Shown here: piece after piece, positions 1 to 64,000 of the stretch | Layout: each line of letters begins with the position of its first letter | Position numbering within the stretch: position 1 is the stretch's first letter | Source: Halopseudomonas phragmitis | Lineage (GTDB): Bacteria; Pseudomonadota; Gammaproteobacteria; Pseudomonadales; Pseudomonadaceae | Length of the DNA: 64,000 nucleotides | Direction: 5' to 3' | Assembly: GCF_002056295.1 (NCBI RefSeq) | Contig: NZ_CP020100.1 | Coordinates: forward strand, 3,929,501 to 3,993,500 | The notes under the pieces: model-generated | The model's database searches: none | Seen by the model: the letters and a program-made list of their open reading frames with translations, nothing else | What the model was told of the DNA's origin: nothing | Made by a program: the position numbers and the translations under genes

Positions 1-44
1 CATTACGTTTACCTCAGCCGATACTGACGAGCTGGAGGAGCAGG

Positions 45-263
45 ATGGCAAGTAACAACCGCTTAAGAAAAACACCCATCGTAAGGGGTCGCACTGCCCG
101 CAGCATTGCGCAAGACTACGTTGCGGCCCTCCTGCTCGACTCCTCCAAGCATGCGGATGCGTTCGACAACGAGGCACTGACAGAAGCGGAACGCGAAATT
201 GCCAGAGATGAGGTTAAGCGCCTCGGTATCGAGTTACTGGAGCGCTATAAGTGCGAGCTGTAG
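45..263 (+). CDS. Small hypothetical protein, 72 aa
   Basis: I do not recognise this protein. It is small and charged, with a basic N-terminus and an acidic helical middle, and shows no signal peptide or membrane segment. A strong ribosome site (GGAGGAGC) lies just ahead of the ATG. It is read rightward, opposite to the late phage genes, and its stop lies 3 bp from the stop of the convergent endolysin gene. It may be a phage accessory gene or belong to the flanking chromosome. Confidence 0.5.
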   Translation: MASNNRLRKTPIVRGRTARSIAQDYVAALLLDSSKHADAFDNEALTEAEREIARDEVKRLGIELLERYKCEL

Positions 264-266
264 CAG

Positions 267-611
267 CTACCGCCGCCCATCATGCTCCAGGGAGTAGTGG
301 TTCCCATCATTGAACCGCCCACCCCAGGCGCCACCCAGAGACTCCCAATACTCACCCAACAGCCGGTGATCCTCTGTTTGGGTGAGGTACCGACCGTCAC
401 GGAACAAATTGAAGTCCACCGCCAGGCGCTGCTTGTGCAGCGATCCCGCTGAGCTGTACGACTTCTTTTCGCCAACCTGCCCATGCACTCGCGGGTCGCG
501 GTATGCGTCCCCGAACGTCAGCTCATAGCCATTCTGGTAGGCATACTCGATCAACAGGCCGATCATTCGAGTGAAGCGGCGCTGCTTCTGTCCAAGCGTT
601 TCTGTCATCAT
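267..611 (-). CDS. M15-family peptidase, probable phage endolysin
   Basis: 114 aa. The zinc-peptidase signature of M15 (VanY/D-Ala-D-Ala carboxypeptidase-like) is visible: a His-x6-Asp pair in SLHKQRLAVD and a second His near the C-terminus in GNHYSLE. Such enzymes cut the peptide stem of peptidoglycan to release phage. The longer frame opening at 641 runs through a terminator hairpin, so I place the start at the MM pair (611), which follows the ribosome site TGGAG. It is the last leftward late gene, behind the tail-tip genes and about 18 kb from the predicted holin. Confidence 0.75.
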   Translation of the reverse strand: MMTETLGQKQRRFTRMIGLLIEYAYQNGYELTFGDAYRDPRVHGQVGEKKSYSSAGSLHKQRLAVDFNLFRDGRYLTQTEDHRLLGEYWESLGGAWGGRFNDGNHYSLEHDGRR

Positions 612-625
612 TTTTCTCCAGGCAC

Positions 626-649
626 AAAAAAACCCGCACACAGCGGGTT
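626..649 (-). terminator. Intrinsic terminator just upstream of the endolysin
   Basis: In the leftward direction a 7-bp stem (643-649 pairing with 631-637, loop ACACA) is followed by a run of U (626-632). The endolysin ribosome site begins about 10 nt later. It would separate endolysin from the tail operon unless late transcription is antiterminated. Confidence 0.7.
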
Positions 650-742
650 ATGAGACATAGTTCAATTTTGTTTCAGGCTGGCTATAGCATTATTTGGAAG
701 TCAGCACGAGCGCATCGAGTTGACCTTTCAAGTGATTGGATT

Positions 743-768
743 ACCGGCTCCCTGGGGCCGGTTTTTTT
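743..768 (+). terminator. Rightward intrinsic terminator with no assigned gene
   Basis: ACCGGC (743-748) pairs with GCCGGT (757-762), followed by seven T on the + strand. The genes on both sides are leftward, so nothing annotated ends here. A weak rightward promoter-like pair (TTGTTT at 668, TTATTT at 690, spacer 16) lies upstream, leaving room for a short RNA of about 65-70 nt. Confidence 0.55.
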
Positions 769-825
769 ACTGGCAGCCCTCACACCAGCCGCCACGCACC
801 CCAGTTAAAAAAGGCCTGGAATCGG

Positions 826-1950
826 TTAAATCAGACTAGGCGTCAACGCGACAACAACGTTAGCCCCGTCAGCCCAGGCCACCGACTGCTCAAGCGGTAC
901 ATCGAAGTACCAGAAAAACTGCCCGCTGGATTCGTGATCAATCAGAAACGCCTGCTCGCCAGAAGGCAAGCTGGGACCGCTTAGGTAGTAGCGGGCAGCC
1001 TGATCCTGAGCCAGTGATTCAGGGCTACTCCCCTCAATTCTAAGGGTGTAATCGTCGCCAGACTCAACAACATAGAGCCCTGTGACCACAACCCCATCAA
1101 TGCCACCAAGCTCGGTTGATGCCGAGTTGAGAGACCCCATCGACGTGTCAGACCGGTATCCCTTCTCGACAGAACCGCCCTCACTGTACGACCCAACAGT
1201 TATATCGATAACAAAAGACTCAGGCGGGTCTATCGGGGACAGAGTCAGCGTGACTTGCTGCCCAACAGTCCAACCAGCAGATGCATCCATGTCAGAGAAC
1301 ATAATCTCCCACTCGGCCCCCTCATCTGCCGGCCAAACAACAAGCTCAGCAACCATCCCAGCCGGCACCCCGGTTCCCGCCACCGCGTAATACTGGATCG
1401 GAAACAAGCCTTCACAAGCACCCCAGGCATAGATCCCATGGGCCTCCCAGCCCGGCTCCAGCCAGCTGTCGGATGCAACCTCATAAACACTCAAAGCCAC
1501 CCCGGCAACCTCGGCCGGCGCGGCCAGAAGCTCACCGGCAAGCGGGTCAGCCCGGTATCCGTAGACCCGGGAATACGACTCAGACTCAGCCGATAGCTCA
1601 CCCACCACAAACACGAACTCAAGCTCACCCTCCGGGGGTTGCGGCGGATTCTCCAGCGCCGCCAGCCGGGCAAAAATGTCCTGCAACACCCCCGCAGTAA
1701 TAGCGCAGTACGCCCAGCTACCCTCCGGCCAGAGTTGATCATCGGTACCTTCCAACCCGCGCACCAGCTCAGCCAGGCCGGCCTGGACGGTGGCCTGCAC
1801 AATCTCCCAGCGGGTGGGCGTTGTCAGGCTGTCTGTCAGGGTGAGGCGGTAAAGGCCATCGGGGATGTCAATGGCAACAATCGCCGGGCCAGGGTCCAGC
1901 ACTATCGGGGCACTGAAGTTGTTTAGAAAAGAAAGATTCATCAGATCCAC
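826..1950 (-). CDS. Putative distal tail/fibre protein, 374 aa
   Basis: I do not recognise the family. The protein is acidic, rich in Gly, Ser, Tyr and Trp, and mostly beta-like, with no signal peptide. Its start overlaps the end of the preceding 550-aa gene by 10 bp, so the two are probably coupled. As the last structural gene before the endolysin it sits where receptor-binding or fibre proteins usually lie; this role is inferred from position only. A Pro-rich joint near residues 100-105 may separate an N-terminal attachment part from a C-terminal part. Confidence 0.6.
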   Translation of the reverse strand: MDLMNLSFLNNFSAPIVLDPGPAIVAIDIPDGLYRLTLTDSLTTPTRWEIVQATVQAGLAELVRGLEGTDDQLWPEGSWAYCAITAGVLQDIFARLAALENPPQPPEGELEFVFVVGELSAESESYSRVYGYRADPLAGELLAAPAEVAGVALSVYEVASDSWLEPGWEAHGIYAWGACEGLFPIQYYAVAGTGVPAGMVAELVVWPADEGAEWEIMFSDMDASAGWTVGQQVTLTLSPIDPPESFVIDITVGSYSEGGSVEKGYRSDTSMGSLNSASTELGGIDGVVVTGLYVVESGDDYTLRIEGSSPESLAQDQAARYYLSGPSLPSGEQAFLIDHESSGQFFWYFDVPLEQSVAWADGANVVVALTPSLI

Positions 1951-3593
1951 CCGGCGATCAAAATGTCAGGGTAGTCGACCACTCTAGCAGTCTCGCCCGT
2001 CATGGGGTTGTAATAGGCCTCCTCATAAGGGCCGCTCGGGCGGCCCGCATACGAAGAGATATGAAAGTCATCGCCGACGGACCCTGCCGGCGTCAGCACA
2101 CCCGTGACCAGGGCCGAACTCCAGGGGTTTTGCCCGGAGTCCCGCTTGTTCACGGCAACAAAGCCAAACGTTTTACCGCAGCCCGTAGCCGCTGGCTTGC
2201 AGTCAATCATGCTCGAAGGAAAAGAAAGTTCCGGGCGCCGCACGATTGCAAATGGCGCATACAACCCCGGCTCCCTGGGCACCATGCTGTAAATACTTTG
2301 GGGGTCAAACGGGATTTCAAATGGAGTCTCGCTTGTATAAGTAAAAGTTTCGTCTCTTACATGCGAAAGCTCACCGAAGGTCTCTATTACATCTCGCTCA
2401 ACAGTGCCAGACATTCTTTCGCCATCAATGATGCCGCGGAAGACGGTATCAATATTCATTGTCTGAACATAATCAAAGCTATAGTTATAACTTTTGGTGC
2501 TCCCTCCGGCACTCAGATTAACAACCATACTGCGCTTGCACTGCCGGGTGCCTCTATATCTTGCGAAGTTATAATACTCACTATCAGGCGTTTCCTTTTC
2601 CCCGTATGTGCCGTCTATATCACTCACATCAAGCCAGTTATATGAATAACTCATCCGAACCAGCTCGACACTTCCTGCAGCATTGTACCAACCGCCGAGC
2701 ACAACGCCCGAGTGCGCAACCGTGTATTCAACCCAGCCCACTCTAAATGGCTTTAGAACATCAAAAGATTGACCAGGACCAACGGTCCAGCTTGCAGGCT
2801 GGCTAGGGGCATATCGCCAGGAGATCAATTGCCCAGTGTCTTTGTCTATGCCAGAGATATAGGCATTTTCATCCCAATTGTAACTGTACTCGCCGACACA
2901 GGCTTCAGCATTGGCAATCACTACAACATCAACTGACCAGTTCCAATCTTCATCAGCGCTTATAACAATTTCGAAAACACCGTAATAAAAAGCGTAGGTG
3001 ACACTGCCGCTAACATAGCTACCGACCAAGCCATACAAACGCCGTGACCCGTCTGGCGACCGGTCAAACTGGTGAACTAATCCACCAACACCAAGCACGA
3101 TATCATCCCCAAAATAAGGGTGACGCAACACGGTATATCCAGACAATATACTGGACGGAATTTCAAACTCAGCAAGAGCAGGAGGATTACCAGGGCCGGA
3201 GTACTCAAAATCATAAAGCTCACGTTCACCAATTCCGCCATCAGCCTTGACTCGAATGCCAACCTTCCTGAGCACCCCGTTCACAGAGATAAGGCCGCTC
3301 CCAATATCCAGCAGACGCACAGAGCGCGACTCAGCCCCCGCGTCATCCAAACACTGTGAAAATGGCGGCTCAGGCAAGCCCAAGTCCCACAGCGCGGCAT
3401 CTTTTCGACCACGGTACAACTCAGAAAATGAAAAACTGGAGACGTTCGGCGGGTTGGGCAGGTTGCGCGGCGGGTGACCATTATCCGGAATCAGCCAGTT
3501 CTGACCAGCATCAAAGTAGACCAGGCCATGCCAGGGGTACGGGTCAATAGCCTCAATGCTCAGCGGCCCCTCCCAGTTAAACTCACAGCTCAT
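1941..3593 (-). CDS. Putative tail-tip protein, 550 aa
   Basis: No family was recognised. It is long, Tyr/Ser/Gly/Trp-rich, with a beta-rich look and several Cys (for example around residues 80, 230 and 485). The middle of the gene (about 2330-3300) is visibly more AT-rich than the flanking tail genes, as often seen in exchanged host-range genes. It overlaps its neighbours on both sides by a few bases (3590-3593 and 1941-1950), showing tight coupling. Receptor-binding or baseplate function is inferred from position. Confidence 0.6.
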   Translation of the reverse strand: MSCEFNWEGPLSIEAIDPYPWHGLVYFDAGQNWLIPDNGHPPRNLPNPPNVSSFSFSELYRGRKDAALWDLGLPEPPFSQCLDDAGAESRSVRLLDIGSGLISVNGVLRKVGIRVKADGGIGERELYDFEYSGPGNPPALAEFEIPSSILSGYTVLRHPYFGDDIVLGVGGLVHQFDRSPDGSRRLYGLVGSYVSGSVTYAFYYGVFEIVISADEDWNWSVDVVVIANAEACVGEYSYNWDENAYISGIDKDTGQLISWRYAPSQPASWTVGPGQSFDVLKPFRVGWVEYTVAHSGVVLGGWYNAAGSVELVRMSYSYNWLDVSDIDGTYGEKETPDSEYYNFARYRGTRQCKRSMVVNLSAGGSTKSYNYSFDYVQTMNIDTVFRGIIDGERMSGTVERDVIETFGELSHVRDETFTYTSETPFEIPFDPQSIYSMVPREPGLYAPFAIVRRPELSFPSSMIDCKPAATGCGKTFGFVAVNKRDSGQNPWSSALVTGVLTPAGSVGDDFHISSYAGRPSGPYEEAYYNPMTGETARVVDYPDILIAGWI

Positions 3594-3952
3594 AGATTCC
3601 CGGCCTCGGCAAAGTTGATCACAATCTCCCGGCCCTCTGCGTCCAGCACGGTCATAGAGTCAATTTTCCGCACACGGAAATAGCCGCTGCCGTCGATGGT
3701 CGGAAGGAACACAGGTTCGGCGCTGTAAGTGCGCGAAACCTCTGTCAACGGGCTGGCGATACCTGCGCCGCCGCCCTCCCCGGTTCCCGGTTGCAGGTTT
3801 ACCTCAGCCTGGCCGCGCCGCCCTGGAATTGCTCCGCGCGGCTCCTCTTGGCGTAATTGACGTGGCTCACGAGCTGGCGGAATCAGCCCGGCCAGATCAG
3901 AGAGCAGCCGCTGCCCCTGACGCTGATTATTCGCACTCTGCGTCATCGTCAA
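3590..3952 (-). CDS. Hypothetical tail-module protein, 120 aa
   Basis: The N-terminal half is Gln/Arg/Pro-rich and probably disordered. The C-terminal half (about residues 75-120) looks like a small beta domain. Start and stop overlap the neighbouring tail genes by 4 bp (ATGA type), so it belongs to the same translationally coupled unit. The function is unknown; it may be a linker or small baseplate component. Confidence 0.55.
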   Translation of the reverse strand: MTMTQSANNQRQGQRLLSDLAGLIPPAREPRQLRQEEPRGAIPGRRGQAEVNLQPGTGEGGGAGIASPLTEVSRTYSAEPVFLPTIDGSGYFRVRKIDSMTVLDAEGREIVINFAEAGNL

Positions 3953-5664
3953 ATCTCCAACAGATCAATTGGCGGTGCCACCCGATAGGTGGATGACTGG
4001 CTCGCGGCGATCTCATCACGCCACTGCGCCGGTATCTCAGGTGTATCCACAGCAAAACGGCGCGGATAACGGTCTTCCGGCGCTCCATTGCCTATGGAAT
4101 AGTTACCCGCAAACCCCGGCAGCGACTCGTCATAAGGCGGACTCTCTATACGCAGCCCCAACTGCGTCGGCTGTACTACCGGGACATTTGGGCTCCAGTC
4201 GTCAACAAAAGCGGGGGCATCCGGTACAACGAGAGGATCAGCTACCGCATTCTCTGCCCCTTGACTGACTGCCAACGTGATAGTCAGCAACGCCGCGCCG
4301 GTGTCCATGTCCAGATCATCGGTCAACTCAGTAACAGTACCGGTGATGCAAGCCTGATCATCCAGTTTCAAGCGCTGCCCCAGATCCACACCCAAGGCAT
4401 GAGCCAACGGAATCTGCCAACTGACCAAGTTGCCCCGCTGCGCGGCCAGCAACTGCGCTTTCGCTCGGTGCAAAGCAGTCAGCACTGCATTATCAAGGCG
4501 CGCCTGATCACGCCGAGGCAGCTGGGTTTCCGGCTCATCATCGCCAACCAGCCCGCCAGCCGCTCCCCGGCTTTCCTCCCACAGCCTGTCACTATCCGTA
4601 TCGGTATCCAGAACAACACGCTCGCGCGCAATCACCTCACCGACAGCAGCGACAGCAGCCGGGATCTCCAGCCGTATCGGGTAGCGCTCAACCGCGCGCT
4701 GGGTCCAGCGGATCGAAGCGCGCCAATCTGCCCCCAGTAAAAGGTCTGTGTTTTTGTTGTACCAAGGCTGAGGCAGGTTCGGCAGATCCCCCGGCAGGCG
4801 ATACCACTCGGCATAAGCTACCCACCACCCAGCCTGCTCCGTAGCCTGAATGATCATGGGTATGTCCGGCAGCTCAGTAGAGTCCTCACGCCATGCCAGC
4901 AGCCCCTGAACCCCCACAAGTCCTCCGGTACCAGGGTGCTGCCAACTGTAACGCTGGTAGCGCTGCCGGTATCGTGTGTAGCGATAATCCAACTCCAGCT
5001 CGACTACATTCGTGGTATCACTCAGCGAGGCCAACGCCACATCAAGCGACTGATACAGCGTGCTGCCCTGAGTGAAAACATAGCTGGTGCCCGCCGAGTA
5101 CCAGTTCGTTATGCGCGGCTGACCATTCATGGTCACGCTCAAACTGACGGTTTGAGTGCTCAGGCGCTCCTGGGCATATTCCCAGCGGCTGCGCCCTTCG
5201 CGCGGCTCAAACACATCGGCGCTCCACCAGCCACCAACCAGTAGATCTATCTGCTCAAAAGGCATAGTCTCAATCGAGTCGGCCAGGCGTGTTGTCGCCT
5301 CGCAACTCAGAACCCGGCTGAGTACGTCGAATTCTGGCTGCACCAGGTAGCCAGTAAACCGCCGCACGCTGGTTTGCGCCTCTCCCAACAACACGAAATC
5401 CAGTTGCACCGGCATGCCTGTGTAGGCAGCGATGTCCACCGGATCTGGCCCAAGCCAAAGCGCAAAGCTGCACACGCTATCACCCTGCTCTGGCCGGCTG
5501 ATACGCACCGCCCCAGCCAGACTGGCCGACACATCAGTACCACCCAACGTCAGGGCTATATCCCATACAAAGCTGTCACCGGGCTCCAGCTCCACCGCCG
5601 CGCCGCTTGCCCCACCCCACAGCCTATTGAGCGGCCCACTGTTTAGAGGGTTGCTATTGAGCAT
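3949..5664 (-). CDS. Large tail protein, putative baseplate/hub component
   Basis: 571 aa, no signal peptide. It follows the tape measure and a 165-aa protein, the place where siphophages keep distal-tail and hub proteins. The first 170 residues look like a beta-rich docking domain; the middle has a long Tyr/Trp-rich stretch; residues about 330-420 are helical with many Arg and Glu. I could not find a lambda gpJ-like or classical hub motif, so the assignment is positional. The C-terminus lists short Pro/Asp-rich segments typical of exposed loops. Confidence 0.6.
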   Translation of the reverse strand: MLNSNPLNSGPLNRLWGGASGAAVELEPGDSFVWDIALTLGGTDVSASLAGAVRISRPEQGDSVCSFALWLGPDPVDIAAYTGMPVQLDFVLLGEAQTSVRRFTGYLVQPEFDVLSRVLSCEATTRLADSIETMPFEQIDLLVGGWWSADVFEPREGRSRWEYAQERLSTQTVSLSVTMNGQPRITNWYSAGTSYVFTQGSTLYQSLDVALASLSDTTNVVELELDYRYTRYRQRYQRYSWQHPGTGGLVGVQGLLAWREDSTELPDIPMIIQATEQAGWWVAYAEWYRLPGDLPNLPQPWYNKNTDLLLGADWRASIRWTQRAVERYPIRLEIPAAVAAVGEVIARERVVLDTDTDSDRLWEESRGAAGGLVGDDEPETQLPRRDQARLDNAVLTALHRAKAQLLAAQRGNLVSWQIPLAHALGVDLGQRLKLDDQACITGTVTELTDDLDMDTGAALLTITLAVSQGAENAVADPLVVPDAPAFVDDWSPNVPVVQPTQLGLRIESPPYDESLPGFAGNYSIGNGAPEDRYPRRFAVDTPEIPAQWRDEIAASQSSTYRVAPPIDLLEI

Positions 5665-5665
5665 G

Positions 5666-6163
5666 TCAAACCTCGCGGCAGAAAAGCTGCCAACTCACAA
5701 CCCGGTCAGCCAGGCTAGCGGGTGGCGGTGTGCATAGCACAGTGAACCGGGGGTACCAGACGACTTCATACAGCGATGCACCGGCTACCGGGGTCATGCT
5801 TGCCACACGGCCGACCATCTCCACTGGCGTACTCACCCGGCGTCCACTCACCAGCGCTTCTGCGATGACCGACTCATCCGGTCGGGCGTCACTGGTAAGT
5901 GTCGCCTGCGGCAGAACTGTACTCAGCCGCATTGGGGCAGGGCTCCACAGCTCGTGGTAAGCATCCCAGTCAAGAGAGTCCAGACCGGTATCTATCCAAC
6001 CAGTGCCCGTAATGGTGATAGTTCTTTTCTTGAAGTGGCGCATGCGCACCGGTCGACCACCGCTCAGCACTGCATCTGTGTAGCCGTCGGGAGCGTCATA
6101 GCTTACGGCAGGCACACCGGAACATAGCGTCACCGGGATGCCGCCGAGGATGAGTTCAGGCAT
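5666..6163 (-). CDS. Putative distal tail protein, 165 aa
   Basis: It lies directly downstream of the tape measure and 1 bp from the next tail gene. The sequence is beta-rich and acidic, opening with MPELILGGIPV. Its size and place fit distal-tail or tail-tip adaptor proteins of long-tailed phages, which close the tail tube and hold the baseplate. The family itself is not recognised. Confidence 0.55.
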   Translation of the reverse strand: MPELILGGIPVTLCSGVPAVSYDAPDGYTDAVLSGGRPVRMRHFKKRTITITGTGWIDTGLDSLDWDAYHELWSPAPMRLSTVLPQATLTSDARPDESVIAEALVSGRRVSTPVEMVGRVASMTPVAGASLYEVVWYPRFTVLCTPPPASLADRVVSWQLFCREV

Positions 6164-6167
6164 GAGG

Positions 6168-8252
6168 TCAGTTCCGTTTCAATTTGCTCAGCCGCACAAA
6201 GCGGGCCAGCTCATCAAGCACCTGTGGCTGACCGCTCAGTTCGAAAGGCTTCCCATCAAGAGATAGGTGCAAAGGCGCACCAGAGGCAGGAGGATTAAAA
6301 TCACCCACCAGGCCACCATCAGCGAAGCGTGGCAACTGCATACCGTTGATCATGTCCAGCAAGTGAGTTCCATACTTGCGTACCGCAGCCGCCTGAATCA
6401 TGTACTCACCATTCGAGCCATACATAAGAATGCTGTCGCTGGTGCCAGTGCCCGGCCCGCGAATCAGACCACCGCTGGCGTACCCCGGCAAACTGTCACC
6501 GCCACCCGGAGCCTGGACCCGCACGGGCAATATCAGCTCATTACCGAGCTGCCTGGCCAGTTCCATGATCTGGCTACGCACTTTATTCAGGCTGGCTTCA
6601 TCCATCTCAAAGGAGATAGAAGTGCTTTTGAGTTCCTCAGCCTGCTTGGCCAGGTCTGCCATTTCCAAGCGAATGGCCTGCAGCTTCTCTTCGGCCCGGG
6701 TCTGCTCTATGTCATTAGCAGCCAGCTCAATGGCCTCAAGCTCTTTGATAAAGCCAGCAAAGCCATAGGTGTTCTCTCCAGCCTCGGCCAACTCTTGCAA
6801 CATCTGCAGAGCAGCCTGTGCTTGGCGCTGGGCATCTTCAACATCCCCCCTGGTAAGCGCTTGTCGCGCTCCAGCCTTGAGCGCCTGCGCCGCCCCGTAG
6901 GATGCCTCCTGAGTGCCTCCGAGCTTTGTCAGCGCATCCCGGTACCGCTGCTCAATCTTGAGCCTGTCGGCGCGAACCTTCTCAATATCACGCTGGGCCG
7001 CTCGCTCCTGTGAAACCAGGCGCCTGGCCGCTGTCTCAGCGTCCTTAATCTGCTGCTCCTGGAGAGTGCGCAGGTCACTTAGATACTTCCGGTAATCTGC
7101 CAGTTGCCGATCATGCAACTCTCTCGCCTCAGCCTCAGCCTGCTGAGCAACAGCCCGCAACTCTGCGCTCATCCCTGTTTGCTGCTCGATCAAGGCATCC
7201 CTGTATTCCCGCCACGCAGCCAATCGCCGCTCAATCTCAGCATCACTCAGCCAAAGATCGAGAATGCCCCACCCATTGGCGGCAGCCTCCAGCTTTTGAA
7301 TTTCCTTGTTGGCACGATCAAGATCAGAAACCCCTCCCAGAATGCGGGCCGCGATGTAACCCAGGTCATCACCCAGCGTCACAACCCCACTCCCAGCCTC
7401 AACCGACAAGGCCGCAAGATTCACAAGAGCAGAAGTCAGCCTGACGATGTTTTCAACAACAACAGGGTCTGACAGGGTTTTTTTGAGTTCACCCAGCGCC
7501 TCAATCAATGGCGCCATATCCGTTTGACCAACAGCCTCCTGAATAGCCCGCTCAATCTGCACCATTGCGTCGCCAACGGTGATATTCATGCCATCTACAG
7601 CATCACCCAGGCTATCCAGCTGGCTGTTGATCGCTGGAATAACCTTCTCACTGGTCAACTCTCCTGCCGACGCCAAGCGGATCAGCTCTTGCCTTGTAAC
7701 CCCCAGGCCACGGGCCAGCGCCTCAGCCAAAGCTGGAGTCCGTTCAATTACGGCATTAAAAGCATCACCCCGCAGCACGCCCTGCTGCATCGCACGGCTC
7801 ACTTGCTGAATAACCGCCTCGGCGGCCTGCCCCTTGGCAGCACTAGCAACCAACCCTAGGTTCACCGCTTCGGTAAAGTTCAGGATTTCATTGTCAGTAA
7901 AACCACGCTCGCGCAACGGCTGCAGAGAGTTGATAAACAACTCAGCGTTGTTAGCCATACTGGTAAAGGTGCGGTCGCTGATATCACGAATGCGATCAAG
8001 ACTGCGCTCGTAGTCCTCCTGAGTCCCGGTGGCTATCTTCAGCCGGTCGGTCATCTCAACCCAAGAATCAGAAATTCTGGTTACCGAGCGCAAAGCCCCT
8101 GACAAAGCCTGAACACTGAAATAAGCCTTGATCGCTCGACCAGCAGTTTTCAATTGCTGCTCAAGGCTATTCAGATCATCGCTGACTTCCTTGAACGTCT
8201 GACGGGTGCTGTTCTTACCCTCAATGACAAGCTGAGTCTTGACTCTGGACAT
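6168..8252 (-). CDS. Tail tape measure protein
   Basis: 694 aa. Residues about 70-230 match the TIGR02675-type tape measure N-terminal domain (RGFTDNEILNFTEAVNLG, then the AAEAVIQQVSRAMQQG region). A long charged coiled coil occupies about 300-580. The C-terminus has the Gly-rich ending common in tape measures (GGLIRGPGTGTSDSI). The protein sets tail length and is ejected with the DNA. At under 700 aa it predicts a short tail for a siphovirus. The start codon overlaps the stop of the frameshifted chaperone in TAATG, as in other G/GT-tape measure clusters. Confidence 0.92.
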   Translation of the reverse strand: MSRVKTQLVIEGKNSTRQTFKEVSDDLNSLEQQLKTAGRAIKAYFSVQALSGALRSVTRISDSWVEMTDRLKIATGTQEDYERSLDRIRDISDRTFTSMANNAELFINSLQPLRERGFTDNEILNFTEAVNLGLVASAAKGQAAEAVIQQVSRAMQQGVLRGDAFNAVIERTPALAEALARGLGVTRQELIRLASAGELTSEKVIPAINSQLDSLGDAVDGMNITVGDAMVQIERAIQEAVGQTDMAPLIEALGELKKTLSDPVVVENIVRLTSALVNLAALSVEAGSGVVTLGDDLGYIAARILGGVSDLDRANKEIQKLEAAANGWGILDLWLSDAEIERRLAAWREYRDALIEQQTGMSAELRAVAQQAEAEARELHDRQLADYRKYLSDLRTLQEQQIKDAETAARRLVSQERAAQRDIEKVRADRLKIEQRYRDALTKLGGTQEASYGAAQALKAGARQALTRGDVEDAQRQAQAALQMLQELAEAGENTYGFAGFIKELEAIELAANDIEQTRAEEKLQAIRLEMADLAKQAEELKSTSISFEMDEASLNKVRSQIMELARQLGNELILPVRVQAPGGGDSLPGYASGGLIRGPGTGTSDSILMYGSNGEYMIQAAAVRKYGTHLLDMINGMQLPRFADGGLVGDFNPPASGAPLHLSLDGKPFELSGQPQVLDELARFVRLSKLKRN

Positions 8253-8793
8253 TACCCGATATCCTTCATGACCTTGCGGAAGTCAGCCCCAGACACCTGC
8301 GCTGCACGCGCGGCAATCAGAGCGATGCGGTTAGCAGCCCGATCCTCGACGGCAATGGCCTTATTGAATGCCTCGATCTGCGCCAGGGTGTAACCTCTAA
8401 TGTCCTGCAGGTGGTGCCCTGCCCGTATCAGTCGCTGAACGATTTCGCTCCATTCAGCTTGTCGACCATTGCGGGCAGAGCTTCGCCGAAAAAACCAGCA
8501 TTCTCAGCTACCACAGCAACCAGCAACTGCACAGCCACCGTTGCTGGCAAACGCTTGCGCTGCCACCAGCTCAGGTCAGTCGTCACCGCCAGCACCTTCT
8601 GCAGTTGGCCGGCATGCGTGGCGGCATACCGGTTGATCTGCTGCACATTCGCGTTGCTTAGCAGTCCCATCAGTTCAGCCGCTGCCTGGCCATACAGCTC
8701 AAAGTGTTCAAGCGTTACCGGCTTGAGCTTCACAGGCTTGCCGGCCAGCACTACTTCGCCCGGCTCCGGGAAAAGGATATTCAGGTTAGACAT
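8252..8793 (-). CDS. Tail assembly chaperone, -1 frameshift product (GT-like)
   Basis: Ribosomes slipping back one base at T TTT TTC (8494-8488) leave the 121-aa frame after codon 102 and read a second open frame of 78 codons to the TAA at 8254-8252, giving a 180-aa protein. The extension is helical and charged (it contains IEAFNKAIAVEDR) and ends exactly at the tape measure start. This reproduces the lambda G/GT arrangement, where the longer form recruits the tape measure and the short form coats it. The frame was read directly; the slippage itself is inferred. Confidence 0.82.
8428..8793 (-). CDS. Tail assembly chaperone, unshifted form (G-like)
   Basis: 121 aa. Start chosen at the ATG giving MSNLNILFPEP, preceded by CGGAG; the GTG frame opening five codons earlier (8808) would use the ribosome site itself as coding sequence. 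The protein sits between the major tail gene region and the tape measure, the fixed place of tail chaperones. An in-frame slippery heptamer near the 3' end supports the call. An intrinsic terminator (8805-8836) lies immediately upstream. Confidence 0.85.
   Translation of the reverse strand: MSNLNILFPEPGEVVLAGKPVKLKPVTLEHFELYGQAAAELMGLLSNANVQQINRYAATHAGQLQKVLAVTTDLSWWQRKRLPATVAVQLLVAVVAENAGFFGEALPAMVDKLNGAKSFSD
8488..8494 (-). promoter_or_regulatory. Programmed -1 frameshift site T TTT TTC
   Basis: The heptamer fits X XXY YYZ exactly and is in register with the chaperone frame (GGT TTT TTC at codons 105-107 of the long frame opening at 8808). The -1 frame beyond it stays open for 78 codons to the tape measure start. 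Confidence 0.85.
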
Positions 8794-8804
8794 ACAATCT
8801 CCGG

Positions 8805-8836
8805 GCACAAAAAAACCCGCCGAGGCGGGTTTGTGC
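8805..8836 (-). terminator. Intrinsic terminator between DUF4124 gene and tail chaperone
   Basis: A long GC stem (ACCCGCC with GGCGGGT, extended by GCACAAA with TTTGTGC) is followed leftward by seven U. It ends the DUF4124 transcript and sits about 12 nt before the chaperone start codon. Confidence 0.8.
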
Positions 8837-8847
8837 TTGAACTTAAA

Positions 8848-9342
8848 CTAACGTTGATAAGTACCCTGCACCGTAGTAACGCAACCATTTCTCACATAGA
8901 AATAAGATGAACCACCTCGCGGCCAATGGTATGCGTGCTGGCTGCCATTGACGCTGCTTGGCCTACCCCAAGCCCGCAATGCATCAGCTTGAGTCATACC
9001 TTCAACAACTTGATTCTTGATGATCATGGTCCGTAGGTCGGTGCTATTGAACTCTCGGCACGCCCCTCGCTCGATATCGGACAAAGCCCTTTCGTAACGC
9101 CTCTCAATCTCTCGTCGCTCCCCACTCAACCGGCGCAACTCTTGCTCCCGGTGATAGCCTTCAGTCGGCCCCAGCGTCCCACCAATTTCATTTCTGCGGA
9201 TCTGCACCTCTTCAGCAGCAGAACCAGAACACGGCGTCTGCGAAAATACCGCTCGACCAGCAGCATCCTCACAGCGATAAACGGTTGCCGCATGCGCCCA
9301 GCCAGCAACCATCAGCAGTATAAAAAATGCCATTACGCGCAT
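8848..9342 (-). CDS. Exported DUF4124-domain protein, accessory gene in the tail operon
   Basis: 164 aa. Start at the ATG giving MRVMAFF, after GGGAGGGG; the longer frame from 9396 lacks a good site. A signal peptide (residues 1-19, cut after AHA) precedes the DUF4124 motif (VYRCEDAAGRAVFSQTPC), then a coiled-coil stretch (about 55-95) and a C-terminal SmpA/BamE-like beta region. Proteins of this kind are normally host periplasmic proteins. Here it interrupts the conserved step from major tail protein to chaperone and has its own terminator, the signature of a lysogenic conversion (moron) gene. The function is unknown; envelope modification is possible. Confidence 0.8.
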   Translation of the reverse strand: MRVMAFFILLMVAGWAHAATVYRCEDAAGRAVFSQTPCSGSAAEEVQIRRNEIGGTLGPTEGYHREQELRRLSGERREIERRYERALSDIERGACREFNSTDLRTMIIKNQVVEGMTQADALRAWGRPSSVNGSQHAYHWPRGGSSYFYVRNGCVTTVQGTYQR

Positions 9343-9414
9343 AGTCACCCCTCCCTGATCAACCCAGGGAGGATCATAGTCCAATGCCAGAGGCACGTCA
9401 TATACTCGCCATGT

Positions 9415-10152
9415 TCAATCGACGTCCTGAACATAGAGGAACTGACTCACATCAGTACCAATCTTGGTTGGGTCTTTCTCCGCCTTACCGCTGAACTCCA
9501 TCGCACCATAATCACTGCCGATCAGACCCAGAGTTGCAGGGCTGTGCGAGATACGATGCACATCCACAATCATCGGTTTACCACTGCGCGCCTCATTCAG
9601 CCCCACGAACACCTGCCGGAACTTCCGATTGCTTGCAGTCATTCCCTGAATATCGGCATGGGCAGGGTACGAATATGACACCGTGATTTGGGACTCATCA
9701 GGAATGCTACCAGCTTCCAGCACTTCGATACCGGCATCCGAAATGATGTAGTCCTCATCAAGCAAATACGTCACATCGCCTGCCTGATTTTTCACAACAA
9801 CAGCGCTCGGCTTAGGGAACTTGGTTTTGACAAGCGCCCCATGATAAGCAGTGTGCGGCTCATCCACAGCGTTACCGCCAGGCACATCACTCACCTTAGC
9901 CCTCAGCGCCCGTGCGATGTTGGCTTTATTGAAATGATGCGCAGTGTAAGCAATATTCATTGCCGTAATCCGCGAAACGCTTGAGTCTGTTCCACCCCCA
10001 GGAGTTGTGTAGTCCGGCAAAACCATATCTTCAACATCTGGCTCATAGCTCAGAGCAGAACAGTTGCCAATAAAAATCAGTTTTTCAGGCGTTTCAATGT
10101 CAGCAAGGTAAATCTTGCCGCTGCCAATAAAGGCGCCACGAGTATCAGCCAT
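9415..10152 (-). CDS. Major tail tube protein
   Basis: 245 aa. Position after the tail terminator and before the chaperone, size, and a beta-rich acidic sequence with the loop around VLPDYTTPGGG fit the tail tube protein of lambda-like siphophages. It polymerises as hexameric rings around the tape measure. A good ribosome site (AGAGGAATTC) precedes the ATG, with a hairpin further upstream. The assignment is by context and general resemblance. Confidence 0.78.
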   Translation of the reverse strand: MADTRGAFIGSGKIYLADIETPEKLIFIGNCSALSYEPDVEDMVLPDYTTPGGGTDSSVSRITAMNIAYTAHHFNKANIARALRAKVSDVPGGNAVDEPHTAYHGALVKTKFPKPSAVVVKNQAGDVTYLLDEDYIISDAGIEVLEAGSIPDESQITVSYSYPAHADIQGMTASNRKFRQVFVGLNEARSGKPMIVDVHRISHSPATLGLIGSDYGAMEFSGKAEKDPTKIGTDVSQFLYVQDVD

Positions 10153-10173
10153 GGTGAATTCCTCTGGTCATAT

Positions 10174-10193
10174 AAAACCGCCAAAGCGGGTTT
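10174..10193 (-). terminator. Weak terminator-like hairpin before the major tail gene
   Basis: AAACCGC and GCGGGTTT pair with one bulge, followed leftward by U-rich sequence. Weaker than the others of this series, but placed the same way, about 20 nt ahead of a strongly expressed structural gene. Confidence 0.4.
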
Positions 10194-10205
10194 CAAATTA
10201 AGTAA

Positions 10206-10637
10206 TCAGTAATGCTCGATGTAGCGCACCTGAAGCCTGCATTTCGCAGCACGCTGCGTAGCCCCGTCCAAGGCCTGGTCGTACTCCACGCTTTCCTCTT
10301 CAACAGCGCCGGGCTTTAGCGGTCGCTCTGGTTGGTACTGCCCATAGCCAAGAGCGCGCAGAATGTCGTGGTGGCAGCGCTGCATATCCTGCAGACTGGC
10401 CACGCGACTGAACTGCGCCTCTACCACATAGGTGGCCAGGCGCTTAACCGTCGGGCCAACCATTTCCTCCATACCGTCGTCCGGCAGACTGACCAGCAGG
10501 CAAGGCAGTGGCGCCTTGTCCGGCTTGGATTCCAAGGGCCCATACACAGCCTTGATGTCAGTGTGGAAACCATTGGCCGGGCTAATCTCGCCCAGGCACT
10601 GCACAATGGCATCCGTCAGATTTGCACCCTCACTCAT
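10206..10637 (-). CDS. Putative tail terminator/completion protein
   Basis: 143 aa, soluble, alpha/beta. It lies between an HK97-gp10-like protein and the major tail protein, where tail terminator proteins (lambda gpU-like) are encoded. The start overlaps the previous gene by 4 bp. The central region (around CLLVSLPDDGMEEMVG) and the C-terminal beta strand agree with that fold, but I assign it by position. Confidence 0.62.
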   Translation of the reverse strand: MSEGANLTDAIVQCLGEISPANGFHTDIKAVYGPLESKPDKAPLPCLLVSLPDDGMEEMVGPTVKRLATYVVEAQFSRVASLQDMQRCHHDILRALGYGQYQPERPLKPGAVEEESVEYDQALDGATQRAAKCRLQVRYIEHY

Positions 10638-11209
10638 CTCACCCCCTTGGCAATTTCAAGCCTGATGCGCCGCTCGAACTCGCGCTGTAAAAACCCATTG
10701 ACCCAACGCACCGTAGCGCCACCAGACAACTGCTTGAACCAGAACGCAGCAGACGGGGCCAGCGCCTCGCCCAGTGCCCGCTGGTAGGTGTAGGTGCGCT
10801 TGGCTCCGCGCTTCTCGCTACGCGTACCAAGCGGCGCTTGCCTGCGGCCCGAAGGATTAACAAAGCCCGCAGCGATCTTCTTGCCCGACGGCCCCATCAC
10901 CCACACCCGCGCACGGGTCCGATCAATTGGGTCAAAACCCCAGCGCGAATACTCGGTAACAGCAATGCCCGAGCTGGATGGGATGATGCGCGCATCCATG
11001 CGCCCCCGCCGCGCCCGCTTGATCACCAAACGACGATTCAAGCGCCGCGATGGCAATGCCACCCGCAGCGGCTTGGTATAGCGCTCACGCCGGGCGCTGG
11101 TCGCAGTAGTGTTCAGCGCCCCCCGCAGCACCGGCTCAATGCTGCGATTAACTGTTGCCAGCCGGGCCTCTGCAAACGGCACACCCTGCAACTTGATCCC
11201 CAGCTCCAT
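10634..11209 (-). CDS. Minor tail/neck protein, HK97 gp10-like
   Basis: 191 aa, very basic (many Arg in residues about 45-75), typical of the HK97-gp10 group that lies between head-tail joining and tail terminator genes. Start chosen at the ATG giving MELGIKL, overlapping the preceding stop as TGATG and preceded by GGAGG; the longer frame from 11227 is unlikely. It probably acts at the head-tail interface during joining. Confidence 0.6.
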   Translation of the reverse strand: MELGIKLQGVPFAEARLATVNRSIEPVLRGALNTTATSARRERYTKPLRVALPSRRLNRRLVIKRARRGRMDARIIPSSSGIAVTEYSRWGFDPIDRTRARVWVMGPSGKKIAAGFVNPSGRRQAPLGTRSEKRGAKRTYTYQRALGEALAPSAAFWFKQLSGGATVRWVNGFLQREFERRIRLEIAKGVR

Positions 11210-11754
11210 CACTGCGCCTCCAGCCACAAGCCACGCACCACACCATCGTCCGACCCATCGTCGTAAGCGATCACGTTGTAGGTCACATCACCGACAACCA
11301 ACTGGTCACCAATCTGAGGCCGACCTGCCTCAATCAACGCGACCTCAGCACGAGTCTGGTAGTCCGTGACGCGCCCAGCTTCGTCAACCACAGGAGCGGA
11401 ATGGATTAAGCAGATACGGCAAGACCTGGGCGGCTGGCCCTCGGCTCGATACTCTCCGGGCTGACCGATCAACTCCGAGCAGGCCAGCTGCATTTCTACC
11501 TGCTGCCCGGTAATGTCGCGCACGTCATCAATCAACAGCAGCCGATGCTCAGCGCGCAGGTACCGGCCCGGCACCAAGCTGTCATCCCACCAGGCGCGCA
11601 CCTGAACCTGCGCACTACTGCGCAAGCCGCGAGCGGGTGCCACGTCGCCCTCTCTGGCACGAATGCCAACCCATACCCAACCGAGCGTTGCAGGATGCAG
11701 GCCGTGTGTCAGCTCAAGTACATCTGCCGGGGTATCCAGTTGGCCAGACCTCAT
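11209..11754 (-). CDS. Head closure / head-tail adaptor protein
   Basis: 181 aa. The first part (about residues 1-85) resembles head-tail joining proteins of the SPP1 gp16/HK97 connector type: a small beta barrel ending in RAEHRLLLIDDVRDITG. It follows the gp6-like connector with a 4-bp overlap. Residues 95-181 form an extra domain. It is expected to sit under the portal and close the filled head. Confidence 0.6.
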   Translation of the reverse strand: MRSGQLDTPADVLELTHGLHPATLGWVWVGIRAREGDVAPARGLRSSAQVQVRAWWDDSLVPGRYLRAEHRLLLIDDVRDITGQQVEMQLACSELIGQPGEYRAEGQPPRSCRICLIHSAPVVDEAGRVTDYQTRAEVALIEAGRPQIGDQLVVGDVTYNVIAYDDGSDDGVVRGLWLEAQ

Positions 11755-12284
11755 GCGGGCACCTCGTAGTCGGTCAGCAAGCCGTCAACAAAACCAAGTT
11801 CCGCTGTAATGGTTCCAACCACCACGCCACTAGCGTTCTCATACAGCGCTGCCAAGCGCATCAGCATCCAGTCCACAATCGGACCCGGCACATCGGCAGG
11901 CTCATCGCCGTAGCCGGCCAGATAGCGCACACGAACATCACGGCCCAACCAACTGCTGCCATCGGCCGGCAGTACACACGCACGATCTCCGGCGTGCACC
12001 TCATACAGCGTCTGGTCCAACACAACACCATCAACGCTCACCTGCCCAACGCTTTGCACTGGCCAGCGCACCAGAGGGATACGCCCCGGAGCATGTAAGG
12101 CATGCTGCTCCCATTCCTGGGTAATCAGCGCCCGACCGGTGCGCTTCTCGGCCTGCTGCCGCACACTGCGAATCAGTTGCTCCAGTCGCGCATCCATCTT
12201 GTCGTGGCGGACGCGGCACTGCAGCTTGGCATCGGCCAAGGTCAGCGGCTCCTGTTCCGGGCCGCTGATGAGCGTCAGGTGCAT
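11751..12284 (-). CDS. Head-tail connector protein, gp6-like
   Basis: 177 aa. N-terminal helices open with LTLADAKLQCRV and continue to RALITQ, with a later helix in VDWMLMRLAALYEN; this matches the phage gp6-like connector (phiE125 gp8) family, whose members form a ring below the portal. It is 5 bp downstream of the small capsid-region gene and overlaps the next gene by 4 bp. Confidence 0.78.
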   Translation of the reverse strand: MHLTLISGPEQEPLTLADAKLQCRVRHDKMDARLEQLIRSVRQQAEKRTGRALITQEWEQHALHAPGRIPLVRWPVQSVGQVSVDGVVLDQTLYEVHAGDRACVLPADGSSWLGRDVRVRYLAGYGDEPADVPGPIVDWMLMRLAALYENASGVVVGTITAELGFVDGLLTDYEVPA

Positions 12285-12289
12285 AGCTG

Positions 12290-12532
12290 TTACTCCCCAG
12301 GCTGTTGGCCACCAGCAGGCTGCTGATTGCCATCGTCTTCAATCACGCTGTCGACGATTTGTAGCGGCTGGGCTGCAATGGCTGCCTTCAATGCGGCAGC
12401 ACTGGTATCCACTCGCTTGGCGGCTTCAAGCTGCTGCGCCAGTGCGGCATCCAGCTCAACCACCTGCCCACACTTGAGCCCGTGCGCCGGCTCATCGAGC
12501 AGCACAAGGCACTTCACTTTCTTCGCGGCCAT
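12290..12532 (-). CDS. Small hypothetical protein of the head module, 80 aa
   Basis: A short beta-hairpin-like N-terminus (VKCLVLLDEPAHGLKCGQVV) is followed by an Ala-rich helix and a disordered Gln/Gly tail. Small genes of this type often lie between capsid and connector genes. The function is unknown. Confidence 0.6.
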   Translation of the reverse strand: MAAKKVKCLVLLDEPAHGLKCGQVVELDAALAQQLEAAKRVDTSAAALKAAIAAQPLQIVDSVIEDDGNQQPAGGQQPGE

Positions 12533-12595
12533 GATCTGGCTCCTGTCAGATTGAGACTAAGCACGGAGCTGCGATGCAGCCCCGTATCGGCATCA

Positions 12596-13834
12596 TCACG
12601 ACGCAGAGTTCTGGTACGCCTTGATTGCCCCACCAACATCCATCAGGCGACCACCGCTGCGCATGAACGCCAGGAAGCCGACCTGCCCCTTGCGGGTGAA
12701 AGCGCTATCGCTCATTCGGAACAGGGCAACCTGCATCACATCGCGGATGATGTAGCGGCTGAAGTCACCGAACAGCACCGACTTGTTACCAGCCGCCATC
12801 ACCGGCATATGCTGGTTGATGCTGTAGCGGTAGCCAGCCAACACATCCGGCTCGCTGGCCGATACACCAGGCAACCAGATCGGACGACCCTCGTTGTCCT
12901 TGAGCTTCTTCAGCTCGCGCAGAGTGTTGTCGTGGAACATGAAGGCTGCACCACCACTGCGATAGGCCGGATCAACTGAGTGTTCCAGATCGATCAGATC
13001 CTCCCAGGTGATACTGGTGGCCTGACCAGTTGCACCGATCTTGCCAGCAGCCGCGCCGGTCACAATGCCGTGCGGCTGACCAGCACCAGTGCCCGTGGTA
13101 AACATGCGGTTGGTGACACGTCCCAAGCGCTGAACCAGACGCTCACGAATGTGCGCCTCGATATCAATAGCGCTGTCCTGAAGCAGCTCAAAAGGTACCG
13201 CAATGTCCTTAGAGCTGAACTTGTAGACCACATGCGGCAGAGTGCCGAAGGTTGCATCCTCGCGGTCAACCTCGACGTTCTCGCCGATGATTTCACCCTC
13301 TTCCGAGGTTGCGTCAGTGGTCGGAAAGTCCATAGCCGCACCAGATTCGGTGCGAATCACCTGCGCCACTTCGCGCATTCCGCCGTAGGCCTTGAGCGCT
13401 TCCAGCAGAGTGGCACTGAACTCACGGGGCACCAGATAGCCACCCTCGGCCGGAACACCGGTGCTCATAGCGTTGCGCAGATCCTCGCGGCGCTTAGCTA
13501 CGAGCTCGCGTTGCTCGGGGGTAAGCGCATCAATGCCGCCAGCCAGCCAGGAGCGGAAAACGGCCTTGTCTTCCAAGCTACGCTGGGTGGCTTCGTCGTC
13601 ACTGATACCCTCGCGCTCGGCGCGTTGGCGGGTGGTAAGCTTTTCCTTGGCTTCAATGTCGAGCACCTTCTGGGTGCGCTCAATGTCAGCGTCCAGGCGG
13701 TCAATCTCAGCCACCAGATTGTCATACTGTTGCTGTTGCTCCTGCCCCCAGCTATCAGCCGGGTTGGCGTCCATAAGGGCACGGGTTTGCTCGGCCAACT
13801 TACGGCGCTGCTCCCGCTTGGCTTGGATACTCAT
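12596..13834 (-). CDS. Major capsid protein, HK97 fold
   Basis: 412 aa. Residues 1-100 form the charged coiled-coil scaffold (delta) domain, removed in HK97-type heads. The mature body begins near residue 110 with the typical GGYLVPREFSATLLEAL, followed by the E-loop and P-domain (SSKDIAVPFELLQDS) and the A-domain (GDFSRYIIRD). Cleavage would be done by the ClpP-like protease encoded immediately upstream. A terminator-like hairpin lies 27 nt before the start codon. Confidence 0.95.
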   Translation of the reverse strand: MSIQAKREQRRKLAEQTRALMDANPADSWGQEQQQQYDNLVAEIDRLDADIERTQKVLDIEAKEKLTTRQRAEREGISDDEATQRSLEDKAVFRSWLAGGIDALTPEQRELVAKRREDLRNAMSTGVPAEGGYLVPREFSATLLEALKAYGGMREVAQVIRTESGAAMDFPTTDATSEEGEIIGENVEVDREDATFGTLPHVVYKFSSKDIAVPFELLQDSAIDIEAHIRERLVQRLGRVTNRMFTTGTGAGQPHGIVTGAAAGKIGATGQATSITWEDLIDLEHSVDPAYRSGGAAFMFHDNTLRELKKLKDNEGRPIWLPGVSASEPDVLAGYRYSINQHMPVMAAGNKSVLFGDFSRYIIRDVMQVALFRMSDSAFTRKGQVGFLAFMRSGGRLMDVGGAIKAYQNSAS

Positions 13835-13860
13835 AGAGTCGTTCTCCGGTTTTCAGATAC

Positions 13861-13882
13861 AAAAAAACCGCCAGATGGCGGT
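13861..13882 (-). terminator. Intrinsic terminator between protease and capsid genes
   Basis: Leftward, ACCGCCA/TGGCGGT forms a tight stem followed by seven U. It falls in the 72-bp gap between protease and capsid. It may set the ratio of protease to capsid mRNA or protect the capsid message end. Confidence 0.7.
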
Positions 13883-13906
13883 GTGAGTGCTGCGTGCGGG
13901 AGCCCG

Positions 13907-14626
13907 CTACGCTGCAAGGCTTTCCAGCAGAGCCAGACGACGCTCAGCCATGGCCCGGTCATACTGTGGCTGCTCGGTTTGCCGCTTGCTGGCCAGCAGG
14001 GCGGCGGGGGTGTTGTTGTAGGCGCCCAGGTTCCAACGATTTGCCAAGGCCGCGCCTTGCCCTTCCAGCAGGCTGTCGGCAAAGCCGTGTTCTACCGCCT
14101 CATCCGCAGTGAACCAGGTTTCAGCCTTCATCCACTCACGAATCTGAGCTTCGTCCTTGTCAGTCTTGAGCATGTAATCGTTGACGATGCTGCCGTCCAC
14201 CTTACGCAGCAAGCCTGCCGTGACTTCAAGCTCATCAGCATTGCCAATGGCCAGCGTCCAGGCGTTGTGAATCATGAAGAACGCACCCTGGCTGATACGT
14301 ACCTCTGCCGCCGCCGTAGCTACATAAGTGGCAGCGCTTGCGGCCAGACCGTCAATCTGCGCAGTAACCCGCCCCCTGTGCTGCTGAATAGCAGTGGCCA
14401 TCGCACGACCCTCGAACACATCACCGCCCGGACTATTGATCCGTAACAGCACATCCTGTCCATCGAAGTCGCGCAGGGCGCGCACAATACTTTCAGCACT
14501 GATGCCGTACCAATCGCCAATAGCGTCGTACAAGAAAATCTCAGGCGTTTCACCCTCGGCGCGGATTTCAAACTTCTTCTCCGCTTTCAGGTTGTCCTGA
14601 ACCAGTTTCAGCAGCCGGTTTTTCAT
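13907..14626 (-). CDS. Head maturation protease, ClpP/S14 type
   Basis: 239 aa. Motifs of the ClpP-type phage prohead protease are visible: INSPGGDVFEG, the nucleophile Ser about residue 97 in GLAASAATY, and the catalytic His about residue 120 in MIHNAW. It cleaves the scaffold part of the capsid protein during head maturation. Start at the ATG giving MKNRLLKL, after GGGAGAAAAGG; it overlaps the portal gene by 59 bp, common in this module. Confidence 0.93.
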   Translation of the reverse strand: MKNRLLKLVQDNLKAEKKFEIRAEGETPEIFLYDAIGDWYGISAESIVRALRDFDGQDVLLRINSPGGDVFEGRAMATAIQQHRGRVTAQIDGLAASAATYVATAAAEVRISQGAFFMIHNAWTLAIGNADELEVTAGLLRKVDGSIVNDYMLKTDKDEAQIREWMKAETWFTADEAVEHGFADSLLEGQGAALANRWNLGAYNNTPAALLASKRQTEQPQYDRAMAERRLALLESLAA

Positions 14627-15866
14627 TAGCCTTTTCTCCCGCCCAAATAAGCTTGTCGCCACCAGCTATGGGCGGCAGATTTTTGATACGGCGCACTTCG
14701 TTGACCGTCATGTAGCCCTGCGATCCAGGACCACCGAGCGCCTTGCCCAGATACTCGGCCTCGGCCTTACTGTCACCAGCCAGCAGCCCTTGGCGGTTGA
14801 ACTCACAAAAATAGCGAGCACTGCGCGGCCACAACTTGCGGTTCAGCTCTTGCTCAATCGGCCGCAGGTGACGGTTCAGCGTCCAGCGCACAAAGCCGAT
14901 ACCCAACTGCTCAATACCGCTGCCCCAACTGCTGGATTTCTCATGCTCACCGATCATGTGCGCCGGCACACCAAAGATCCGAGCAATATCCACCACCTGC
15001 CAGCGCCGAGTTTCCAATAACTGGCTGTCCTCGGCAGACATGGTCAGCTCCTTGATATCGGCACCACCTGTGAGCATTGCCGGCAAGTGGCTACGACTAC
15101 CCCCCTGGTGCCGCTCCAGCCATTTCTCACGCATCAGGTTTACCTGATCCGTGCCCGGGTTGCCGGGGTGCTTGATAGCAAAGTCAGGACGGGCGCCGTT
15201 GCTGAAAAAACGGGCACTGTATTCCTCCGCTGCCAGCGCCACCCCAATGCTCTGCCGACCCGCCAGGCCGATCACCGACGGACTCTTGACCCCGTCAAAA
15301 CCCAGGCTGTGAAAGTGCAGAATGTCTTCCTGGTCTACCCCGAAGTACTCGCCGTCAAGCTCGAAGTAATAAACGTTGCGCCCACCTCGCCGCTCAACCA
15401 GCGTCTGCGTCCATGGTAGCGGTATGATTTCCTCTGGCTCCCCGGCTCTGTTACGCACCAGCCATGCATAGCTGTCGCCGCGCAGCAGCTTGCAACTGAT
15501 CAGATACTCCCAGGCAGCGAAGGCACTGAAGCTCGGGGTGAACTGCTCGTTCAGCAGATACCACACCGGATGATCAACCCTCTCACGGCCATCAGCCGTC
15601 CGCTGATAAGCCGGAATGGGTAGCGAGGCAATGGCGCCCGCAATCAGCGCCACGCTCGCGTAAACCGCCGAGGCCTTCATTGCAGTCTGCGAATTTACGG
15701 TTGGGCCGGCATAGCTGGGCTGCACATTGAACAGCTCAAGAATCGCCTCGCGGTCACTGGTGCTTACCATGCCGCCGCTATTCTGGATCTGGCCTTCCAG
15801 CTCGGCCAGTCGGGTAGTCAGTTGCTCTACCTGGGCCTGCTGCTCGCGGCGTTTTTTTCCGAACAT
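14568..15866 (-). CDS. Portal protein, HK97 family
   Basis: 432 aa from MFGKKRREQ; the frame opening at 15956 would add an unlikely N-terminus overlapping TerL. HK97-type portal features are present: PSYAGPTVNSQTAMKASAVY, then SLPIPAYQR, the central SPSVIGLAG region and the C-terminal MTVNEVRRIKNLPP. Twelve copies would form the DNA channel at the head vertex. It lies between TerL and the protease as usual. Confidence 0.93.
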   Translation of the reverse strand: MFGKKRREQQAQVEQLTTRLAELEGQIQNSGGMVSTSDREAILELFNVQPSYAGPTVNSQTAMKASAVYASVALIAGAIASLPIPAYQRTADGRERVDHPVWYLLNEQFTPSFSAFAAWEYLISCKLLRGDSYAWLVRNRAGEPEEIIPLPWTQTLVERRGGRNVYYFELDGEYFGVDQEDILHFHSLGFDGVKSPSVIGLAGRQSIGVALAAEEYSARFFSNGARPDFAIKHPGNPGTDQVNLMREKWLERHQGGSRSHLPAMLTGGADIKELTMSAEDSQLLETRRWQVVDIARIFGVPAHMIGEHEKSSSWGSGIEQLGIGFVRWTLNRHLRPIEQELNRKLWPRSARYFCEFNRQGLLAGDSKAEAEYLGKALGGPGSQGYMTVNEVRRIKNLPPIAGGDKLIWAGEKANEKPAAETGSGQPESGEEV

Positions 15867-15873
15867 GAAGACC

Positions 15874-17613
15874 TCACAACAGGATGATGCCGGCCTCCGG
15901 TTCTGCTTCAGGGGGCGGCGCAATACTTCTGCCAGCGGCCATGACGCCGGCAACAATACCGTCTACACGGCCCGTGGCCTTATCTTTGGCAATCTTGCGG
16001 TTGCCCGCAGGATCCTGTGCTGTTACAGCGTTGGCCGCGCACCAGGTCATTACCGGGTTGCCGTTGTGCCTCAGAGCGCCACCGATCAACAGCCGCTCGA
16101 ACTCATCCAGCGCTGGCCCCATGTCTTTGTAGCCCTGACCAAAAGCATGAAACTCCGGCAGCACCAAGCCCTCATCGGCAATCATTTGCTTGAGGTCTTC
16201 AATGCGCCAACGGTCATAAGCGATGCCCTGCAGGTCGAACTTGTCAGCCACTTCGACCAACTGGTGCAGCACAAACAACTTACTGATCGCCCTGCCCGGC
16301 GTGGTCTGCAACCAGCCGTGGTCCTGCCAAGTGGTGTAGGGCACACGGTCCCGGTCAGCCTTCTCGGCCAACCCGTCTTCTGGCAACCAGAAGTACGGCA
16401 GCAGCCGCCAATGCGGGTCGCTGTCGTCAGGCTCGAACAACAAAACCAGAGCCGTCAGATCCTGGGTGCTGGACAGGTCCAGCCCCCCATAGCATCGGCG
16501 GCCTCGTAACTGCTCAGCAGCATACTCATCGCGGGCACCCAGCCACACGTCACCGCTGATCCATGGGCTCGCAGATTCAACCCACTGGCAGAAATTCAGC
16601 CGCCGCACGGTCGCCTCTTTGCTTGGCATGCCTCGCGCCTCAGTCACCTGCTCACGCAAATACTTCATGCCCGGTATGCCATGCTCAAGACTCGGGTTGG
16701 CCTTCGCCCAGCAACGTTCATCCTGGAATGGATCATCGGCCTCATCTACCGAGCAGATGAACGCAAAGAAACTGTCGTCATAGTACGGATCACCCGGCAT
16801 AGCACCCGCCGCACCGGCAGCGCTTACCTTGGCCCCGTACTCGTGGTACTCCCAGCACACGCTCTGCTTGTTGGTGCCACTGTTGGTGATCATGAAGATC
16901 AGCGCCTGAGTCCGGTTCTTGGTACCGGCGCGCATCATGTTCACCACCATGCCGCTCTTGTGCTCATGAATCTCATCGAGCAGCGCAATATGTGGGCGCG
17001 GGCCTGATTGCCCATCGTCAGCAGCAACCGTGCGGAAAAAGCTGCCTGACCGAAGGTGAGCCAGGTTGAACTCCCGCCCGGGCGCGCCAGACTTCTCCAG
17101 GCGCTCCGCCAGCAGCGGCGATTGGTCAACCATCGCCACTGCATCGCGGAACAAAATCTGTGCCTGGTCCTTCTTCGTCGCGGCAGCGTAGATCTCGGCG
17201 CGAGCCTCACCGTCGCTGGTCAACCCGTAAAGCCCAATGCCTGCCGCCAGCGGCGACTTGCCCGAGCCCTTCGCTGTCTCAACGTACCCAGTGCGGAATC
17301 GCCTGAAGCCGTCTGCGCCCAGCCAACCGAATAGCGAACCAACCACGAACGCCTGCCAGGGCAGAACTTCAAAGGGCTTGCCCTCGAACTGCCCACCATT
17401 GAGGCGCAGCACATCCTCAAAGTAGCCAATCGCCCGCTGCGCCAGACTCAGATCCCAGCGCAACCCACGCTCATTGGCGGTCGCCAGATCATGCAGGTGC
17501 CGCTTGCAGGCATCACGCACATGCGGTCCGGCAATGATCTCGCCGGCCACCACCTGCTTGGCAAACTGGGTTACGCGATCAGAAGTACTTCTGCGCGATC
17601 TCTTTTTGCTCAT
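15874..17613 (-). CDS. terL: Terminase large subunit
   Basis: 579 aa. The ATPase has a Walker A in ETAKGSGKS (residues about 112-120) and Walker B in HIALLDEIHE (about 207-216); the nuclease half starts with GGLDLSSTQDLTAL. This is the Terminase_1 family that pairs with P27-type small subunits. It drives DNA packaging and cuts the concatemer. Start chosen at MSKKRSRR, after GGTGAG, overlapping terS by 35 bp; the frame extending to 17760 runs antiparallel-free through terS and is not needed. Confidence 0.93.
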   Translation of the reverse strand: MSKKRSRRSTSDRVTQFAKQVVAGEIIAGPHVRDACKRHLHDLATANERGLRWDLSLAQRAIGYFEDVLRLNGGQFEGKPFEVLPWQAFVVGSLFGWLGADGFRRFRTGYVETAKGSGKSPLAAGIGLYGLTSDGEARAEIYAAATKKDQAQILFRDAVAMVDQSPLLAERLEKSGAPGREFNLAHLRSGSFFRTVAADDGQSGPRPHIALLDEIHEHKSGMVVNMMRAGTKNRTQALIFMITNSGTNKQSVCWEYHEYGAKVSAAGAAGAMPGDPYYDDSFFAFICSVDEADDPFQDERCWAKANPSLEHGIPGMKYLREQVTEARGMPSKEATVRRLNFCQWVESASPWISGDVWLGARDEYAAEQLRGRRCYGGLDLSSTQDLTALVLLFEPDDSDPHWRLLPYFWLPEDGLAEKADRDRVPYTTWQDHGWLQTTPGRAISKLFVLHQLVEVADKFDLQGIAYDRWRIEDLKQMIADEGLVLPEFHAFGQGYKDMGPALDEFERLLIGGALRHNGNPVMTWCAANAVTAQDPAGNRKIAKDKATGRVDGIVAGVMAAGRSIAPPPEAEPEAGIILL

Positions 17614-18106
17614 TGGGGAACAGCTCACCTTGCGGGGCCTGCAATTGCGCTCGCAGGTTGCGCCGCGCAAGCGGACTAAAACCGAATTTCGCCCCAGCCG
17701 CGTCAGCGCGGCGTTCGGCGTCGTTACGCAGCTTGCGCCAGATGGACAAGTCTTTGGCACCGGTACGGTAAGTCATCACATCACCACGGCCTTCCAACTC
17801 ATCGTTCAAGCGCTGGATCTTCAACGTCCAGCGGCGGTAGTCACTAACCGCCTCGCAGTATTGGGCCAGCGCCTGCCGGTCGAGCCTGGTCACCAAACCG
17901 AGCAATACCAAGTCAGGGCCCACTCGCTCCCACTCAGCACATGCATCATCGTCGAGCCAGTCCGGCGGCGCAGGCACTTCCACTGGCAGCGGGCTGGCCT
18001 GCATCTCATCCTGCAGCTTATGCGCTGGCAGTTTCGACTTATTGCCGGTCAGAACATGCACAATAGCCGGCTTGGCGTGCCGACCAGAATTTGCATTTCC
18101 AGCCAT
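17579..18106 (-). CDS. terS: Terminase small subunit, P27 family
   Basis: 175 aa. The sequence (PAPPDWLDDDACAEWERVGP, then the helical QALAQYCEAVSDYR) fits the TIGR01558/P27 small terminase family. It recognises the packaging site and recruits TerL. The start follows GAGGTGATTT. The 140-bp gap ahead of it holds GC-rich dyads and may be cos. Confidence 0.88.
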   Translation of the reverse strand: MAGNANSGRHAKPAIVHVLTGNKSKLPAHKLQDEMQASPLPVEVPAPPDWLDDDACAEWERVGPDLVLLGLVTRLDRQALAQYCEAVSDYRRWTLKIQRLNDELEGRGDVMTYRTGAKDLSIWRKLRNDAERRADAAGAKFGFSPLARRNLRAQLQAPQGELFPNEQKEIAQKYF

Positions 18107-18248
18107 AAATCACCTCAGATTTCACACAGGGGCGCACCCCTCAGCAAAGGGGGCCACCCCCATTTTTCCCGCTCACATAAACGAGGTTCCCCCCGTCGTT
18201 CGAGAGTGCGTCGATTGAGGGCTTTTGGGTGCCCCCACCCCTGCCGGC
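18107..18248. other. Candidate cos/packaging region
   Basis: This 142-bp gap between the HNH and terS genes has no ORF. It contains short perfect dyads (GGGGCGCACCCC near 18127 and GGGGGCCACCCCC near 18153) and C-runs. In HK97-like phages with an HNH gene beside the terminase, cos lies at this place. The assignment is by position; no overhang sequence can be read. Confidence 0.4.
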
Positions 18249-18617
18249 TCACAGATTCCAATGGTGGCTGGCGTTGCGCGGGATGCCATCAGCCGAGCAG
18301 CCAGGCTCGCCGGACTTCTCGACCCGCTGCTTGTAGCTGTCGTGGCATTGCTTGCAGAGTGACTGCCAGTTCTTCCGATCCCAGAACAACTTGCGGGCTG
18401 CAGCTATTGCCAGCTTGCAACCACTCGCCAGCGCCTGGCCAAGCCGGTGCGGTACCTTATGGTCAACCACCGTGGCGGGCGTCACCCGGCCATGCCGCTT
18501 GCACTCTGCACATAGCGGATGCTCGGCCAACCAGACCAGTCGCGCCTTCTGCCATCGGTAGTCGTATCCCTTGGCCGCGCTGCTCGTGATCTTACTGGTC
18601 TTGCCCTGTTCGCCCAT
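18249..18617 (-). CDS. HNH endonuclease
   Basis: 122 aa. Two zinc-type CxxC pairs (LCAECKR and LCKQCHD) flank the HNH core VDHKVPHR. Start at the ATG giving MGEQGKTS; it overlaps the holin gene end by 26 bp. HNH proteins next to terminase genes stimulate cohesive-end cutting in HK97 and related phages, so a packaging role is likely rather than a homing role. Confidence 0.9.
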   Translation of the reverse strand: MGEQGKTSKITSSAAKGYDYRWQKARLVWLAEHPLCAECKRHGRVTPATVVDHKVPHRLGQALASGCKLAIAAARKLFWDRKNWQSLCKQCHDSYKQRVEKSGEPGCSADGIPRNASHHWNL

Positions 18618-18963
18618 GTGGAGGCACCTCACAAACCCCTGCACGTTTAGCCGCCCAGCGCTCAAACAAGCTGCTGGCGACATCGCCGCCCAGCATGGCC
18701 GAGAAGATACACAGCGCCGCGCTTAAGTACGGATGCACTGCCAGGGCAAATGCCGCCATGAACACTGCAATACCAACCAGTCCGGCAGCACCGAAGCGCA
18801 TGCCGATACGGGCAGCAATCTGCTTCCAGCTCAGATTGATCAGCGCAGAGGCTCGCAACATCTCGCCACTCAAGCCGGATGCCAGCGCCAGGAGAATCGC
18901 CATCCACAGCGGAATCTCGGCAATCGCCTTGCCGATGGGTGCAGGGTTGCTTGGGTCAGACAT
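18592..18963 (-). CDS. Putative holin, three membrane segments
   Basis: 123 aa from MSDPSNPAP, after GGAGG. Three hydrophobic segments are visible (about residues 19-37, 48-70 and 74-95) with a charged C-terminal tail, the pattern of a class I holin. It is the first leftward gene after the late regulator and the tandem terminators, where lysis genes are usual. It would form the inner-membrane lesion that lets the endolysin through; the endolysin is encoded far away at 267-611. No Rz/Rz1 spanin was identified. Confidence 0.75.
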   Translation of the reverse strand: MSDPSNPAPIGKAIAEIPLWMAILLALASGLSGEMLRASALINLSWKQIAARIGMRFGAAGLVGIAVFMAAFALAVHPYLSAALCIFSAMLGGDVASSLFERWAAKRAGVCEVPPHGRTGQDQ

Positions 18964-18983
18964 GCGGCCTCCGCGCGTTGAAT

Positions 18984-19008
18984 AAAAAACCCCAGCCGCT
19001 TGGCTGGG
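18984..19008 (-). terminator. Intrinsic terminator before the holin
   Basis: CCCAGCC (18991-18997) pairs with GGCTGGG (19002-19008), followed leftward by six U. It is the second of two tandem terminators between the late regulator and the holin and could be the lambda tR' equivalent. Confidence 0.72.
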
Positions 19009-19085
19009 TAAAAGCCCCCACTGGGCTGCCATGATTGGGTGGCACCGCGTCCTTGGCAGAATCAGCAACCGCCGGGCACCAGAAA

Positions 19086-19112
19086 CAAAAAACCCGGCGC
19101 GTTGGCCGGGTT
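19086..19112 (-). terminator. Intrinsic terminator, first of the tandem pair
   Basis: AACCCGGC (19091-19098) pairs with GCCGGGTT (19105-19112), followed leftward by a U-run. Together with the terminator at 18984 it would stop late transcription unless it is antiterminated. Confidence 0.75.
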
Positions 19113-19335
19113 GTGTTTGCAGACTTCTTTGAAGTTACGGGATTTATACCCCCTGATTCTCATGGCAGCAAGGCAGGTTTACTGCCACACCATCAGTGCA
19201 CCCGCAGTGTGCCGCCAATGTACCGCGAGAACACCGCGAGTATTCCCAATCTGGCTTTGGCGCCTGCGGCGCCTGACCCACATGCCCCACCTTTGTCAGA
19301 GGTTCAACACAGCGCAACCCCACATCCTTACTGAC

Positions 19336-19524
19336 TGTGTCCCACTTCCCTACCTGTAAGGGGATAATAAATATGTGCGCGCATGCACGCGTGCGCGCGT
19401 AGGCGCACACATGTACCCGCACGCACGGGGGGCGGGGGTAAACGGTAGGGTGTTGGACACACCCAGAGAATGCGCGGCCTCCACGCTGCCCGACCTCAAA
19501 ACGCAGGTGGGGATGTGGGACACA
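19336..19524. repeat. 21-bp inverted repeats flanking a long alternating purine-pyrimidine tract
   Basis: The 21-bp segments 19336-19356 (+) and 19504-19524 (-) match with two differences; both contain TGTGTCCCAC. Between them, 19371-19401 is 31 bases of perfect alternating purine and pyrimidine, and 19403-19416 gives 14 more, a strong candidate for Z-DNA or cruciform formation. No convincing ORF lies in 18964-19540, so this is the likely late control region. Leftward, an A/T stretch near 19358-19372 could hold a -10 element, but I see no good -35. Confidence 0.6.
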
Positions 19525-19540
19525 AACAAAAAAGCGCGCC

Positions 19541-19915
19541 TCATGCGGCGCGCTTCCTGTTCAACAAAGCCTGCTGTATCAGCACATGAGCCATGTGCAA
19601 TCGCCTGTAAAACTGGGCTCGACTACAGCCACACGCCTCCAGGCGCTGGTACTCAAAACTGTCATGATTTACGTAGTGCTCCCATACCACCTGCGATTCC
19701 TTGAGCGGCAGATGCTTGTTCACGATCAGCTCAATATCGGCCGACTCGTCCAGCAACACACGGCTACCCCGCGTACTGCGGATCATCACGCCCTTAGCGT
19801 CAATCAACGCCCCCAGCGGGCTACTGCACTGGCCTCCAGACTCAAGCCACACCCCGTCAGGAGGATGCAGCTCTGCTGCCCACAGGCGCAACATGTCATC
19901 GATAGCGCGAATCAT
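19541..19915 (-). CDS. Putative late transcription regulator (Q/sigma-like HTH)
   Basis: 124 aa from MIRAIDDML, overlapping the primase stop as ATGA. The C-terminal third has a helix-turn-helix reminiscent of sigma region 4 and of small phage antitermination proteins (EACGCSRAQFYRRLHMAHV). Its place, last gene of the early leftward operon and immediately ahead of tandem terminators and lysis genes, is that of lambda Q. The function is inferred from position and HTH. Confidence 0.6.
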   Translation of the reverse strand: MIRAIDDMLRLWAAELHPPDGVWLESGGQCSSPLGALIDAKGVMIRSTRGSRVLLDESADIELIVNKHLPLKESQVVWEHYVNHDSFEYQRLEACGCSRAQFYRRLHMAHVLIQQALLNRKRAA

Positions 19916-22152
19916 AACACCGGCTCCCTCGGTGTCGAGGCCTGATGCGCCCATGCCTTCCAGTCATCTGGCCGCAAGTACGCGTAAGGCCGAATTCCAT
20001 AGCGCCCCTGCGGTGCCAGCCGCCGCCGGCGCCACCGTAGCCGGTGCATTACCTGGCCAATGCGCGTCTGCTCTGGCCTGCCCCAGTGGCCGGGGTCCAT
20101 GTTCAGCGCCTTTTCCAGCAGCACATCACTGGTGACCGACTCACAGGGGTTGTCTTCCAGCCACTTCACAATCCGCGCCTCCCAGGCATCCCCCTGAAAG
20201 CGCAGATCCTGTTCAGCGGTGAACATGTCCATCTCGTCACTCTGCGGCCACCACGGCTCGCCAGCCAGATACAGCTCGTAGGCTTCTGCCCACAACTGGT
20301 CGCGCACCTCGGCCAGACCCGTCAGATCGACCTTGGTGCAGTCCACCGGCCAATAACGGCGGTTACCCGTTGGGTCGCGCAGGTATTCGTCCTGGTTAGT
20401 GGTACCGGCAAACACGCACTGCCTGGGCACATCCACCGTGCGCCGGGCATAACTGGCTCGGAAGGTATCCGTCGTCGCCCCGAAGAACTGCTTCGCCTTG
20501 GTGCTCTCAACCTTGTTGAACGCATCCAGCTCACCCAGCTCGATCAGCCACTTGCCGCGGATCTGCTGAAACGCTTCTTTGTCCCCCAGCGGAAACGGCG
20601 TATCCATGAACCACTCACCACCGAGAATCGACAGCGCAGTGGACTTACCCCGCCCCTGCAAACCCTCAAGGATGATCACGCAATCCGCCTTGGCGCCCGG
20701 CTTCATCACCCGCGCAACAGCAGACACCAGGTAACGCATACCCATGATGTCCGGGTAATCCTCGCGGTCTGCCAATGCTCGGCCACCCAGATAGGTACGC
20801 AACCAGCTACGCAAGCGCGGCACACCATCCCAGCGCAGGCTGGCCAGGTATTCACGCACCGGGTGCCACTGGTGCTCATGGGCAACCACACCCACCGCCT
20901 CCAGCACCGTCAGCGCCTTCACCCGCAAGCCGTACTGCTCGGCCAGCCAGATCGCCGTGCGGGTGTCGTCCAGGTCACTCCACTCCCCTGCCTTGCCGCC
21001 ATAAGGCGTGGCCCGGCGCTTCACCGTCTTGGAGCTGAAAATATCCTCGGCAATCACCCCGGCCCAGCGCTCATCGTTCGCCAGAATCAGCGCCACGTTC
21101 ACCACATGCGCCACCAGTGCCCCGGTATTGCTGCGGTGCAAGTGCTCCCGCCAGCCGCCTTCGGCACGGGGCCGCACCACCGCCATCACCTGCCGACGCA
21201 CCGCCTCAATGCCCTCAGCCACGTGCAGGTCGTTAAAATCGGTCCATTTGTCTTCCCGCTCGCCCTCAAACAGCGGCATGACCACACGGCCACCCACCAC
21301 TGCCGCTGCGTTCTCGGCCTTCTCCTGCCCCGGATTCCAAGGCTCGCCTTTGGCGTTAGTGGTCTTCCAGTCGTCATCAGCGCAAAACACAAACTGTCGG
21401 CCGGGGTAGCGCTCGCGCATCGCCTCGGCCACCGGCATCAGGTTGCCCGCATCAAAGGCAATCGCCACACACATACCGGTGGCCAAGTGCAGGCTTGCGC
21501 CGGTGGCGTAGCCCTCACACAACAGCACCGCTTCGCCCGGCTCTGGATGCGGCCCAATCAGGCAGAACGCACCCTCTTTCTGCAGGCCGGGCGGCCAATA
21601 GCGTTTGCTCAGGCCGTCTTCATCCGGCTGATCAAACAGAATCTGCAAACCCACCACTTGGTCGCGCACGTTCAGCATGGGCACCAATGCCGTGCCCGGC
21701 TTGCGGCCAAACTTCACGCCCAGCGCGGTTACCTGTTTGCGCTCCAGGTAGGCAGACCGGCCACGTTCTGGCAGCGTCTTCCACATGGCAGCAGCGCGCC
21801 GTCCTGCCCGTGCGTGTCGTGCCGCCTGCTTGGCCGCCTCGCGCTTTTTGGTGGCATCAATCCGCGCCTTGATGACCTTGCGGTCTTCCTCGCTCATGCG
21901 GCCGCCAACAGGCTTCAACTTGTGAAAGTCGCCTTTGCTGCCCTCACGCCAAGATCCGAACGCCCCCGCATAGAACGTTCGCCCATCGTTGCGGTGCTCA
22001 TAAATCACATAAAACCCGGTGCGGGCCTTGCCCTGGTCGCCTTTCGCCTTGCAGCGGGTGCGCACACCAATTTCAAGCGGCGTGTCCGGGTCCAGCCCGG
22101 CATCGCGCAGTTGCGCCAACACATCTTCCAACAGCTCATGTACTTCAGCCAT
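19912..22152 (-). CDS. Primase-helicase with VapE-type ATPase domain
   Basis: 746 aa from MAEVHELLED, after AGGGGG. Residues about 1-340 form a TOPRIM-type primase part (VLLCEGYATGASLHLA and FVFCADDD motifs). The C-terminal half is a virulence-associated E/DUF927-like superfamily 3 ATPase with Walker A GLQGRGKST and a following LIELGELDAF region. Such fusions start phage DNA replication. Start and stop overlap the neighbouring genes. A 735-aa open frame on the opposite strand is a codon-bias shadow. Confidence 0.9.
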   Translation of the reverse strand: MAEVHELLEDVLAQLRDAGLDPDTPLEIGVRTRCKAKGDQGKARTGFYVIYEHRNDGRTFYAGAFGSWREGSKGDFHKLKPVGGRMSEEDRKVIKARIDATKKREAAKQAARHARAGRRAAAMWKTLPERGRSAYLERKQVTALGVKFGRKPGTALVPMLNVRDQVVGLQILFDQPDEDGLSKRYWPPGLQKEGAFCLIGPHPEPGEAVLLCEGYATGASLHLATGMCVAIAFDAGNLMPVAEAMRERYPGRQFVFCADDDWKTTNAKGEPWNPGQEKAENAAAVVGGRVVMPLFEGEREDKWTDFNDLHVAEGIEAVRRQVMAVVRPRAEGGWREHLHRSNTGALVAHVVNVALILANDERWAGVIAEDIFSSKTVKRRATPYGGKAGEWSDLDDTRTAIWLAEQYGLRVKALTVLEAVGVVAHEHQWHPVREYLASLRWDGVPRLRSWLRTYLGGRALADREDYPDIMGMRYLVSAVARVMKPGAKADCVIILEGLQGRGKSTALSILGGEWFMDTPFPLGDKEAFQQIRGKWLIELGELDAFNKVESTKAKQFFGATTDTFRASYARRTVDVPRQCVFAGTTNQDEYLRDPTGNRRYWPVDCTKVDLTGLAEVRDQLWAEAYELYLAGEPWWPQSDEMDMFTAEQDLRFQGDAWEARIVKWLEDNPCESVTSDVLLEKALNMDPGHWGRPEQTRIGQVMHRLRWRRRRLAPQGRYGIRPYAYLRPDDWKAWAHQASTPREPVL

Positions 22153-22372
22153 GGCGTACCCCCTTTTGCTTGTGCTCAAACAACTGCTGGCAGTCCAAAC
22201 AGCGAATGCAACCGCAGCCGCTCAAAGCTGCCAGGCGCTCTGATGCAATGAGGTCGCCGCAGTCTTCACACGCGGGCGCCACCGTGCGCAAGGCACGGGT
22301 CGAGCGCTCAGCCAGTTTCTGGTCCAGATAGCGCTGCACGTTATCGTTGGCAATATCGACGTTATCAGCCAT
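22145..22372 (-). CDS. TraR/DksA-family zinc-finger protein
   Basis: 75 aa from MADNVDIAN. The C4 zinc finger reads CEDCGDLI with CIRCLDCQ about 20 residues later, and the helix before it matches short TraR-type members that lack the DksA coiled coil. They bind RNA polymerase in its secondary channel and shift promoter choice, mimicking DksA with ppGpp. It overlaps both neighbours by 8 bp. Confidence 0.9.
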   Translation of the reverse strand: MADNVDIANDNVQRYLDQKLAERSTRALRTVAPACEDCGDLIASERLAALSGCGCIRCLDCQQLFEHKQKGVRHG

Positions 22373-22904
22373 GGGCTGGCCCTCCCTCAACGTGGTGGTC
22401 CAGTGTGCGCTCCAGCAACAACAACGCGCCGTAAACGCGCTGAATCAGCTGTTTACACTCGGCCACCTCGCCGTGGTCCAGCACTCCGTCTGATAGGTGG
22501 TGCCCCAGCCGTTCAAGCAAGACAGACTGCTTACGCAAGGCTTCGCCCGCGCTGCTCAACACACCCGCCAACGCCTCAACCTCGCCCTGGTGCTCACGCT
22601 GCTGCCGGTCAAGCAACGGCTGCAGGTCTACCCAGCAGGCATTGCCAAAGGCCGCAATCATGGAGTCCACAATGCGCGGGTCGCGTGTGTAGGCGGTGAT
22701 TTCTTCAACCTCAACGGGCGTCAGGTTGTGGGTGCGTTGAGTGGGGCTCAGCTTGTGCTGCATGGTGGAAGGGTTACGCCCATATTGGGCAGCAAAACCG
22801 GCGGTACCGCCGGGCATTTCACGCAACGCGTGATAACAGGCAAGCTCCAGCGGCAACAGCTCCCGCTTGGCCCGCTCGACGCAACTCATGGCTGCTCGAC
22901 TCAT
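22365..22904 (-). CDS. Phage regulatory protein, CII family (CP76)
   Basis: 179 aa from MSRAAMSCVE, after GGAGAGA. The N-terminal HTH region (FAAQYGRNPSTMQHKLSPTQ) matches the phage regulatory CII family (PF06892). The C-terminal half is helical. It is the first coding gene after the hairpin array, the place of cII in lambdoid early operons, and probably takes part in the lysis-lysogeny choice. Confidence 0.85.
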   Translation of the reverse strand: MSRAAMSCVERAKRELLPLELACYHALREMPGGTAGFAAQYGRNPSTMQHKLSPTQRTHNLTPVEVEEITAYTRDPRIVDSMIAAFGNACWVDLQPLLDRQQREHQGEVEALAGVLSSAGEALRKQSVLLERLGHHLSDGVLDHGEVAECKQLIQRVYGALLLLERTLDHHVEGGPAHG

Positions 22905-22996
22905 GGCAGTTCTCTCCAAAGTCTGCCAGTGCCACAACGCGCCTGTTTTGCTACAGTTGCGCTGTGAGCACTGTCCCAGTGATCACAAACCCCTGA

Positions 22997-23222
22997 CCGG
23001 CTGCTCTGTGGTGGAAACGCCGGCCAGAAAAAAGGCATGGGCCACCGCTCCGTGGTGCCCCTGCCAACCCGCCCGCCTATCTGTGGTGGAGACGGCGGGC
23101 AACCAAAGGCCGGTAAATCTGTGGTGGAGATACCGGCAAGTCCTGATCCAATCAGGTCGGTGATAGCCGGGCGTGCCCGGCAGTCACTTACTGCAACCGA
23201 TCATCTGTGGTGGAGATGTCGG
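22997..23222 (-). repeat. Array of hairpins with conserved CCACCAC loop, possible nut/put-like site
   Basis: In the leftward (transcript) sense each unit is arm-TCT-CCACCAC-AGA-arm. Clear copies are 23197-23222 (9-bp stem, one bulge), 23109-23137 (10 bp, bulge) and 23071-23100 (7+3 bp). A weaker copy is 22997-23025 with a mismatch next to the loop. The outer arms differ in sequence (CCGAC, GCCGGT, GCCCGCC) yet pair within each unit, so structure rather than sequence is kept. The array fills the non-coding 448 bp between cro and the CII-family gene. A further copy lies at 27666-27680 in the other early operon. Confidence 0.72.
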
Positions 23223-23351
23223 CCCGGCTTACGCCGGAAGAATTTGGTCTTGGCTCAACCTCACGGCTGTACCGCGACCGAATCCAGTCCAGTACGGGCT
23301 GGCTTTCATCACCGCCATAGAGAGCGGATGTGAAACATGAGACCAATAGCG

Positions 23352-23582
23352 CTAAGCCGCTGCCTTTCTTCGTGCACCTCGCGCAAGGATCTCCTCAGCA
23401 CTGAACGGCTCACCAGCGGCCTTCGCCAAAACTGCTGCGTAAGAGGTTTCGCCGGTGTATTCAGTCCTAGGCAACGCGTCAGCAGCAAGCCACTTGTAGA
23501 CAGCCCTGGGGCTAACTCCGCAGATTCCAGCAGCTGCAGATACGCCACCAGCCTTTGCGACAACCTCTTTCAAAGCGCTCAT
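23352..23582 (-). CDS. Cro-like repressor (YdaS/Cro HTH)
   Basis: 76 aa from MSALKEVV, after AAAGG. It has a single helix-turn-helix (GGVSAAAGICGVSPRAVYKW) typical of Cro/YdaS antirepressors that bind DNA as dimers. It is divergent from the CI-type gene with a 77-bp operator region between them, which gives the classic switch. It should repress the CI promoter and open the leftward early operon. Confidence 0.85.
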   Translation of the reverse strand: MSALKEVVAKAGGVSAAAGICGVSPRAVYKWLAADALPRTEYTGETSYAAVLAKAAGEPFSAEEILARGARRKAAA

Positions 23583-23602
23583 AAGCAAACCTTTTTGAAC
23601 TT

Positions 23603-23636
23603 TAAGTACAGATTAACTCGGTACTGAAAGTACAGT
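23603..23636. promoter_or_regulatory. Switch operators between cro and cI
   Basis: Half-sites of the form AAGTACAG occur at 23604 and 23628 in direct orientation, with an inverted GGTACTG between them; GTACT-GAA-AGTAC (21-33) is a perfect dyad. They overlap the cro promoter, as expected for CI and Cro binding sites. Which protein binds which site cannot be read. Confidence 0.65.
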
Positions 23637-23639
23637 CAA
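23611..23639 (-). promoter_or_regulatory. Leftward early promoter (cro)
   Basis: On the minus strand TTGACT (23639-23634) and TTAATC (23616-23611) are separated by 17 bp, close to the sigma-70 consensus. It would drive cro, the hairpin array, the CII-family gene and replication genes. It lies within the operator repeats. Confidence 0.7.
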
Positions 23640-23659
23640 GCCCGTGCAATAGTGAACAC

Positions 23660-24391
23660 ATGGTACAAAATGACGAACTACGACAAGCCTTTGCCCAACG
23701 CCTGAAAGCCGCCCTCAAAAATGCCGGGCAGGAATCTTGGGGCGCAGGCGTTTATCTACGCGATGTGGCCGGGGTTTCCGACAAGGCCGCAAGTAAGTGG
23801 TTGAATGGCGAGACCATGCCTGGGCGCGCCAATATGCTTACTATCGCCAACCATCTCGGTGTCCGCGTGGAGTGGCTGCAATACGGTGAAGGCTCGCCGA
23901 GCGGTAGCAACGTTAAGGACAACAATGTGATCACAGCTGACTTTGCCGGGCGCGGTCGCCTCAAAGATGGTGAAATCTCGATCCCCCAGTACAACATTCG
24001 CGGCGCAATGGGCCACGGACAGGTTCCCGCCGACTACATCGAAACTGTTCGCCACCTTACGCTGCACGAGTCTCACCTGATTGGCCGCGGCATCTCGTTC
24101 AGCAAGGTTGAGAATCTGGCAGTGATCACCGGATGGGGCCAAAGCATGGAAGGCACCATCAACGACGGAGATCCAGTCATCATCGACCGCGGAGTCCACT
24201 CCTTTATGGGTGACGGGGTTTACGTGTTTACGTGGGACAACCTTCTGTACATTAAACGCCTTCAGAAACATTCCCCTACCCAGTTCGACATGATTAGCGA
24301 TAACGAAAAGCACAAGGACCAGATCATTTGTGTTTCTGACGTGCAGATTCACGGCAGAGTTTTGCTGGTCTGGAATGCAAGAAAACTTTGA
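23660..24391 (+). CDS. CI-type prophage repressor with LexA/S24 domain
   Basis: 243 aa. An N-terminal HTH (about residues 30-75, AGVSDKAASKWLNGE) is joined to a C-terminal S24 self-cleavage domain with Ser162 in GQSMEGT and Lys199 in YIKR; the cleavage loop is probably near residues 115-119 (GAMGHG). It keeps the prophage silent and is inactivated after RecA activation in DNA damage. The next two genes follow closely on the same strand, so they are probably expressed in the lysogen with it. Confidence 0.93.
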   Translation: MVQNDELRQAFAQRLKAALKNAGQESWGAGVYLRDVAGVSDKAASKWLNGETMPGRANMLTIANHLGVRVEWLQYGEGSPSGSNVKDNNVITADFAGRGRLKDGEISIPQYNIRGAMGHGQVPADYIETVRHLTLHESHLIGRGISFSKVENLAVITGWGQSMEGTINDGDPVIIDRGVHSFMGDGVYVFTWDNLLYIKRLQKHSPTQFDMISDNEKHKDQIICVSDVQIHGRVLLVWNARKL

Positions 24392-24412
24392 CCTCTCATC
24401 AAGGCACTGGAA

Positions 24413-25555
24413 ATGAGCGAAACATCTGAAAGACCCGTCGAATATATAGCGTTAGATAAGCTGCTACTCGACGCGGAAAACCCACGCTTTGGTGTAGCTA
24501 AAGGCGCGCGAAGAAATCAAAAAGAAATATTAGACTACATTGTCGAGAATTTCGGCATTGACGACGTCCTCAGTTCCTTGGCCTACAACGGTTACTTTGA
24601 TGCCGAGCCATTAATCGCGAGAAAAAATGATGATGGAACTTACACCATTATCGAAGGAAACCGACGCCTTTCAGCCTGCTTAATACTAAGCCATTCAGAC
24701 CGTGCAAATAACCAACACCAAAGAACAAGCCAGTTTAGCGAAGAAGTTCTTGAAAAATGGAACGAACCGGGAATAACCATCCCTGTTCATGTCTTTGGGA
24801 AATCAGACAACCTAAATAAGCTACACGCCTACTTAGGTGTCCGACATATCACTTCTGCTAAAGCTTGGGACTCATATGCCAAAGCCGCCTGGATTGACAG
24901 TGTAGTCTCGTCTGGAGAGATGACGCTCAACGAAATCGCAGAAGTGACCGGCGATAAAAACAACACAATCCAAAGACTTTTAGAAGGTTATTACTTCGTA
25001 AACCAGCTAATAGAAAGCGGCGACTTCATTCCGGAAAACAGCAGCAGAAAAGGCAGAGGCAGCAATCCTGAGTTCCCGTTCTCCTGGATATACACCTTAC
25101 TTAACTACGCGCGAGTAAGAGACCACTTAAAACTCGCGGAATTTGACGAAAAGAATCAGAAACCAGTACCGCAAGATCGTGTTAGGGAAGCGAGCAACAT
25201 CGTACGCTACATGTTTGGTGACCGTAGCAGCGCTCAAAACGGTGCGATTACCGATTCCAGACAGCTAGGAGCTCTAGCAACAGCTATTAGCGACCCAGTG
25301 CAGCGCGACCTCCTGGAGCGCGGAAAAAGCATCGATGAGATCATCAAGCAAACCAGACCATCAATTGACCAGCTCACAAGCTCTTTAATGACGTGCAAGG
25401 AAGAACTTATATCAGCTACAGGCTTAGTTAACAGTGGCGATATCCCTGCTGAAGATGCAGAGAAGGTGCTTGCGCAGGCCCGCGACGTTGCCAACTTAGC
25501 TGCTGCCCTTTTCAGGTCGATTAAAAACCTCGATGAGCCGAGTCCCGTTGAATAA
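24413..25555 (+). CDS. ParB/Srx-domain protein, cargo gene behind the repressor
   Basis: 380 aa. Residues about 8-95 show the ParB N-terminal fold: a DAENPRF-type opening and the catalytic/CTP-site-like motif EGNRRLSA (residues 81-88). The rest is helical, with an HTH-like segment near residues 175-195 (LNEIAEVTGDKNNTIQRLL). It is unlike plasmid ParB and has no ParA partner. The gene is AT-rich compared with the phage core, starts 21 bp after cI and touches the next gene (stop/start overlap). Proteins of this type occur in defence and DNA-modification loci; that role is inferred. Confidence 0.75.
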   Translation: MSETSERPVEYIALDKLLLDAENPRFGVAKGARRNQKEILDYIVENFGIDDVLSSLAYNGYFDAEPLIARKNDDGTYTIIEGNRRLSACLILSHSDRANNQHQRTSQFSEEVLEKWNEPGITIPVHVFGKSDNLNKLHAYLGVRHITSAKAWDSYAKAAWIDSVVSSGEMTLNEIAEVTGDKNNTIQRLLEGYYFVNQLIESGDFIPENSSRKGRGSNPEFPFSWIYTLLNYARVRDHLKLAEFDEKNQKPVPQDRVREASNIVRYMFGDRSSAQNGAITDSRQLGALATAISDPVQRDLLERGKSIDEIIKQTRPSIDQLTSSLMTCKEELISATGLVNSGDIPAEDAEKVLAQARDVANLAAALFRSIKNLDEPSPVE

Positions 25556-26514
25556 TGTACACTCCAGACACTACTCGCTGGAGCGATAGAACATTACTAT
25601 TCAAACCAGCAACAAATGCAGACCAAACCGAATTAGAAGCAATGAAATTTGGTTCCACTCCGATAGACACTGGAGTGCAAGATGATCTAATCGCGGATGA
25701 ACATCATGCTGACGACTTAAATGCTGACAACAATTGGGAGCAGGAAGATTTTGCGATAGAAGAAGTAAGCGGAAAAGTCGCCATTGAAATAGACAGAAGA
25801 GCAATTCTTGGTAATGGAAGCTACCCTTTTGTTCGTCAAGGCAACACGCTGAGGTACATCCCTAGCTCAACATCAGCTTATGAATTCTGCCTAGTAACCA
25901 GCCTACAAAAGAACATCACCAGAGCGCCATTCAACTCTCTCCCTATCACATTCGAACTATTATCCGCGGAGGTAGCAAAGCTTTATCTCGGAGAAAAGGC
26001 TGAGTGTGTCAGGACGGGATGGCCATCCCACGGCCCAGACCGCCCGACGTCCTTCATTGATTTGATGCTTCATGTCAAAAGGCTGACAGGCGAGTTTGAA
26101 TGGCATCCAAGAATCCCAGTTGGGCCAGACGAGGGAGATGTAGGACCTAAGGATGAAGGAATGGACTACGTTGCCTGGAAGCCGTTTGGCGACCAGCGTA
26201 ACGGCAAGATTTTCCTTCTAGGACAATGTGCGTGCGGGAATGACTGGGTAGACAAGCTAGACGACCTGAGCAAGGAAAAACTACAGCAGTGGCTAAACCC
26301 CATTACTTGGGCCGAGTTCTTACCAGCGTTCTCAGTTCCATACCACATACCTGGGCACTACATTTTTTCGTACGTATGTACCCAAGCTGGTGTCACATTC
26401 GATCGTCTTCGCCTAGCAATAATATCGGAGCAATATAACGCCACATTTCCTCAAGAGTTAAAGGAAAAGCTGATAGCAGGAGTGAGGTTATTCCTACCCG
26501 ATTACCGGACTTAG
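25555..26514 (+). CDS. Unclassified protein with possible PD-(D/E)XK-like nuclease core, 319 aa
   Basis: I do not recognise a named family. The first 75 residues are acidic and probably flexible. A suggestive core runs from about residue 198 to 235: EGMDYVAW, then KIFLLGQCACG and a Trp-Val-Asp-Lys. Asp204 and Gln224 lie where a diverged PD-(D/E)XK enzyme would carry its metal Asp and its Glu/Gln. It is coupled to the ParB-like gene and overlaps the stop of the convergent methyltransferase by 4 bp. AT-rich like its partner. A restriction or defence nuclease is a hypothesis. Confidence 0.6.
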   Translation: MYTPDTTRWSDRTLLFKPATNADQTELEAMKFGSTPIDTGVQDDLIADEHHADDLNADNNWEQEDFAIEEVSGKVAIEIDRRAILGNGSYPFVRQGNTLRYIPSSTSAYEFCLVTSLQKNITRAPFNSLPITFELLSAEVAKLYLGEKAECVRTGWPSHGPDRPTSFIDLMLHVKRLTGEFEWHPRIPVGPDEGDVGPKDEGMDYVAWKPFGDQRNGKIFLLGQCACGNDWVDKLDDLSKEKLQQWLNPITWAEFLPAFSVPYHIPGHYIFSYVCTQAGVTFDRLRLAIISEQYNATFPQELKEKLIAGVRLFLPDYRT

Positions 26515-27509
26515 TCCCATATGTCAGGCAACGCTGCAGCTACCGCTTCAAACATCGGCGGTGGCACTGCGTTACCAATCACACGGTAGCGGTGCCTGAG
26601 CATATTGTATGCAAAGTCCTTGCGCCCACTTTCAATGTTCTCAGGAAAAACCATGTCGCCTTGGTGTGTAGTGAATCGGGGCATGAAGCCCTGAAGCCTG
26701 GCCGCCTCTCGGTACGAAAACCTCCTAGCTGGCGCGTCGCTCTCGAACACCCATTTATCAGTGTGAATACGCTGCAATACCGGGCTAACGGGATGCAAAG
26801 GCATGTGCCGCATATGACTCACAATAGTTTTGCTCAACTCTCCCCAGTCTCTGCGCCGATTGCGGGACAGGTAATACCAGTGGAAAGGGTCCTCACAAAA
26901 CTCACCCGCCGGCCACTCAGGAAGCCCAGCCAGCGCCTCTTTAATGGTGAAATAAGGCTTGTCGACTGACGGCCCATGTGTGGCACCCGGAAACGAGAAG
27001 CTTGCTCCCAAATCCCTTCGAATGCCAACGATCACGAGCCGCTTCCGTTCTTGGGCGACTCCATAATCGTGCGCGTTTAGCAACTGCCACTTGACGTCAT
27101 AACCGAACTTTCCTGCCTCGGCAAAACGCTTAAGCTGATCTTCCAACAGGTGACGATAGGTGCTGCGCCGCAGCCCTGAAACGTTCTCAGCAATAAATGC
27201 TCTAGGCTCAATATCCCCAAGAGCTCGCGCGAACTCCAAGTAGAGCGTGTTGATTTTTCGATTCGCCTCACGTGCCCCACCTTGGCTAAACCCTTGACAC
27301 GGGTAGCAGCCTACAAGCAGATCAGCTCTGGGGAAGCTCTCAATCGTCGAGACGTCCCCAAGGAAATAGTCTGTGTCTGGAAAGTTGGACAGGTACACGT
27401 CACGGGCATAGGGAAGAATATCGTTGGCCATAATCACGTCGAAACCGGCAGAGATCACCCCCGCATCAGAACCGCCGCAACCTGAAAAAAGTGAAACCGC
27501 TGTAGGCAT
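26511..27509 (-). CDS. C5-cytosine DNA methyltransferase
   Basis: 332 aa with the ordered C5-MTase motifs: I (SLFSGCGGSDAG), IV with the catalytic Cys (LLVGCYPCQGFSQ), VI (AENVSGL), VIII (QERKRLVIVG) and X (GNAVPPP). The target-recognition region is short. It transfers methyl from SAM to cytosine in a DNA site that cannot be predicted. Convergent with the two cargo genes and read from its own leftward promoter region near 27510-27600, so it can be expressed on its own, as protective methyltransferases are. Confidence 0.93.
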   Translation of the reverse strand: MPTAVSLFSGCGGSDAGVISAGFDVIMANDILPYARDVYLSNFPDTDYFLGDVSTIESFPRADLLVGCYPCQGFSQGGAREANRKINTLYLEFARALGDIEPRAFIAENVSGLRRSTYRHLLEDQLKRFAEAGKFGYDVKWQLLNAHDYGVAQERKRLVIVGIRRDLGASFSFPGATHGPSVDKPYFTIKEALAGLPEWPAGEFCEDPFHWYYLSRNRRRDWGELSKTIVSHMRHMPLHPVSPVLQRIHTDKWVFESDAPARRFSYREAARLQGFMPRFTTHQGDMVFPENIESGRKDFAYNMLRHRYRVIGNAVPPPMFEAVAAALPDIWD

Positions 27510-27616
27510 ACATCTCCCCCTCTAATCGGCAAATTATACGGTCTCCCCTGCAAGATTGCATTGCTTGGGGCCCTCAATGAGCACTCGCTCTCACACTCTC
27601 ACCGCCGGACAATATA

Positions 27617-27651
27617 AACCAAAAGTTCTTTACCTAATTGTACTTTTGGTT
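27617..27651. promoter_or_regulatory. Operator-like dyad ahead of the rightward early operon
   Basis: AACCAAAAGT (27617-27626) and ACTTTTGGTT (27642-27651) form a perfect 10-bp inverted repeat with a 15-bp spacer. It contains GTACTTT, the reverse of AAAGTAC in the cro/cI operators, so the same repressor may act here. The A/T-rich stretch to 27660 could be the -10 region. The rest of 27510-27692 holds nothing coding. Confidence 0.5.
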
Positions 27652-27665
27652 CATATTTATTTCAT

Positions 27666-27680
27666 CTCTCCACCACAGAG
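27666..27680 (+). repeat. CCACCAC-loop hairpin in the rightward early leader
   Basis: CTCT-CCACCAC-AGAG: the loop is identical to the copies between cro and cII, and the outer pair has changed from A-T to C-G with pairing kept. It is in transcript sense here too. It lies just ahead of the ribosome site (GAGGT) of the 53-aa ORF. Confidence 0.65.
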
Positions 27681-27692
27681 CCGAGGTAAACG

Positions 27693-27854
27693 ATGAAGAC
27701 CACCACACTCCACGCGCTGCCATCCTGCAGCGCAGACCGCATCTTTGATCTGCGCAGAGCCGCACGCAACACCGGCGCCCGGTATGTTGTTAGCCGACCA
27801 CGCCTGCTCAGCCGCACCCCCTCCCCCTCACCACAAGGAGGCGACGCAGCATGA
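27693..27854 (+). CDS. Short Arg-rich peptide, candidate RNA-binding protein
   Basis: 53 aa, opening MKTTTLHALPSCSADRIFD. Eight Arg are spread over residues 16-41, and the C-terminus is Ser/Pro-rich. GAGGT lies 7-10 nt ahead of the ATG, and the stop overlaps the next start as ATGA, so it is probably translated. Being the first ORF after a hairpin leader copies the place of lambda N, whose Arg-rich motif binds boxB. Equivalence is inferred; no sequence similarity to N is claimed. Confidence 0.55.
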   Translation: MKTTTLHALPSCSADRIFDLRRAARNTGARYVVSRPRLLSRTPSPSPQGGDAA

Positions 27855-28381
27855 ACATGCTCAGACTCAACCAGGCCAGCCACGCCCGCCTGCCAGCACA
27901 ACTGGCACTCAATGGCACCTTTGAACACACCCTGCGCAACAACCTGGGCGTAAGCACAACAGTGCAAATGCTGGTGCTGCAATGCAGCCATGCTGTTGAG
28001 CTGACCGCCAGCAGCGACCAGGGCCACAGCTGCATCACCCTCAAGCGCCCAGCCTGCCCGGAACGCGCGGCTCGGTTTATTGAAGGCACTATCAACGGCG
28101 TGCACACAGAAGCCACCCAACCTGATGAATGGGATCTGGTGACCGAAGTGGAGAGTACTCTGCGCCGCGCAGTCGTCATGCGACAAGGCACCCAACAGTT
28201 CACCACAGACGACGATCTGGACGTGGAGGTGATCAGCTCACCGGAGCGCACCTGCATTCAAGTGCAAGACACCCGTCTCTGCATGGCGCTGCCAACCGAT
28301 CCGGAAGCCGCCTATCAGCAACTGCACGATCTGCTGCAGCGCTTTCTCAGCGCCTGCCGCAGCACCGCACAGGTAGCCTGA
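27851..28381 (+). CDS. Hypothetical early phage protein, 176 aa
   Basis: Not recognised. Soluble, mixed alpha/beta, with an acidic patch near residues 118-125 and five scattered Cys. It overlaps the previous stop by 4 bp, with AAGGAGG as ribosome site, and is followed 10 bp later by the KilA-C-like gene. Early right operons often carry recombination or host-takeover proteins here, but nothing identifies such a role. Confidence 0.6.
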   Translation: MNMLRLNQASHARLPAQLALNGTFEHTLRNNLGVSTTVQMLVLQCSHAVELTASSDQGHSCITLKRPACPERAARFIEGTINGVHTEATQPDEWDLVTEVESTLRRAVVMRQGTQQFTTDDDLDVEVISSPERTCIQVQDTRLCMALPTDPEAAYQQLHDLLQRFLSACRSTAQVA

Positions 28382-28391
28382 GAGGTGGACC

Positions 28392-28682
28392 ATGTATGCA
28401 TACACACTGCAAAGCGCCGCCAAGGCGCTGGGCATTACGCGCCCGGAGCTAATCAAGCGCATGCGCGCCAAGCGGCTGCTGAACGACCGCAACCTACCCG
28501 CCCAGCCACAGCAGCACCGTGCCTATCTGTTCGTGCACGAGAGCAGTTGGCCACATCCATCACTTGGCATGCAGTACAGCCGCTCTACTCGCATTCGCCG
28601 GGACGGGCTGCGCTGGCTCGCTTTCCAGCTCGACATGCAACCACCCGCACCGCCACCACCGGACCGGGCAGATGTTGCTTGA
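28392..28682 (+). CDS. KilA-C/ANT-like DNA-binding protein
   Basis: 96 aa. The segment LQSAAKALGITRPELIKRMR followed by a basic wing and GLRWLAF near the end resembles the C-terminal KilA-C domain of phage antirepressors, here as a free-standing protein. It may relieve repression or regulate early genes. GAGAGGTGG precedes the ATG. Confidence 0.65.
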   Translation: MYAYTLQSAAKALGITRPELIKRMRAKRLLNDRNLPAQPQQHRAYLFVHESSWPHPSLGMQYSRSTRIRRDGLRWLAFQLDMQPPAPPPPDRADVA

Positions 28683-28881
28683 TGGTCAGAACCTGCGCAG
28701 CAACGGCCAGACAGTGCAGCCACTCACGCCTCGCGCTTGGGCAGCAGCCATTGTGCAACTGCCCACACTGGCCGAGCGCCGCGCTGCAATGGATCTGGTC
28801 CCATCCCACTGGCAAGCGCTGGTGCGCACGCACCTGACCATTGCCTGGAACCACCCGAAACGAAACAAGGAGTCATCGTGA
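28672..28881 (+). CDS. Small conserved-type phage protein, 69 aa
   Basis: Opens MLLDGQNLRS and contains LPTLAERRAAMDLVPSHWQ. Similar short proteins with an ERRAAL...VP motif recur in early regions of Pseudomonas and Burkholderia prophages as far as I recall. It overlaps the KilA-C gene end by 11 bp and its stop overlaps the next GTG start. Function unknown. Confidence 0.6.
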   Translation: MLLDGQNLRSNGQTVQPLTPRAWAAAIVQLPTLAERRAAMDLVPSHWQALVRTHLTIAWNHPKRNKESS

Positions 28882-29201
28882 CCGAGGACACAGCTCAACA
28901 GGTACTGCGCCTGCACACGCCGCCCCGGCCAAGCACGCTGGACATGCTCTTTCGCATGTTCGGCACCGTGCTGGTGCCCCGCGAGGAGCTGCGCGAGCGC
29001 CTGTTTCGCAACGTCAATGAAGACCGCTTTAAACGCGTACTTGGCACCCCACGCCTGCCCCTTCCGGTCACCACACTGGAAGAAAGCCGCGAGGCCCGCC
29101 AGTACATCGAGATTCACCACCTGGCCGCCTACATAGACCAGCGCGCCGCCCGAGCGGACAACACGCTGGCCAAAACCCTGGCACCACCAGACGAACCCTG
29201 A
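28878..29201 (+). CDS. PrtN-like (pyocin activator family) regulator
   Basis: 107 aa, GTG start after AAGGAG, in TGA/GTG overlap with the previous gene. The sequence matches the PrtN family pattern: a helix opening LDMLFRMFG, then REELRERLF, LGTPRLPLPV and the closing IHHLAAYIDQRAARA. PrtN activates pyocin genes after DNA damage in P. aeruginosa. In prophages such proteins are small early regulators of unclear target. Confidence 0.75.
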   Translation: MTEDTAQQVLRLHTPPRPSTLDMLFRMFGTVLVPREELRERLFRNVNEDRFKRVLGTPRLPLPVTTLEESREARQYIEIHHLAAYIDQRAARADNTLAKTLAPPDEP

Positions 29202-29247
29202 CTCACAGGCCGCCACCACCGGCCCCATAAACCACGGAGCAACCACC

Positions 29248-29718
29248 ATGGATATGCAACCTACCACCCTTATAGGCCTTTGCATTTTGATCTGCGCACC
29301 GCTCGCACTGTACTTCTATGGCCTGCGCATTGGGCGCGGCGAACGCGACGTGCAGCACGAGATTCAGCAGGATCTACTGAACGACAAGGTAAGCCGGCAC
29401 GAGCGCCTGGTGAGCGAGCAGCAGCACATCGCTGACCGTCAGCAGCAAACCATCGCGGACCTTAGCGCCCGGCTGCGTGAAGTGAAAGTACTGCAGGTAT
29501 TCGACCGCAGCGCCCTGCTACAAGCCGCCGCCACGCTGGATCTGGCCGCCCGCACCTTTGATGCCTTCAACGCACCACAAGCCAAGACAGCTCGCGAACT
29601 GCGCGACGAGTGCCGCAGTATGGCCGCGCGCTTGGGTTGGATAGAGCAAGCGCCTCCGTGCCCGGACAGTGCCAGCCCAAACGATGAAGCGCAGGTAATG
29701 CAGGGAGGTGCGGCATGA
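29248..29718 (+). CDS. Membrane-anchored coiled-coil protein, 156 aa
   Basis: One N-terminal membrane segment (about residues 8-27) is followed by a long Gln/Arg/Glu coiled coil (about 33-75) and a second helical stretch. No signal cleavage site is evident. The build resembles small phage proteins at the inner membrane, including superinfection-exclusion proteins, but I do not recognise it. CACGGAG precedes the start; the stop overlaps the next gene. Confidence 0.6.
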   Translation: MDMQPTTLIGLCILICAPLALYFYGLRIGRGERDVQHEIQQDLLNDKVSRHERLVSEQQHIADRQQQTIADLSARLREVKVLQVFDRSALLQAAATLDLAARTFDAFNAPQAKTARELRDECRSMAARLGWIEQAPPCPDSASPNDEAQVMQGGAA

Positions 29719-30320
29719 GCTGGATACTCACCCACACCGGCAAGCACTTTGACCTTATGCGCCCCAGCGCAGAGGACGTCAGCCCGCTCGACATTGCACA
29801 CGCACTGGCGCACCTGTGCCGCTTCAACGGCCACACCCACCACTTTTACAGCGTGGCGCAACACAGCTGCATGGTGGCAAAGCTGGTACCCTCAGAGCAC
29901 CGCCTGATTGCCCTGCTGCACGACGCCACCGAAGCGTACATTGGCGACATCACCCGCCCCTTCAAAGCGCTACTGCCAGACGCCCGCCAGATTGAGCAGC
30001 ACATCTGGCACGCGATCTGTGCCCGCTTCCGGCTCGATCCGGAGCTGCCGGCATGCGTGCACGACGCCGACATGATCGCCCTGGCCACAGAGAAGCGTGA
30101 TCTGATGCCGGGTGATGGAACTCCATGGCCATGCCTGTCTGGCACCCAACCACTTGCCCAGCGGCTGCGCGCCTGGAGCAGCGAAGAAGCGTTTCATCAG
30201 TACCAGATGCAGCTTTTCAGCGAGCTGACTGCCCACAACCGCCGCCAGGCACTGCAAACACAGCAGCCCTGCCAGCCAGCGTCACCGGCTTACCTATCGG
30301 AAGGGAGAGACTGCGCATGA
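29715..30320 (+). CDS. HD-domain phosphohydrolase (YfbR-like)
   Basis: 201 aa. The HD signature is complete: QHSCMVA, then LLHDATEAYIGDI, and a later Asp in HDADMIALA. This matches YfbR/HD-type 5'-nucleotidases or dNTP hydrolases common in phage early regions, which would recycle or deplete nucleotides during replication. The last 40 residues are Gln-rich and variable. Start overlaps the previous stop (ATGA). Confidence 0.85.
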   Translation: MSWILTHTGKHFDLMRPSAEDVSPLDIAHALAHLCRFNGHTHHFYSVAQHSCMVAKLVPSEHRLIALLHDATEAYIGDITRPFKALLPDARQIEQHIWHAICARFRLDPELPACVHDADMIALATEKRDLMPGDGTPWPCLSGTQPLAQRLRAWSSEEAFHQYQMQLFSELTAHNRRQALQTQQPCQPASPAYLSEGRDCA

Positions 30321-30670
30321 CTACCAGCACAGCACCCGCTGCCGCTTACACCGCAGCTCCTGCCGCGCTACTGCGCGGCGGCGACCACAACCCGACACCC
30401 ACCAACAGCGTCGCGCCACATGGTCGCCCTCACCCAGCCAACGGCAGCGCTATAAAGAGCCTCTGCCCCGCAGGGGCAGGCATTACTCCCCAGCCTTGCA
30501 GCCACCGCGTAACCGCCAATCCCCCCACCCAAGGCGTGCGCCACGCAGCAGAACCGAGCACACCGCTCCGCTTTGGGAGTGGTGCTGCAGCGCAGCTTGT
30601 GGAGGGGGATAAGCAAGTCTGGGTGCAGCCGATAGCGATGAGCTTGAGCAGGCAGGAGGTGCAAGTATGA
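30317..30670 (+). CDS. Doubtful hypothetical protein, 117 aa
   Basis: The frame starts in ATGA overlap with the HD gene, has AGGGAGAG ahead, and overlaps the next gene by 4 bp, which favours translation. The sequence is Ala/Pro/Thr-rich, without predicted fold, and looks low-complexity. It may be a non-conserved filler or a decayed gene. Confidence 0.4.
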   Translation: MTTSTAPAAAYTAAPAALLRGGDHNPTPTNSVAPHGRPHPANGSAIKSLCPAGAGITPQPCSHRVTANPPTQGVRHAAEPSTPLRFGSGAAAQLVEGDKQVWVQPIAMSLSRQEVQV

Positions 30671-30864
30671 GCACAGTCCGCTGGGTGCTGATCAACCGCG
30701 CATCCGAACTGACCGGCTACACCGTCAACGCCATTCAGCACAAGATCAAAGGCGGGGTATGGCCACAGGGCAAGCTGTGGCGCAAAGCACCGGATGGCAG
30801 AATCCTAATCAACCTTGAGGAGTTTGATCGTTGGGCAGAGAGCGCACCACAGGAAGCGGCATAG
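30667..30864 (+). CDS. xis: Excisionase
   Basis: 65 aa, winged-helix excisionase type: INRASELTGYTVNAIQHKI, then GVWPQGKLWRKAPDGRI and a closing LEEFDRWAES. This kind acts with tyrosine integrases to direct excision. Strong AGGAGG ribosome site. It overlaps the integrase gene. Confidence 0.88.
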   Translation: MSTVRWVLINRASELTGYTVNAIQHKIKGGVWPQGKLWRKAPDGRILINLEEFDRWAESAPQEAA

Positions 30865-32108
30865 AGGCCGAACTGGCCAAGTCGCCAGGGGTTGAGGTTC
30901 ACGGCAAAAGTCTGCGTATCGTGTTCATGTACCGAGGCAGGCGACACCGTGAAACCCTCGGCTTGCCGATCACCAAAGCCAACGTCAAACACGCCGCCCA
31001 AAAAAGGGCGGCGGTTCTTCATGCAATCAAAACTGGCACATTCGACTACGGCCAAGCGTTCCCCGACTCAAAGCACGCAGGCGAACGACCAGCCAGCAGA
31101 TCCGCACGCCTGCATGAACTGATGGCGCTCTACCTGCCACTCAAAGCGGTAGATATTACCCCGGACACAGAGGCCCGGTACCGGCATGCCCTGCAAGTAA
31201 CGGTCGACACGCTTGGTCCTGACCGACTGGCCAGCACACTGATGCCTATGGATATTCAGAACCTACGCGCAGAGTTGATTGCCACCCGCAAGCCGAGCAC
31301 TGTGAATCACTACCTGGCCACGTTCGCCGGGATGCTGGAGTGGTGCGAGAAGAACGGGTACGCCCCGGCCGGTCTGGCCAGCGCCTGCACACGTTTTGAC
31401 AACACAGAGGAAGATCCAGACCCGCTGACCCGCGAGGAGTATCAGCAGCTCATTGAGAAGGGATGCCTACACGAGCAGGACAGCGCCGCCATCACACTGA
31501 TGGTCTACACCGGCCTGCGCCCAGGCGAGCTGTGCGGGCTGGGAGTGGAGGATATTGATATCAAGAAGGGATGTCTGCAGGTGGTGCGATCTGTCACCAG
31601 CAGGGGCACGTTCAAGGTGCCGAAGACAACGAAAAGCCGGACAGTCCTGCTGCTACCGCCGGCGCTGGAAGCTGCCAAGACGCTGATGAAGCTGGCCAGG
31701 GGATTCCCTCAGCAAACCGTTGACGTCGCAATCAACAGGCACCAGAGCAGAACCGACACCATCACACCGCTGATGTCGCCTAGGGTGCAAGCCAGAAGAA
31801 TGAAGGTGAACAACTGGTTTGTGCCGACCGCCTGGAACACCAAGTGGGGCAACATCCAGCGCCGCGCCGGCATCCGACCACGCCGCCCCTACCAAACGCG
31901 CCACACCTATGCGTGCTGGTGCATCACCGCGCATGGTAACCTTGCCTTCATCGCAAACCAGATGGGGCACAAAGACTTCACCATGCTGGTGAAGGTCTAC
32001 GGAAAATGGATGAACGACGCCTCAGAAGGTGAGATTCAGCGCATCTGGCAGGCAATGCAAGATAGTGAAAAACGCCCCAATCATGCCCCACAAAATCCTG
32101 AAACTTAA
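30831..32108 (+). CDS. int: Tyrosine-family integrase
   Basis: 425 aa if started at the TTG at 30831. Residues about 15-85 form an Arm-binding domain of the DUF3596 type, 90-185 the core-binding SAM-like domain, and 195-400 the catalytic domain with Arg230 (GLRPGEL), Lys265, Arg357-His358 (QTRHTY), His380 (MGHKD) and Tyr390 (VYGKW). The first box-II His is Tyr354, a substitution I recall as usual in this subgroup. It inserts the phage at att. The stop is 12 bp ahead of mutS in the same direction. Confidence 0.93.
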   Translation: MGRERTTGSGIEAELAKSPGVEVHGKSLRIVFMYRGRRHRETLGLPITKANVKHAAQKRAAVLHAIKTGTFDYGQAFPDSKHAGERPASRSARLHELMALYLPLKAVDITPDTEARYRHALQVTVDTLGPDRLASTLMPMDIQNLRAELIATRKPSTVNHYLATFAGMLEWCEKNGYAPAGLASACTRFDNTEEDPDPLTREEYQQLIEKGCLHEQDSAAITLMVYTGLRPGELCGLGVEDIDIKKGCLQVVRSVTSRGTFKVPKTTKSRTVLLLPPALEAAKTLMKLARGFPQQTVDVAINRHQSRTDTITPLMSPRVQARRMKVNNWFVPTAWNTKWGNIQRRAGIRPRRPYQTRHTYACWCITAHGNLAFIANQMGHKDFTMLVKVYGKWMNDASEGEIQRIWQAMQDSEKRPNHAPQNPET

Positions 32109-32120
32109 AGTAAGTCACTG

Positions 32121-34700
32121 ATGAGCAAAGAGAAATTAGACGCTTCTAAGCACACGCCAATGATGCAACAATATTTCAGCATCAAACAGCAGCATCCGGA
32201 TCAGCTGCTGTTCTACCGCATGGGCGATTTCTACGAACTGTTCTATGACGATGCGAAAAAGGCCGCGCGCCTGCTCGACATCACTCTGACCGCCCGCGGC
32301 CAGTCCGGTGGCCAGCCGATTCCCATGGCCGGCATTCCGTTTCATGCCGCCGAGGGCTATCTGGCCAAACTGGTCAAGCTTGGCGAGTCTGTCGCGATCT
32401 GTGAGCAGGTTGGCGACCCAGCCACCAGCAAGGGCCCGGTCGAGCGCCAGGTGGCGCGAATCATCACGCCCGGCACGGTCAGCGATGAAGCCCTGCTCGA
32501 TGAGCGCCGTGACAACCTGCTGGCCGCCCTGCTCGGCAGCGAGCGCGGCTTTGGCCTGGCCACTCTGGACATCAACAGCGGGCGCTTCTGCGTCATGGAG
32601 CTCAAGGGCTGGGAAACCCTGCTCGGCGAACTCGAACGCCTGGCCCCGGCTGAGCTGCTGATCCCCGACGACTGGGAAACCAACACCCCGATCGAGCGCC
32701 GCCGGGCGGTACGTCGCCGGGCGCCCTGGGAGTTCGACCGCGACAGCGCCTTCAAGGCCCTGACCCAGCAATTCGGCACTCAGGATCTGGTCGGCTTCGA
32801 TTGCCAGGATCTGACCCTTGGCCTAGGCGCAGCCGGCGCCCTGCTCGGTTATGCCAAGGAAACCCAGCGTACCGCTCTGCCACACATTCGTGCGATCAGC
32901 CAGGAGCGATTCGAAGACAGCGTGGTGATCGACAGCGCCAGTCGGCGCAATCTGGAGATCGACAGCAACCTCTCGGGCGGGCGTGACAACACCCTGCTCG
33001 ATGTGCTCGACCACACTGCCACCGCCATGGGCAGCCGCCTGCTGGCGCGCTGGCTGAACCGCCCGCTGCGCGACATGCGCATACTCACGGCGCGTCAGGA
33101 CAGCATCGCCGGCCTGCTCGACCAGCACTATCACGAAGATATTCGACCTATCCTCAAAGGTATTGGCGACATTGAGCGTATTCTCGCCCGTGTCGCTTTG
33201 CGCTCAGCCCGGCCACGTGATCTGGCCCGGCTACGCGACGCTCTGGCTACCCTGCCGCAACTGCAGGAGGCGCTGGCGCCACTGGAAATTACGCACCTGC
33301 GGGCATTGGCCGAACAGGTCAGCACCTACCCGGAACTGGCCGAACTGCTGGCCCGTGCGGTGATCGACAACCCACCGGCGCTGATCCGGGACGGCGGCGT
33401 CATCGCCCCCGGATTTGATGCCGAACTGGACGAACTGCAGAACATCAGCGAAAACGCCGGCCAGTACCTGATCGATCTGGAAACCCGCGAACGCGAACGT
33501 ACCGGCTTGTCGACCCTGAAGGTCGGCTACAACCGCGTACATGGCTATTTTATTGAACTATCACGCGGCCAGGCCGATCAGGCGCCGATCGATTACCAGC
33601 GTCGTCAGACCCTCAAGGGGGCCGAGCGCTTCATCACCCCGGAGCTGAAAGAGTTTGAAGACAAGGCACTGTCGGCCCGCAGCCGGGCTCTGGCACGGGA
33701 AAAACAGCTCTATGACGAGTTGCTCGATCGCCTCAATGAGGATCTGGCCAGCCTGCAGGACAGCGCCGCCAGCCTGGCCGAACTCGACGTGCTGGCAACC
33801 CTGGCCGAGCGCGCCAGCAGCCTGGACTACTGCCGCCCGCGGTTTGTCGATGATAACCAGGTTGTCATTGAGGGCGGCCGGCATCCGGTGGTCGAGCAGG
33901 TACTGGACACCCCGTTCGTGGCCAATGACCTGAACCTGGACCCTGAAACCCGCATGCTGATCATTACCGGCCCGAACATGGGCGGTAAATCGACCTACAT
34001 GCGCCAGACCGCCCTGATCGTTCTGCTCGCCCATATCGGCGCCTATGTCCCGGCCAGCCGGGTTGAGCTGTCCTGTGTCGACCGCATCTTCACCCGGATT
34101 GGCTCCAGCGACGACCTGGCCGGTGGCCGTTCTACCTTCATGGTCGAAATGAGCGAGACCGCCAACATTCTCAACAACGCCACCGAGGCCAGCCTTGTAT
34201 TGATGGACGAAGTAGGTCGCGGCACCAGCACCTTCGACGGCCTGTCGCTGGCCTGGTCAGCCGCCGAGTATCTGGCCCGGGTACGCGCCTTTACCCTGTT
34301 TGCCACTCACTATTTCGAGCTCACTGCGCTGGCCGACACCGACCCCGGCGTTGCCAACGTGCACCTCAATGCCACCGAGCACAACGAGCGCATCGTCTTT
34401 TTGCACAACGTCCAGCCCGGGCCAGCCAGTCAGAGTTACGGTCTGCAGGTAGCACAACTGGCCGGGGTGCCACGTCCGGTGATTGAACGTGCGCGCCAAC
34501 ACCTGCATCAGCTTGAGCAGCAAAGCCTTGCACAACACGCCGGTACGCCAGGCCGGGCAGCCGAGCAGCCACTGCAAAACGATCTGTTCGCCAGCGCCCC
34601 CCACCCTTTGGTGGAGGCCCTGCAACAGCTCAAGCCTGACGATCTCAGCCCTCGTCAGGCCCTGGAACTGCTATACCAATGGAAAGCGGAACTGTCGTGA
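32121..34700 (+). CDS. mutS: DNA mismatch repair protein MutS
   Basis: 859 aa, full length. The mismatch-reading Phe-x-Glu is F37-Y38-E39 (MGDFYELF); clamp and lever regions follow; the ATPase has Walker [10 protein letters not shown] and Walker [17 protein letters not shown]. It finds mispairs and starts repair with MutL. Only 12 bp separate it from the phage integrase and no good ribosome site is visible (AAGTAAG at best), so expression probably depends on sequence within the prophage. The first ten residues before HTPMMQQY may be affected by integration. Confidence 0.98.
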
Positions 34701-34707
34701 TCTTTCG

Positions 34708-34726
34708 AGAAATGATAGTCATTTTC
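34708..34726. promoter_or_regulatory. Possible Fur box upstream of fdxA
   Basis: AATGATAGTCATTTTC (34711-34726) agrees with 14 of 16 bases of the matching part of the Fur consensus GATAATGATAATCATTATC. It lies 8 bp after the mutS stop and about 125 bp before fdxA. Iron control of fdxA is inferred. Confidence 0.5.
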
Positions 34727-34849
34727 ATTGAAGCCCCAATGAATGGCGCTGTGCGGTAGCAAAACCCCGCCAGCGTCTGTACCAGCCGATAAAAACTGCT
34801 AGACTACGCGCCACGTTTTGCGACCGCCTGATTCTGATGGAGAGCCACC

Positions 34850-35173
34850 ATGACCTTTGTTGTTACCGACAACTGCATCAAGTGCAAGTACACCGATTGC
34901 GTTGAGGTCTGCCCTGTCGATTGCTTCTACGAAGGCCCCAACTTCCTGGTGATCCACCCGGACGAGTGTATCGATTGCGCCCTGTGCGAGCCTGAGTGCC
35001 CGGCCAATGCGATTTTCTCCGAAGACGAAGTGCCAGAAGATCAGCAGGAGTTTATCGAACTGAACGCTGAGCTGGCGGACGTCTGGCCGAACATCACCGA
35101 GAAGAAGGATGCGCTGGCCGACGCTGAAGAGTGGGATGGTGTGCCGGACAAGCTGCAGTATCTGGAGCGCTAA
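34850..35173 (+). CDS. fdxA: Ferredoxin FdxA, 7Fe-8S type
   Basis: 107 aa. The N-terminus carries [17 protein letters not shown] and later [12 protein letters not shown], the cysteine layout of Azotobacter-type seven-iron ferredoxins with one [3Fe-4S] and one [4Fe-4S] cluster. Its order behind mutS matches Pseudomonas. It is a low-potential electron carrier. A terminator follows. Confidence 0.96.
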
Positions 35174-35192
35174 GCGCCAGCAGCAAACCGCG

Positions 35193-35221
35193 AAAAAGGC
35201 CGACCCTGTGTCGGTCTTTTT
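35193..35221 (+). terminator. fdxA terminator
   Basis: GGCCGAC (35198-35204) pairs with GTCGGTC (35210-35216), followed by five T. Preceding A-run allows use from the other side as well. Confidence 0.85.
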
Positions 35222-35261
35222 ATGTCCGCCCAGGGCAAATTTCAGGCAAAAAATTTCAGGC

Positions 35262-35392
35262 AAAAAAAAGGGGCGGGATAAACCCGCCCACTCTTTATTC
35301 CCTATGTGCTATCCGTGTCCCGTCATCCTGACGTCGTCATCCTGATCATCCCTAGTTCAGCTCCCTGCCGAACAGCGTTGTCCCTAACGCAT
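35262..35392 (-). ncRNA. rsmZ: RsmZ-type regulatory RNA
   Basis: About 130 nt, read leftward. It carries eight GGA motifs (five GGGA or AGGA in short succession, then others), followed by a strong terminator (GGGCGGG/CCCGCCC at 35271-35289 and eight U). Such RNAs sequester RsmA/CsrA and are made under GacS/GacA control. The location after fdxA is that of rsmZ in Pseudomonas. The start is estimated from the promoter at 35399-35426. Two copies of ATTTCAGGCAAAAAA at 35239 and 35254 lie past its end. Confidence 0.87.
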
Positions 35393-35398
35393 GGGCAC

Positions 35399-35426
35399 AT
35401 AATATCGCGTTACGACTCCCGCACAA
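35399..35426 (-). promoter_or_regulatory. rsmZ promoter
   Basis: Minus strand TTGTGC (35426-35421) and TATTAT (35404-35399) are separated by 16 bp. It gives a start near 35392. Confidence 0.6.
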
Positions 35427-35554
35427 GCCCATGAATAAGACATATTCTCAACCACAACAAACAATAAACCTTTAAAAAACAGCATGTTACTAAAAAAACT
35501 AAAGATATTTCCTCTCAGCACGCACAACACGCAGCAACGTTGACTTACAACGCA

Positions 35555-35572
35555 TGTAGGCAATGTCTTACA
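35555..35572. promoter_or_regulatory. GacA box (upstream activating site) of rsmZ
   Basis: On the minus strand TGTAAG-N6-CCTACA, one base from the TGTAAG-N6-CTTACA consensus. It lies about 165-180 bp ahead of the rsmZ start, the usual distance in Pseudomonas. The AT-rich stretch 35440-35555 between it and the promoter has no ORF. Confidence 0.8.
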
Positions 35573-35599
35573 TTCTGAAAACAACCGCCTCAACCGATC

Positions 35600-36643
35600 T
35601 CAGTTCGTGGCCAGCTCAACCCGGTTACGCCCGGCGGACTTGCCGCGATAAAGCGCCTCATCGGCACGGGCAATGCTGTTGTTGAGCGGTTCTCCGGCCT
35701 GATGCGTGCTGATCCCGATACTGACCGACAATGGACACGCAAGGCCAGTGCCCGCCTGCTCCACCGCCTGCCGGACCCGCTCGGCTATGGTGCGCGCACT
35801 TTCCAGATCACTACCGGGCAATACCGCCAGAAACTCTTCGCCACCCCAGCGCGCTACAGTGTCCTGCTCACGCACACAGGCCTTGATCGCACGACTGACC
35901 GCCTGCAACACCAGGTCGCCGGCCTCATGTCCGTGTTGATCATTGATCGCCTTGAAATGATCGACATCCAGCAACAGCAAGGCTGTGGTCCCAAATTCCG
36001 CACCCTCAGCCTGGGACCGCTCCAGAAGGTTGATCACATAACGGCGATTGTAGAGCCCTGTCAGAGCGTCCGTCGCGGCCATCCGGCGCAGATGGCGATC
36101 AGCCCGGGTAACCGTACCGACGTAAAACACCGACAGATAGCTGAACATCAGAAATACTACGCTCAGATTGAACAGATGGACCCACAACAGCGCCGCAGGA
36201 CTGATTGGCTGCAAGGGCTCGACAAAGCGCATCAGAAGATCCAATGCGACATAGAAGGCCCAGAGCCCGAGCACGCCATACCAGGCATGACGCGTGGTAC
36301 GCATGCCGGCAAACAGGGCAGGAATGAACATCAGCAGAAAATAGTGGAAACCACTGTCCCAGCCGATCAGTAGGCTGCCCAGGGCCGCATGCACAGTAAC
36401 CTCGATCCAGATCAGCGCTACCGCCAGCCGGTTGCGCCTGGCCTTGAGCGCCCAAATGGCGGTCGCATACATCGCAATACTGATGATATTGATCCAGGCC
36501 AGGATCGGTGAGCCCAACAGCAGAAAAAGCACAAAAAAGGCCGCGTCAATCGAGCCAGCCCATATGCAACACAGCCGAGTCATCTTCCAGAACTGCCCAC
36601 GCGGGGCGCTTTGCCGCTCAAACACCGGGGTCACATCAGCCAT
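35600..36643 (-). CDS. Membrane diguanylate cyclase
   Basis: 347 aa. Five to six membrane segments (residues about 25-175, MASE-like) precede a GGDEF domain with active-site GGEEF (267-271) and the product-inhibition site RxxD (258-261) exactly five residues before it. It should make c-di-GMP from two GTP and be feedback-controlled. It lies where rpoS is expected after fdxA-rsmZ in Pseudomonas. Opposite strand to fdxA. Confidence 0.93.
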   Translation of the reverse strand: MADVTPVFERQSAPRGQFWKMTRLCCIWAGSIDAAFFVLFLLLGSPILAWINIISIAMYATAIWALKARRNRLAVALIWIEVTVHAALGSLLIGWDSGFHYFLLMFIPALFAGMRTTRHAWYGVLGLWAFYVALDLLMRFVEPLQPISPAALLWVHLFNLSVVFLMFSYLSVFYVGTVTRADRHLRRMAATDALTGLYNRRYVINLLERSQAEGAEFGTTALLLLDVDHFKAINDQHGHEAGDLVLQAVSRAIKACVREQDTVARWGGEEFLAVLPGSDLESARTIAERVRQAVEQAGTGLACPLSVSIGISTHQAGEPLNNSIARADEALYRGKSAGRNRVELATN

Positions 36644-36776
36644 GTATCGGTTTCCAGTAAAGGCAGGGACGCTAAGAAAGACGTTGCATAGCCAAATCAG
36701 GCTACAGAGCCTACCCCGGCATCATTGTGCCACCGAGTGTAGCCCAGCACCGACTCACGGACAGTATCTCCAGCAA

Positions 36777-36808
36777 CAAAAAACCCGGTACCTTACGGTA
36801 CCGGGTTT
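36777..36808 (-). terminator. groEL terminator
   Basis: A perfect 12-bp stem (36781-36792 with 36797-36808, loop TTAC) with A/T runs on both sides, so it can also stop rightward transcription. Confidence 0.88.
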
Positions 36809-36833
36809 TCGGAGCGTCTGAGCGACGGACTGC

Positions 36834-38489
<1,656 letters not shown>

Positions 38490-38523
38490 TCAATGAATTC
38501 GTTGGGGATCTGCCAGCCAGTGC

Positions 38524-38817
38524 TCAGCTTTCCAGCACGCCGTAGATTTCGGACTCGCTCATCATCAGCAGCTCTTCGCCATCGATTTTGATGGTGTTGC
38601 TACCGGAATAGGGGCCGAAAACCACTTTGTCGCCCTCTTTGACGGCCAGCGGACGTACGTCACCGTTGTCCAGCAGACGCCCGGTACCCACAGCTATCAC
38701 CACACCGGTATTCGGTTTTTCTGCGGCAGAGCCCGGCAGAACGATACCGCCAGCGGTTTTGGTCTCTTCTTCGCTGCGACGAACGACCACGCGATCGTGT
38801 AACGGACGGATTTTCAT
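38524..38817 (-). CDS. groES: Co-chaperonin GroES
   Basis: 97 aa with the mobile loop ([12 protein letters not shown]) and roof hairpin. It caps GroEL. First gene of the operon; a leader of about 150 nt separates it from the sigma-32 promoter. Confidence 0.99.
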
Positions 38818-38973
38818 CGTTGTGAGTCTCCCAATTTGAATGTCATTGGCCGGTAGACCGGCACTTCGTGTTAAAAAACCAGACCTTGCGGCCTGAAGGA
38901 CGGACCTCTGTTGCAGAGTCGCGTCACTGTCCTGCTGCCCGCCGTGGCGGGCTCGTCAAAACGGGTGAATCCT

Positions 38974-39001
38974 TAATGGGGACCAGGCAAGCCATTTCAA
39001 G
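38974..39001 (-). promoter_or_regulatory. Sigma-32 (heat-shock) promoter of groES-groEL
   Basis: Minus strand CTTGAAA (39001-38995) and CCCCATTA (38981-38974) with a 13-bp spacer match the heat-shock sigma consensus closely. No CIRCE element was seen. Confidence 0.88.
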
Positions 39002-39020
39002 GGGCGCACAGCAAATTTTT

Positions 39021-39470
39021 TCACTGATCGCCAATCTGCCGGTCAGTGCGGCGCTCGGCCTCGGACTTGGCTTCCCACTCGCCCTCAATGATGGTGTGAC
39101 CACCTCGCTGCCAGACCTGCGGACCACCCGGTTCCCCCGGAGCCGGCTGACCACGACTGCGCCAGGCCAACAGCAGGCAGGGAATCGCCAGCGCATCGGT
39201 AATCACCCCTGGGAACATCAACAGCACGCCCGCCAGGACACCCCAGAACCCAGAGCGCAAGACGGCAAACGGCGAGCGATCATGCGCCATTTGCACCTGC
39301 AGGCGCTGAACCATTGCCCAACCCTGGCGCTGAATCAAAGCAATGCCCAGCAAACCACTGACCAGCACCCACAACAGGGTCATCCCCACGCCGATGGCCT
39401 GCCCCAGCAGGATCAAGCCGGCCAGTTCGAGCAGCGGCACCAGCAACAGAAGAAATCGGAAAAACGGCAT
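39021..39470 (-). CDS. fxsA: FxsA family membrane protein
   Basis: 149 aa with about three to four membrane segments in residues 1-110 (FFRFLLLLVPLLELAGLILL at the start; FPGVITDALAI later) and a polar C-terminus. FxsA proteins relieve exclusion of phage T7 in E. coli when overproduced; the normal function is unclear. Placement upstream of groES is conserved in Pseudomonas as I recall. Confidence 0.9.
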   Translation of the reverse strand: MPFFRFLLLLVPLLELAGLILLGQAIGVGMTLLWVLVSGLLGIALIQRQGWAMVQRLQVQMAHDRSPFAVLRSGFWGVLAGVLLMFPGVITDALAIPCLLLAWRSRGQPAPGEPGGPQVWQRGGHTIIEGEWEAKSEAERRTDRQIGDQ

Positions 39471-39686
39471 GCAAGCCTCAGCTCTCAGTGACCAAAACCC
39501 TTATATGGGTACGCAGTCCGACCGTTTCAAGACAGGCCGACGGATGGCTGTATTTGTAGCCATGCCGACATCAAAGTCAAAAGATGACCAAATACGCCAA
39601 ACGGGTCTTCTCTATTCACCCCATCTGGTGCATGCTTGCAGCCCTGTTTTCCCATCCGATTTCATTGGCTATGAGGAGTGCCAAGC

Positions 39687-40445
39687 ATGCAATTGAGAGA
39701 TAGCGTGATCATCATTACCGGCGGCGGTCAGGGCCTGGGCCGTTCGATGGGCGAATTTCTCGCCGCCAAGGGCGCCCGCCTGGCGCTGGTCGACCTGAAT
39801 CAGGAGCGACTGGACGAAGCAGTAGCCGCCTGTAAGGCTGCCGGTGGCGATGCCCGGGCCTATCAGTGCAATATCGCCAATGAAGAACAGGTCACTGATA
39901 TGGTCAACCAGGTAGCCAGTGACTTCGGCGCTATCAACGGTCTGATCAACAATGCCGGCATCCTGCGTGACGGCCTGCTGCTCAAGAGCAAGGACGGCGA
40001 AATCCAAAAGATGAGCCTGGCGCAATGGCAGTCGGTGATCGACGTCAATCTCACCGGCGTGTTCCTGTGCACCCGTGAAGTTGGAGCAAAGATGATCGAG
40101 CTGGGTAACCAGGGCCTGATCATCAACATTTCCTCGATTTCCCGCGCCGGCAACATTGGTCAGTCCAATTACTCAGCAGCCAAGGCCGGGGTCGCGGCCA
40201 TGACTGTGGTCTGGGCCAAGGAACTGGCGCGTTATGGCATCCGCGTGGCCGGTATCGCCCCAGGCTTCATCGAAACCGAGATGACCGGAGGCATGAAACC
40301 CGAGGCACTGGAAAAGATGACCTCCGGCATTCCGCTCAAGCGCATGGGTAAGCCAGCCGAAATCGCTCATTCGGCGGCTTACCTGTTCGAGAACGACTAC
40401 TACACCGGTCGCATCCTTGAACTCGATGGTGGTCTGCGCATCTAG
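39687..40445 (+). CDS. SDR family oxidoreductase (FabG-like)
   Basis: 252 aa. Start at the ATG giving MQLRDSV, 9 nt after GAGGAG; a GTG three codons earlier is possible. Rossmann motif [12 protein letters not shown], catalytic Ser (ISSISRAG) and Tyr-x3-Lys (YSAAK). NAD(P)-dependent 3-oxoacyl reductase or similar; the substrate is unknown. Confidence 0.9.
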
Positions 40446-40451
40446 CCGCCC

Positions 40452-40480
40452 GGCCCGGGCTACTTGTGGCCCGGGCCTTT
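40452..40480. terminator. Terminator between convergent SDR and DUF481 genes
   Basis: GGCCCGGGC (40452-40460) and GCCCGGGCC (40469-40477) pair strongly, then TTT. It can serve both genes. Confidence 0.7.
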
Positions 40481-40484
40481 AGTT

Positions 40485-41495
40485 TCACCAGTTGACCCCC
40501 AGCCCTAACCGATAGCGCTTGTAGTTGGTCCCGGTATCGTCAGTGGTCTTGAGATAGTCCCAGTCGGTACTCAGGCTAAGTGCCATCCAACTGTTGAGCA
40601 GATAGCGCAACCCCAGCTCGGCATCAACCGCATAGCGGATTGCATCATCGTCGGGAATCAGGGTTTCAGCCTTGTGGAACAATTGGAAACGCTTGCCAAA
40701 CAAAAAGCGTCGGTAGTCCCACTCCAGCGCCAATGCATTGGTATGCCAGGTCTCGCCCGTGCGCTCGTCCAGCTGCAGGTAGTCCAGCCGGGCCGAGGTT
40801 TCAAAACGCCCCAAAGCACTATTCCACCACTCATAACCTGGCCCCATACCAAACTGTATACGGCGCTCGATATCGCCTATGAGGTCGCGCTGATAACTGG
40901 CGCTGGTCTGCCAGAACCACTGATCGGCAAAAAACCAGCTCAGATCGTACTCAGCATCCCAGACGTGCCGACTCTTCACATCATTGCGAAAGTCACGCTC
41001 GAACTCATAGGCTAACCCATGTCGCCAGTCGCCGTGGCGGGCCTGGGTGTCGATACTGATATCCAGGTCACGCTGATCGGTCTCGGCATCCTTGATATCC
41101 AGCGCGACATTGGCCTTGCCTTCCCAGACCCAGTCCTCGATCACCGGCTGCGGCTCAAGCATCTGCCGGATCGCGCTGATCGGCAATTCCTGGGGCTCTG
41201 GCAGGCCATTGACCAGCAGCACAGTGCCCGGAGTATCCGAAGCCATCAGCCCCATGGCCCGTTCAGCCTGCCCCTGGGTTTTGACCAGCAGGGTCCGATC
41301 ACTCTCCAGAGTGCGGATTCGCTTGACATCCACCGTCACCCGACCGGCAAAATCGGTCACTATTACCAGCTTACTGCCCTCAAGCAGTTCGATCTTGCCG
41401 GTTAGTCGATCACCGTTGTCGAGCCACAGAGTGTCGGCCAGGGTCGGCAAGCTGAAACATAGCAACAACAAAAGACAGTACGGCCTGCACCACAT
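40485..41495 (-). CDS. DUF481 outer-membrane beta-barrel protein
   Basis: 336 aa. Signal peptide 1-20 (cut after TLA). Residues 21-100 form a soluble domain (LDNGDRLTGKIELLEG), and from about 120 a series of amphipathic strands ends in a terminal aromatic (GVNW), the outer-membrane signature. DUF481 members resemble YdiY. Function unknown. The start region is divergent from the alkyltransferase-like gene. Confidence 0.87.
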   Translation of the reverse strand: MWCRPYCLLLLLCFSLPTLADTLWLDNGDRLTGKIELLEGSKLVIVTDFAGRVTVDVKRIRTLESDRTLLVKTQGQAERAMGLMASDTPGTVLLVNGLPEPQELPISAIRQMLEPQPVIEDWVWEGKANVALDIKDAETDQRDLDISIDTQARHGDWRHGLAYEFERDFRNDVKSRHVWDAEYDLSWFFADQWFWQTSASYQRDLIGDIERRIQFGMGPGYEWWNSALGRFETSARLDYLQLDERTGETWHTNALALEWDYRRFLFGKRFQLFHKAETLIPDDDAIRYAVDAELGLRYLLNSWMALSLSTDWDYLKTTDDTGTNYKRYRLGLGVNW

Positions 41496-41537
41496 ACAAC
41501 ATCCTTAACATCATTTCAGATTCGAGCGTTACTATTC

Positions 41538-41885
41538 ATGCCCCAGCCACCAGCGCCAGCAAGCATTCCCCAAGGTTCGACCAATGAATCCTGGCAACGT
41601 TTCCTGCAAGCGCTGGCCAGCATCCCCGCTGGTCGGGTCACCAGCTACGGCAGACTAGCCCAACTAGCAGGTCTGGGACGAGGCGCCCGGCAAGTAGGTC
41701 GCTGGCTGGGACAACTGCCAGAGGGCAGCAATCTGCCCTGGCACCGAGTGATCAACAGCCAGGGCCAGTTGTCGTTGCCGGCCGATAGCCCGGCCGGTCA
41801 GGAACAATACCGCCGACTGATGGACGAAGGCATTATGGTCAGCGGTCGACGAGTCAATATGAAACGTTATGGCTGGCCGGACTGA
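41538..41885 (+). CDS. Alkyltransferase-like protein (ATL)
   Basis: 115 aa. It has the DNA-binding part of O6-alkylguanine transferases (GRVTSYGRLAQLAG), but the active-site PCHRV is PWHRV (Trp68). Such ATL proteins bind alkylated guanine without repairing it and hand it to nucleotide excision repair. Complete at the usual ATL length. Confidence 0.92.
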   Translation: MPQPPAPASIPQGSTNESWQRFLQALASIPAGRVTSYGRLAQLAGLGRGARQVGRWLGQLPEGSNLPWHRVINSQGQLSLPADSPAGQEQYRRLMDEGIMVSGRRVNMKRYGWPD

Positions 41886-41908
41886 GCCCCATACCCCCAA
41901 GGAACTCC

Positions 41909-43420
41909 ATGAAAGCATCACACAGCGAAACCCTGGCCAATAGCTCCCGGCACGAAGGGCTGCGGGTTTACCTCAATCCCCGGGTTCTGGGCATGCTGTT
42001 TCTCGGTTTTTCCGCCGGTCTGCCGCTGTTATTGGTTGGTGGCACCTTCAGTGCCTGGTTGCGCGACCTGGGCATTGATCTGGCCGCCATCGGCTTTCTG
42101 AGCTGGGTCGGCATGGCCCACTCGATCAAGGTGCTCTGGGCTCCCGTGATTGACCGGGCCCCTATCCCGCTGCTGACCCGCTGGCTCGGTCGGCGCCGGG
42201 CCTGGATGATACTGGCTCAGGTAGTTATCGCCGGCTCCCTGCTGGGAATGGCGCTGACCGATCCACGCGAAAATCTGGGCCTGATCGCATTGTTCGGCAT
42301 TCTAACCGCCTTTGGCTCGGCCACCCAAGACATCGCCATCGACGCCTACCGGGTCGAGGCTGAAGCCAAGCATCGCCAGGCGGCCATGGCCGCTACCTAT
42401 GTCACCGGTTACCGGGTGGCGATCCTTGCCGCCGGGGCCGGAGCCCTGCACATCGCCGCCCTGGACCCCGCAGCCCCACCACCGGCCTACACCGAGGAAG
42501 CTGGTGGCCGGTCACGTATTGGCCTGGCCATCAACCTGGTGCTCAATTCATTGCGCACCCTGTTCTATGACTGGGGACTGATCACCGTAGTCAACGGCTG
42601 GACTCTGGCCTATCTGTGTATGGCGCTGTTGATGCTGGTCGGCATCATAACCACCCTGATCATCGCCGAACCCAAGGTTGCGGTTACCCAGTCGACGGCC
42701 CAGTTCGAGCAGCGGGTCAACAGTTACCTGGCCAATACCCAACACAATGGATGGCGCAGAAGCATCACAGCCTGGTTCATCGGTGCCGTGGTTTGCCCGT
42801 TCGCCGAGTTTTTCCAGCGTTATGGCAAAGCCGCACTGATCATCCTGCTGTTCATTGGTTGTTTTCGCATCAGCGATATCTTCATGGGCGTGATGGCCAA
42901 TCCGTTCTATCTGGACCTGGGCTTCAGCAAGGCTGAAATTGCCAATATTGCTGCCGCATTCGGTCTGGCCATGACCCTGGCTGGCGCCGCCATCGGCGGG
43001 GTCCTGGTGGCTCGATTCGGGATTGCACCGATTCTGCTGTTTACCGCCTTCATGGCCCCGGCGACCAACCTGACCTTTGCCTGGCTGGCGCATATCGGTC
43101 CCCAGCAGCATGGCCTGGTAATGGCGATTATTGCCGACAACATCACCGGCGGCCTGGCAATCTCGGTCTTCATCGCCTACCTGTCGAGCCTGACCAACAC
43201 CGCCTACACTGCCACCCAGTACGCGCTGTTCAGCTCACTGATGACCTTGCCGGGGCAGTTCGCCGCCGGCTTCACCGGAGTTCTGGCCGCGCATGTCGGC
43301 TGGGAGATGTTCTTCATCATCACCGCCCTGACCGGGGTTCCGGCGATCATTCTGGTGGCGATATTGCTGAAGGTGGCGCACCCCGACCGCAGCAGGCGCC
43401 CAGGGATTGATGAGGGATAG
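41909..43420 (+). CDS. ampG: Muropeptide permease AmpG
   Basis: 503 aa MFS protein with about 12-14 membrane segments. AmpG hallmarks include SAGLPLLLVGGT, WVGMAHSIKVLWAP and GSATQDIAIDAYRVE. It imports GlcNAc-anhydroMurNAc-peptides into the cytoplasm, supplying AmpD and the AmpR-AmpC signal. The stop codon TAG lies at the very end of a MITE-like repeat. Confidence 0.95.
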   Translation: MKASHSETLANSSRHEGLRVYLNPRVLGMLFLGFSAGLPLLLVGGTFSAWLRDLGIDLAAIGFLSWVGMAHSIKVLWAPVIDRAPIPLLTRWLGRRRAWMILAQVVIAGSLLGMALTDPRENLGLIALFGILTAFGSATQDIAIDAYRVEAEAKHRQAAMAATYVTGYRVAILAAGAGALHIAALDPAAPPPAYTEEAGGRSRIGLAINLVLNSLRTLFYDWGLITVVNGWTLAYLCMALLMLVGIITTLIIAEPKVAVTQSTAQFEQRVNSYLANTQHNGWRRSITAWFIGAVVCPFAEFFQRYGKAALIILLFIGCFRISDIFMGVMANPFYLDLGFSKAEIANIAAAFGLAMTLAGAAIGGVLVARFGIAPILLFTAFMAPATNLTFAWLAHIGPQQHGLVMAIIADNITGGLAISVFIAYLSSLTNTAYTATQYALFSSLMTLPGQFAAGFTGVLAAHVGWEMFFIITALTGVPAIILVAILLKVAHPDRSRRPGIDEG

Positions 43421-43672
43421 GGAAACACTGATTAATTGCACGCAAGCCCAGCAGCCCGGTTGGCGCTGACCTGTTCTGGACTGTCGATGCCCCGGACGGG
43501 CATCGTCAAGCCCCCAGGGGTGAGGCAAGCGTTTACCAAGCATGCTTGGTGCGCAGCCGAACGCCGACCGATCTGTGATCGGTTGGCCGGACCCGGAGGG
43601 GGTTCACGGCGTGTCCAGAACAGGTCAGCGACAATTGGGCCAACACCGAAGCTGATGTAATCAGTGTTTCCC
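43420..43672. mobile_element. MITE-like element with 15-bp terminal inverted repeats
   Basis: GGGAAACACTGATTA at 43420-43434 is repeated perfectly in inverse at 43658-43672; the element is 253 bp, GC-rich inside with small dyads, and has no transposase. No clear target duplication is visible. The left end coincides with the last base of the ampG stop codon. A related end occurs at 61632-61658. It may be mobilised by an IS elsewhere in the genome. Confidence 0.75.
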
Positions 43673-43711
43673 AAGAGACTATTGGGGGCGCCATAGACGC
43701 CCCCAAACAGA

Positions 43712-44551
43712 TCAACCGTTGCTGGCTTGCGCAACCATGTGCACGGTGCGCTGCGGGAATGGGATGGTAATGCCTTCCTGGTCGAAGGTTTCCTTGGCCG
43801 CCTCGATGGTGTCAAAGAAAACGCCCCAGTAGTCCTCGGTCTTGGTCCACATACGCAGGGACAGATCGACCGAGCTATCACCCAACGACACCAACCAGAC
43901 CACCGGCGCCGGATCCTTGAACACCCGGGCATCTGCCTGAGCCAGACGCAGCAGAATCTCGCGGGCCTTCTTCACATCATCGCCGTAGTCAATACCGATA
44001 TTGATGTCGACCCGCCGGGTCGGCTGGCGCGAATAGTTGATGATATTGCCATTGGACAGGCTACCGTTGGGGATCACCACGGTCTTGTTGTCCGGAGTCT
44101 TGAGTACGGTATGGAAGATCTGGATGCTGTCCACGGTACCGGCCGTACCCTGAGCCTCGATATATTCACCGACCTTGAACGGACGCAGGAACAGAATCAG
44201 TACACCACCGGCGAAGTTAGCCAAGCTGCCCTGCAGCGCCAGACCGACAGCCAAACCGGCGGCACCGATCAGCGCGATGAACGAAGTGGTCTGAATACCG
44301 ATCATGCCGGCGACACTGATCAGCAACAGAACCTTGAGACCAATATTGACCAAATTGCCGATGAAACCGTGCAAGGTCGCCTCGACGCTGCGCTTTTCCA
44401 TCAGCCGCAGCACGGTGGTGCTGATCCGCCCAATGATCCACCAACCGACCAACAGGGTGATCAGCGCCAGCAGCACCTGACCGCCGTACTGCATGACCAG
44501 CGGCAACCACGCCTCCTGCAGACCATCCAATTGGGTCATAACATCTTCCAT
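43712..44551 (-). CDS. mscS: Small mechanosensitive channel, MscS family
   Basis: 279 aa. Three N-terminal membrane helices (about residues 20-125) with the Gly/Ala-rich pore helix (GLAVGLALQGSLANFAGG), then the beta domain (IPNGSLSNGNIINYS) and the alpha/beta vestibule. It opens under osmotic down-shock. Length and motifs are those of E. coli MscS. Confidence 0.94.
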   Translation of the reverse strand: MEDVMTQLDGLQEAWLPLVMQYGGQVLLALITLLVGWWIIGRISTTVLRLMEKRSVEATLHGFIGNLVNIGLKVLLLISVAGMIGIQTTSFIALIGAAGLAVGLALQGSLANFAGGVLILFLRPFKVGEYIEAQGTAGTVDSIQIFHTVLKTPDNKTVVIPNGSLSNGNIINYSRQPTRRVDINIGIDYGDDVKKAREILLRLAQADARVFKDPAPVVWLVSLGDSSVDLSLRMWTKTEDYWGVFFDTIEAAKETFDQEGITIPFPQRTVHMVAQASNG

Positions 44552-44578
44552 TACCTTCTCCTGATTTTTTAATTACAC

Positions 44579-44601
44579 GAAAACCCAGCAGCCCTGCTGG
44601 G
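44579..44601 (-). terminator. yajQ terminator
   Basis: Leftward, CCCAGCA and TGCTGGG pair (44584-44590, 44595-44601), followed by four U. It lies shortly ahead of mscS. Confidence 0.65.
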
Positions 44602-44635
44602 GCTGACACCGACTTTAAATTCAATCAGCGCTTTT

Positions 44636-45121
44636 TCAATCGCGAAAATTATTGAACTGCAGCGGCATTTCAAGCTTGGCGCCACGCAGCAAGGCCATGA
44701 CATCCTGCAGATCATCACGCTTCTTGCCGGTTACCCGGACCTGATCGCCCTGGATCGCCGCCTGAACTTTGAGCTTGGAGTCCTTGATCAGAGCCACGAT
44801 CTTCTTGGCAAGTTCCTTGTCGATACCTTCACGCAGCACAACCTCCTGCTTGACCAGTTTGCCAGAAGCATAGGCATCCTTGATCTCCAGGCACTGAATA
44901 TCGATCTTGCGCTTGATCAGGCTCATTTGCAGGATCTCCAGCATCTGCCCCAACTGAAAGTCCGCTTCGGCCGTCAACTGCACCAGCAGATCCTTGTCCT
45001 TGAACTCAAAACTGCCCTTGCCACGCAGGTCATAGCGCCGGTCCAGCTCCTTGACCGCATTGTCCACGGCGTTAGTGACTTCATGTTTGTCCAATTCGGA
45101 CACCACATCGAACGATGGCAT
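44636..45121 (-). CDS. yajQ: YajQ family nucleotide-binding protein
   Basis: 161 aa, whole-length match: [20 protein letters not shown] at the start and the [11 protein letters not shown] motif. YajQ proteins bind nucleotides; some bind c-di-GMP and act with a regulator. Its neighbours include a response regulator with a GGDEF-like domain read divergently. Confidence 0.96.
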
Positions 45122-45230
45122 GCATTAACCTCGATAAAACACGTTTTTTATGACATTCATAGCAAAACAACAGCACAAGCTCGTGGCATTATAGCCTCAA
45201 ACGACATAGACCCTGAACGGAAGCCTTGCC

Positions 45231-46181
45231 ATGCCCAACCCGCAGTTAAGCATCATGGTGGTGGACGATACCAAATTCAGCAGCGCGGTTATCGGCCATA
45301 CCCTGTCTCAAGCGGGTTATACCGATATCCGGTTCGCCAGTTCCGCCATGGACGCATTGGCCATGCATGAACAACGCCCGGCCAGCGTCATGGTCGCCGA
45401 CTGGCTGATGCCGGAAATGGATGGCCTGGAGCTGACCACCCGCATCCGCCAGGCTGACGAGCAAAGCGACCATTACACCTATGTTGTCCTGCTGACGGCT
45501 CGCGAAGGCGACAACGTACTGGGCGAAGCCTTCGATCGCGGGGTCGATGACTTCATCAGCAAATCGGCCATGAACGAGCAACTGCTGCCACGCATCTACG
45601 CTGCTGATCGAACCTCACAACTGATCAACCGCCTGCTCGACGAGAACCGCCTGCTGGCAGTCAATAATGCGCAACTCGAGGCTCATAATCTGGTCGACAG
45701 CCTGACCGCCATCGGCAACCGCCGCTACCTGCTCCAGCGCCTGAGCGACAGCCTGCGCAACGTTGAAGCCCGGGGTGGTGCCTGCTGCCTGCTGGTGCTC
45801 GGCGTACAGAATCTCGACGAACTGAGCAACCGATTCGGTGAAGATGTGCGCCAGGAACTGCTCAAGGGAATAGCCCGCCGCCTGCAACAACTGGTCCGCC
45901 CCACCGACGTGATCGCTCGGGTCAGCAACAACGCCTTTGCCATCGTCACCCTGGCCGATGACCCACTGGAATGCAAACCCAACAGTTTCCGCCGCCTGCA
46001 TGACGGCCTCAATCTCAAGGCCTTCAAAACCAGCGAGGGCTATCTCTCGGTTCGCGCCGGCATGGCCCTGGGCTCAGCCAGCCAACGCCAGTCCCAAGCT
46101 GATGCCAGCGCCTGGCTGGAGCAGGTGGAACAGCAACTGGAACAGGCCTACGCCACCAACCTGATCACTGAAGTGCCGTAA
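45231..46181 (+). CDS. Response regulator with degenerate GGDEF domain
   Basis: 316 aa. The receiver domain (1-120) is intact: Asp12-Asp13, phospho-acceptor Asp57, Thr89 and Lys111. The second domain (150-310) has the GGDEF fold (DSLTAIGNRRYL), but SNNAF replaces GGEEF in RVSNNAFAI and the residues for GTP binding are changed, so it is probably not a cyclase. It may bind c-di-GMP, GTP or a partner such as the divergent YajQ. The family matches PA4396 by position, as I recall. Confidence 0.87.
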   Translation: MPNPQLSIMVVDDTKFSSAVIGHTLSQAGYTDIRFASSAMDALAMHEQRPASVMVADWLMPEMDGLELTTRIRQADEQSDHYTYVVLLTAREGDNVLGEAFDRGVDDFISKSAMNEQLLPRIYAADRTSQLINRLLDENRLLAVNNAQLEAHNLVDSLTAIGNRRYLLQRLSDSLRNVEARGGACCLLVLGVQNLDELSNRFGEDVRQELLKGIARRLQQLVRPTDVIARVSNNAFAIVTLADDPLECKPNSFRRLHDGLNLKAFKTSEGYLSVRAGMALGSASQRQSQADASAWLEQVEQQLEQAYATNLITEVP

Positions 46182-46191
46182 CGGACGGCTG

Positions 46192-47109
46192 ATGCTGCAT
46201 ATACTCGGAGCCGGTAGCCTGGGACTGCTGTGGGCGGCACGTCTGACTCGCGCCGGCCTGCCCTGCCGCCTGCTCCTGCGAGATGCCCGGCGCCAGGCCG
46301 AATGGCAGAGCCGAAACAACCTGTTGATCTTTGAACAGGCAGGCAAGCGCGAGCTACTGACGATTGAGACCTTGCCGATCAGCGACTGCCATGAGCCCAT
46401 TAAGCAACTGATCGTGGCCACCAAGGCCCATGAAGTGCACAGCGCACTCAGCAGCCTGCCAGTTGCACTGCTGGACCAGAGCGACTGCCTGCTATTGCAG
46501 AACGGTCTGGGTAGCCAGCAACAGGCCCAGGCCCTGCTCCCCAATGCCCGCGTCCTGTTTGCCAGTGTGACCGACGGCGCCTGGAGCCCGGCCCCCGGCC
46601 ACGTCTGCTGGGCTGGTATCGGCGAAACCCGGATTGGCGACCCGCAAGGCGGTGCAGCTCCCGCGTGGCTGAATCAGCTAGACCGGGCCGGGATCGTCTG
46701 GCATTGGGATAGCCGAATCCTTGAGGTACTCTGGCTAAAACTGGCGGTGAACTGCGCGATCAACCCCTTCACCGCCCTGTTCGACTGCCGTAACGGTGAC
46801 GTGCCGGCACGGGCCGGAATCCAGCTTGAACAGGTCATTGATGAGCTGCACAGCCTGCTCAGCATTGCCGCTCGCAGCCCTGGTCGCCAAGCCTTGGGGG
46901 AGCGTATCCACAGCGTGATCCAGGCCACCGCCGGCAACAGTTCATCCATGCGTCAGGATATCCATGCCCGTCGCCGCACCGAGATCGACTACATTCTTGG
47001 CTACGCTTGCCGCGAGGCCAGACAGCGAGGGCTACCTACCCCGGCACTGACATCCCTGCACGAGGAGCTGCAAACCCTGCTCCACACACTGGGGCTGCCG
47101 CACAACTGA
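46192..47109 (+). CDS. panE: 2-dehydropantoate 2-reductase PanE
   Basis: 305 aa. N-terminal NADPH-binding motif GAGSLGLLWAARL, KAHEV, LQNGLG and the C-terminal catalytic WLKLAVNCAINP. It reduces ketopantoate to pantoate in pantothenate/CoA synthesis. It follows the response regulator by 10 bp. Confidence 0.93.
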   Translation: MLHILGAGSLGLLWAARLTRAGLPCRLLLRDARRQAEWQSRNNLLIFEQAGKRELLTIETLPISDCHEPIKQLIVATKAHEVHSALSSLPVALLDQSDCLLLQNGLGSQQQAQALLPNARVLFASVTDGAWSPAPGHVCWAGIGETRIGDPQGGAAPAWLNQLDRAGIVWHWDSRILEVLWLKLAVNCAINPFTALFDCRNGDVPARAGIQLEQVIDELHSLLSIAARSPGRQALGERIHSVIQATAGNSSSMRQDIHARRRTEIDYILGYACREARQRGLPTPALTSLHEELQTLLHTLGLPHN

Positions 47110-47171
47110 TATGTTGCCTCGGCCCGTTTCACGCTAACCTAGTGTTTTTTGCTGTTAGGAGCGCGATTACC

Positions 47172-47735
47172 ATGGGCTACCGCCTGAGCAAAGTCTATAC
47201 CCGCACTGGCGACAAGGGGGACACCGGCCTGGCTGACGGCCAGCGCATTGGCAAGGATCACCCACGCATCGAAGCCATGGGCAGTGTCGATGAGCTGAAC
47301 AGCCAGCTCGGTGTGCTGCTGGCCGAACTGGCCGGGCAGGGTCTGGACCGGTTCACCGCGCTGCTCGGACCAATTCAGCACCGCCTGTTTGATCTTGGCG
47401 GAGAATTGGCGATCCCCGGCCACCACATCATCGATGCCGGCGATGTGAGCGCACTGGAGCAACTGATTGATGACTACAACGCCGAACTGGAACCGCTGAA
47501 GAACTTCATTTTGCCCGGCGGCTCACGCTGCGTGGCCCAGGCCCACCTGGCCCGCAGCCAGTGCCGCCGGGCAGAGCGCCGGTATCTGAGCCTGGCACGC
47601 CAGGACGATGTCAATCCGCAGGCCCCAATCTATCTGAACCGGCTGTCAGACCTGCTGTTTGTCGTTGCTCGCTGCATCGCCAAGGCCGAGGGCACCCCCG
47701 AAGTGCTGTGGGCACCCAAGCCCAAACCGCAATAG
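47172..47735 (+). CDS. Cob(I)alamin adenosyltransferase, PduO type
   Basis: 187 aa from MGYRLSKVYT, after AGGAG; the frame extending upstream overlaps panE and is not used. The signature YTRTGDKGDTGLADG and the Arg-rich RSQCRRAERR motif are diagnostic. It transfers the adenosyl group from ATP to cob(I)alamin to make coenzyme B12. Confidence 0.93.
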   Translation: MGYRLSKVYTRTGDKGDTGLADGQRIGKDHPRIEAMGSVDELNSQLGVLLAELAGQGLDRFTALLGPIQHRLFDLGGELAIPGHHIIDAGDVSALEQLIDDYNAELEPLKNFILPGGSRCVAQAHLARSQCRRAERRYLSLARQDDVNPQAPIYLNRLSDLLFVVARCIAKAEGTPEVLWAPKPKPQ

Positions 47736-47749
47736 CACCTTATAACGAC

Positions 47750-47776
47750 AACGCCCCGGACCAGCCGGGGCGTTGA
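47750..47776. terminator. Terminator between convergent adenosyltransferase and chemoreceptor genes
   Basis: AACGCCCCGG (47750-47759) pairs with CCGGGGCGTT (47765-47774). T-runs are weak, so efficiency is uncertain. Confidence 0.6.
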
Positions 47777-47793
47777 TTCCACAACCAGAACGC

Positions 47794-49812
47794 TCAGACC
47801 CGGAAAGCACTGACGATTCGCTGCAGCTCCTGCACCAGTTGCCCCATGCGGTTGCTGGATTGCTCGGCTTGGCGGGCCCCCTCGGCAGTGCGTTCACCTG
47901 CATGGTTGATTTCGACGATGTTCTGATCGATATCATGGCTGACTGCGGTCTGCTGCTCGGCCGCAGCGGCGATCTGCTGGCTCTGATCAACAATCTGGGT
48001 TACCGCTGCCAGAATGTTGCCCAGCGCCTGCTGCACCTGCAAGGACGCATCCACCGCCTCGCCAGTCATGCTGTGGCTGGCACCCATGGCCTTAACCGCA
48101 GCCCCCACACCATCCTGCAGGCGCACGATCATCTGCTCGATTTCCTCAGTCGACTCCTGGGTCCGACGCGCCAGCGTACGCACCTCATCGGCCACCACAG
48201 CAAACCCCCGACCTTGCTCGCCGGCCCGGGCTGCCTCGATGGCCGCATTCAGCGCCAGCAGGTTGGTCTGCTCGGCCACACCCTTGATCACATCCAGCAC
48301 CCGGCTGATTGAAGCGCTGTCATCGGCCAGCCGGTTGATCACATTCACCGAGTTCTCGATTTCCCGCGCCAGCTTCTCAATACCATCGACCGAAGCCTCG
48401 ACTCGCTGCCGGCCATTGAGGGTTTCAGTGTTGACCTGCTCTGCATTGTTCACAGCCAGAGCAGCACTGCGTGCCACCTCCTGCGAGGTAGCAGCCATTT
48501 CATTCATGGCTGTAGCCACCTGCTCGATCTGGCTGCGCTGAGCAGCCACCGCCTGACTGCTTTCGGCCGAGATACTTTCTACCTGCTCGGACTGCTGCTG
48601 AACCTGATTGGAGGTCTGACCAACCTGACGAATCAGCTCGCGAATCCGGCCGATACTGTCATTGAACTCGGCAGCCAGCGCGCCCAGCTCGTCGCGACTG
48701 TCAACCTCGACCTGGACCGTCATATCGCCCCGCGCCACTTGCCCCATCTGCACTGACAACTTCTTCAGGGTTCTGCGGGTGGCCATGTAGAAGCCAGCAT
48801 ACAGATAGATGATCAGCACGATCACCAGTACCAGCGCGACCACCAGCAACACGGTGGCCCGGGTATTGGCCCCCAGACGCTGTTCAAGCACCCGCTCCAG
48901 GCTGTTGAGGATACCCGACCCCAACGCATAGGATTTGTCGATTTCGGCACTGATGCGCTGGAAGAACCCGGCCCAGTTACCATCCAGGCTGTTGGCCAGA
49001 ATGATGTCTTCCTCGAAGATCTCACGGGTCTGCTCCACTGTAGCTAAACTGGCTTGCGCCGCCGTGCGCAACCCAGCTAAATCCGGATGACTCTGAATGA
49101 GCCCCAGCGCCTGCTGGTAGTCGGCCTGCAAGCGCCCCATGCTATCGACCAGATCGTCCATTTCCCGACTGGCGTCCGAGCTCAGATAGCCCTGCCCCAT
49201 CGCATAACCACCGACCGCCCGACCATGACCCAAAGCTCCCGTCACCTGGGGAATACCATCCACCACCAGCGCGCCAAGTTGCCGTACCAGTGCATCGAAG
49301 TCCTGCAGTAGCCCCGCATAGCTGGCCGTCACAGACAACAGCGACAGCGAAGCACCATAAGCCTGGGACGACATGTCGGCCCGGGCGCGGATCGACTCTT
49401 GGCCAATACGGGTATAGAAGGCCAACAGCTCATCACGCTGCTTGATCATATCGGCCGCGCTAGCATCACCATTGCGATAAGGCAGGCCACGCAGTGCCTC
49501 GATGATCTGGTTGCGTTGCTCCAGAGTCCGCTGTTCCAGCGCTGCGGCCTGATCACCCTGCCCCAGATGGAAGGAAATCAGATCCAGATCTCTCAATACT
49601 TCAGCCCGCTTGACCACCTCCTGGGTCAGGCGTACCAGCTCCAGGCTGTCCAGTGCATGCTGGGACAACTGAACGCGTTCAAAGGACTGTTTGACCAGCA
49701 TACTGCTGACCACAAGCAGGGGGACGAAAAACAGGACACTGATCAGGCAGAACTTCATGCCGTAGCTCAACCTGTTCATCAGTGCTATGGCGGGTGCCAG
49801 AAGACTGTTCAC
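47794..49812 (-). CDS. Methyl-accepting chemotaxis protein
   Basis: 672 aa, GTG start after GAGGAG. Membrane segment about 20-43, a periplasmic all-helical sensor of about 270 residues that resembles the nitrate/nitrite (NIT) sensor type, second membrane segment about 318-345, HAMP (about 346-400) and signalling domain with the hairpin tip ([20 protein letters not shown]). It signals through CheA/CheW. The ligand cannot be read. It lies ahead of ampE as in Pseudomonas. Confidence 0.93.
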
Positions 49813-50017
49813 GCAGAATTCTCCTCAAATACAACGCCCCGTCGCTCTCGGGACTGGCCGCAGGCGCCAAACGCCGGCATAGCCATTATCGTTATGATTA
49901 TTAAGCGGCCTCCTGGCTCGTTGTCAGTCTTCCTTGCGGTTATGGGCTCGCCTGCCAGGCAATCGAGCCATGATTAAATGTCTTACACCGCTACTATCGG
50001 CTAATACGCCGGCATCT

Positions 50018-50827
50018 TTAACCCAGCACAGCATAGAGCGCAATAAAGACTGCCCACACCAGCAACGAACGTTTAACCAACATCCGGACACTGGCCAATA
50101 TGCCCTCATGCTCCGGTGTCGAGGCACCATCTTGCAAGGCTGCATCGGCGCACTGTTCAAGCAGTTCAGCATTGCTCAGTTCCCAGCGCGCAAACTGCCT
50201 GCGCAAAACCGCCAGGGTAGCGTCGAAATGCCCGACCAGCGCCAGACTAAGCCCTAACAGGCGGCTTGGCAGCCACTCCAGAGAGTGGCTCAACACATTG
50301 GCCAGCCCACCCTTCTCGCTACTGGCGCTAGCCAGCAGGCGATACCCCAAAGCTCCAAGCGGACCCAGCAACAAATACCAGAAAGCCGGCACGAAATAGC
50401 TATGGCAAGCCTCCCAAACCAACCGACCACGCACAGCCCTGAGTAACCCACTCGGCTCATCACAGACAATGCCCAGCTCCCGCTCAGCTACCAGACTGGC
50501 AGCTTCCTGATCACCGCGCGCCCAAGCCTGTTCCAACTCGCTGGTCATCGAGCCCAGCGGGTCACTGCGCCCAACGCACAGCAGCAATACAGCCGCATGC
50601 AGCACCAGACTGAAGAGCCCATACGCCATGCCCTGCACCCACCACAACAGGATTACCAGGGGTAACAGCGGCAACATCAGCAGCAGTATCCGCTGCCACT
50701 CGGCATGATTGCCCAGACGCACCTGCAGCCAGGTACTCCAGCGACCACACACATCGATCGGCAACCCATTGCGCCAAGGTGTGAAGCGCAAGATCAAGGC
50801 GACCAGCACCAGTACCAGAAAACTCAT
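50018..50827 (-). CDS. ampE: AmpE, membrane modulator of beta-lactamase induction
   Basis: 269 aa with four hydrophobic segments (1-15, 45-85, 145-165, 250-268) and the loop region RGRLVWEACHSYFVPAFWY. AmpE is an inner-membrane protein of the ampDE operon with unclear biochemistry. It follows ampD by 24 bp. Confidence 0.93.
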   Translation of the reverse strand: MSFLVLVLVALILRFTPWRNGLPIDVCGRWSTWLQVRLGNHAEWQRILLLMLPLLPLVILLWWVQGMAYGLFSLVLHAAVLLLCVGRSDPLGSMTSELEQAWARGDQEAASLVAERELGIVCDEPSGLLRAVRGRLVWEACHSYFVPAFWYLLLGPLGALGYRLLASASSEKGGLANVLSHSLEWLPSRLLGLSLALVGHFDATLAVLRRQFARWELSNAELLEQCADAALQDGASTPEHEGILASVRMLVKRSLLVWAVFIALYAVLG

Positions 50828-50851
50828 AGTGACTCTCCTTGTAGCCCCGGA

Positions 50852-51403
50852 TCAGCGGGATTGACGCAGACTGCGCAGATAACGTCCCCAGTCGAAGGCA
50901 GGCCCCGGGTCAGTCTTGCGGCCCGGTGCAATGTGCTCATGCCCGGTAATCCGACTCAGGGTAATCGCCGGGTAGGCCTTGCGCAAACACTGAGTCAATG
51001 CACTCAGAGCCTGGTACTGGGCGTCGCTGTAGGGCACATCATCGGCACCTTCGAGCTCGATGCCGATCGAAAAGTCATTGCACTGATCTCGCCCGGCATA
51101 CCGCGATTGCCCGGCATGCCAGGCACGATCCAGACAGGACACAAACTGGGTGATCTGGCCCGTACGCTCAATCAGAAAGTGAGCGGAGACCTGCATTCCG
51201 GCAATAAAGGTGAAGTAAGGATGGGCCGCGCTATCGAGCTGCCCCTGAAAGAACTGCTGAACATACCCACCGCCAAACTCGCCTGGCGGCAGACTGATGT
51301 TGTGAATTACCAACAGGGAGATGCTCTCGCCGGTCGGCCGTTGATTGAAATGTGGCGAGGGGCAATGAATCACCCCGCTAAGCCAGCCTTCATTGACCTG
51401 CAT
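50852..51403 (-). CDS. ampD: 1,6-anhydro-N-acetylmuramyl-L-alanine amidase AmpD
   Basis: 183 aa. Zinc ligands His34 (VIHNIS), His155 (TGHEHIAPG) and Asp165 (KTDPG), with IGIELEG for catalysis. This cytoplasmic enzyme removes peptides from anhydromuropeptides brought in by AmpG; its loss derepresses AmpC. Confidence 0.96.
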   Translation of the reverse strand: MQVNEGWLSGVIHCPSPHFNQRPTGESISLLVIHNISLPPGEFGGGYVQQFFQGQLDSAAHPYFTFIAGMQVSAHFLIERTGQITQFVSCLDRAWHAGQSRYAGRDQCNDFSIGIELEGADDVPYSDAQYQALSALTQCLRKAYPAITLSRITGHEHIAPGRKTDPGPAFDWGRYLRSLRQSR

Positions 51404-51511
51404 CGGCTTGGAACTCCGCTCACAGAGGAGGCCCTATGCTAGCAGGCCTGCCCGCCAGACGCACCCCGACCCCACTAAGAAGCCGGGAAGCCGCCGGCAG
51501 GCGACCGTGAA

Positions 51512-53761
51512 TCAGTGACGCGCCGCCTGAATCTTGCGCAGGTTACCGATCACCGACTCCAGCGCCCGGTCGAACAGCTGATTGTCATCAAGCAGGCGCA
51601 CCAGGCCAGCGTCGTAGTGCTGGGCCAGCGCCGCCGTGGTGAACTCGGCGACTTTAAGGCCGTTACGATTGACAAAGATATACTTGCCGCTAAAGGCAAT
51701 GATCGCCGCCAGCTTGCAACGCTGGACCGGCTGCTCACTGCTCAGCGCCAGCTCGAACCAGCCGCCAGTATGCAGACTCTCGATCCAGGCACTGGCCTTG
51801 ACACTGGGCAGGTCGTCCACCAGGACAGGTACAGCTTCGGACTCCGACTCAGGCATCACCGGCTCACAGATTTCGACCGCCGGCGGCGCAGGCTCTGGCT
51901 CAGAAATGACGCTCTGATCAGATTCAGGTTCCTCGAATGCTGGTTCAGCCACCACCGCCTCAACCCTGGATACGGTCTGATCCAACACTCGGGCCTGCAA
52001 CCCCTCCAGGCGCTGCAGCAACTCGTTACTATGCGCATCATCCTGGCCGATCAGGGCAAAACCCTTCTGCAGGGCACGACGCACAGCCAGATGCATACTC
52101 TGACGACGCTCCAGCGGCTCATCGGAAGGCTCGATACCAGCCACCAGCTGCTCTGCCACCGCCACCACCTGACGCCAGGCTGGCGCCTCGCCACCCTCGC
52201 GCAACCAGGTTATCTGCATAACCTGGCTCCAGGTGTCGCGCAGCAGATCGACCACGAACACCGGCAGCACACGCCCTATCAACAAGCTGTTGAGACTGCG
52301 CGCCACTTCGCTGCGGGCGGCCTCAATACGCGCACGCCCCAACTCCGCGTCGCGGGTACGCTGCTCAATACGCTCCGAACGACGCTGCTCGGAACGCACA
52401 AACCCGGTTAACTCGCCATACAACGCTTCAAACAACTCAGGGCCCGGCTGGCTGTCAGCCAGCAACCGCTCAACGATAGATTCCAGCAAGCCATGCAACT
52501 GGTCGCGGCGCAGGTCATCATGATCACTCCAGCCCAGCGTTGCCCGCGCCAGCTCATTGAGCAGACGTCGAGCTGGATGGGCCGACTGACTAAAGAAGCT
52601 TTTGTCAGCAATCGCCACCCGTAGAATCGGCAGCTGCAGGCGTCCGATCATAGCCTTAAGCGCTGCCGGCAGTTCGTTATCATCAAGTATGAAGTCAAAC
52701 AGCATCGACACCAAATTGATGACATCGTCGTCAATCCGATTGAGGGTGCGCGCCTCGCCGGTTGCCTGGCGTCGACTGTTCAGTAATTGCTGGACCCTGG
52801 TCCGCAAACCAGCCCCACCCATGTCTTCAGCAGCCAGATCGCCAGCCGGCAGCTGTGCCAACACGCTGAGCAATTCATGACTGGGAAGGGGGACGGCACC
52901 CGGAGTACCCAGTGCCGACAGGGCAGCATCGCCACTGGCATGCCGCCAGCTACCGATCAGATCACTGAACAGTGACAAAATTTGCTGCTCTTCCTGCTCG
53001 CGAACCTGAATACCACCACGCTCAACACTACCGGTGCCAGGAGCCGAGCGAACCGCACCACGCCCGACCTGCGCCAAGCGTAGATCAGGCATGATGCCCG
53101 CGGCGATCAATTGTTCATTAAGTTCGGCATAGAGCTGGTCAACCGGGTTGAACACATAGCGCTCGAACAGCTTGAAAATGATCAGCCGAACTTTGATGTC
53201 GAGTTGCAATGTGACCAGACTGTCAGCGAATACCTTGGCCAGCAACGCCGGTCCGAGAGGATTGCTGCGTTCCTCAATGTTGCGCTTGACCAGACTATTG
53301 ATCCGGGTCGCTAGGTGCGCCAACGGCAATTGGTTGCGCGCGGTTACCCGGCCCACCATGCTATCCAGTGCAACGCTTTGCTCCAGCTCATCAGGCTGAA
53401 CCAAGGCCAGGGTATCCAGCTCAAATGACAATCCGCCAACCGGTGAAACTTCGGGTCGATTTAGCTCTTCAAGCTCACGTACCAGGCCATCGGTACAGCT
53501 CTTTTCAATGGCGTGACGCTGCAGGCGGACCAGACGCATGGCTTCAAAAAACAGAGTCTGATCGGCGTTGCTGCCGGCCCGGTCAGCCATCTCGAACAGA
53601 CTGTCGTCGGCATTGTCGAACAGGGCTGCCAATGTCGCGCGCAAATATCCGAGCGCCTTGTCGCGCACAGGCAACAACAACGTCGGAAGGGTGGATACCG
53701 GAACCGGCTCACTTGAGCGTCGGACACCACCTATGTGAACAACCTTGGAATCCTGGGACAT
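51512..53761 (-). CDS. DUF1631 family protein
   Basis: 749 aa, largely helical and acidic, opening MSQDSKVVHIGG, with the conserved SLEQ/RTRVQQLL region about residue 320 and a C-terminal beta part (WIESLHTGGWFELAL). Often mislabelled thymidine phosphorylase. Function is unknown; its place between ampD and nadC is conserved in Pseudomonas as I recall. PilZ-like features at the C-terminus are possible. Confidence 0.85.
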   Translation of the reverse strand: MSQDSKVVHIGGVRRSSEPVPVSTLPTLLLPVRDKALGYLRATLAALFDNADDSLFEMADRAGSNADQTLFFEAMRLVRLQRHAIEKSCTDGLVRELEELNRPEVSPVGGLSFELDTLALVQPDELEQSVALDSMVGRVTARNQLPLAHLATRINSLVKRNIEERSNPLGPALLAKVFADSLVTLQLDIKVRLIIFKLFERYVFNPVDQLYAELNEQLIAAGIMPDLRLAQVGRGAVRSAPGTGSVERGGIQVREQEEQQILSLFSDLIGSWRHASGDAALSALGTPGAVPLPSHELLSVLAQLPAGDLAAEDMGGAGLRTRVQQLLNSRRQATGEARTLNRIDDDVINLVSMLFDFILDDNELPAALKAMIGRLQLPILRVAIADKSFFSQSAHPARRLLNELARATLGWSDHDDLRRDQLHGLLESIVERLLADSQPGPELFEALYGELTGFVRSEQRRSERIEQRTRDAELGRARIEAARSEVARSLNSLLIGRVLPVFVVDLLRDTWSQVMQITWLREGGEAPAWRQVVAVAEQLVAGIEPSDEPLERRQSMHLAVRRALQKGFALIGQDDAHSNELLQRLEGLQARVLDQTVSRVEAVVAEPAFEEPESDQSVISEPEPAPPAVEICEPVMPESESEAVPVLVDDLPSVKASAWIESLHTGGWFELALSSEQPVQRCKLAAIIAFSGKYIFVNRNGLKVAEFTTAALAQHYDAGLVRLLDDNQLFDRALESVIGNLRKIQAARH

Positions 53762-54191
53762 GCGCTTTCTCCGGACAAGCCGTGCTTGTCATGAACAACG
53801 CCACCGGAGCTTACCCTGCAAAATGTGACCAACTATCCGTAAGTCATAAAATTGGCGTCAACATAAGGACGCATTATACCGTCTTTCACCGACTGTCCAG
53901 ACAGCAGAACTCAAGTTTATGACCGACATCACAGATTCTCGGCACAAAACAGCCAAATAGTCCGCGAGACGCATTCTTGTAACAAATCGACGATCACAGG
54001 CAGGCTCGCCCCCGACAACCCCGCCATGCTGTGCACAGCGCCGAAGCAGAGCGCGCAATTGTGGTTTATGCTCAATAGCGTAAAGCGCCATGCTGGCGGC
54101 CAGCAATCAGCTCCGCCTATCACGGCGGGGCGAATGTTTCTGCCGCATTCGCACTAATGACTATAACAACCTCTTCGGGAGATTTTAATCG
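53762..54191. other. Intergenic region, 430 bp
   Basis: It lies between divergent DUF1631 and symporter genes. No convincing ORF or RNA gene was found. GGGAGA precedes the symporter start. A CGCCATGCTGGCG-type dyad lies near 54089. Promoters for both genes must be here but none stands out. Confidence 0.7.
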
Positions 54192-55562
54192 ATGGAGTCG
54201 CTCATTGATGTGATCAACGCCATAAACGGCGTTGTTTGGGGGCCAGCAATGCTGATATTGCTGGCAGGTACCGGTCTGTACCTGACCTTCGGTCTCAAGT
54301 TCACGCCACAACGCCGTATCGGCTTCGGTTTCAAGATGCTGTGGAAAGGTCGCAAGAGCAGTGAAGAGGGCGATATCAGCCCTTTCAACGCCCTGATGAC
54401 CGCACTGTCAGCCACCATCGGTACCGGTAACATCGCCGGCGTGGCCACCGCCCTGTTTTTCGGCGGTCCCGGCGCACTGTTCTGGATGTGGGCCATCGCA
54501 GTGGTCGGCATGGCCACCAAATTCACCGAAGCGGTGTTGGCGGTCCACTTCCGGGAAAAGGATGCACTGGGCAACCACGTCGGCGGCCCGATGTACTACA
54601 TCAAAAATGGCCTGGGCCCGAAATGGAAGTGGCTTGGTGTTCTGTTCGCCATCTTCGGCATGCTGGCCGGTTTCGGTATCGGCAACACCATTCAGTCCAA
54701 TTCGGTCTCCGACGCCCTGTCGAGCACATTTGGCATCCACCCACTGGTGACCGGGATCGTGATTGCCGTGCTGGTTGCCCTGGTACTGCTCGGCGGCATC
54801 AAGCGCATCGGTGAAGTGGCGGGCAAGCTGGTCCCGCTGATGGCGCTGTTCTATGTAGGTGGCGGCCTGATCATCCTGATCATCCATGCCGACAAGCTGC
54901 CGGAAGCCTTCGGCATGATCTTCTACTACGCCTTCAACCCGATCGCTGCTACCGGCGGTTTCGCTGGCGCCGCCGTCTGGGCAGCGATGCGCTTCGGTAT
55001 CGCCCGTGGGGTGTTCTCCAACGAGGCAGGTCTGGGCAGCGCGCCGATTGCTCACGCAGCAGCTCAAACCAACAACCCGATCCGTCAGGGCACCGTAGCC
55101 ATGCTCGGCACCTTCATCGACACCATCATCGTCTGCTCGATCACCGGCCTGGTGATTCTAGTAACCGGTGTCTGGGATAGCGGAGCCAACGGAGCCTCGC
55201 TGTCGGCTATGGCGTTCAATGCAGGCCTGCCGGGCGGCTGGGGTCAGTACATTGTCAGTATCGGTCTAGCTGTGTTTGCCTTCACCACCATCATTGGCTG
55301 GAGCTTCTATGGTGAAAAGTGCACCCAGTTCCTGTTCGGCGAACGATCCAACCTGCCGTTCCGCCTGATCTGGGTGCTTGCCATTCCGCTTGGCACCCTA
55401 CCAGCAATCGACCTGGGCACCATCTGGCTGGTGGCCGACACCCTGAATGCGATGATGGCTATCCCCAACCTGATTGCCCTGCTACTGCTCAGTCCGGTGG
55501 TCTTCAAGCTGACCAAGGACTACTTCAGCAACCCGGCCAATCTGCTCAAGGAAACCAAGTAA
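54192..55562 (+). CDS. Sodium:alanine/glycine symporter (AGCS family)
   Basis: 456 aa with about 11 membrane segments. AGCS motifs: [20 protein letters not shown] at residues about 77-96, and [17 protein letters not shown]. It couples Na+ entry to uptake of D/L-alanine or glycine. It sits between DUF1631 and nadC and is ended by its own terminator. Confidence 0.93.
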
Positions 55563-55569
55563 GCACTTC

Positions 55570-55602
55570 AGCCCGGGCCGCCCCGCAACGGCCCGGGCTT
55601 TA
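55570..55602 (+). terminator. Symporter terminator
   Basis: AGCCCGGGCC (55570-55579) pairs with GGCCCGGGCT (55590-55599), followed by TTTA. Confidence 0.7.
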
Positions 55603-55644
55603 GGGTATACTCCCGCGCATTATCGATGTGCTCCCGGAGTCCGC

Positions 55645-56496
55645 ATGCCCAACCTGACCCTTGCCAGCCTGCACACCAGCATTGAAGAAGATGTGCGTCG
55701 CGCCCTGACTGAAGATGTCGGCAGTGGCGATATCACTGCTGCACTGATTCCCGCCGAACGCCAGGCTCAGGCCCGGATCATCACCCGTGAACCGGCCGTA
55801 TTCTGTGGCGTGGCCTGGGCCAACGAAGTGCTGCGTCAGGTTGACCCCAAGATTCACGCCGACTGGCACGCCGCCGATGGCGATCAATTGCAGGCCAACC
55901 AGACCCTGTGCCTGCTGCAAGGCCCGGCCCGTGGGCTGCTGACCGCCGAGCGCAGCATACTCAATTTCCTGCAAACCCTGTCAGCTACGGCAACACGCAG
56001 CCGCCATTTCGCCAATCTGGTTGAAGGCACCAATGTGCGCCTGCTCGATACCCGAAAAACCCTGCCGGGCCTACGTCTGGCGCAGAAATACGCAGTGACC
56101 TGCGGCGGCTGCGACAACCACCGCATCGGTCTGTACGATGCCTTCCTGATCAAGGAAAATCATATCGCCACCTGCGGCGGCATCGCCCAGGCGATCACTG
56201 CCGCCCGGGCTCTGGCGCCGGGCAAGCCGGTAGAGGTCGAAGTGGAAAGCCTGGATGAACTGCGCCAAGCGCTTGAGGCTGGCGCCGACATTATCATGCT
56301 CGACGAACTCAGCCTGGAAGACATGCGCACGGCCGTTCAACTGACCGCTGGCCGGGCCAAGCTGGAAGCCTCTGGCGGCATCAATGAAACCACCCTGCGC
56401 AGCGTCGCTGAAACCGGGGTCGATTACATTTCAATCGGCAGTCTGACCAAGGACATCAAGGCGGTGGACCTGTCCATGCGCCTGCATCTGCTGTAA
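55645..56496 (+). CDS. nadC: Quinolinate phosphoribosyltransferase NadC
   Basis: 283 aa. Motifs: [38 protein letters not shown] and the C-terminal EASGGI. It makes nicotinate mononucleotide from quinolinate and PRPP in NAD synthesis. A short promoter-like TAGGGTATAC lies ahead. Confidence 0.97.
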
Positions 56497-56505
56497 GCAA
56501 AACGC

Positions 56506-57528
56506 TTACGAACAGCGCTCCAGCGCCTGCCGGGCCACCTGCAGGCGCCGCATTTGCAGTTCGTTGACCGGCTCCTGCGACGCCGCAGCAAGCCCACTTC
56601 TAGTCGCCAGCAATTGCTGCTGACAAACACGCATGGCCAGCTCCAGACGCTCTACATCTGCCGCCGGTGCCAGCACCTGTGCAGACTCGGTCATAGCCTC
56701 GAGTACCTGATAGCACCCAGCCGGAAAGTTCCAGGCCCGAGCCACCCCGGCATTCAAACGCCGGCCCAGACGCAGCCAGTCGCGCAAAAACAACTCGCTG
56801 GCCACATAACCACCACGAGGGAAACGACTATCCAGCAACTGACAACCCACCATCAACCCCAGGTGACTGCAGATGCCGGCTAGATAGGCATGAAACTCAT
56901 TACCACGCTCGGCCCGCGCCAGTGCGGCGCAAACCTGAGCCACCCGTTCCGACTGGCGCCACAGCAGATCGCCGGCCAACTGACCGAAATGGCCGTCACG
57001 GGTATTGAAGATCGGCCGTACCAGCAGATTGGCCACAACCTGGCGCAGCCCTCGCTCGCCCAGCAACACTACCGCCTGCTCAAGACTGGTGACTTCCTTG
57101 CTGCGCCGATAGTAGGAACTGTTGGCCACACGCAAGACTTCACCAACCGCCACCAGATCACGCCCGATCATCTCGGCCAACCCCTTGCTGCTGACCGTAG
57201 GGCTACGGAAATGGCTCATCAGTTGCGGCAATAAAGACGGCAACCTGGGTACCAGGCTGGAGTCCTTCAAGTCCCCCGCCAGCACGCCTTTCAAGGCCTT
57301 CAAGGCCTGCTGTTCGAATTCGTTCGGAGGTTGTATCAGCGGCGTATCGAGACCAAACAGGCTAGCCACAACCGCCAATTCCAGGTCAGTGTTCAGCTGG
57401 GCGGGGGCAGAGGCTGCGACAGGCGATTCTCGATGCGATACCTTTGGCGGCTCTCCGGCAACAACAGGCTCAACCCTGGCCGGGGCTGGTTGGCGGCCCA
57501 GCAGCCGATGCATCAGTTGGCGCAGCAT
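56506..57528 (-). CDS. HDOD domain signalling protein
   Basis: 340 aa from MLRQLMHRL, after AGGTGAG. Residues about 85-280 form an HDOD domain (LPQLMSHFRSPTVSSKGLAE, VANSSYYRR, AVVLLGERGLRQVV). HDOD proteins lack HD catalysis and act as regulatory scaffolds. Residues 15-50 are Pro/Ala-rich. Convergent with nadC. Confidence 0.85.
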   Translation of the reverse strand: MLRQLMHRLLGRQPAPARVEPVVAGEPPKVSHRESPVAASAPAQLNTDLELAVVASLFGLDTPLIQPPNEFEQQALKALKGVLAGDLKDSSLVPRLPSLLPQLMSHFRSPTVSSKGLAEMIGRDLVAVGEVLRVANSSYYRRSKEVTSLEQAVVLLGERGLRQVVANLLVRPIFNTRDGHFGQLAGDLLWRQSERVAQVCAALARAERGNEFHAYLAGICSHLGLMVGCQLLDSRFPRGGYVASELFLRDWLRLGRRLNAGVARAWNFPAGCYQVLEAMTESAQVLAPAADVERLELAMRVCQQQLLATRSGLAAASQEPVNELQMRRLQVARQALERCS

Positions 57529-57565
57529 GCACTCACCTGCCGGCATGCGCCCACCCCCAGGCCCA

Positions 57566-58150
57566 TCAAGCCTTCAGTTCCCAAAGTAACTGGCGACAAT
57601 CCGGCAGATGCCAGTCAGCCAGCGCCGGCCACAGGTTACTGTCATGCACCAGGCAGGTACGACAGCCCGCCGCCCGCCCAGCCTCAAGATCAAACCGATA
57701 ATCGCCGACCATGACCGCCTGTTCGGCTGACAACCCCCAACTGTCCAGCAGCAGCCGAATTCCACCAGGGTCCGGTTTGGGTGGCGCATCATCCCGCCCC
57801 AGAATACTGCCAGCGGCAAAACAATCGAGCACCCCGATAACCTCCAGTGACGAAGCGGCCACCTGACGCAGATTACGAGTCAGGATCCCCAGATGCTTAC
57901 CCTCACGATGCAACTGGCGGACCAAGTCGGCCGCTCCCGGAGCCGGCTCGACCTCGCGCGCAAGACGCAGCTCAATGGCGTTCAATTCAGCCTGCATGGC
58001 CAGCCGCTCTGCCCCCGGCAAGGCCGCCATATACCCTAGGATGTCCTGTTCGGCCGGCACTCCCAGCTCACGACGAATGGCCGGAAAATCATGCTGAGCG
58101 ATGGTCAGGGTGCCATCCAGATCAAAGATCCAGGCCTGCAGATCGCGCAT
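57566..58150 (-). CDS. HAD-IA hydrolase (phosphoglycolate phosphatase-like)
   Basis: 194 aa. Motif I DLDGT, motif II LTRN, motif III Lys in PPKPDP, motif IV VGDYRFDLEAG. It hydrolyses a small phosphomonoester, substrate unknown. Two bp from the tesB stop, so transcribed with it. Confidence 0.9.
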   Translation of the reverse strand: MRDLQAWIFDLDGTLTIAQHDFPAIRRELGVPAEQDILGYMAALPGAERLAMQAELNAIELRLAREVEPAPGAADLVRQLHREGKHLGILTRNLRQVAASSLEVIGVLDCFAAGSILGRDDAPPKPDPGGIRLLLDSWGLSAEQAVMVGDYRFDLEAGRAAGCRTCLVHDSNLWPALADWHLPDCRQLLWELKA

Positions 58151-58152
58151 GA

Positions 58153-59016
58153 TCAGGGCTGCAGCTTGCGCATCAGCGACTCCTGGGTTACCGATGCTAC
58201 CAGCACCCCGTCGCGATTGAAGATCTGCCCACGTGACAGGCCACGCGAACCACTGGCTGACGGGCTATCCATGGCGTACAGCAGCCAGTCATCCATGCGC
58301 AACGGGCGGTGATACCAAAGCGCATGATCCAGGCTGGCCACCTGGGTATCCCGGGACCACGACGATACCGCATGGGGCTGCAGCGCAGTGCCCAGCAGGT
58401 GGAAGTCCGAAGCGTAGGCCAGCAGATAGCGGTGTACCTGCGGGTCGTTAGGCAGACTGCCATCGGCCTTGAACCACATATAGCGGCGCGGCTCGGCCGG
58501 CTTCGGGTCGAACGGCGAGAAATTACCGACCGGGCGAATCTCGATCGGCTTGTCCATGATCACCTTGTCGCGCACCTTTTCGTGGATCAGGTGCTGGTAG
58601 CGACGGGTCAGCTCGGTCTCATTAGCCAACCCTTCCGGCCCGGGAACATCAGGCATCTCGACCTGATGTGAATAGCCCTCTTCATCCCCCTGAAACGAGC
58701 AGATCATGGTGAAGATCGGCTTGCCCTTCTGGATCGCCTGCACCCGGCGGGTAGTAAAACTGCCGCCGTCACGCAACGGATCGACCTGATAGACAATCGG
58801 CAGGCTGGCATCGCCCGGGCGCAGGAAGTACCCATGCACCGAATGCACATGCCGCTCGGCTGCAACTGTCTGACTGGCGGCCGACAGCGACTGGCCCAAT
58901 ACCTGGCCGCCGAACAACTGCTTGAAGCCCAGATCCTGACTCATTCCGCGGAACAGGTTTTCTTCGATCTTTTCCAACGCCAACAGGCGTACCAGATCAT
59001 CCAGCAGTTGGCTCAT
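58153..59016 (-). CDS. tesB: Acyl-CoA thioesterase II TesB
   Basis: 287 aa from MSQLLDDLV, after GGAG; the frame reaching 59166 is not needed. Double hot-dog sequence: GQVLGQSLSAA, HSVHGYFLRPGD, and in the second half SLDHALWYHRP with the catalytic Asp. It hydrolyses medium- and long-chain acyl-CoA. Confidence 0.95.
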   Translation of the reverse strand: MSQLLDDLVRLLALEKIEENLFRGMSQDLGFKQLFGGQVLGQSLSAASQTVAAERHVHSVHGYFLRPGDASLPIVYQVDPLRDGGSFTTRRVQAIQKGKPIFTMICSFQGDEEGYSHQVEMPDVPGPEGLANETELTRRYQHLIHEKVRDKVIMDKPIEIRPVGNFSPFDPKPAEPRRYMWFKADGSLPNDPQVHRYLLAYASDFHLLGTALQPHAVSSWSRDTQVASLDHALWYHRPLRMDDWLLYAMDSPSASGSRGLSRGQIFNRDGVLVASVTQESLMRKLQP

Positions 59017-59158
59017 ATGGGCTCCTCGACAGCAAACAGGGATACTGCGACAGCCTGCCGCAGCAACGTTCATTCTAACCACGAACCCGGGATTTGGGTA
59101 ACATTGCCAAGCCAGCATGGCGCTATATCGATTCATTCCGGAACATAAAGGCCACCCC

Positions 59159-60082
59159 ATGGACATTCCTCTGGTGTACCACCCGGATTACAGTTTCGAG
59201 TTTCCCGAGCAACATCGTTTTCCGATGGACAAGTTCGTGCGCCTGCACGATCACCTGCGTGCCAGCGGCGTTCTGCATACTGACAACCTGCATCAACCCA
59301 CGCATTGCCCCGATGAAATCCTGAGTCTGGCCCACGACCCCGGCTACGTCGCCCGCTTTCGTAACAACAGCCTCGGCCCGCAGGAACTGCGACGCCTGGG
59401 GCTGCCCTGGAGCGAGGCGCTGGTGCGCCGTACCACCCGCGCGGTTGGTGGCTCACTGCTGACCGCCGAACTGGCCCTTCAGCACGGTCTGGCCTGCCAT
59501 CTGGCCGGCGGCACCCACCACGCCCACTACGACTTCGCCTCAGGGTTTTGCGTCTACAACGACCTGGCAATCATCAGCCGCTACCTGCTCACCAGTGGCC
59601 GCATCCAGCGGGTGCTGATTTTCGACTGCGACGTGCATCAGGGCGACGGTACTGCCCGTATCCTCGAACACGACAGCGAAGCCATTACCGTCTCACTGCA
59701 TTGCGAAAGCAACTTCCCTGCGCGCAAGGCTCACAGTGACTGGGACATTCCCCTGCCCCGACAGTTGGATGACGCAGGCTATCTCAAGGTAGTCGAAGAT
59801 GTACTGGGCTACCTGCTGCCGCTCTACCAGCCCGACCTGGTCCTCTATGACGCTGGGGTTGACGTGCACCGGGACGACGCCCTGGGCTATCTGAACCTGA
59901 CCGACCAGGGCCTGGCAGCCCGTGACCGCCTCGTTCTGGAGCATTGCCTGGGCCGTGACATTCCGGTCTGCGCCGTGATCGGCGGTGGTTACTCCAAAGA
60001 CCGCGATGCCCTGGCACGGCGTCACGGCATACTCCACCACTGCGCCCAGACCATCTGGCACGAACGCGGGCTAGGCCGCTGA
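59159..60082 (+). CDS. Histone deacetylase family protein
   Basis: 307 aa from MDIPLVYHP. The deacetylase core is complete: paired His in GGTHHAHYD, GFCVYNDLA, zinc ligands in FDCDVHQGDG, and DAGVDVHRDD near the third Asp. Bacterial members act on acetylated lysines or polyamines; the substrate is unknown. Confidence 0.93.
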   Translation: MDIPLVYHPDYSFEFPEQHRFPMDKFVRLHDHLRASGVLHTDNLHQPTHCPDEILSLAHDPGYVARFRNNSLGPQELRRLGLPWSEALVRRTTRAVGGSLLTAELALQHGLACHLAGGTHHAHYDFASGFCVYNDLAIISRYLLTSGRIQRVLIFDCDVHQGDGTARILEHDSEAITVSLHCESNFPARKAHSDWDIPLPRQLDDAGYLKVVEDVLGYLLPLYQPDLVLYDAGVDVHRDDALGYLNLTDQGLAARDRLVLEHCLGRDIPVCAVIGGGYSKDRDALARRHGILHHCAQTIWHERGLGR

Positions 60083-60157
60083 CCCCAGTCTGCAGCATTT
60101 GCCGGGCTGCCCGGCTTTACTTACACTGCGCGCTCTGCCTGATACGACGACACGCCG

Positions 60158-61393
60158 ATGCCCACCAATCGCCCCAACATTGCCATTATCGGCGCAGGTC
60201 CGACCGGCCTGATGGCCGCCGAACGTCTCAGTGCGGCAGGCTTGCAGGTTGACTTGTATGACGCCATGCCCTCGGTCGGACGCAAGTTTCTGCTGGCCGG
60301 AGTCGGCGGCATGAACATTACCCACTCAGAACCCAAACCGGAGTTCATTCAGCGCTACCGTGAAGCCAGCGATTGGGTCGGGCAATGGCTTGCGCAGTTC
60401 GACGCCGAGCAGTTACGCAACTGGATTCAAGGGCTGGGCATCGACACTTTCATCGGCAGCTCCGGCCGGGTGTTCCCCACCGACATGAAAGCCGCCCCGC
60501 TGTTGCGGGCCTGGCTGCGGCGCCTGCGTGATCAGGGCGTGCAACTGCATACCCGGCATCGCTGGCTCGGCTGGGAGCAACAACAACTACGCTTCGACAC
60601 CCCCGCCGGCCCCTATCTGGCCCAGGCCGACGCCACGGTACTGACTCTGGGCGGCGGCAGTTGGGCGCGCCTGGGCTCGGACGGACACTGGACTGAGCTG
60701 CTCGAACCCTGTGGCGTGGAAATCAACCCACTGCGCCCGGCCAACTGCGGGTTCATCTGTCACTGGAGTGAATATCTCAGCCAGCGTTTCGCCGGTCAGC
60801 CGCTGAAACCGGTCATTGCCCAAGTCACCAGCGCCAGCGGTGAGATACTGAGCCGGCGCGGCGAATGCATTGTCACCCACGATGGCATGGAGGGCAGCCT
60901 GATCTACGCTCTGTCTGCCGAACTGCGCCAACAACTGGAACAACAGGGGCAAGCCCGATTGACCCTGGATATGGCGCCCGACCGTGACCAGGCCCAGCTC
61001 GAACGGCTACTCAGCCAACCGCGCAAGGGCCAGTCACTGGCCTCAGTGCTGCGCAAAAAAGCCGGCCTCGACCCGCTCAAAGTGGCCCTGCTGCATGAGC
61101 ACCTGTGCCATGAACAGCTACAGAACCCGGCAGCATTGGCGGCTGGCATCAAACAGCTCGGCATCAACTTCAGCGCCACCCGGCCGCTGGACGAGGCGAT
61201 CAGCAGCGCCGGCGGCGTGATGGCCACGGCGCTGACCCACGGTCTGATGCTCAAAGCCCTGCCTGGAGTGTTTTGTGCCGGAGAAATGCTCGACTGGGAA
61301 GCGCCGACCGGCGGCTACCTGCTGACCGCCTGTTTCGCCAGCGGCCAGGTGGTCGCAAACGGGGTACTGGAGTGGCTGGACAATAAATCCTAG
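60158..61393 (+). CDS. NAD(P)/FAD-dependent oxidoreductase (TIGR03862/HI0933-like)
   Basis: 411 aa. N-terminal FAD motif IIGAGPTGLMAAERL, GRKFLLAGVGGMNITH typical of the HI0933 family, and C-terminal GEMLDWEAPTGGYLL. Flavoprotein of unknown substrate. Confidence 0.9.
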   Translation: MPTNRPNIAIIGAGPTGLMAAERLSAAGLQVDLYDAMPSVGRKFLLAGVGGMNITHSEPKPEFIQRYREASDWVGQWLAQFDAEQLRNWIQGLGIDTFIGSSGRVFPTDMKAAPLLRAWLRRLRDQGVQLHTRHRWLGWEQQQLRFDTPAGPYLAQADATVLTLGGGSWARLGSDGHWTELLEPCGVEINPLRPANCGFICHWSEYLSQRFAGQPLKPVIAQVTSASGEILSRRGECIVTHDGMEGSLIYALSAELRQQLEQQGQARLTLDMAPDRDQAQLERLLSQPRKGQSLASVLRKKAGLDPLKVALLHEHLCHEQLQNPAALAAGIKQLGINFSATRPLDEAISSAGGVMATALTHGLMLKALPGVFCAGEMLDWEAPTGGYLLTACFASGQVVANGVLEWLDNKS

Positions 61394-61655
61394 GGCTGTT
61401 GACGTTTCATCGTAACCGCGCTGGAGCCGGGCTGGGCGCAGAGCGCCTTTGGAGGGCCCCATGCACGGGAACGATCTAATCCCCTGGGAGTGTCGCGCGC
61501 CTGCGCGACACAGAGCTATCCTGCAACACCTTGCTATCCGGCAGCTCCAGCATCGCGCGGCGCTGGGCGGCATTCCGACGACGCTCCCCAGATCAGGCAC
61601 CAGTCTCCGTGCAATCCCCTGAGACTGAGCTTATGTGCAATTAATCAGTGTTTTC
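61394..61655. repeat. Intergenic repeat region with a MITE-related end
   Basis: This 262-bp gap lies between convergent genes. At its right end, the reverse strand reads GGAAAACACTGATTAATTGC, one base different from the 43420 element, again touching a stop codon (TAG of the SDR gene). The left end (GGGCTGTTGACG) does not match, so this is a solo end or hybrid. A dyad GTGTCGCGCG...CGCGACAC lies at 61488-61510. No ORF. Confidence 0.55.
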
Positions 61656-62474
61656 CTAACGGGAATGATTGAGCCCTGACAGTTTCGGCAGCATCCAGCG
61701 CTCGAACAACCGCGGGAACAGCCGTGCCACCAGTCGCGCACGCCAGTCGACATTGGACAGTACCAGCAGACGCTTGCGCTTGAGCGCACCATGGTAAATG
61801 TCGTCAGCCACATCGGTTGGCGAGGCGACCTTGAACGGCGTATTGATCACCTGCTGGCTGATCGAGCCATCGCCCACCAGGGCATTCTTGCGGATATCGG
61901 TGGCGGTGAACCCGGGGCTAACCAGCATGACATTGACCCCCTGCTCACGTACCTCCATACGCAATGTCTCGAACAACCCATGCAGGGCATGCTTGCTGGC
62001 ATTGTAGGCGCTGCGATAGAGCAAAGGCGCAAAGCCGGACAGTGAGCTGAGCACGATCACCTGGCCCTGACGCTCGATCAGACTGGCCAAAGCATACCGG
62101 GTGCAATGCAGAGCGCCGAAGTAATTGACCGCCATGACCCGGCGAAATACCGCCAGTTCGGTTTCGGCAAAGGCGCTGCGATGGGTGATGCCGGCGTTGT
62201 TGATCAGTACATCGATACCGCCGAAATGCTCGATCACCTGGCAGATGGCTTGCTCGCACTGGGCTTCGTCGGCAACATCACAGTGCAGCGCCAGCACTTC
62301 GGCGTTGAGCTTATCCATCAACTGTTGGCGGAAGGCAACCAGCGTCTCGTCCTGAATATCGAGAATCGCGATCCGCGCACCGGCATGGGCAAAACGCAAT
62401 GCCAGTGCCCGGCCGATTCCAGCGCAACCACCGGTGATCACCACCACCTTGTTGTGAAAAACGCCAATCCCCAT
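61656..62474 (-). CDS. SDR family oxidoreductase
   Basis: 272 aa. TGGCAGIG cofactor motif, NNAGITH, catalytic Ser in LSSLSG and Tyr-x3-Lys (YNASK). NADP-type short-chain dehydrogenase; substrate unknown. Arg/Leu-rich C-terminus may contact membrane. Stop lies at the edge of the repeat to the left. Confidence 0.9.
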   Translation of the reverse strand: MGIGVFHNKVVVITGGCAGIGRALALRFAHAGARIAILDIQDETLVAFRQQLMDKLNAEVLALHCDVADEAQCEQAICQVIEHFGGIDVLINNAGITHRSAFAETELAVFRRVMAVNYFGALHCTRYALASLIERQGQVIVLSSLSGFAPLLYRSAYNASKHALHGLFETLRMEVREQGVNVMLVSPGFTATDIRKNALVGDGSISQQVINTPFKVASPTDVADDIYHGALKRKRLLVLSNVDWRARLVARLFPRLFERWMLPKLSGLNHSR

Positions 62475-62546
62475 GCCGGTCTCCTGCTGTTTTTCAGCAG
62501 TATGGAAGCGGGGGTGGCGCGGTGCAAGGTTTGCCGTCAGCGCGAC

Positions 62547-63188
62547 TCAGGGCGCCAGCCGTTCACGCAGCCAGCCTCCATCGCTGCGGCGATAGACCAG
62601 CCGATCATGCAGCCGGCTTGGCCGGCCCTGCCAGAACTCGATCAGCTCGGGCACCAGCCGATAGCCGCCCCAATGGGGCGGGCGCGGCGGGAGAGTATCG
62701 GCATACTGCTCCTGTAGCCCGGCAAGCTTTTGCTCCAGCACTTCACGATTGGCGATTACCTGGCTTTGCGGCGAGGCCCAGGCGCCCAGCCGGCTACCCA
62801 GCGGGCGGCTTTGGTAGTAAACATCGGACTCCTCGGCACTGATGCGCTCGACCCGCCCTTCGATCCGCGCCTGACGCTCCAGGTCATGCCACCAGAAGGT
62901 CATCGCCGCCTGCGGATGGGACTCCAGTTGCTGGCCCTTGGCACTCTGGTAATTGGTGAAGAACACGAAGCCGCGCTCATCGAAATCTTTGAGCAACAGG
63001 GTGCGCAGGTGCGGCTGCCCCTGCTCATCAACGCTGGCCAACATCATCGCATTGGCTTCGGTACGCTCGACCTCGACAGCCTGGGAAAACCACTGGGCAA
63101 ACAGGCGGAAAGGCTCGTCGGGGGCCTGGCTTTCCAGCAGGCCATCACGGGTATATTCACGACGCAGGTCGGCAATGCTCGGTTTCAT
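62547..63188 (-). CDS. pdxH: Pyridoxamine 5'-phosphate oxidase PdxH
   Basis: 213 aa. FMN and substrate motifs: [51 protein letters not shown] and C-terminal [10 protein letters not shown]. It oxidises PNP/PMP to PLP. Confidence 0.97.
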
Positions 63189-63267
63189 GCAACAAGACTC
63201 CTGACAATTATCCGTTCATGCTAGCAGCACAGCCCAAGCCACTGCATTGATCCCGAGCAAGCCTCGC

Positions 63268-64000
63268 TCAGTCAAGCTGACGCAAACAGCGATACACCTC
63301 TCGGCTCAAGGCCAGCGCCCGCGGGTCCATCAGCACGTAAGGGCCCATGGTATTGGTCACATAACCGAACCCGACCTGCGCCTGCGGATCACAGAACCCC
63401 AGGGCGCCACCGGCACCGGGGTGACCCCAGGCCTGCGGCCCCATGCCGAAACCACCACCCTCATAATCTTGTTCGAGCATGACCCCCAAGCCAAACCGGG
63501 TCGGCGCCAGCAGCGTGCGGTCCATCCCCTGACTATGCTCCTGCGCCATCAACCCGACCAGTTCACTGTCGAGCAGGTGCACGCCATCCAGACTGCCGCC
63601 GTGCGCCAGTACCTGCCAGAAGCGCGCCAGCGCGCGGGCATTGCCGGTACCGTTGGCAGAGAAGATCTCGGCCTGCTTCCACTCGCGGGTATTGGTGCTG
63701 GTCATCATGCTCGACGGGTTGCCAAAGGCCTTGGCGGCCAGACTGTCGGGCTGGCCCATGGCGGCAAACAGGGCCCGGGCATATTCATCGCCGTATTGAT
63801 TGCGCAGTCGCGAGACATGGGCCACCCGGTCCAGCTCGGCATCCGGCACCCCAACGAAGAAATCCATGCCCAATGCGGCGCAGACATGCTGATTGATATA
63901 GGCCCCGGGGCGCTGCCCGCTGACCCGACGCAAGGGTTCACCCAGCAGCCAGGCATAGCTGACCGGCGCGTAGCCATGGGCACTGCCGGGCGTCCACCAG
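63268..64000 (-). CDS. Serine hydrolase, beta-lactamase/EstB-type esterase (5' part missing)
   Basis: C-terminal 243 codons; the frame is open to base 64000. WWTPGSAHGY precedes the visible part and ...GHPGAGGALGF (HxG motif) near 165 in the shown region fit class C beta-lactamase-fold esterases. The catalytic Ser-x-x-Lys lies beyond the window. Confidence 0.85.
   Translation of the reverse strand, partial: WWTPGSAHGYAPVSYAWLLGEPLRRVSGQRPGAYINQHVCAALGMDFFVGVPDAELDRVAHVSRLRNQYGDEYARALFAAMGQPDSLAAKAFGNPSSMMTSTNTREWKQAEIFSANGTGNARALARFWQVLAHGGSLDGVHLLDSELVGLMAQEHSQGMDRTLLAPTRFGLGVMLEQDYEGGGFGMGPQAWGHPGAGGALGFCDPQAQVGFGYVTNTMGPYVLMDPRALALSREVYRCLRQLD

Follow-up and report, generated by a model that had tools for sequence, protein, structure and literature searches.

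Control of early phage transcription by RNA signals is usually illustrated by two systems from enteric phages, N/nut of phage lambda and the put sites of phage HK022, whose RNA acts on the beta′ zinc-binding domain of RNA polymerase. Lambda has one nut site where the PL operon begins, ahead of its first small gene, and a second between cro and cII; lambda-type phages carry N/boxB pairs whose loops are matched at both sites of one phage. Other RNA-binding proteins, among them ribosomal proteins and T4 RegA, are autoregulators whose own mRNA imitates the principal target and is repressed there, and in IS10 translation from read-through RNA is subject to fold-back inhibition. Lambda N binds its stem-loop through an arginine-rich motif, according to PMC4499122. 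For HK022, PMC9378689 places putL shortly after PL and putR ∼270 nt beyond the PR start, and describes put as two stem-loops within ∼70 nt that need no dedicated protein.

Here we describe a system of two-site, loop-matched RNA hairpins tied to a conserved small gene. The two-site hairpin address and the small protein are shared by 155 distinct leaders from phage or prophage loci of Pseudomonas and Halomonas. The system looks like an undescribed RNA-based switch, with an N/nut-like layout and unrelated to lambda N/nut; among the matches listed from the open-access literature on phage antitermination and early-operon RNA, none describes these hairpins. The reading that we prefer, tentatively and with doubt slightly outweighing confidence, is that the phages encode an RNA address at two sites, through which early transcription is controlled and translation of the small ORF is gated.

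The window, meaning the whole 64,000-nt stretch of Halopseudomonas phragmitis DNA that was analysed, had earlier been read from its sequence alone. That sequence-only reading reported a hairpin CTCT-CCACCAC-AGAG in the leader of the rightward early operon and, right behind it, a coupled 53-aa ORF with eight Arg. The hairpin is present at 27666-27680 (+), the sequence confirming the coordinates, and the ORF follows at 27693-27854, its end overlapping the start of the next gene at 27851; the eight Arg are residues 16, 21, 22, 25, 30, 35, 37 and 41. The features on this side of the locus, all on the plus strand, are:

27629..27657 (+), predicted promoter of the rightward early operon (TTTACC-17-CATATT; from sequence and a promoter scan of relatives)
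27656..27690 (+), leader hairpin, whole (fold)
27656-27663 with 27683-27690 (+), outer stem of the leader hairpin (fold)
27666-27669/27677-27680 (+), inner stem CTCT/AGAG (fold)
27670-27676 (+), loop CCACCAC (fold)
27683-27686 (+), Shine-Dalgarno GAGG of the small ORF, in the 3′ arm of the hairpin (fold)
27693..27854 (+), small ORF, 53 aa, first gene of the operon, with ATGA overlap; phrog_35204, without assigned function (ORF and PHROG match)
27851..28381 (+), second gene of the operon, 176 aa; phrog_15582, without assigned function (PHROG match)

The outer stem, which covers the GAGG of the small ORF, had been missed. Over 51 nt the leader folds at -11.4 kcal/mol (z -3.4), and 1 of 200 shuffles was equally good. 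The 15-mer CTCTCCACCACAGAG (27666-27680, +) occurs once in the whole 4.04-Mb genome, its reversed control not at all. The bare 11-mer CTCCACCACAG, allowing up to one mismatch, occurs seven times in the window against 1.57 expected, with 1 of 100 shuffles yielding as many; since this enrichment is mild, the strength of the case rests on the relatives.

The same loop recurs in a four-hairpin array on the minus strand, between genes resembling cro and cII:

23660..24391 (+), CI-like repressor, S24-type, divergent from cro and on the same strand as the small ORF (profile matches)
23352..23588 (-), cro-like gene, upstream of the array (PHROG 35, 6.2e-14)
23196..23223 (-), array unit 1, loop CCACCAC, core 23207-23213 (sequence and fold)
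23109..23137 (-), array unit 2, core 23121-23127 (sequence and fold)
23068..23099 (-), array unit 3, core 23083-23089 (sequence and fold)
23028..23065 (-), intrinsic-terminator-like hairpin between units 3 and 4, loop ACGGAGC, then six T (sequence and fold)
22996..23024 (-), array unit 4, core 23008-23014 (sequence and fold)
22365..22904 (-), CII-like gene, downstream of the array, likely start ATG 22904 (PF06892, PHROG 101)

Each hairpin unit is longer than 15 nt and consists of outer stems, mostly a bulge of 1-2 nt or a small internal loop, an inner stem of ∼4 pairs and the loop CCACCAC. The outer stems of the array, also overlooked before, vary in their letters between units and yet pair. 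In 18 distinct units, aligned by fitting to that structure and so leaning towards it, 93.5% of cells pair, against 83.0% in shuffles and 28-50% when slid. Double changes fall in 15 cells against 4.7 in shuffles, none of 500 of which reached that number; of the five measures taken, two fall short, pairs with a double change being only mildly above shuffles (18/500 as high) and further pair types not unusual (188/500 as high). In the outermost pair of the 15-nt unit, for which a compensatory change had been claimed, the leader has C-G, and A-T is found in two of the four array units, the other two having G.T and G/G.

The RNA of the cro-cII region is structured and conserved throughout. An alignment of 15 relatives shows CCACCAC hairpins in alternation with others whose loop contains GGA, followed by a hairpin around the cII ribosome site, which lies between GGCA and TGCC arms just 5′ of the ATG (22900-22930, -, in the window, where the cII Shine-Dalgarno is inside GGCA..TGCCATG). 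GGA-loop hairpins occur in 31 of 33 Pseudomonas-type cro-cII regions, against 3-20 of 33 for other triplets, and stand among the CCACCAC hairpins of the window as well (22980-23240, -). They resemble RsmA/CsrA sites and, if they are such, would link the choice made by the phage to Rsm control in the host. A conserved intrinsic terminator was considered as part of the array and rejected: a strong stem (about -18 kcal/mol or better) before at least five T was found in the cro-cII regions of the window and one relative (L003) only, weaker stems before five T in three others (L106, L124, L125), and a lax scan gave 22/42. Nor do the hairpins belong to a known Rfam family: at gathering scores the Rfam 15 covariance models match the window once, at an RsmZ-family sRNA gene (35263-35391, with a ferredoxin-like ORF adjoining, judged by eye), and in five relatives (L009, L010, L025, L055, L077) no match at E≤0.1 falls in the hairpin regions, a mir-44 match in L009 (11355-11443) lying outside them and below cut-off.

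Between the repressor and the early promoter, 24413-27509 looks like a cargo slot, holding a ParB-like protein with matches to PD-Lambda-5_A models, a protein matched by neither Pfam nor PADLOC, and a C5 cytosine methyltransferase that comes close to DruM models. The relative L003 has a different gene in this position (5100-5795), and the spacing of the hairpin sites varies from 0.9 to 4.7 kb among loci. Further along the rightward operon is an excisionase/PrtN-like protein. An integrase-like ORF (30831-32108), with a mutS-like ORF directly behind it, was recognised by eye only.

Relatives were collected in two ways. A protein-blind DNA search with the pattern CTCTCCACCACAGAG-N1-3-GAGG found the leader hairpin in 84 stretches, 12 in a genome collection and 72 in a viral collection. 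The sequence-only reading had proposed a search for the peptide next to the hairpin in other prophages, and a homologue of the small ORF indeed stands 5-9 nt behind the pattern in 79 of the 84 (genome collection 9/12, viral 70/72). The five stretches without it are from a Clostridia bin (L024), Aeromonas (L026 and L029) and a viral contig (L069), together with L089, whose contig stops within the small ORF. Family profile A6, built from relatives of these ORFs, matches all 80 (the 79 and that of the window). Hosts of the nine genome matches are eight Pseudomonas, with P. fuscovaginae, P. khazarica and P. pseudonitroreducens among those named, and one gammaproteobacterial bin. Hairpins with CCACCAC occupy both sites in the P. 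aeruginosa phages vB_Pae_U5 (L010) and LPPA36 (L011) and in Halomonas phage vB_HmeY_H4907 (L009), and phage Haddon (L164) has the CCACCAC leader. The Halomonas type also admits a loop register shifted by one, G-[CCCACCA]-C, and its stems, TTGTCGT/ACGACAA and CTACACG/CGTGTAG, are unrelated in letters.

Two small-protein queries gave 28 loci by protein alone (contigs L113, L121 and L122 are also in the pattern set). The leader reads CCACCAC in 26 of these, CCACCA in L101 and neither in L124; an opposite-strand hairpin unit is present in all 28. L124 is a natural exception (5930-6000), in which the leader loop CCACCAC is lost and the ribosome site is more accessible, with an unpaired probability of 0.68, while the array unit before cII is kept.

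Presence of the same hairpin in both divergent early operons, predicted from the window, is borne out: opposite-strand units were found in 66 of the 84 pattern loci within the available sequence and in 42 of the 42 with at least 5 kb toward the repressor, in numbers of 1-4 and mostly 0.9-4.7 kb from the leader. As controls under the same lax rule, same-strand hairpins occur in 11 of the 42 long loci (at least six of them at one place shared by the P. aeruginosa group), and six permuted loops taken together give at least one hairpin in 23 of 42 (singly CACCACC 16, ACCCACC 9, CACACCC 1 and three loops 0). A recognisable CII-like gene is present in 92 of 113 loci, every one of them with units near its start. 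These lie upstream of the first cII ATG in 90 and only behind it in two (L077, L105), where the ATG seems to have been called too early; lax-rule units also occur behind the first ATG in 13 of the 92, some again from an ATG called too early. The arrangement of hairpin and small ORF is not due to chance; the relatives share ancestry, so the locus counts are not independent.

Among sampled genomes the small protein is found in 2 of 37 from the genus of the window, and in the window's genome alone among 369 from across the class, a sample that may hold few Halomonas. A model match at E≤0.001 occurs in 16 of 398 family genomes, with filters that lose weak matches. A host-wide regulon was considered, and the family-wide and class-wide samples show no sign of one; a plasmid search gave no match to the array region.

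The fixed places of the two sites are accompanied by a match of their loops. Distant relatives have CUCUCACCAA, CUCUCACCAC, CACUCACCAC or CUCUACC instead of CCACCAC, and LPPA56, Meadow, KT1 and SC_9_H1H8 show the same layout with another loop at both sites. Loops were read in the best 80 of 143 viral relatives of the LPPA56 small protein. At 69 loci of at least 2.5 kb, the longest string common to the leader and the opposite strand has a median of 12 nt, against 8 nt for the same strand, and a shared string of at least 10 nt is found on the opposite strand in 60 of 69 and on the same strand in 2 of 69; in L169 and L170 that string falls outside the loop. By class, leaders find their own string opposite in 88/92 for CCACCAC, 45/46 for CUCUCACCAA (with the CAC variant too in four), 9/9 for CUCUCACCAC (the CUCUCACCAA string in 0/9), 7/8 for CUCUACC, 2/2 for CUCUCACUU/CCU, and 1/1 each for CUCUAACC, CUCUCACCCC and CACUCACCAC. 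Three single-variant leaders (L173, L174, L176) do so in none, and L124 and L205 are outside every loop class. CCACCAC or CCCACCA is also found opposite in 14/46 CUCUCACCAA and 8/8 CUCUACC loci. Seven-letter strings are thus unspecific over 5 kb, and a strict stem rule was therefore applied. Under it the 92 CCACCAC leaders face a CCACCAC hairpin in 75 loci, one of CUCU type in two and no array hairpin in 14, while the 70 CUCU leaders face a CUCU hairpin in 47, CCACCAC in none and no array hairpin in 21. With the two CUCUCACC variants, at 53 loci both sites have the first variant in 40 and the second in nine, the array has both in three, and the sites disagree in one.

That leader and array loop classes go together, as one address in both early operons, is well supported. 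On the tree of CUCUCACCAA and CUCUCACCAC loci five changes occur in leader and array alike, two of them as well supported independent pairs, and the co-change is not significant; the match is looser within the CUCUACC group. CACCA is common to the CCACCAC, CUCUCACCA and CACUCACCAC loops. In the CUCU group small proteins 88-93% identical can go with different loops, and L208 (CUCUCACCAC) closely resembles L215 (CUCUCACCAA); both observations speak against a reader of every letter that consists of the small protein only.

Antisense pairing would explain why loops change where the protein does not. A CII-activated transcript running across the array toward cI would carry the complement of the array loops and pair with the leader loop, which would shut down the other early operon as lysogeny is established; this requires identical leader and array loops and leaves the stems free to differ. 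In the window GCAACTGTAGCAA lies at 22948-22960, and the other strand there reads TTGC-N5-TTGC, which resembles the CII site of the lambda PRE promoter and points toward cI. TTGC-N5/6-TTGC precedes cII in 8 of 42 regions against 0.5% of shuffles, an excess that fits the pairing scheme, but the site is seen in no more than those 8 of 42. Moreover, pairing RNAs should drift freely, yet of the 21 clusters of small proteins nearly all retain CCACCAC in their leaders (L124 lost it). We consider antisense pairing improbable.

Leader geometry bears on how the small ORF may be translated. A sigma-70 match scoring at least 8 was found by promoter scan in 136 of the 155 distinct leaders, the loop beginning a median 12 nt behind the -10 box (IQR 12-13; 130/136 within 8-26) and the 5′ arm of the hairpin setting in where that box ends. 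Purines are frequent at position 7 (69/128) and position 8 (74/128) behind the box, and are rare at position 6 (8/128). The start site is therefore predicted to lie inside the 5′ arm, at A27664 in the window, so that RNA from the early promoter would form the inner stem only and read-through RNA the full stem; in the window the repressor gene is upstream on the same strand, which makes read-through from cI into the hairpin possible. For 20 of the 21 cluster representatives, folding of the 45 nt upstream of the ATG buries the Shine-Dalgarno. In RNA from the predicted start its mean unpaired probability is 0.29 for CCACCAC leaders (n=79; at least 0.5 in 11) and 0.28 for other leaders (n=46; at least 0.5 in five); in read-through RNA these values are 0.05 and 0.12, and no leader of either set reaches 0.5. 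We had considered that the ribosome site is always hidden, and gave this up in view of the promoter geometry, by which RNA from the predicted start hides it partly.

The same values, with the 5′ arm starting at the end of the -10 box, would suit a hairpin whose sole task is to keep ribosomes off the small ORF in transcripts derived from cI, the loop being incidental. Such a shield leaves the conserved loop and its match with the array unexplained, and we regard it as very improbable. A wider possibility is that control is post-transcriptional only: the small protein would repress its own mRNA at the leader hairpin with no effect on RNA polymerase, and the array would supply further sites for stability or use of the cII-replication mRNA, or a titrating sponge. 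The ribosome site lies within the leader hairpin in both the CCACCAC and the CUCU class, one hairpin at the protein's own gene and 1-4 at the other operon fit a repressor with a decoy, and terminators are not a constant part of the array. Most array units, on the other hand, precede the cII start by ∼70-320 nt and fall outside the hairpin that holds its ribosome site, and the place after cro and before cII is that of the polymerase-directed sites in lambda and HK022. On balance we hold this account to be unlikely, while giving it appreciable weight. If control is translational, it explains how the first early gene stays silent in lysogens.

The small protein is under purifying selection, with dN/dS = 0.27 for the window's ORF in its own cluster (n=4) and 0.11-0.36 in 10 of 11 clusters (0.60 in the other). 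The 113 loci encode 87 distinct small proteins, forming 21 clusters at 70% identity, and a search of 5.8 billion proteins gave 56 relatives with E≤0.001. Among 57 relatives of the small ORF, 36 match phrog_13491 and 27 phrog_35204, both of them names without function; Pfam and NCBIfam offer no convincing family. The predicted fold is beta-alpha-beta (pLDDT 77), the model of the Halomonas type having one more strand and helix (pLDDT 67). PDB searches by sequence (best E 0.37) and by fold (best E 0.51) gave nothing significant, so the model assigns no function.

The proposal of an N-like arginine-rich peptide is not supported. Cluster representatives have 3-8 Arg (at least six in 11 of 21), and no Arg stands in an invariant or nearly invariant column of the alignment of 57 relatives, so that an arginine-rich loop reader was rejected as a family feature; the predicted fold, the boxA counts given below and the near-identical proteins with different loops point the same way. 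The tail is not conserved save where it codes for the ribosome site of the next gene, so an RNA polymerase-binding part is not evident; the conserved C-terminal GG-AA encodes the Shine-Dalgarno and start of that gene, and its conservation need not reflect protein function.

Could the hairpins act on RNA polymerase by themselves, the small ORF being simply the first gene of the operon? One site at the start of PL and one set after cro are placed as putL and putR are in PMC9378689. By that same paper put is a 70-nt two-stem RNA, however, whereas the leader here is one ∼35-nt hairpin. The small ORF, present in 79 of 84 pattern matches, is itself under purifying selection, and if every loop bound one and the same surface of the polymerase, phages of a single host genus would not be expected to differ in loop class. 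We give this cis-acting alternative little credence.

Under the preferred two-site address, a single trans-acting factor would recognise the shared loop in both transcripts, in one early operon where it begins and in the opposed one within the cro-cII leader. The likeliest candidate is the small protein whose gene follows the leader hairpin, perhaps aided by a host partner. At the leader the factor would gate translation of its own gene, whose ribosome site sits in the hairpin: read-through RNA from cI would fold the full stem and hide that site, and early-promoter RNA would have the inner stem only, with the site partly hidden. Once bound, the complex may in both operons allow transcription to continue through barriers and on into the early genes, much like N at its nut sites, nutL and nutR. 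More doubtful is the full scheme in which a small beta-alpha-beta protein unrelated to N would read phage-specific loops in both early operons, modify transcription from both and set its own level via the same loop; the hairpin would straddle the promoter, restricting translation to true early transcripts, and the loop classes would be addresses keeping co-resident prophages apart. For temperate phages of Pseudomonas and Halomonas this would be a new way of controlling early genes. With or without an effect on transcription, two PHROG families without function gain a testable one.

How far the likeness to lambda extends can now be said. Of the nutL-N-like arrangement proposed for the window, the layout stands, with the same hairpin in both early operons, on the left before the first small gene and on the right between cro and cII, and membership in N/nut does not. 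The loop here is CCACCAC or CUCU(C/A)ACC(A) and not boxB, the right site has 1-4 hairpins, and the small protein is predicted to be beta-alpha-beta, without conserved Arg or tail. A boxA with at most one mismatch lies within 330 nt before cII in 4 of 42 regions (reversed 2, antisense 1, shuffles 3%) and within 500 nt in 5 of 42 (reversed 4, antisense 1); mean mismatches before cII are as in the controls, and leaders have 3-4 mismatches. BoxA was accordingly rejected as a part of the system, though the window holds one near-match, CGCTCTCTA at 23318-23326 (-), ∼95 nt upstream of array unit 1 and one mismatch from boxA. Since boxA is not enriched and the arginine-rich motif and conserved tail are absent, we do not file the system as a member of N/nut; it works like N/nut at most.

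As with ribosomal proteins and T4 RegA, a ribosome site lies inside a hairpin that repeats the loop of another target, a likeness read from sequence in which the other target is a phage leader and not rRNA. Fold-back inhibition as in IS10 would have the 5′ arm upstream of the promoter's own start site; in the present leaders the predicted start falls inside that arm. Among the matches listed from the open-access literature on fold-back inhibition, nothing was pertinent. HK022 put, according to PMC9378689, likewise has one RNA site shortly after PL and another in the PR operon; the ∼70-nt two-stem RNA present at both of its sites was not found here, where the leader is a single ∼35-nt hairpin followed by a conserved small gene, and where the loops vary from phage to phage. 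Should the present system prove nut-like, it would have evolved independently, with loop classes that match between the sites, and might supply an orthogonal RNA-protein pair for use in Pseudomonas.
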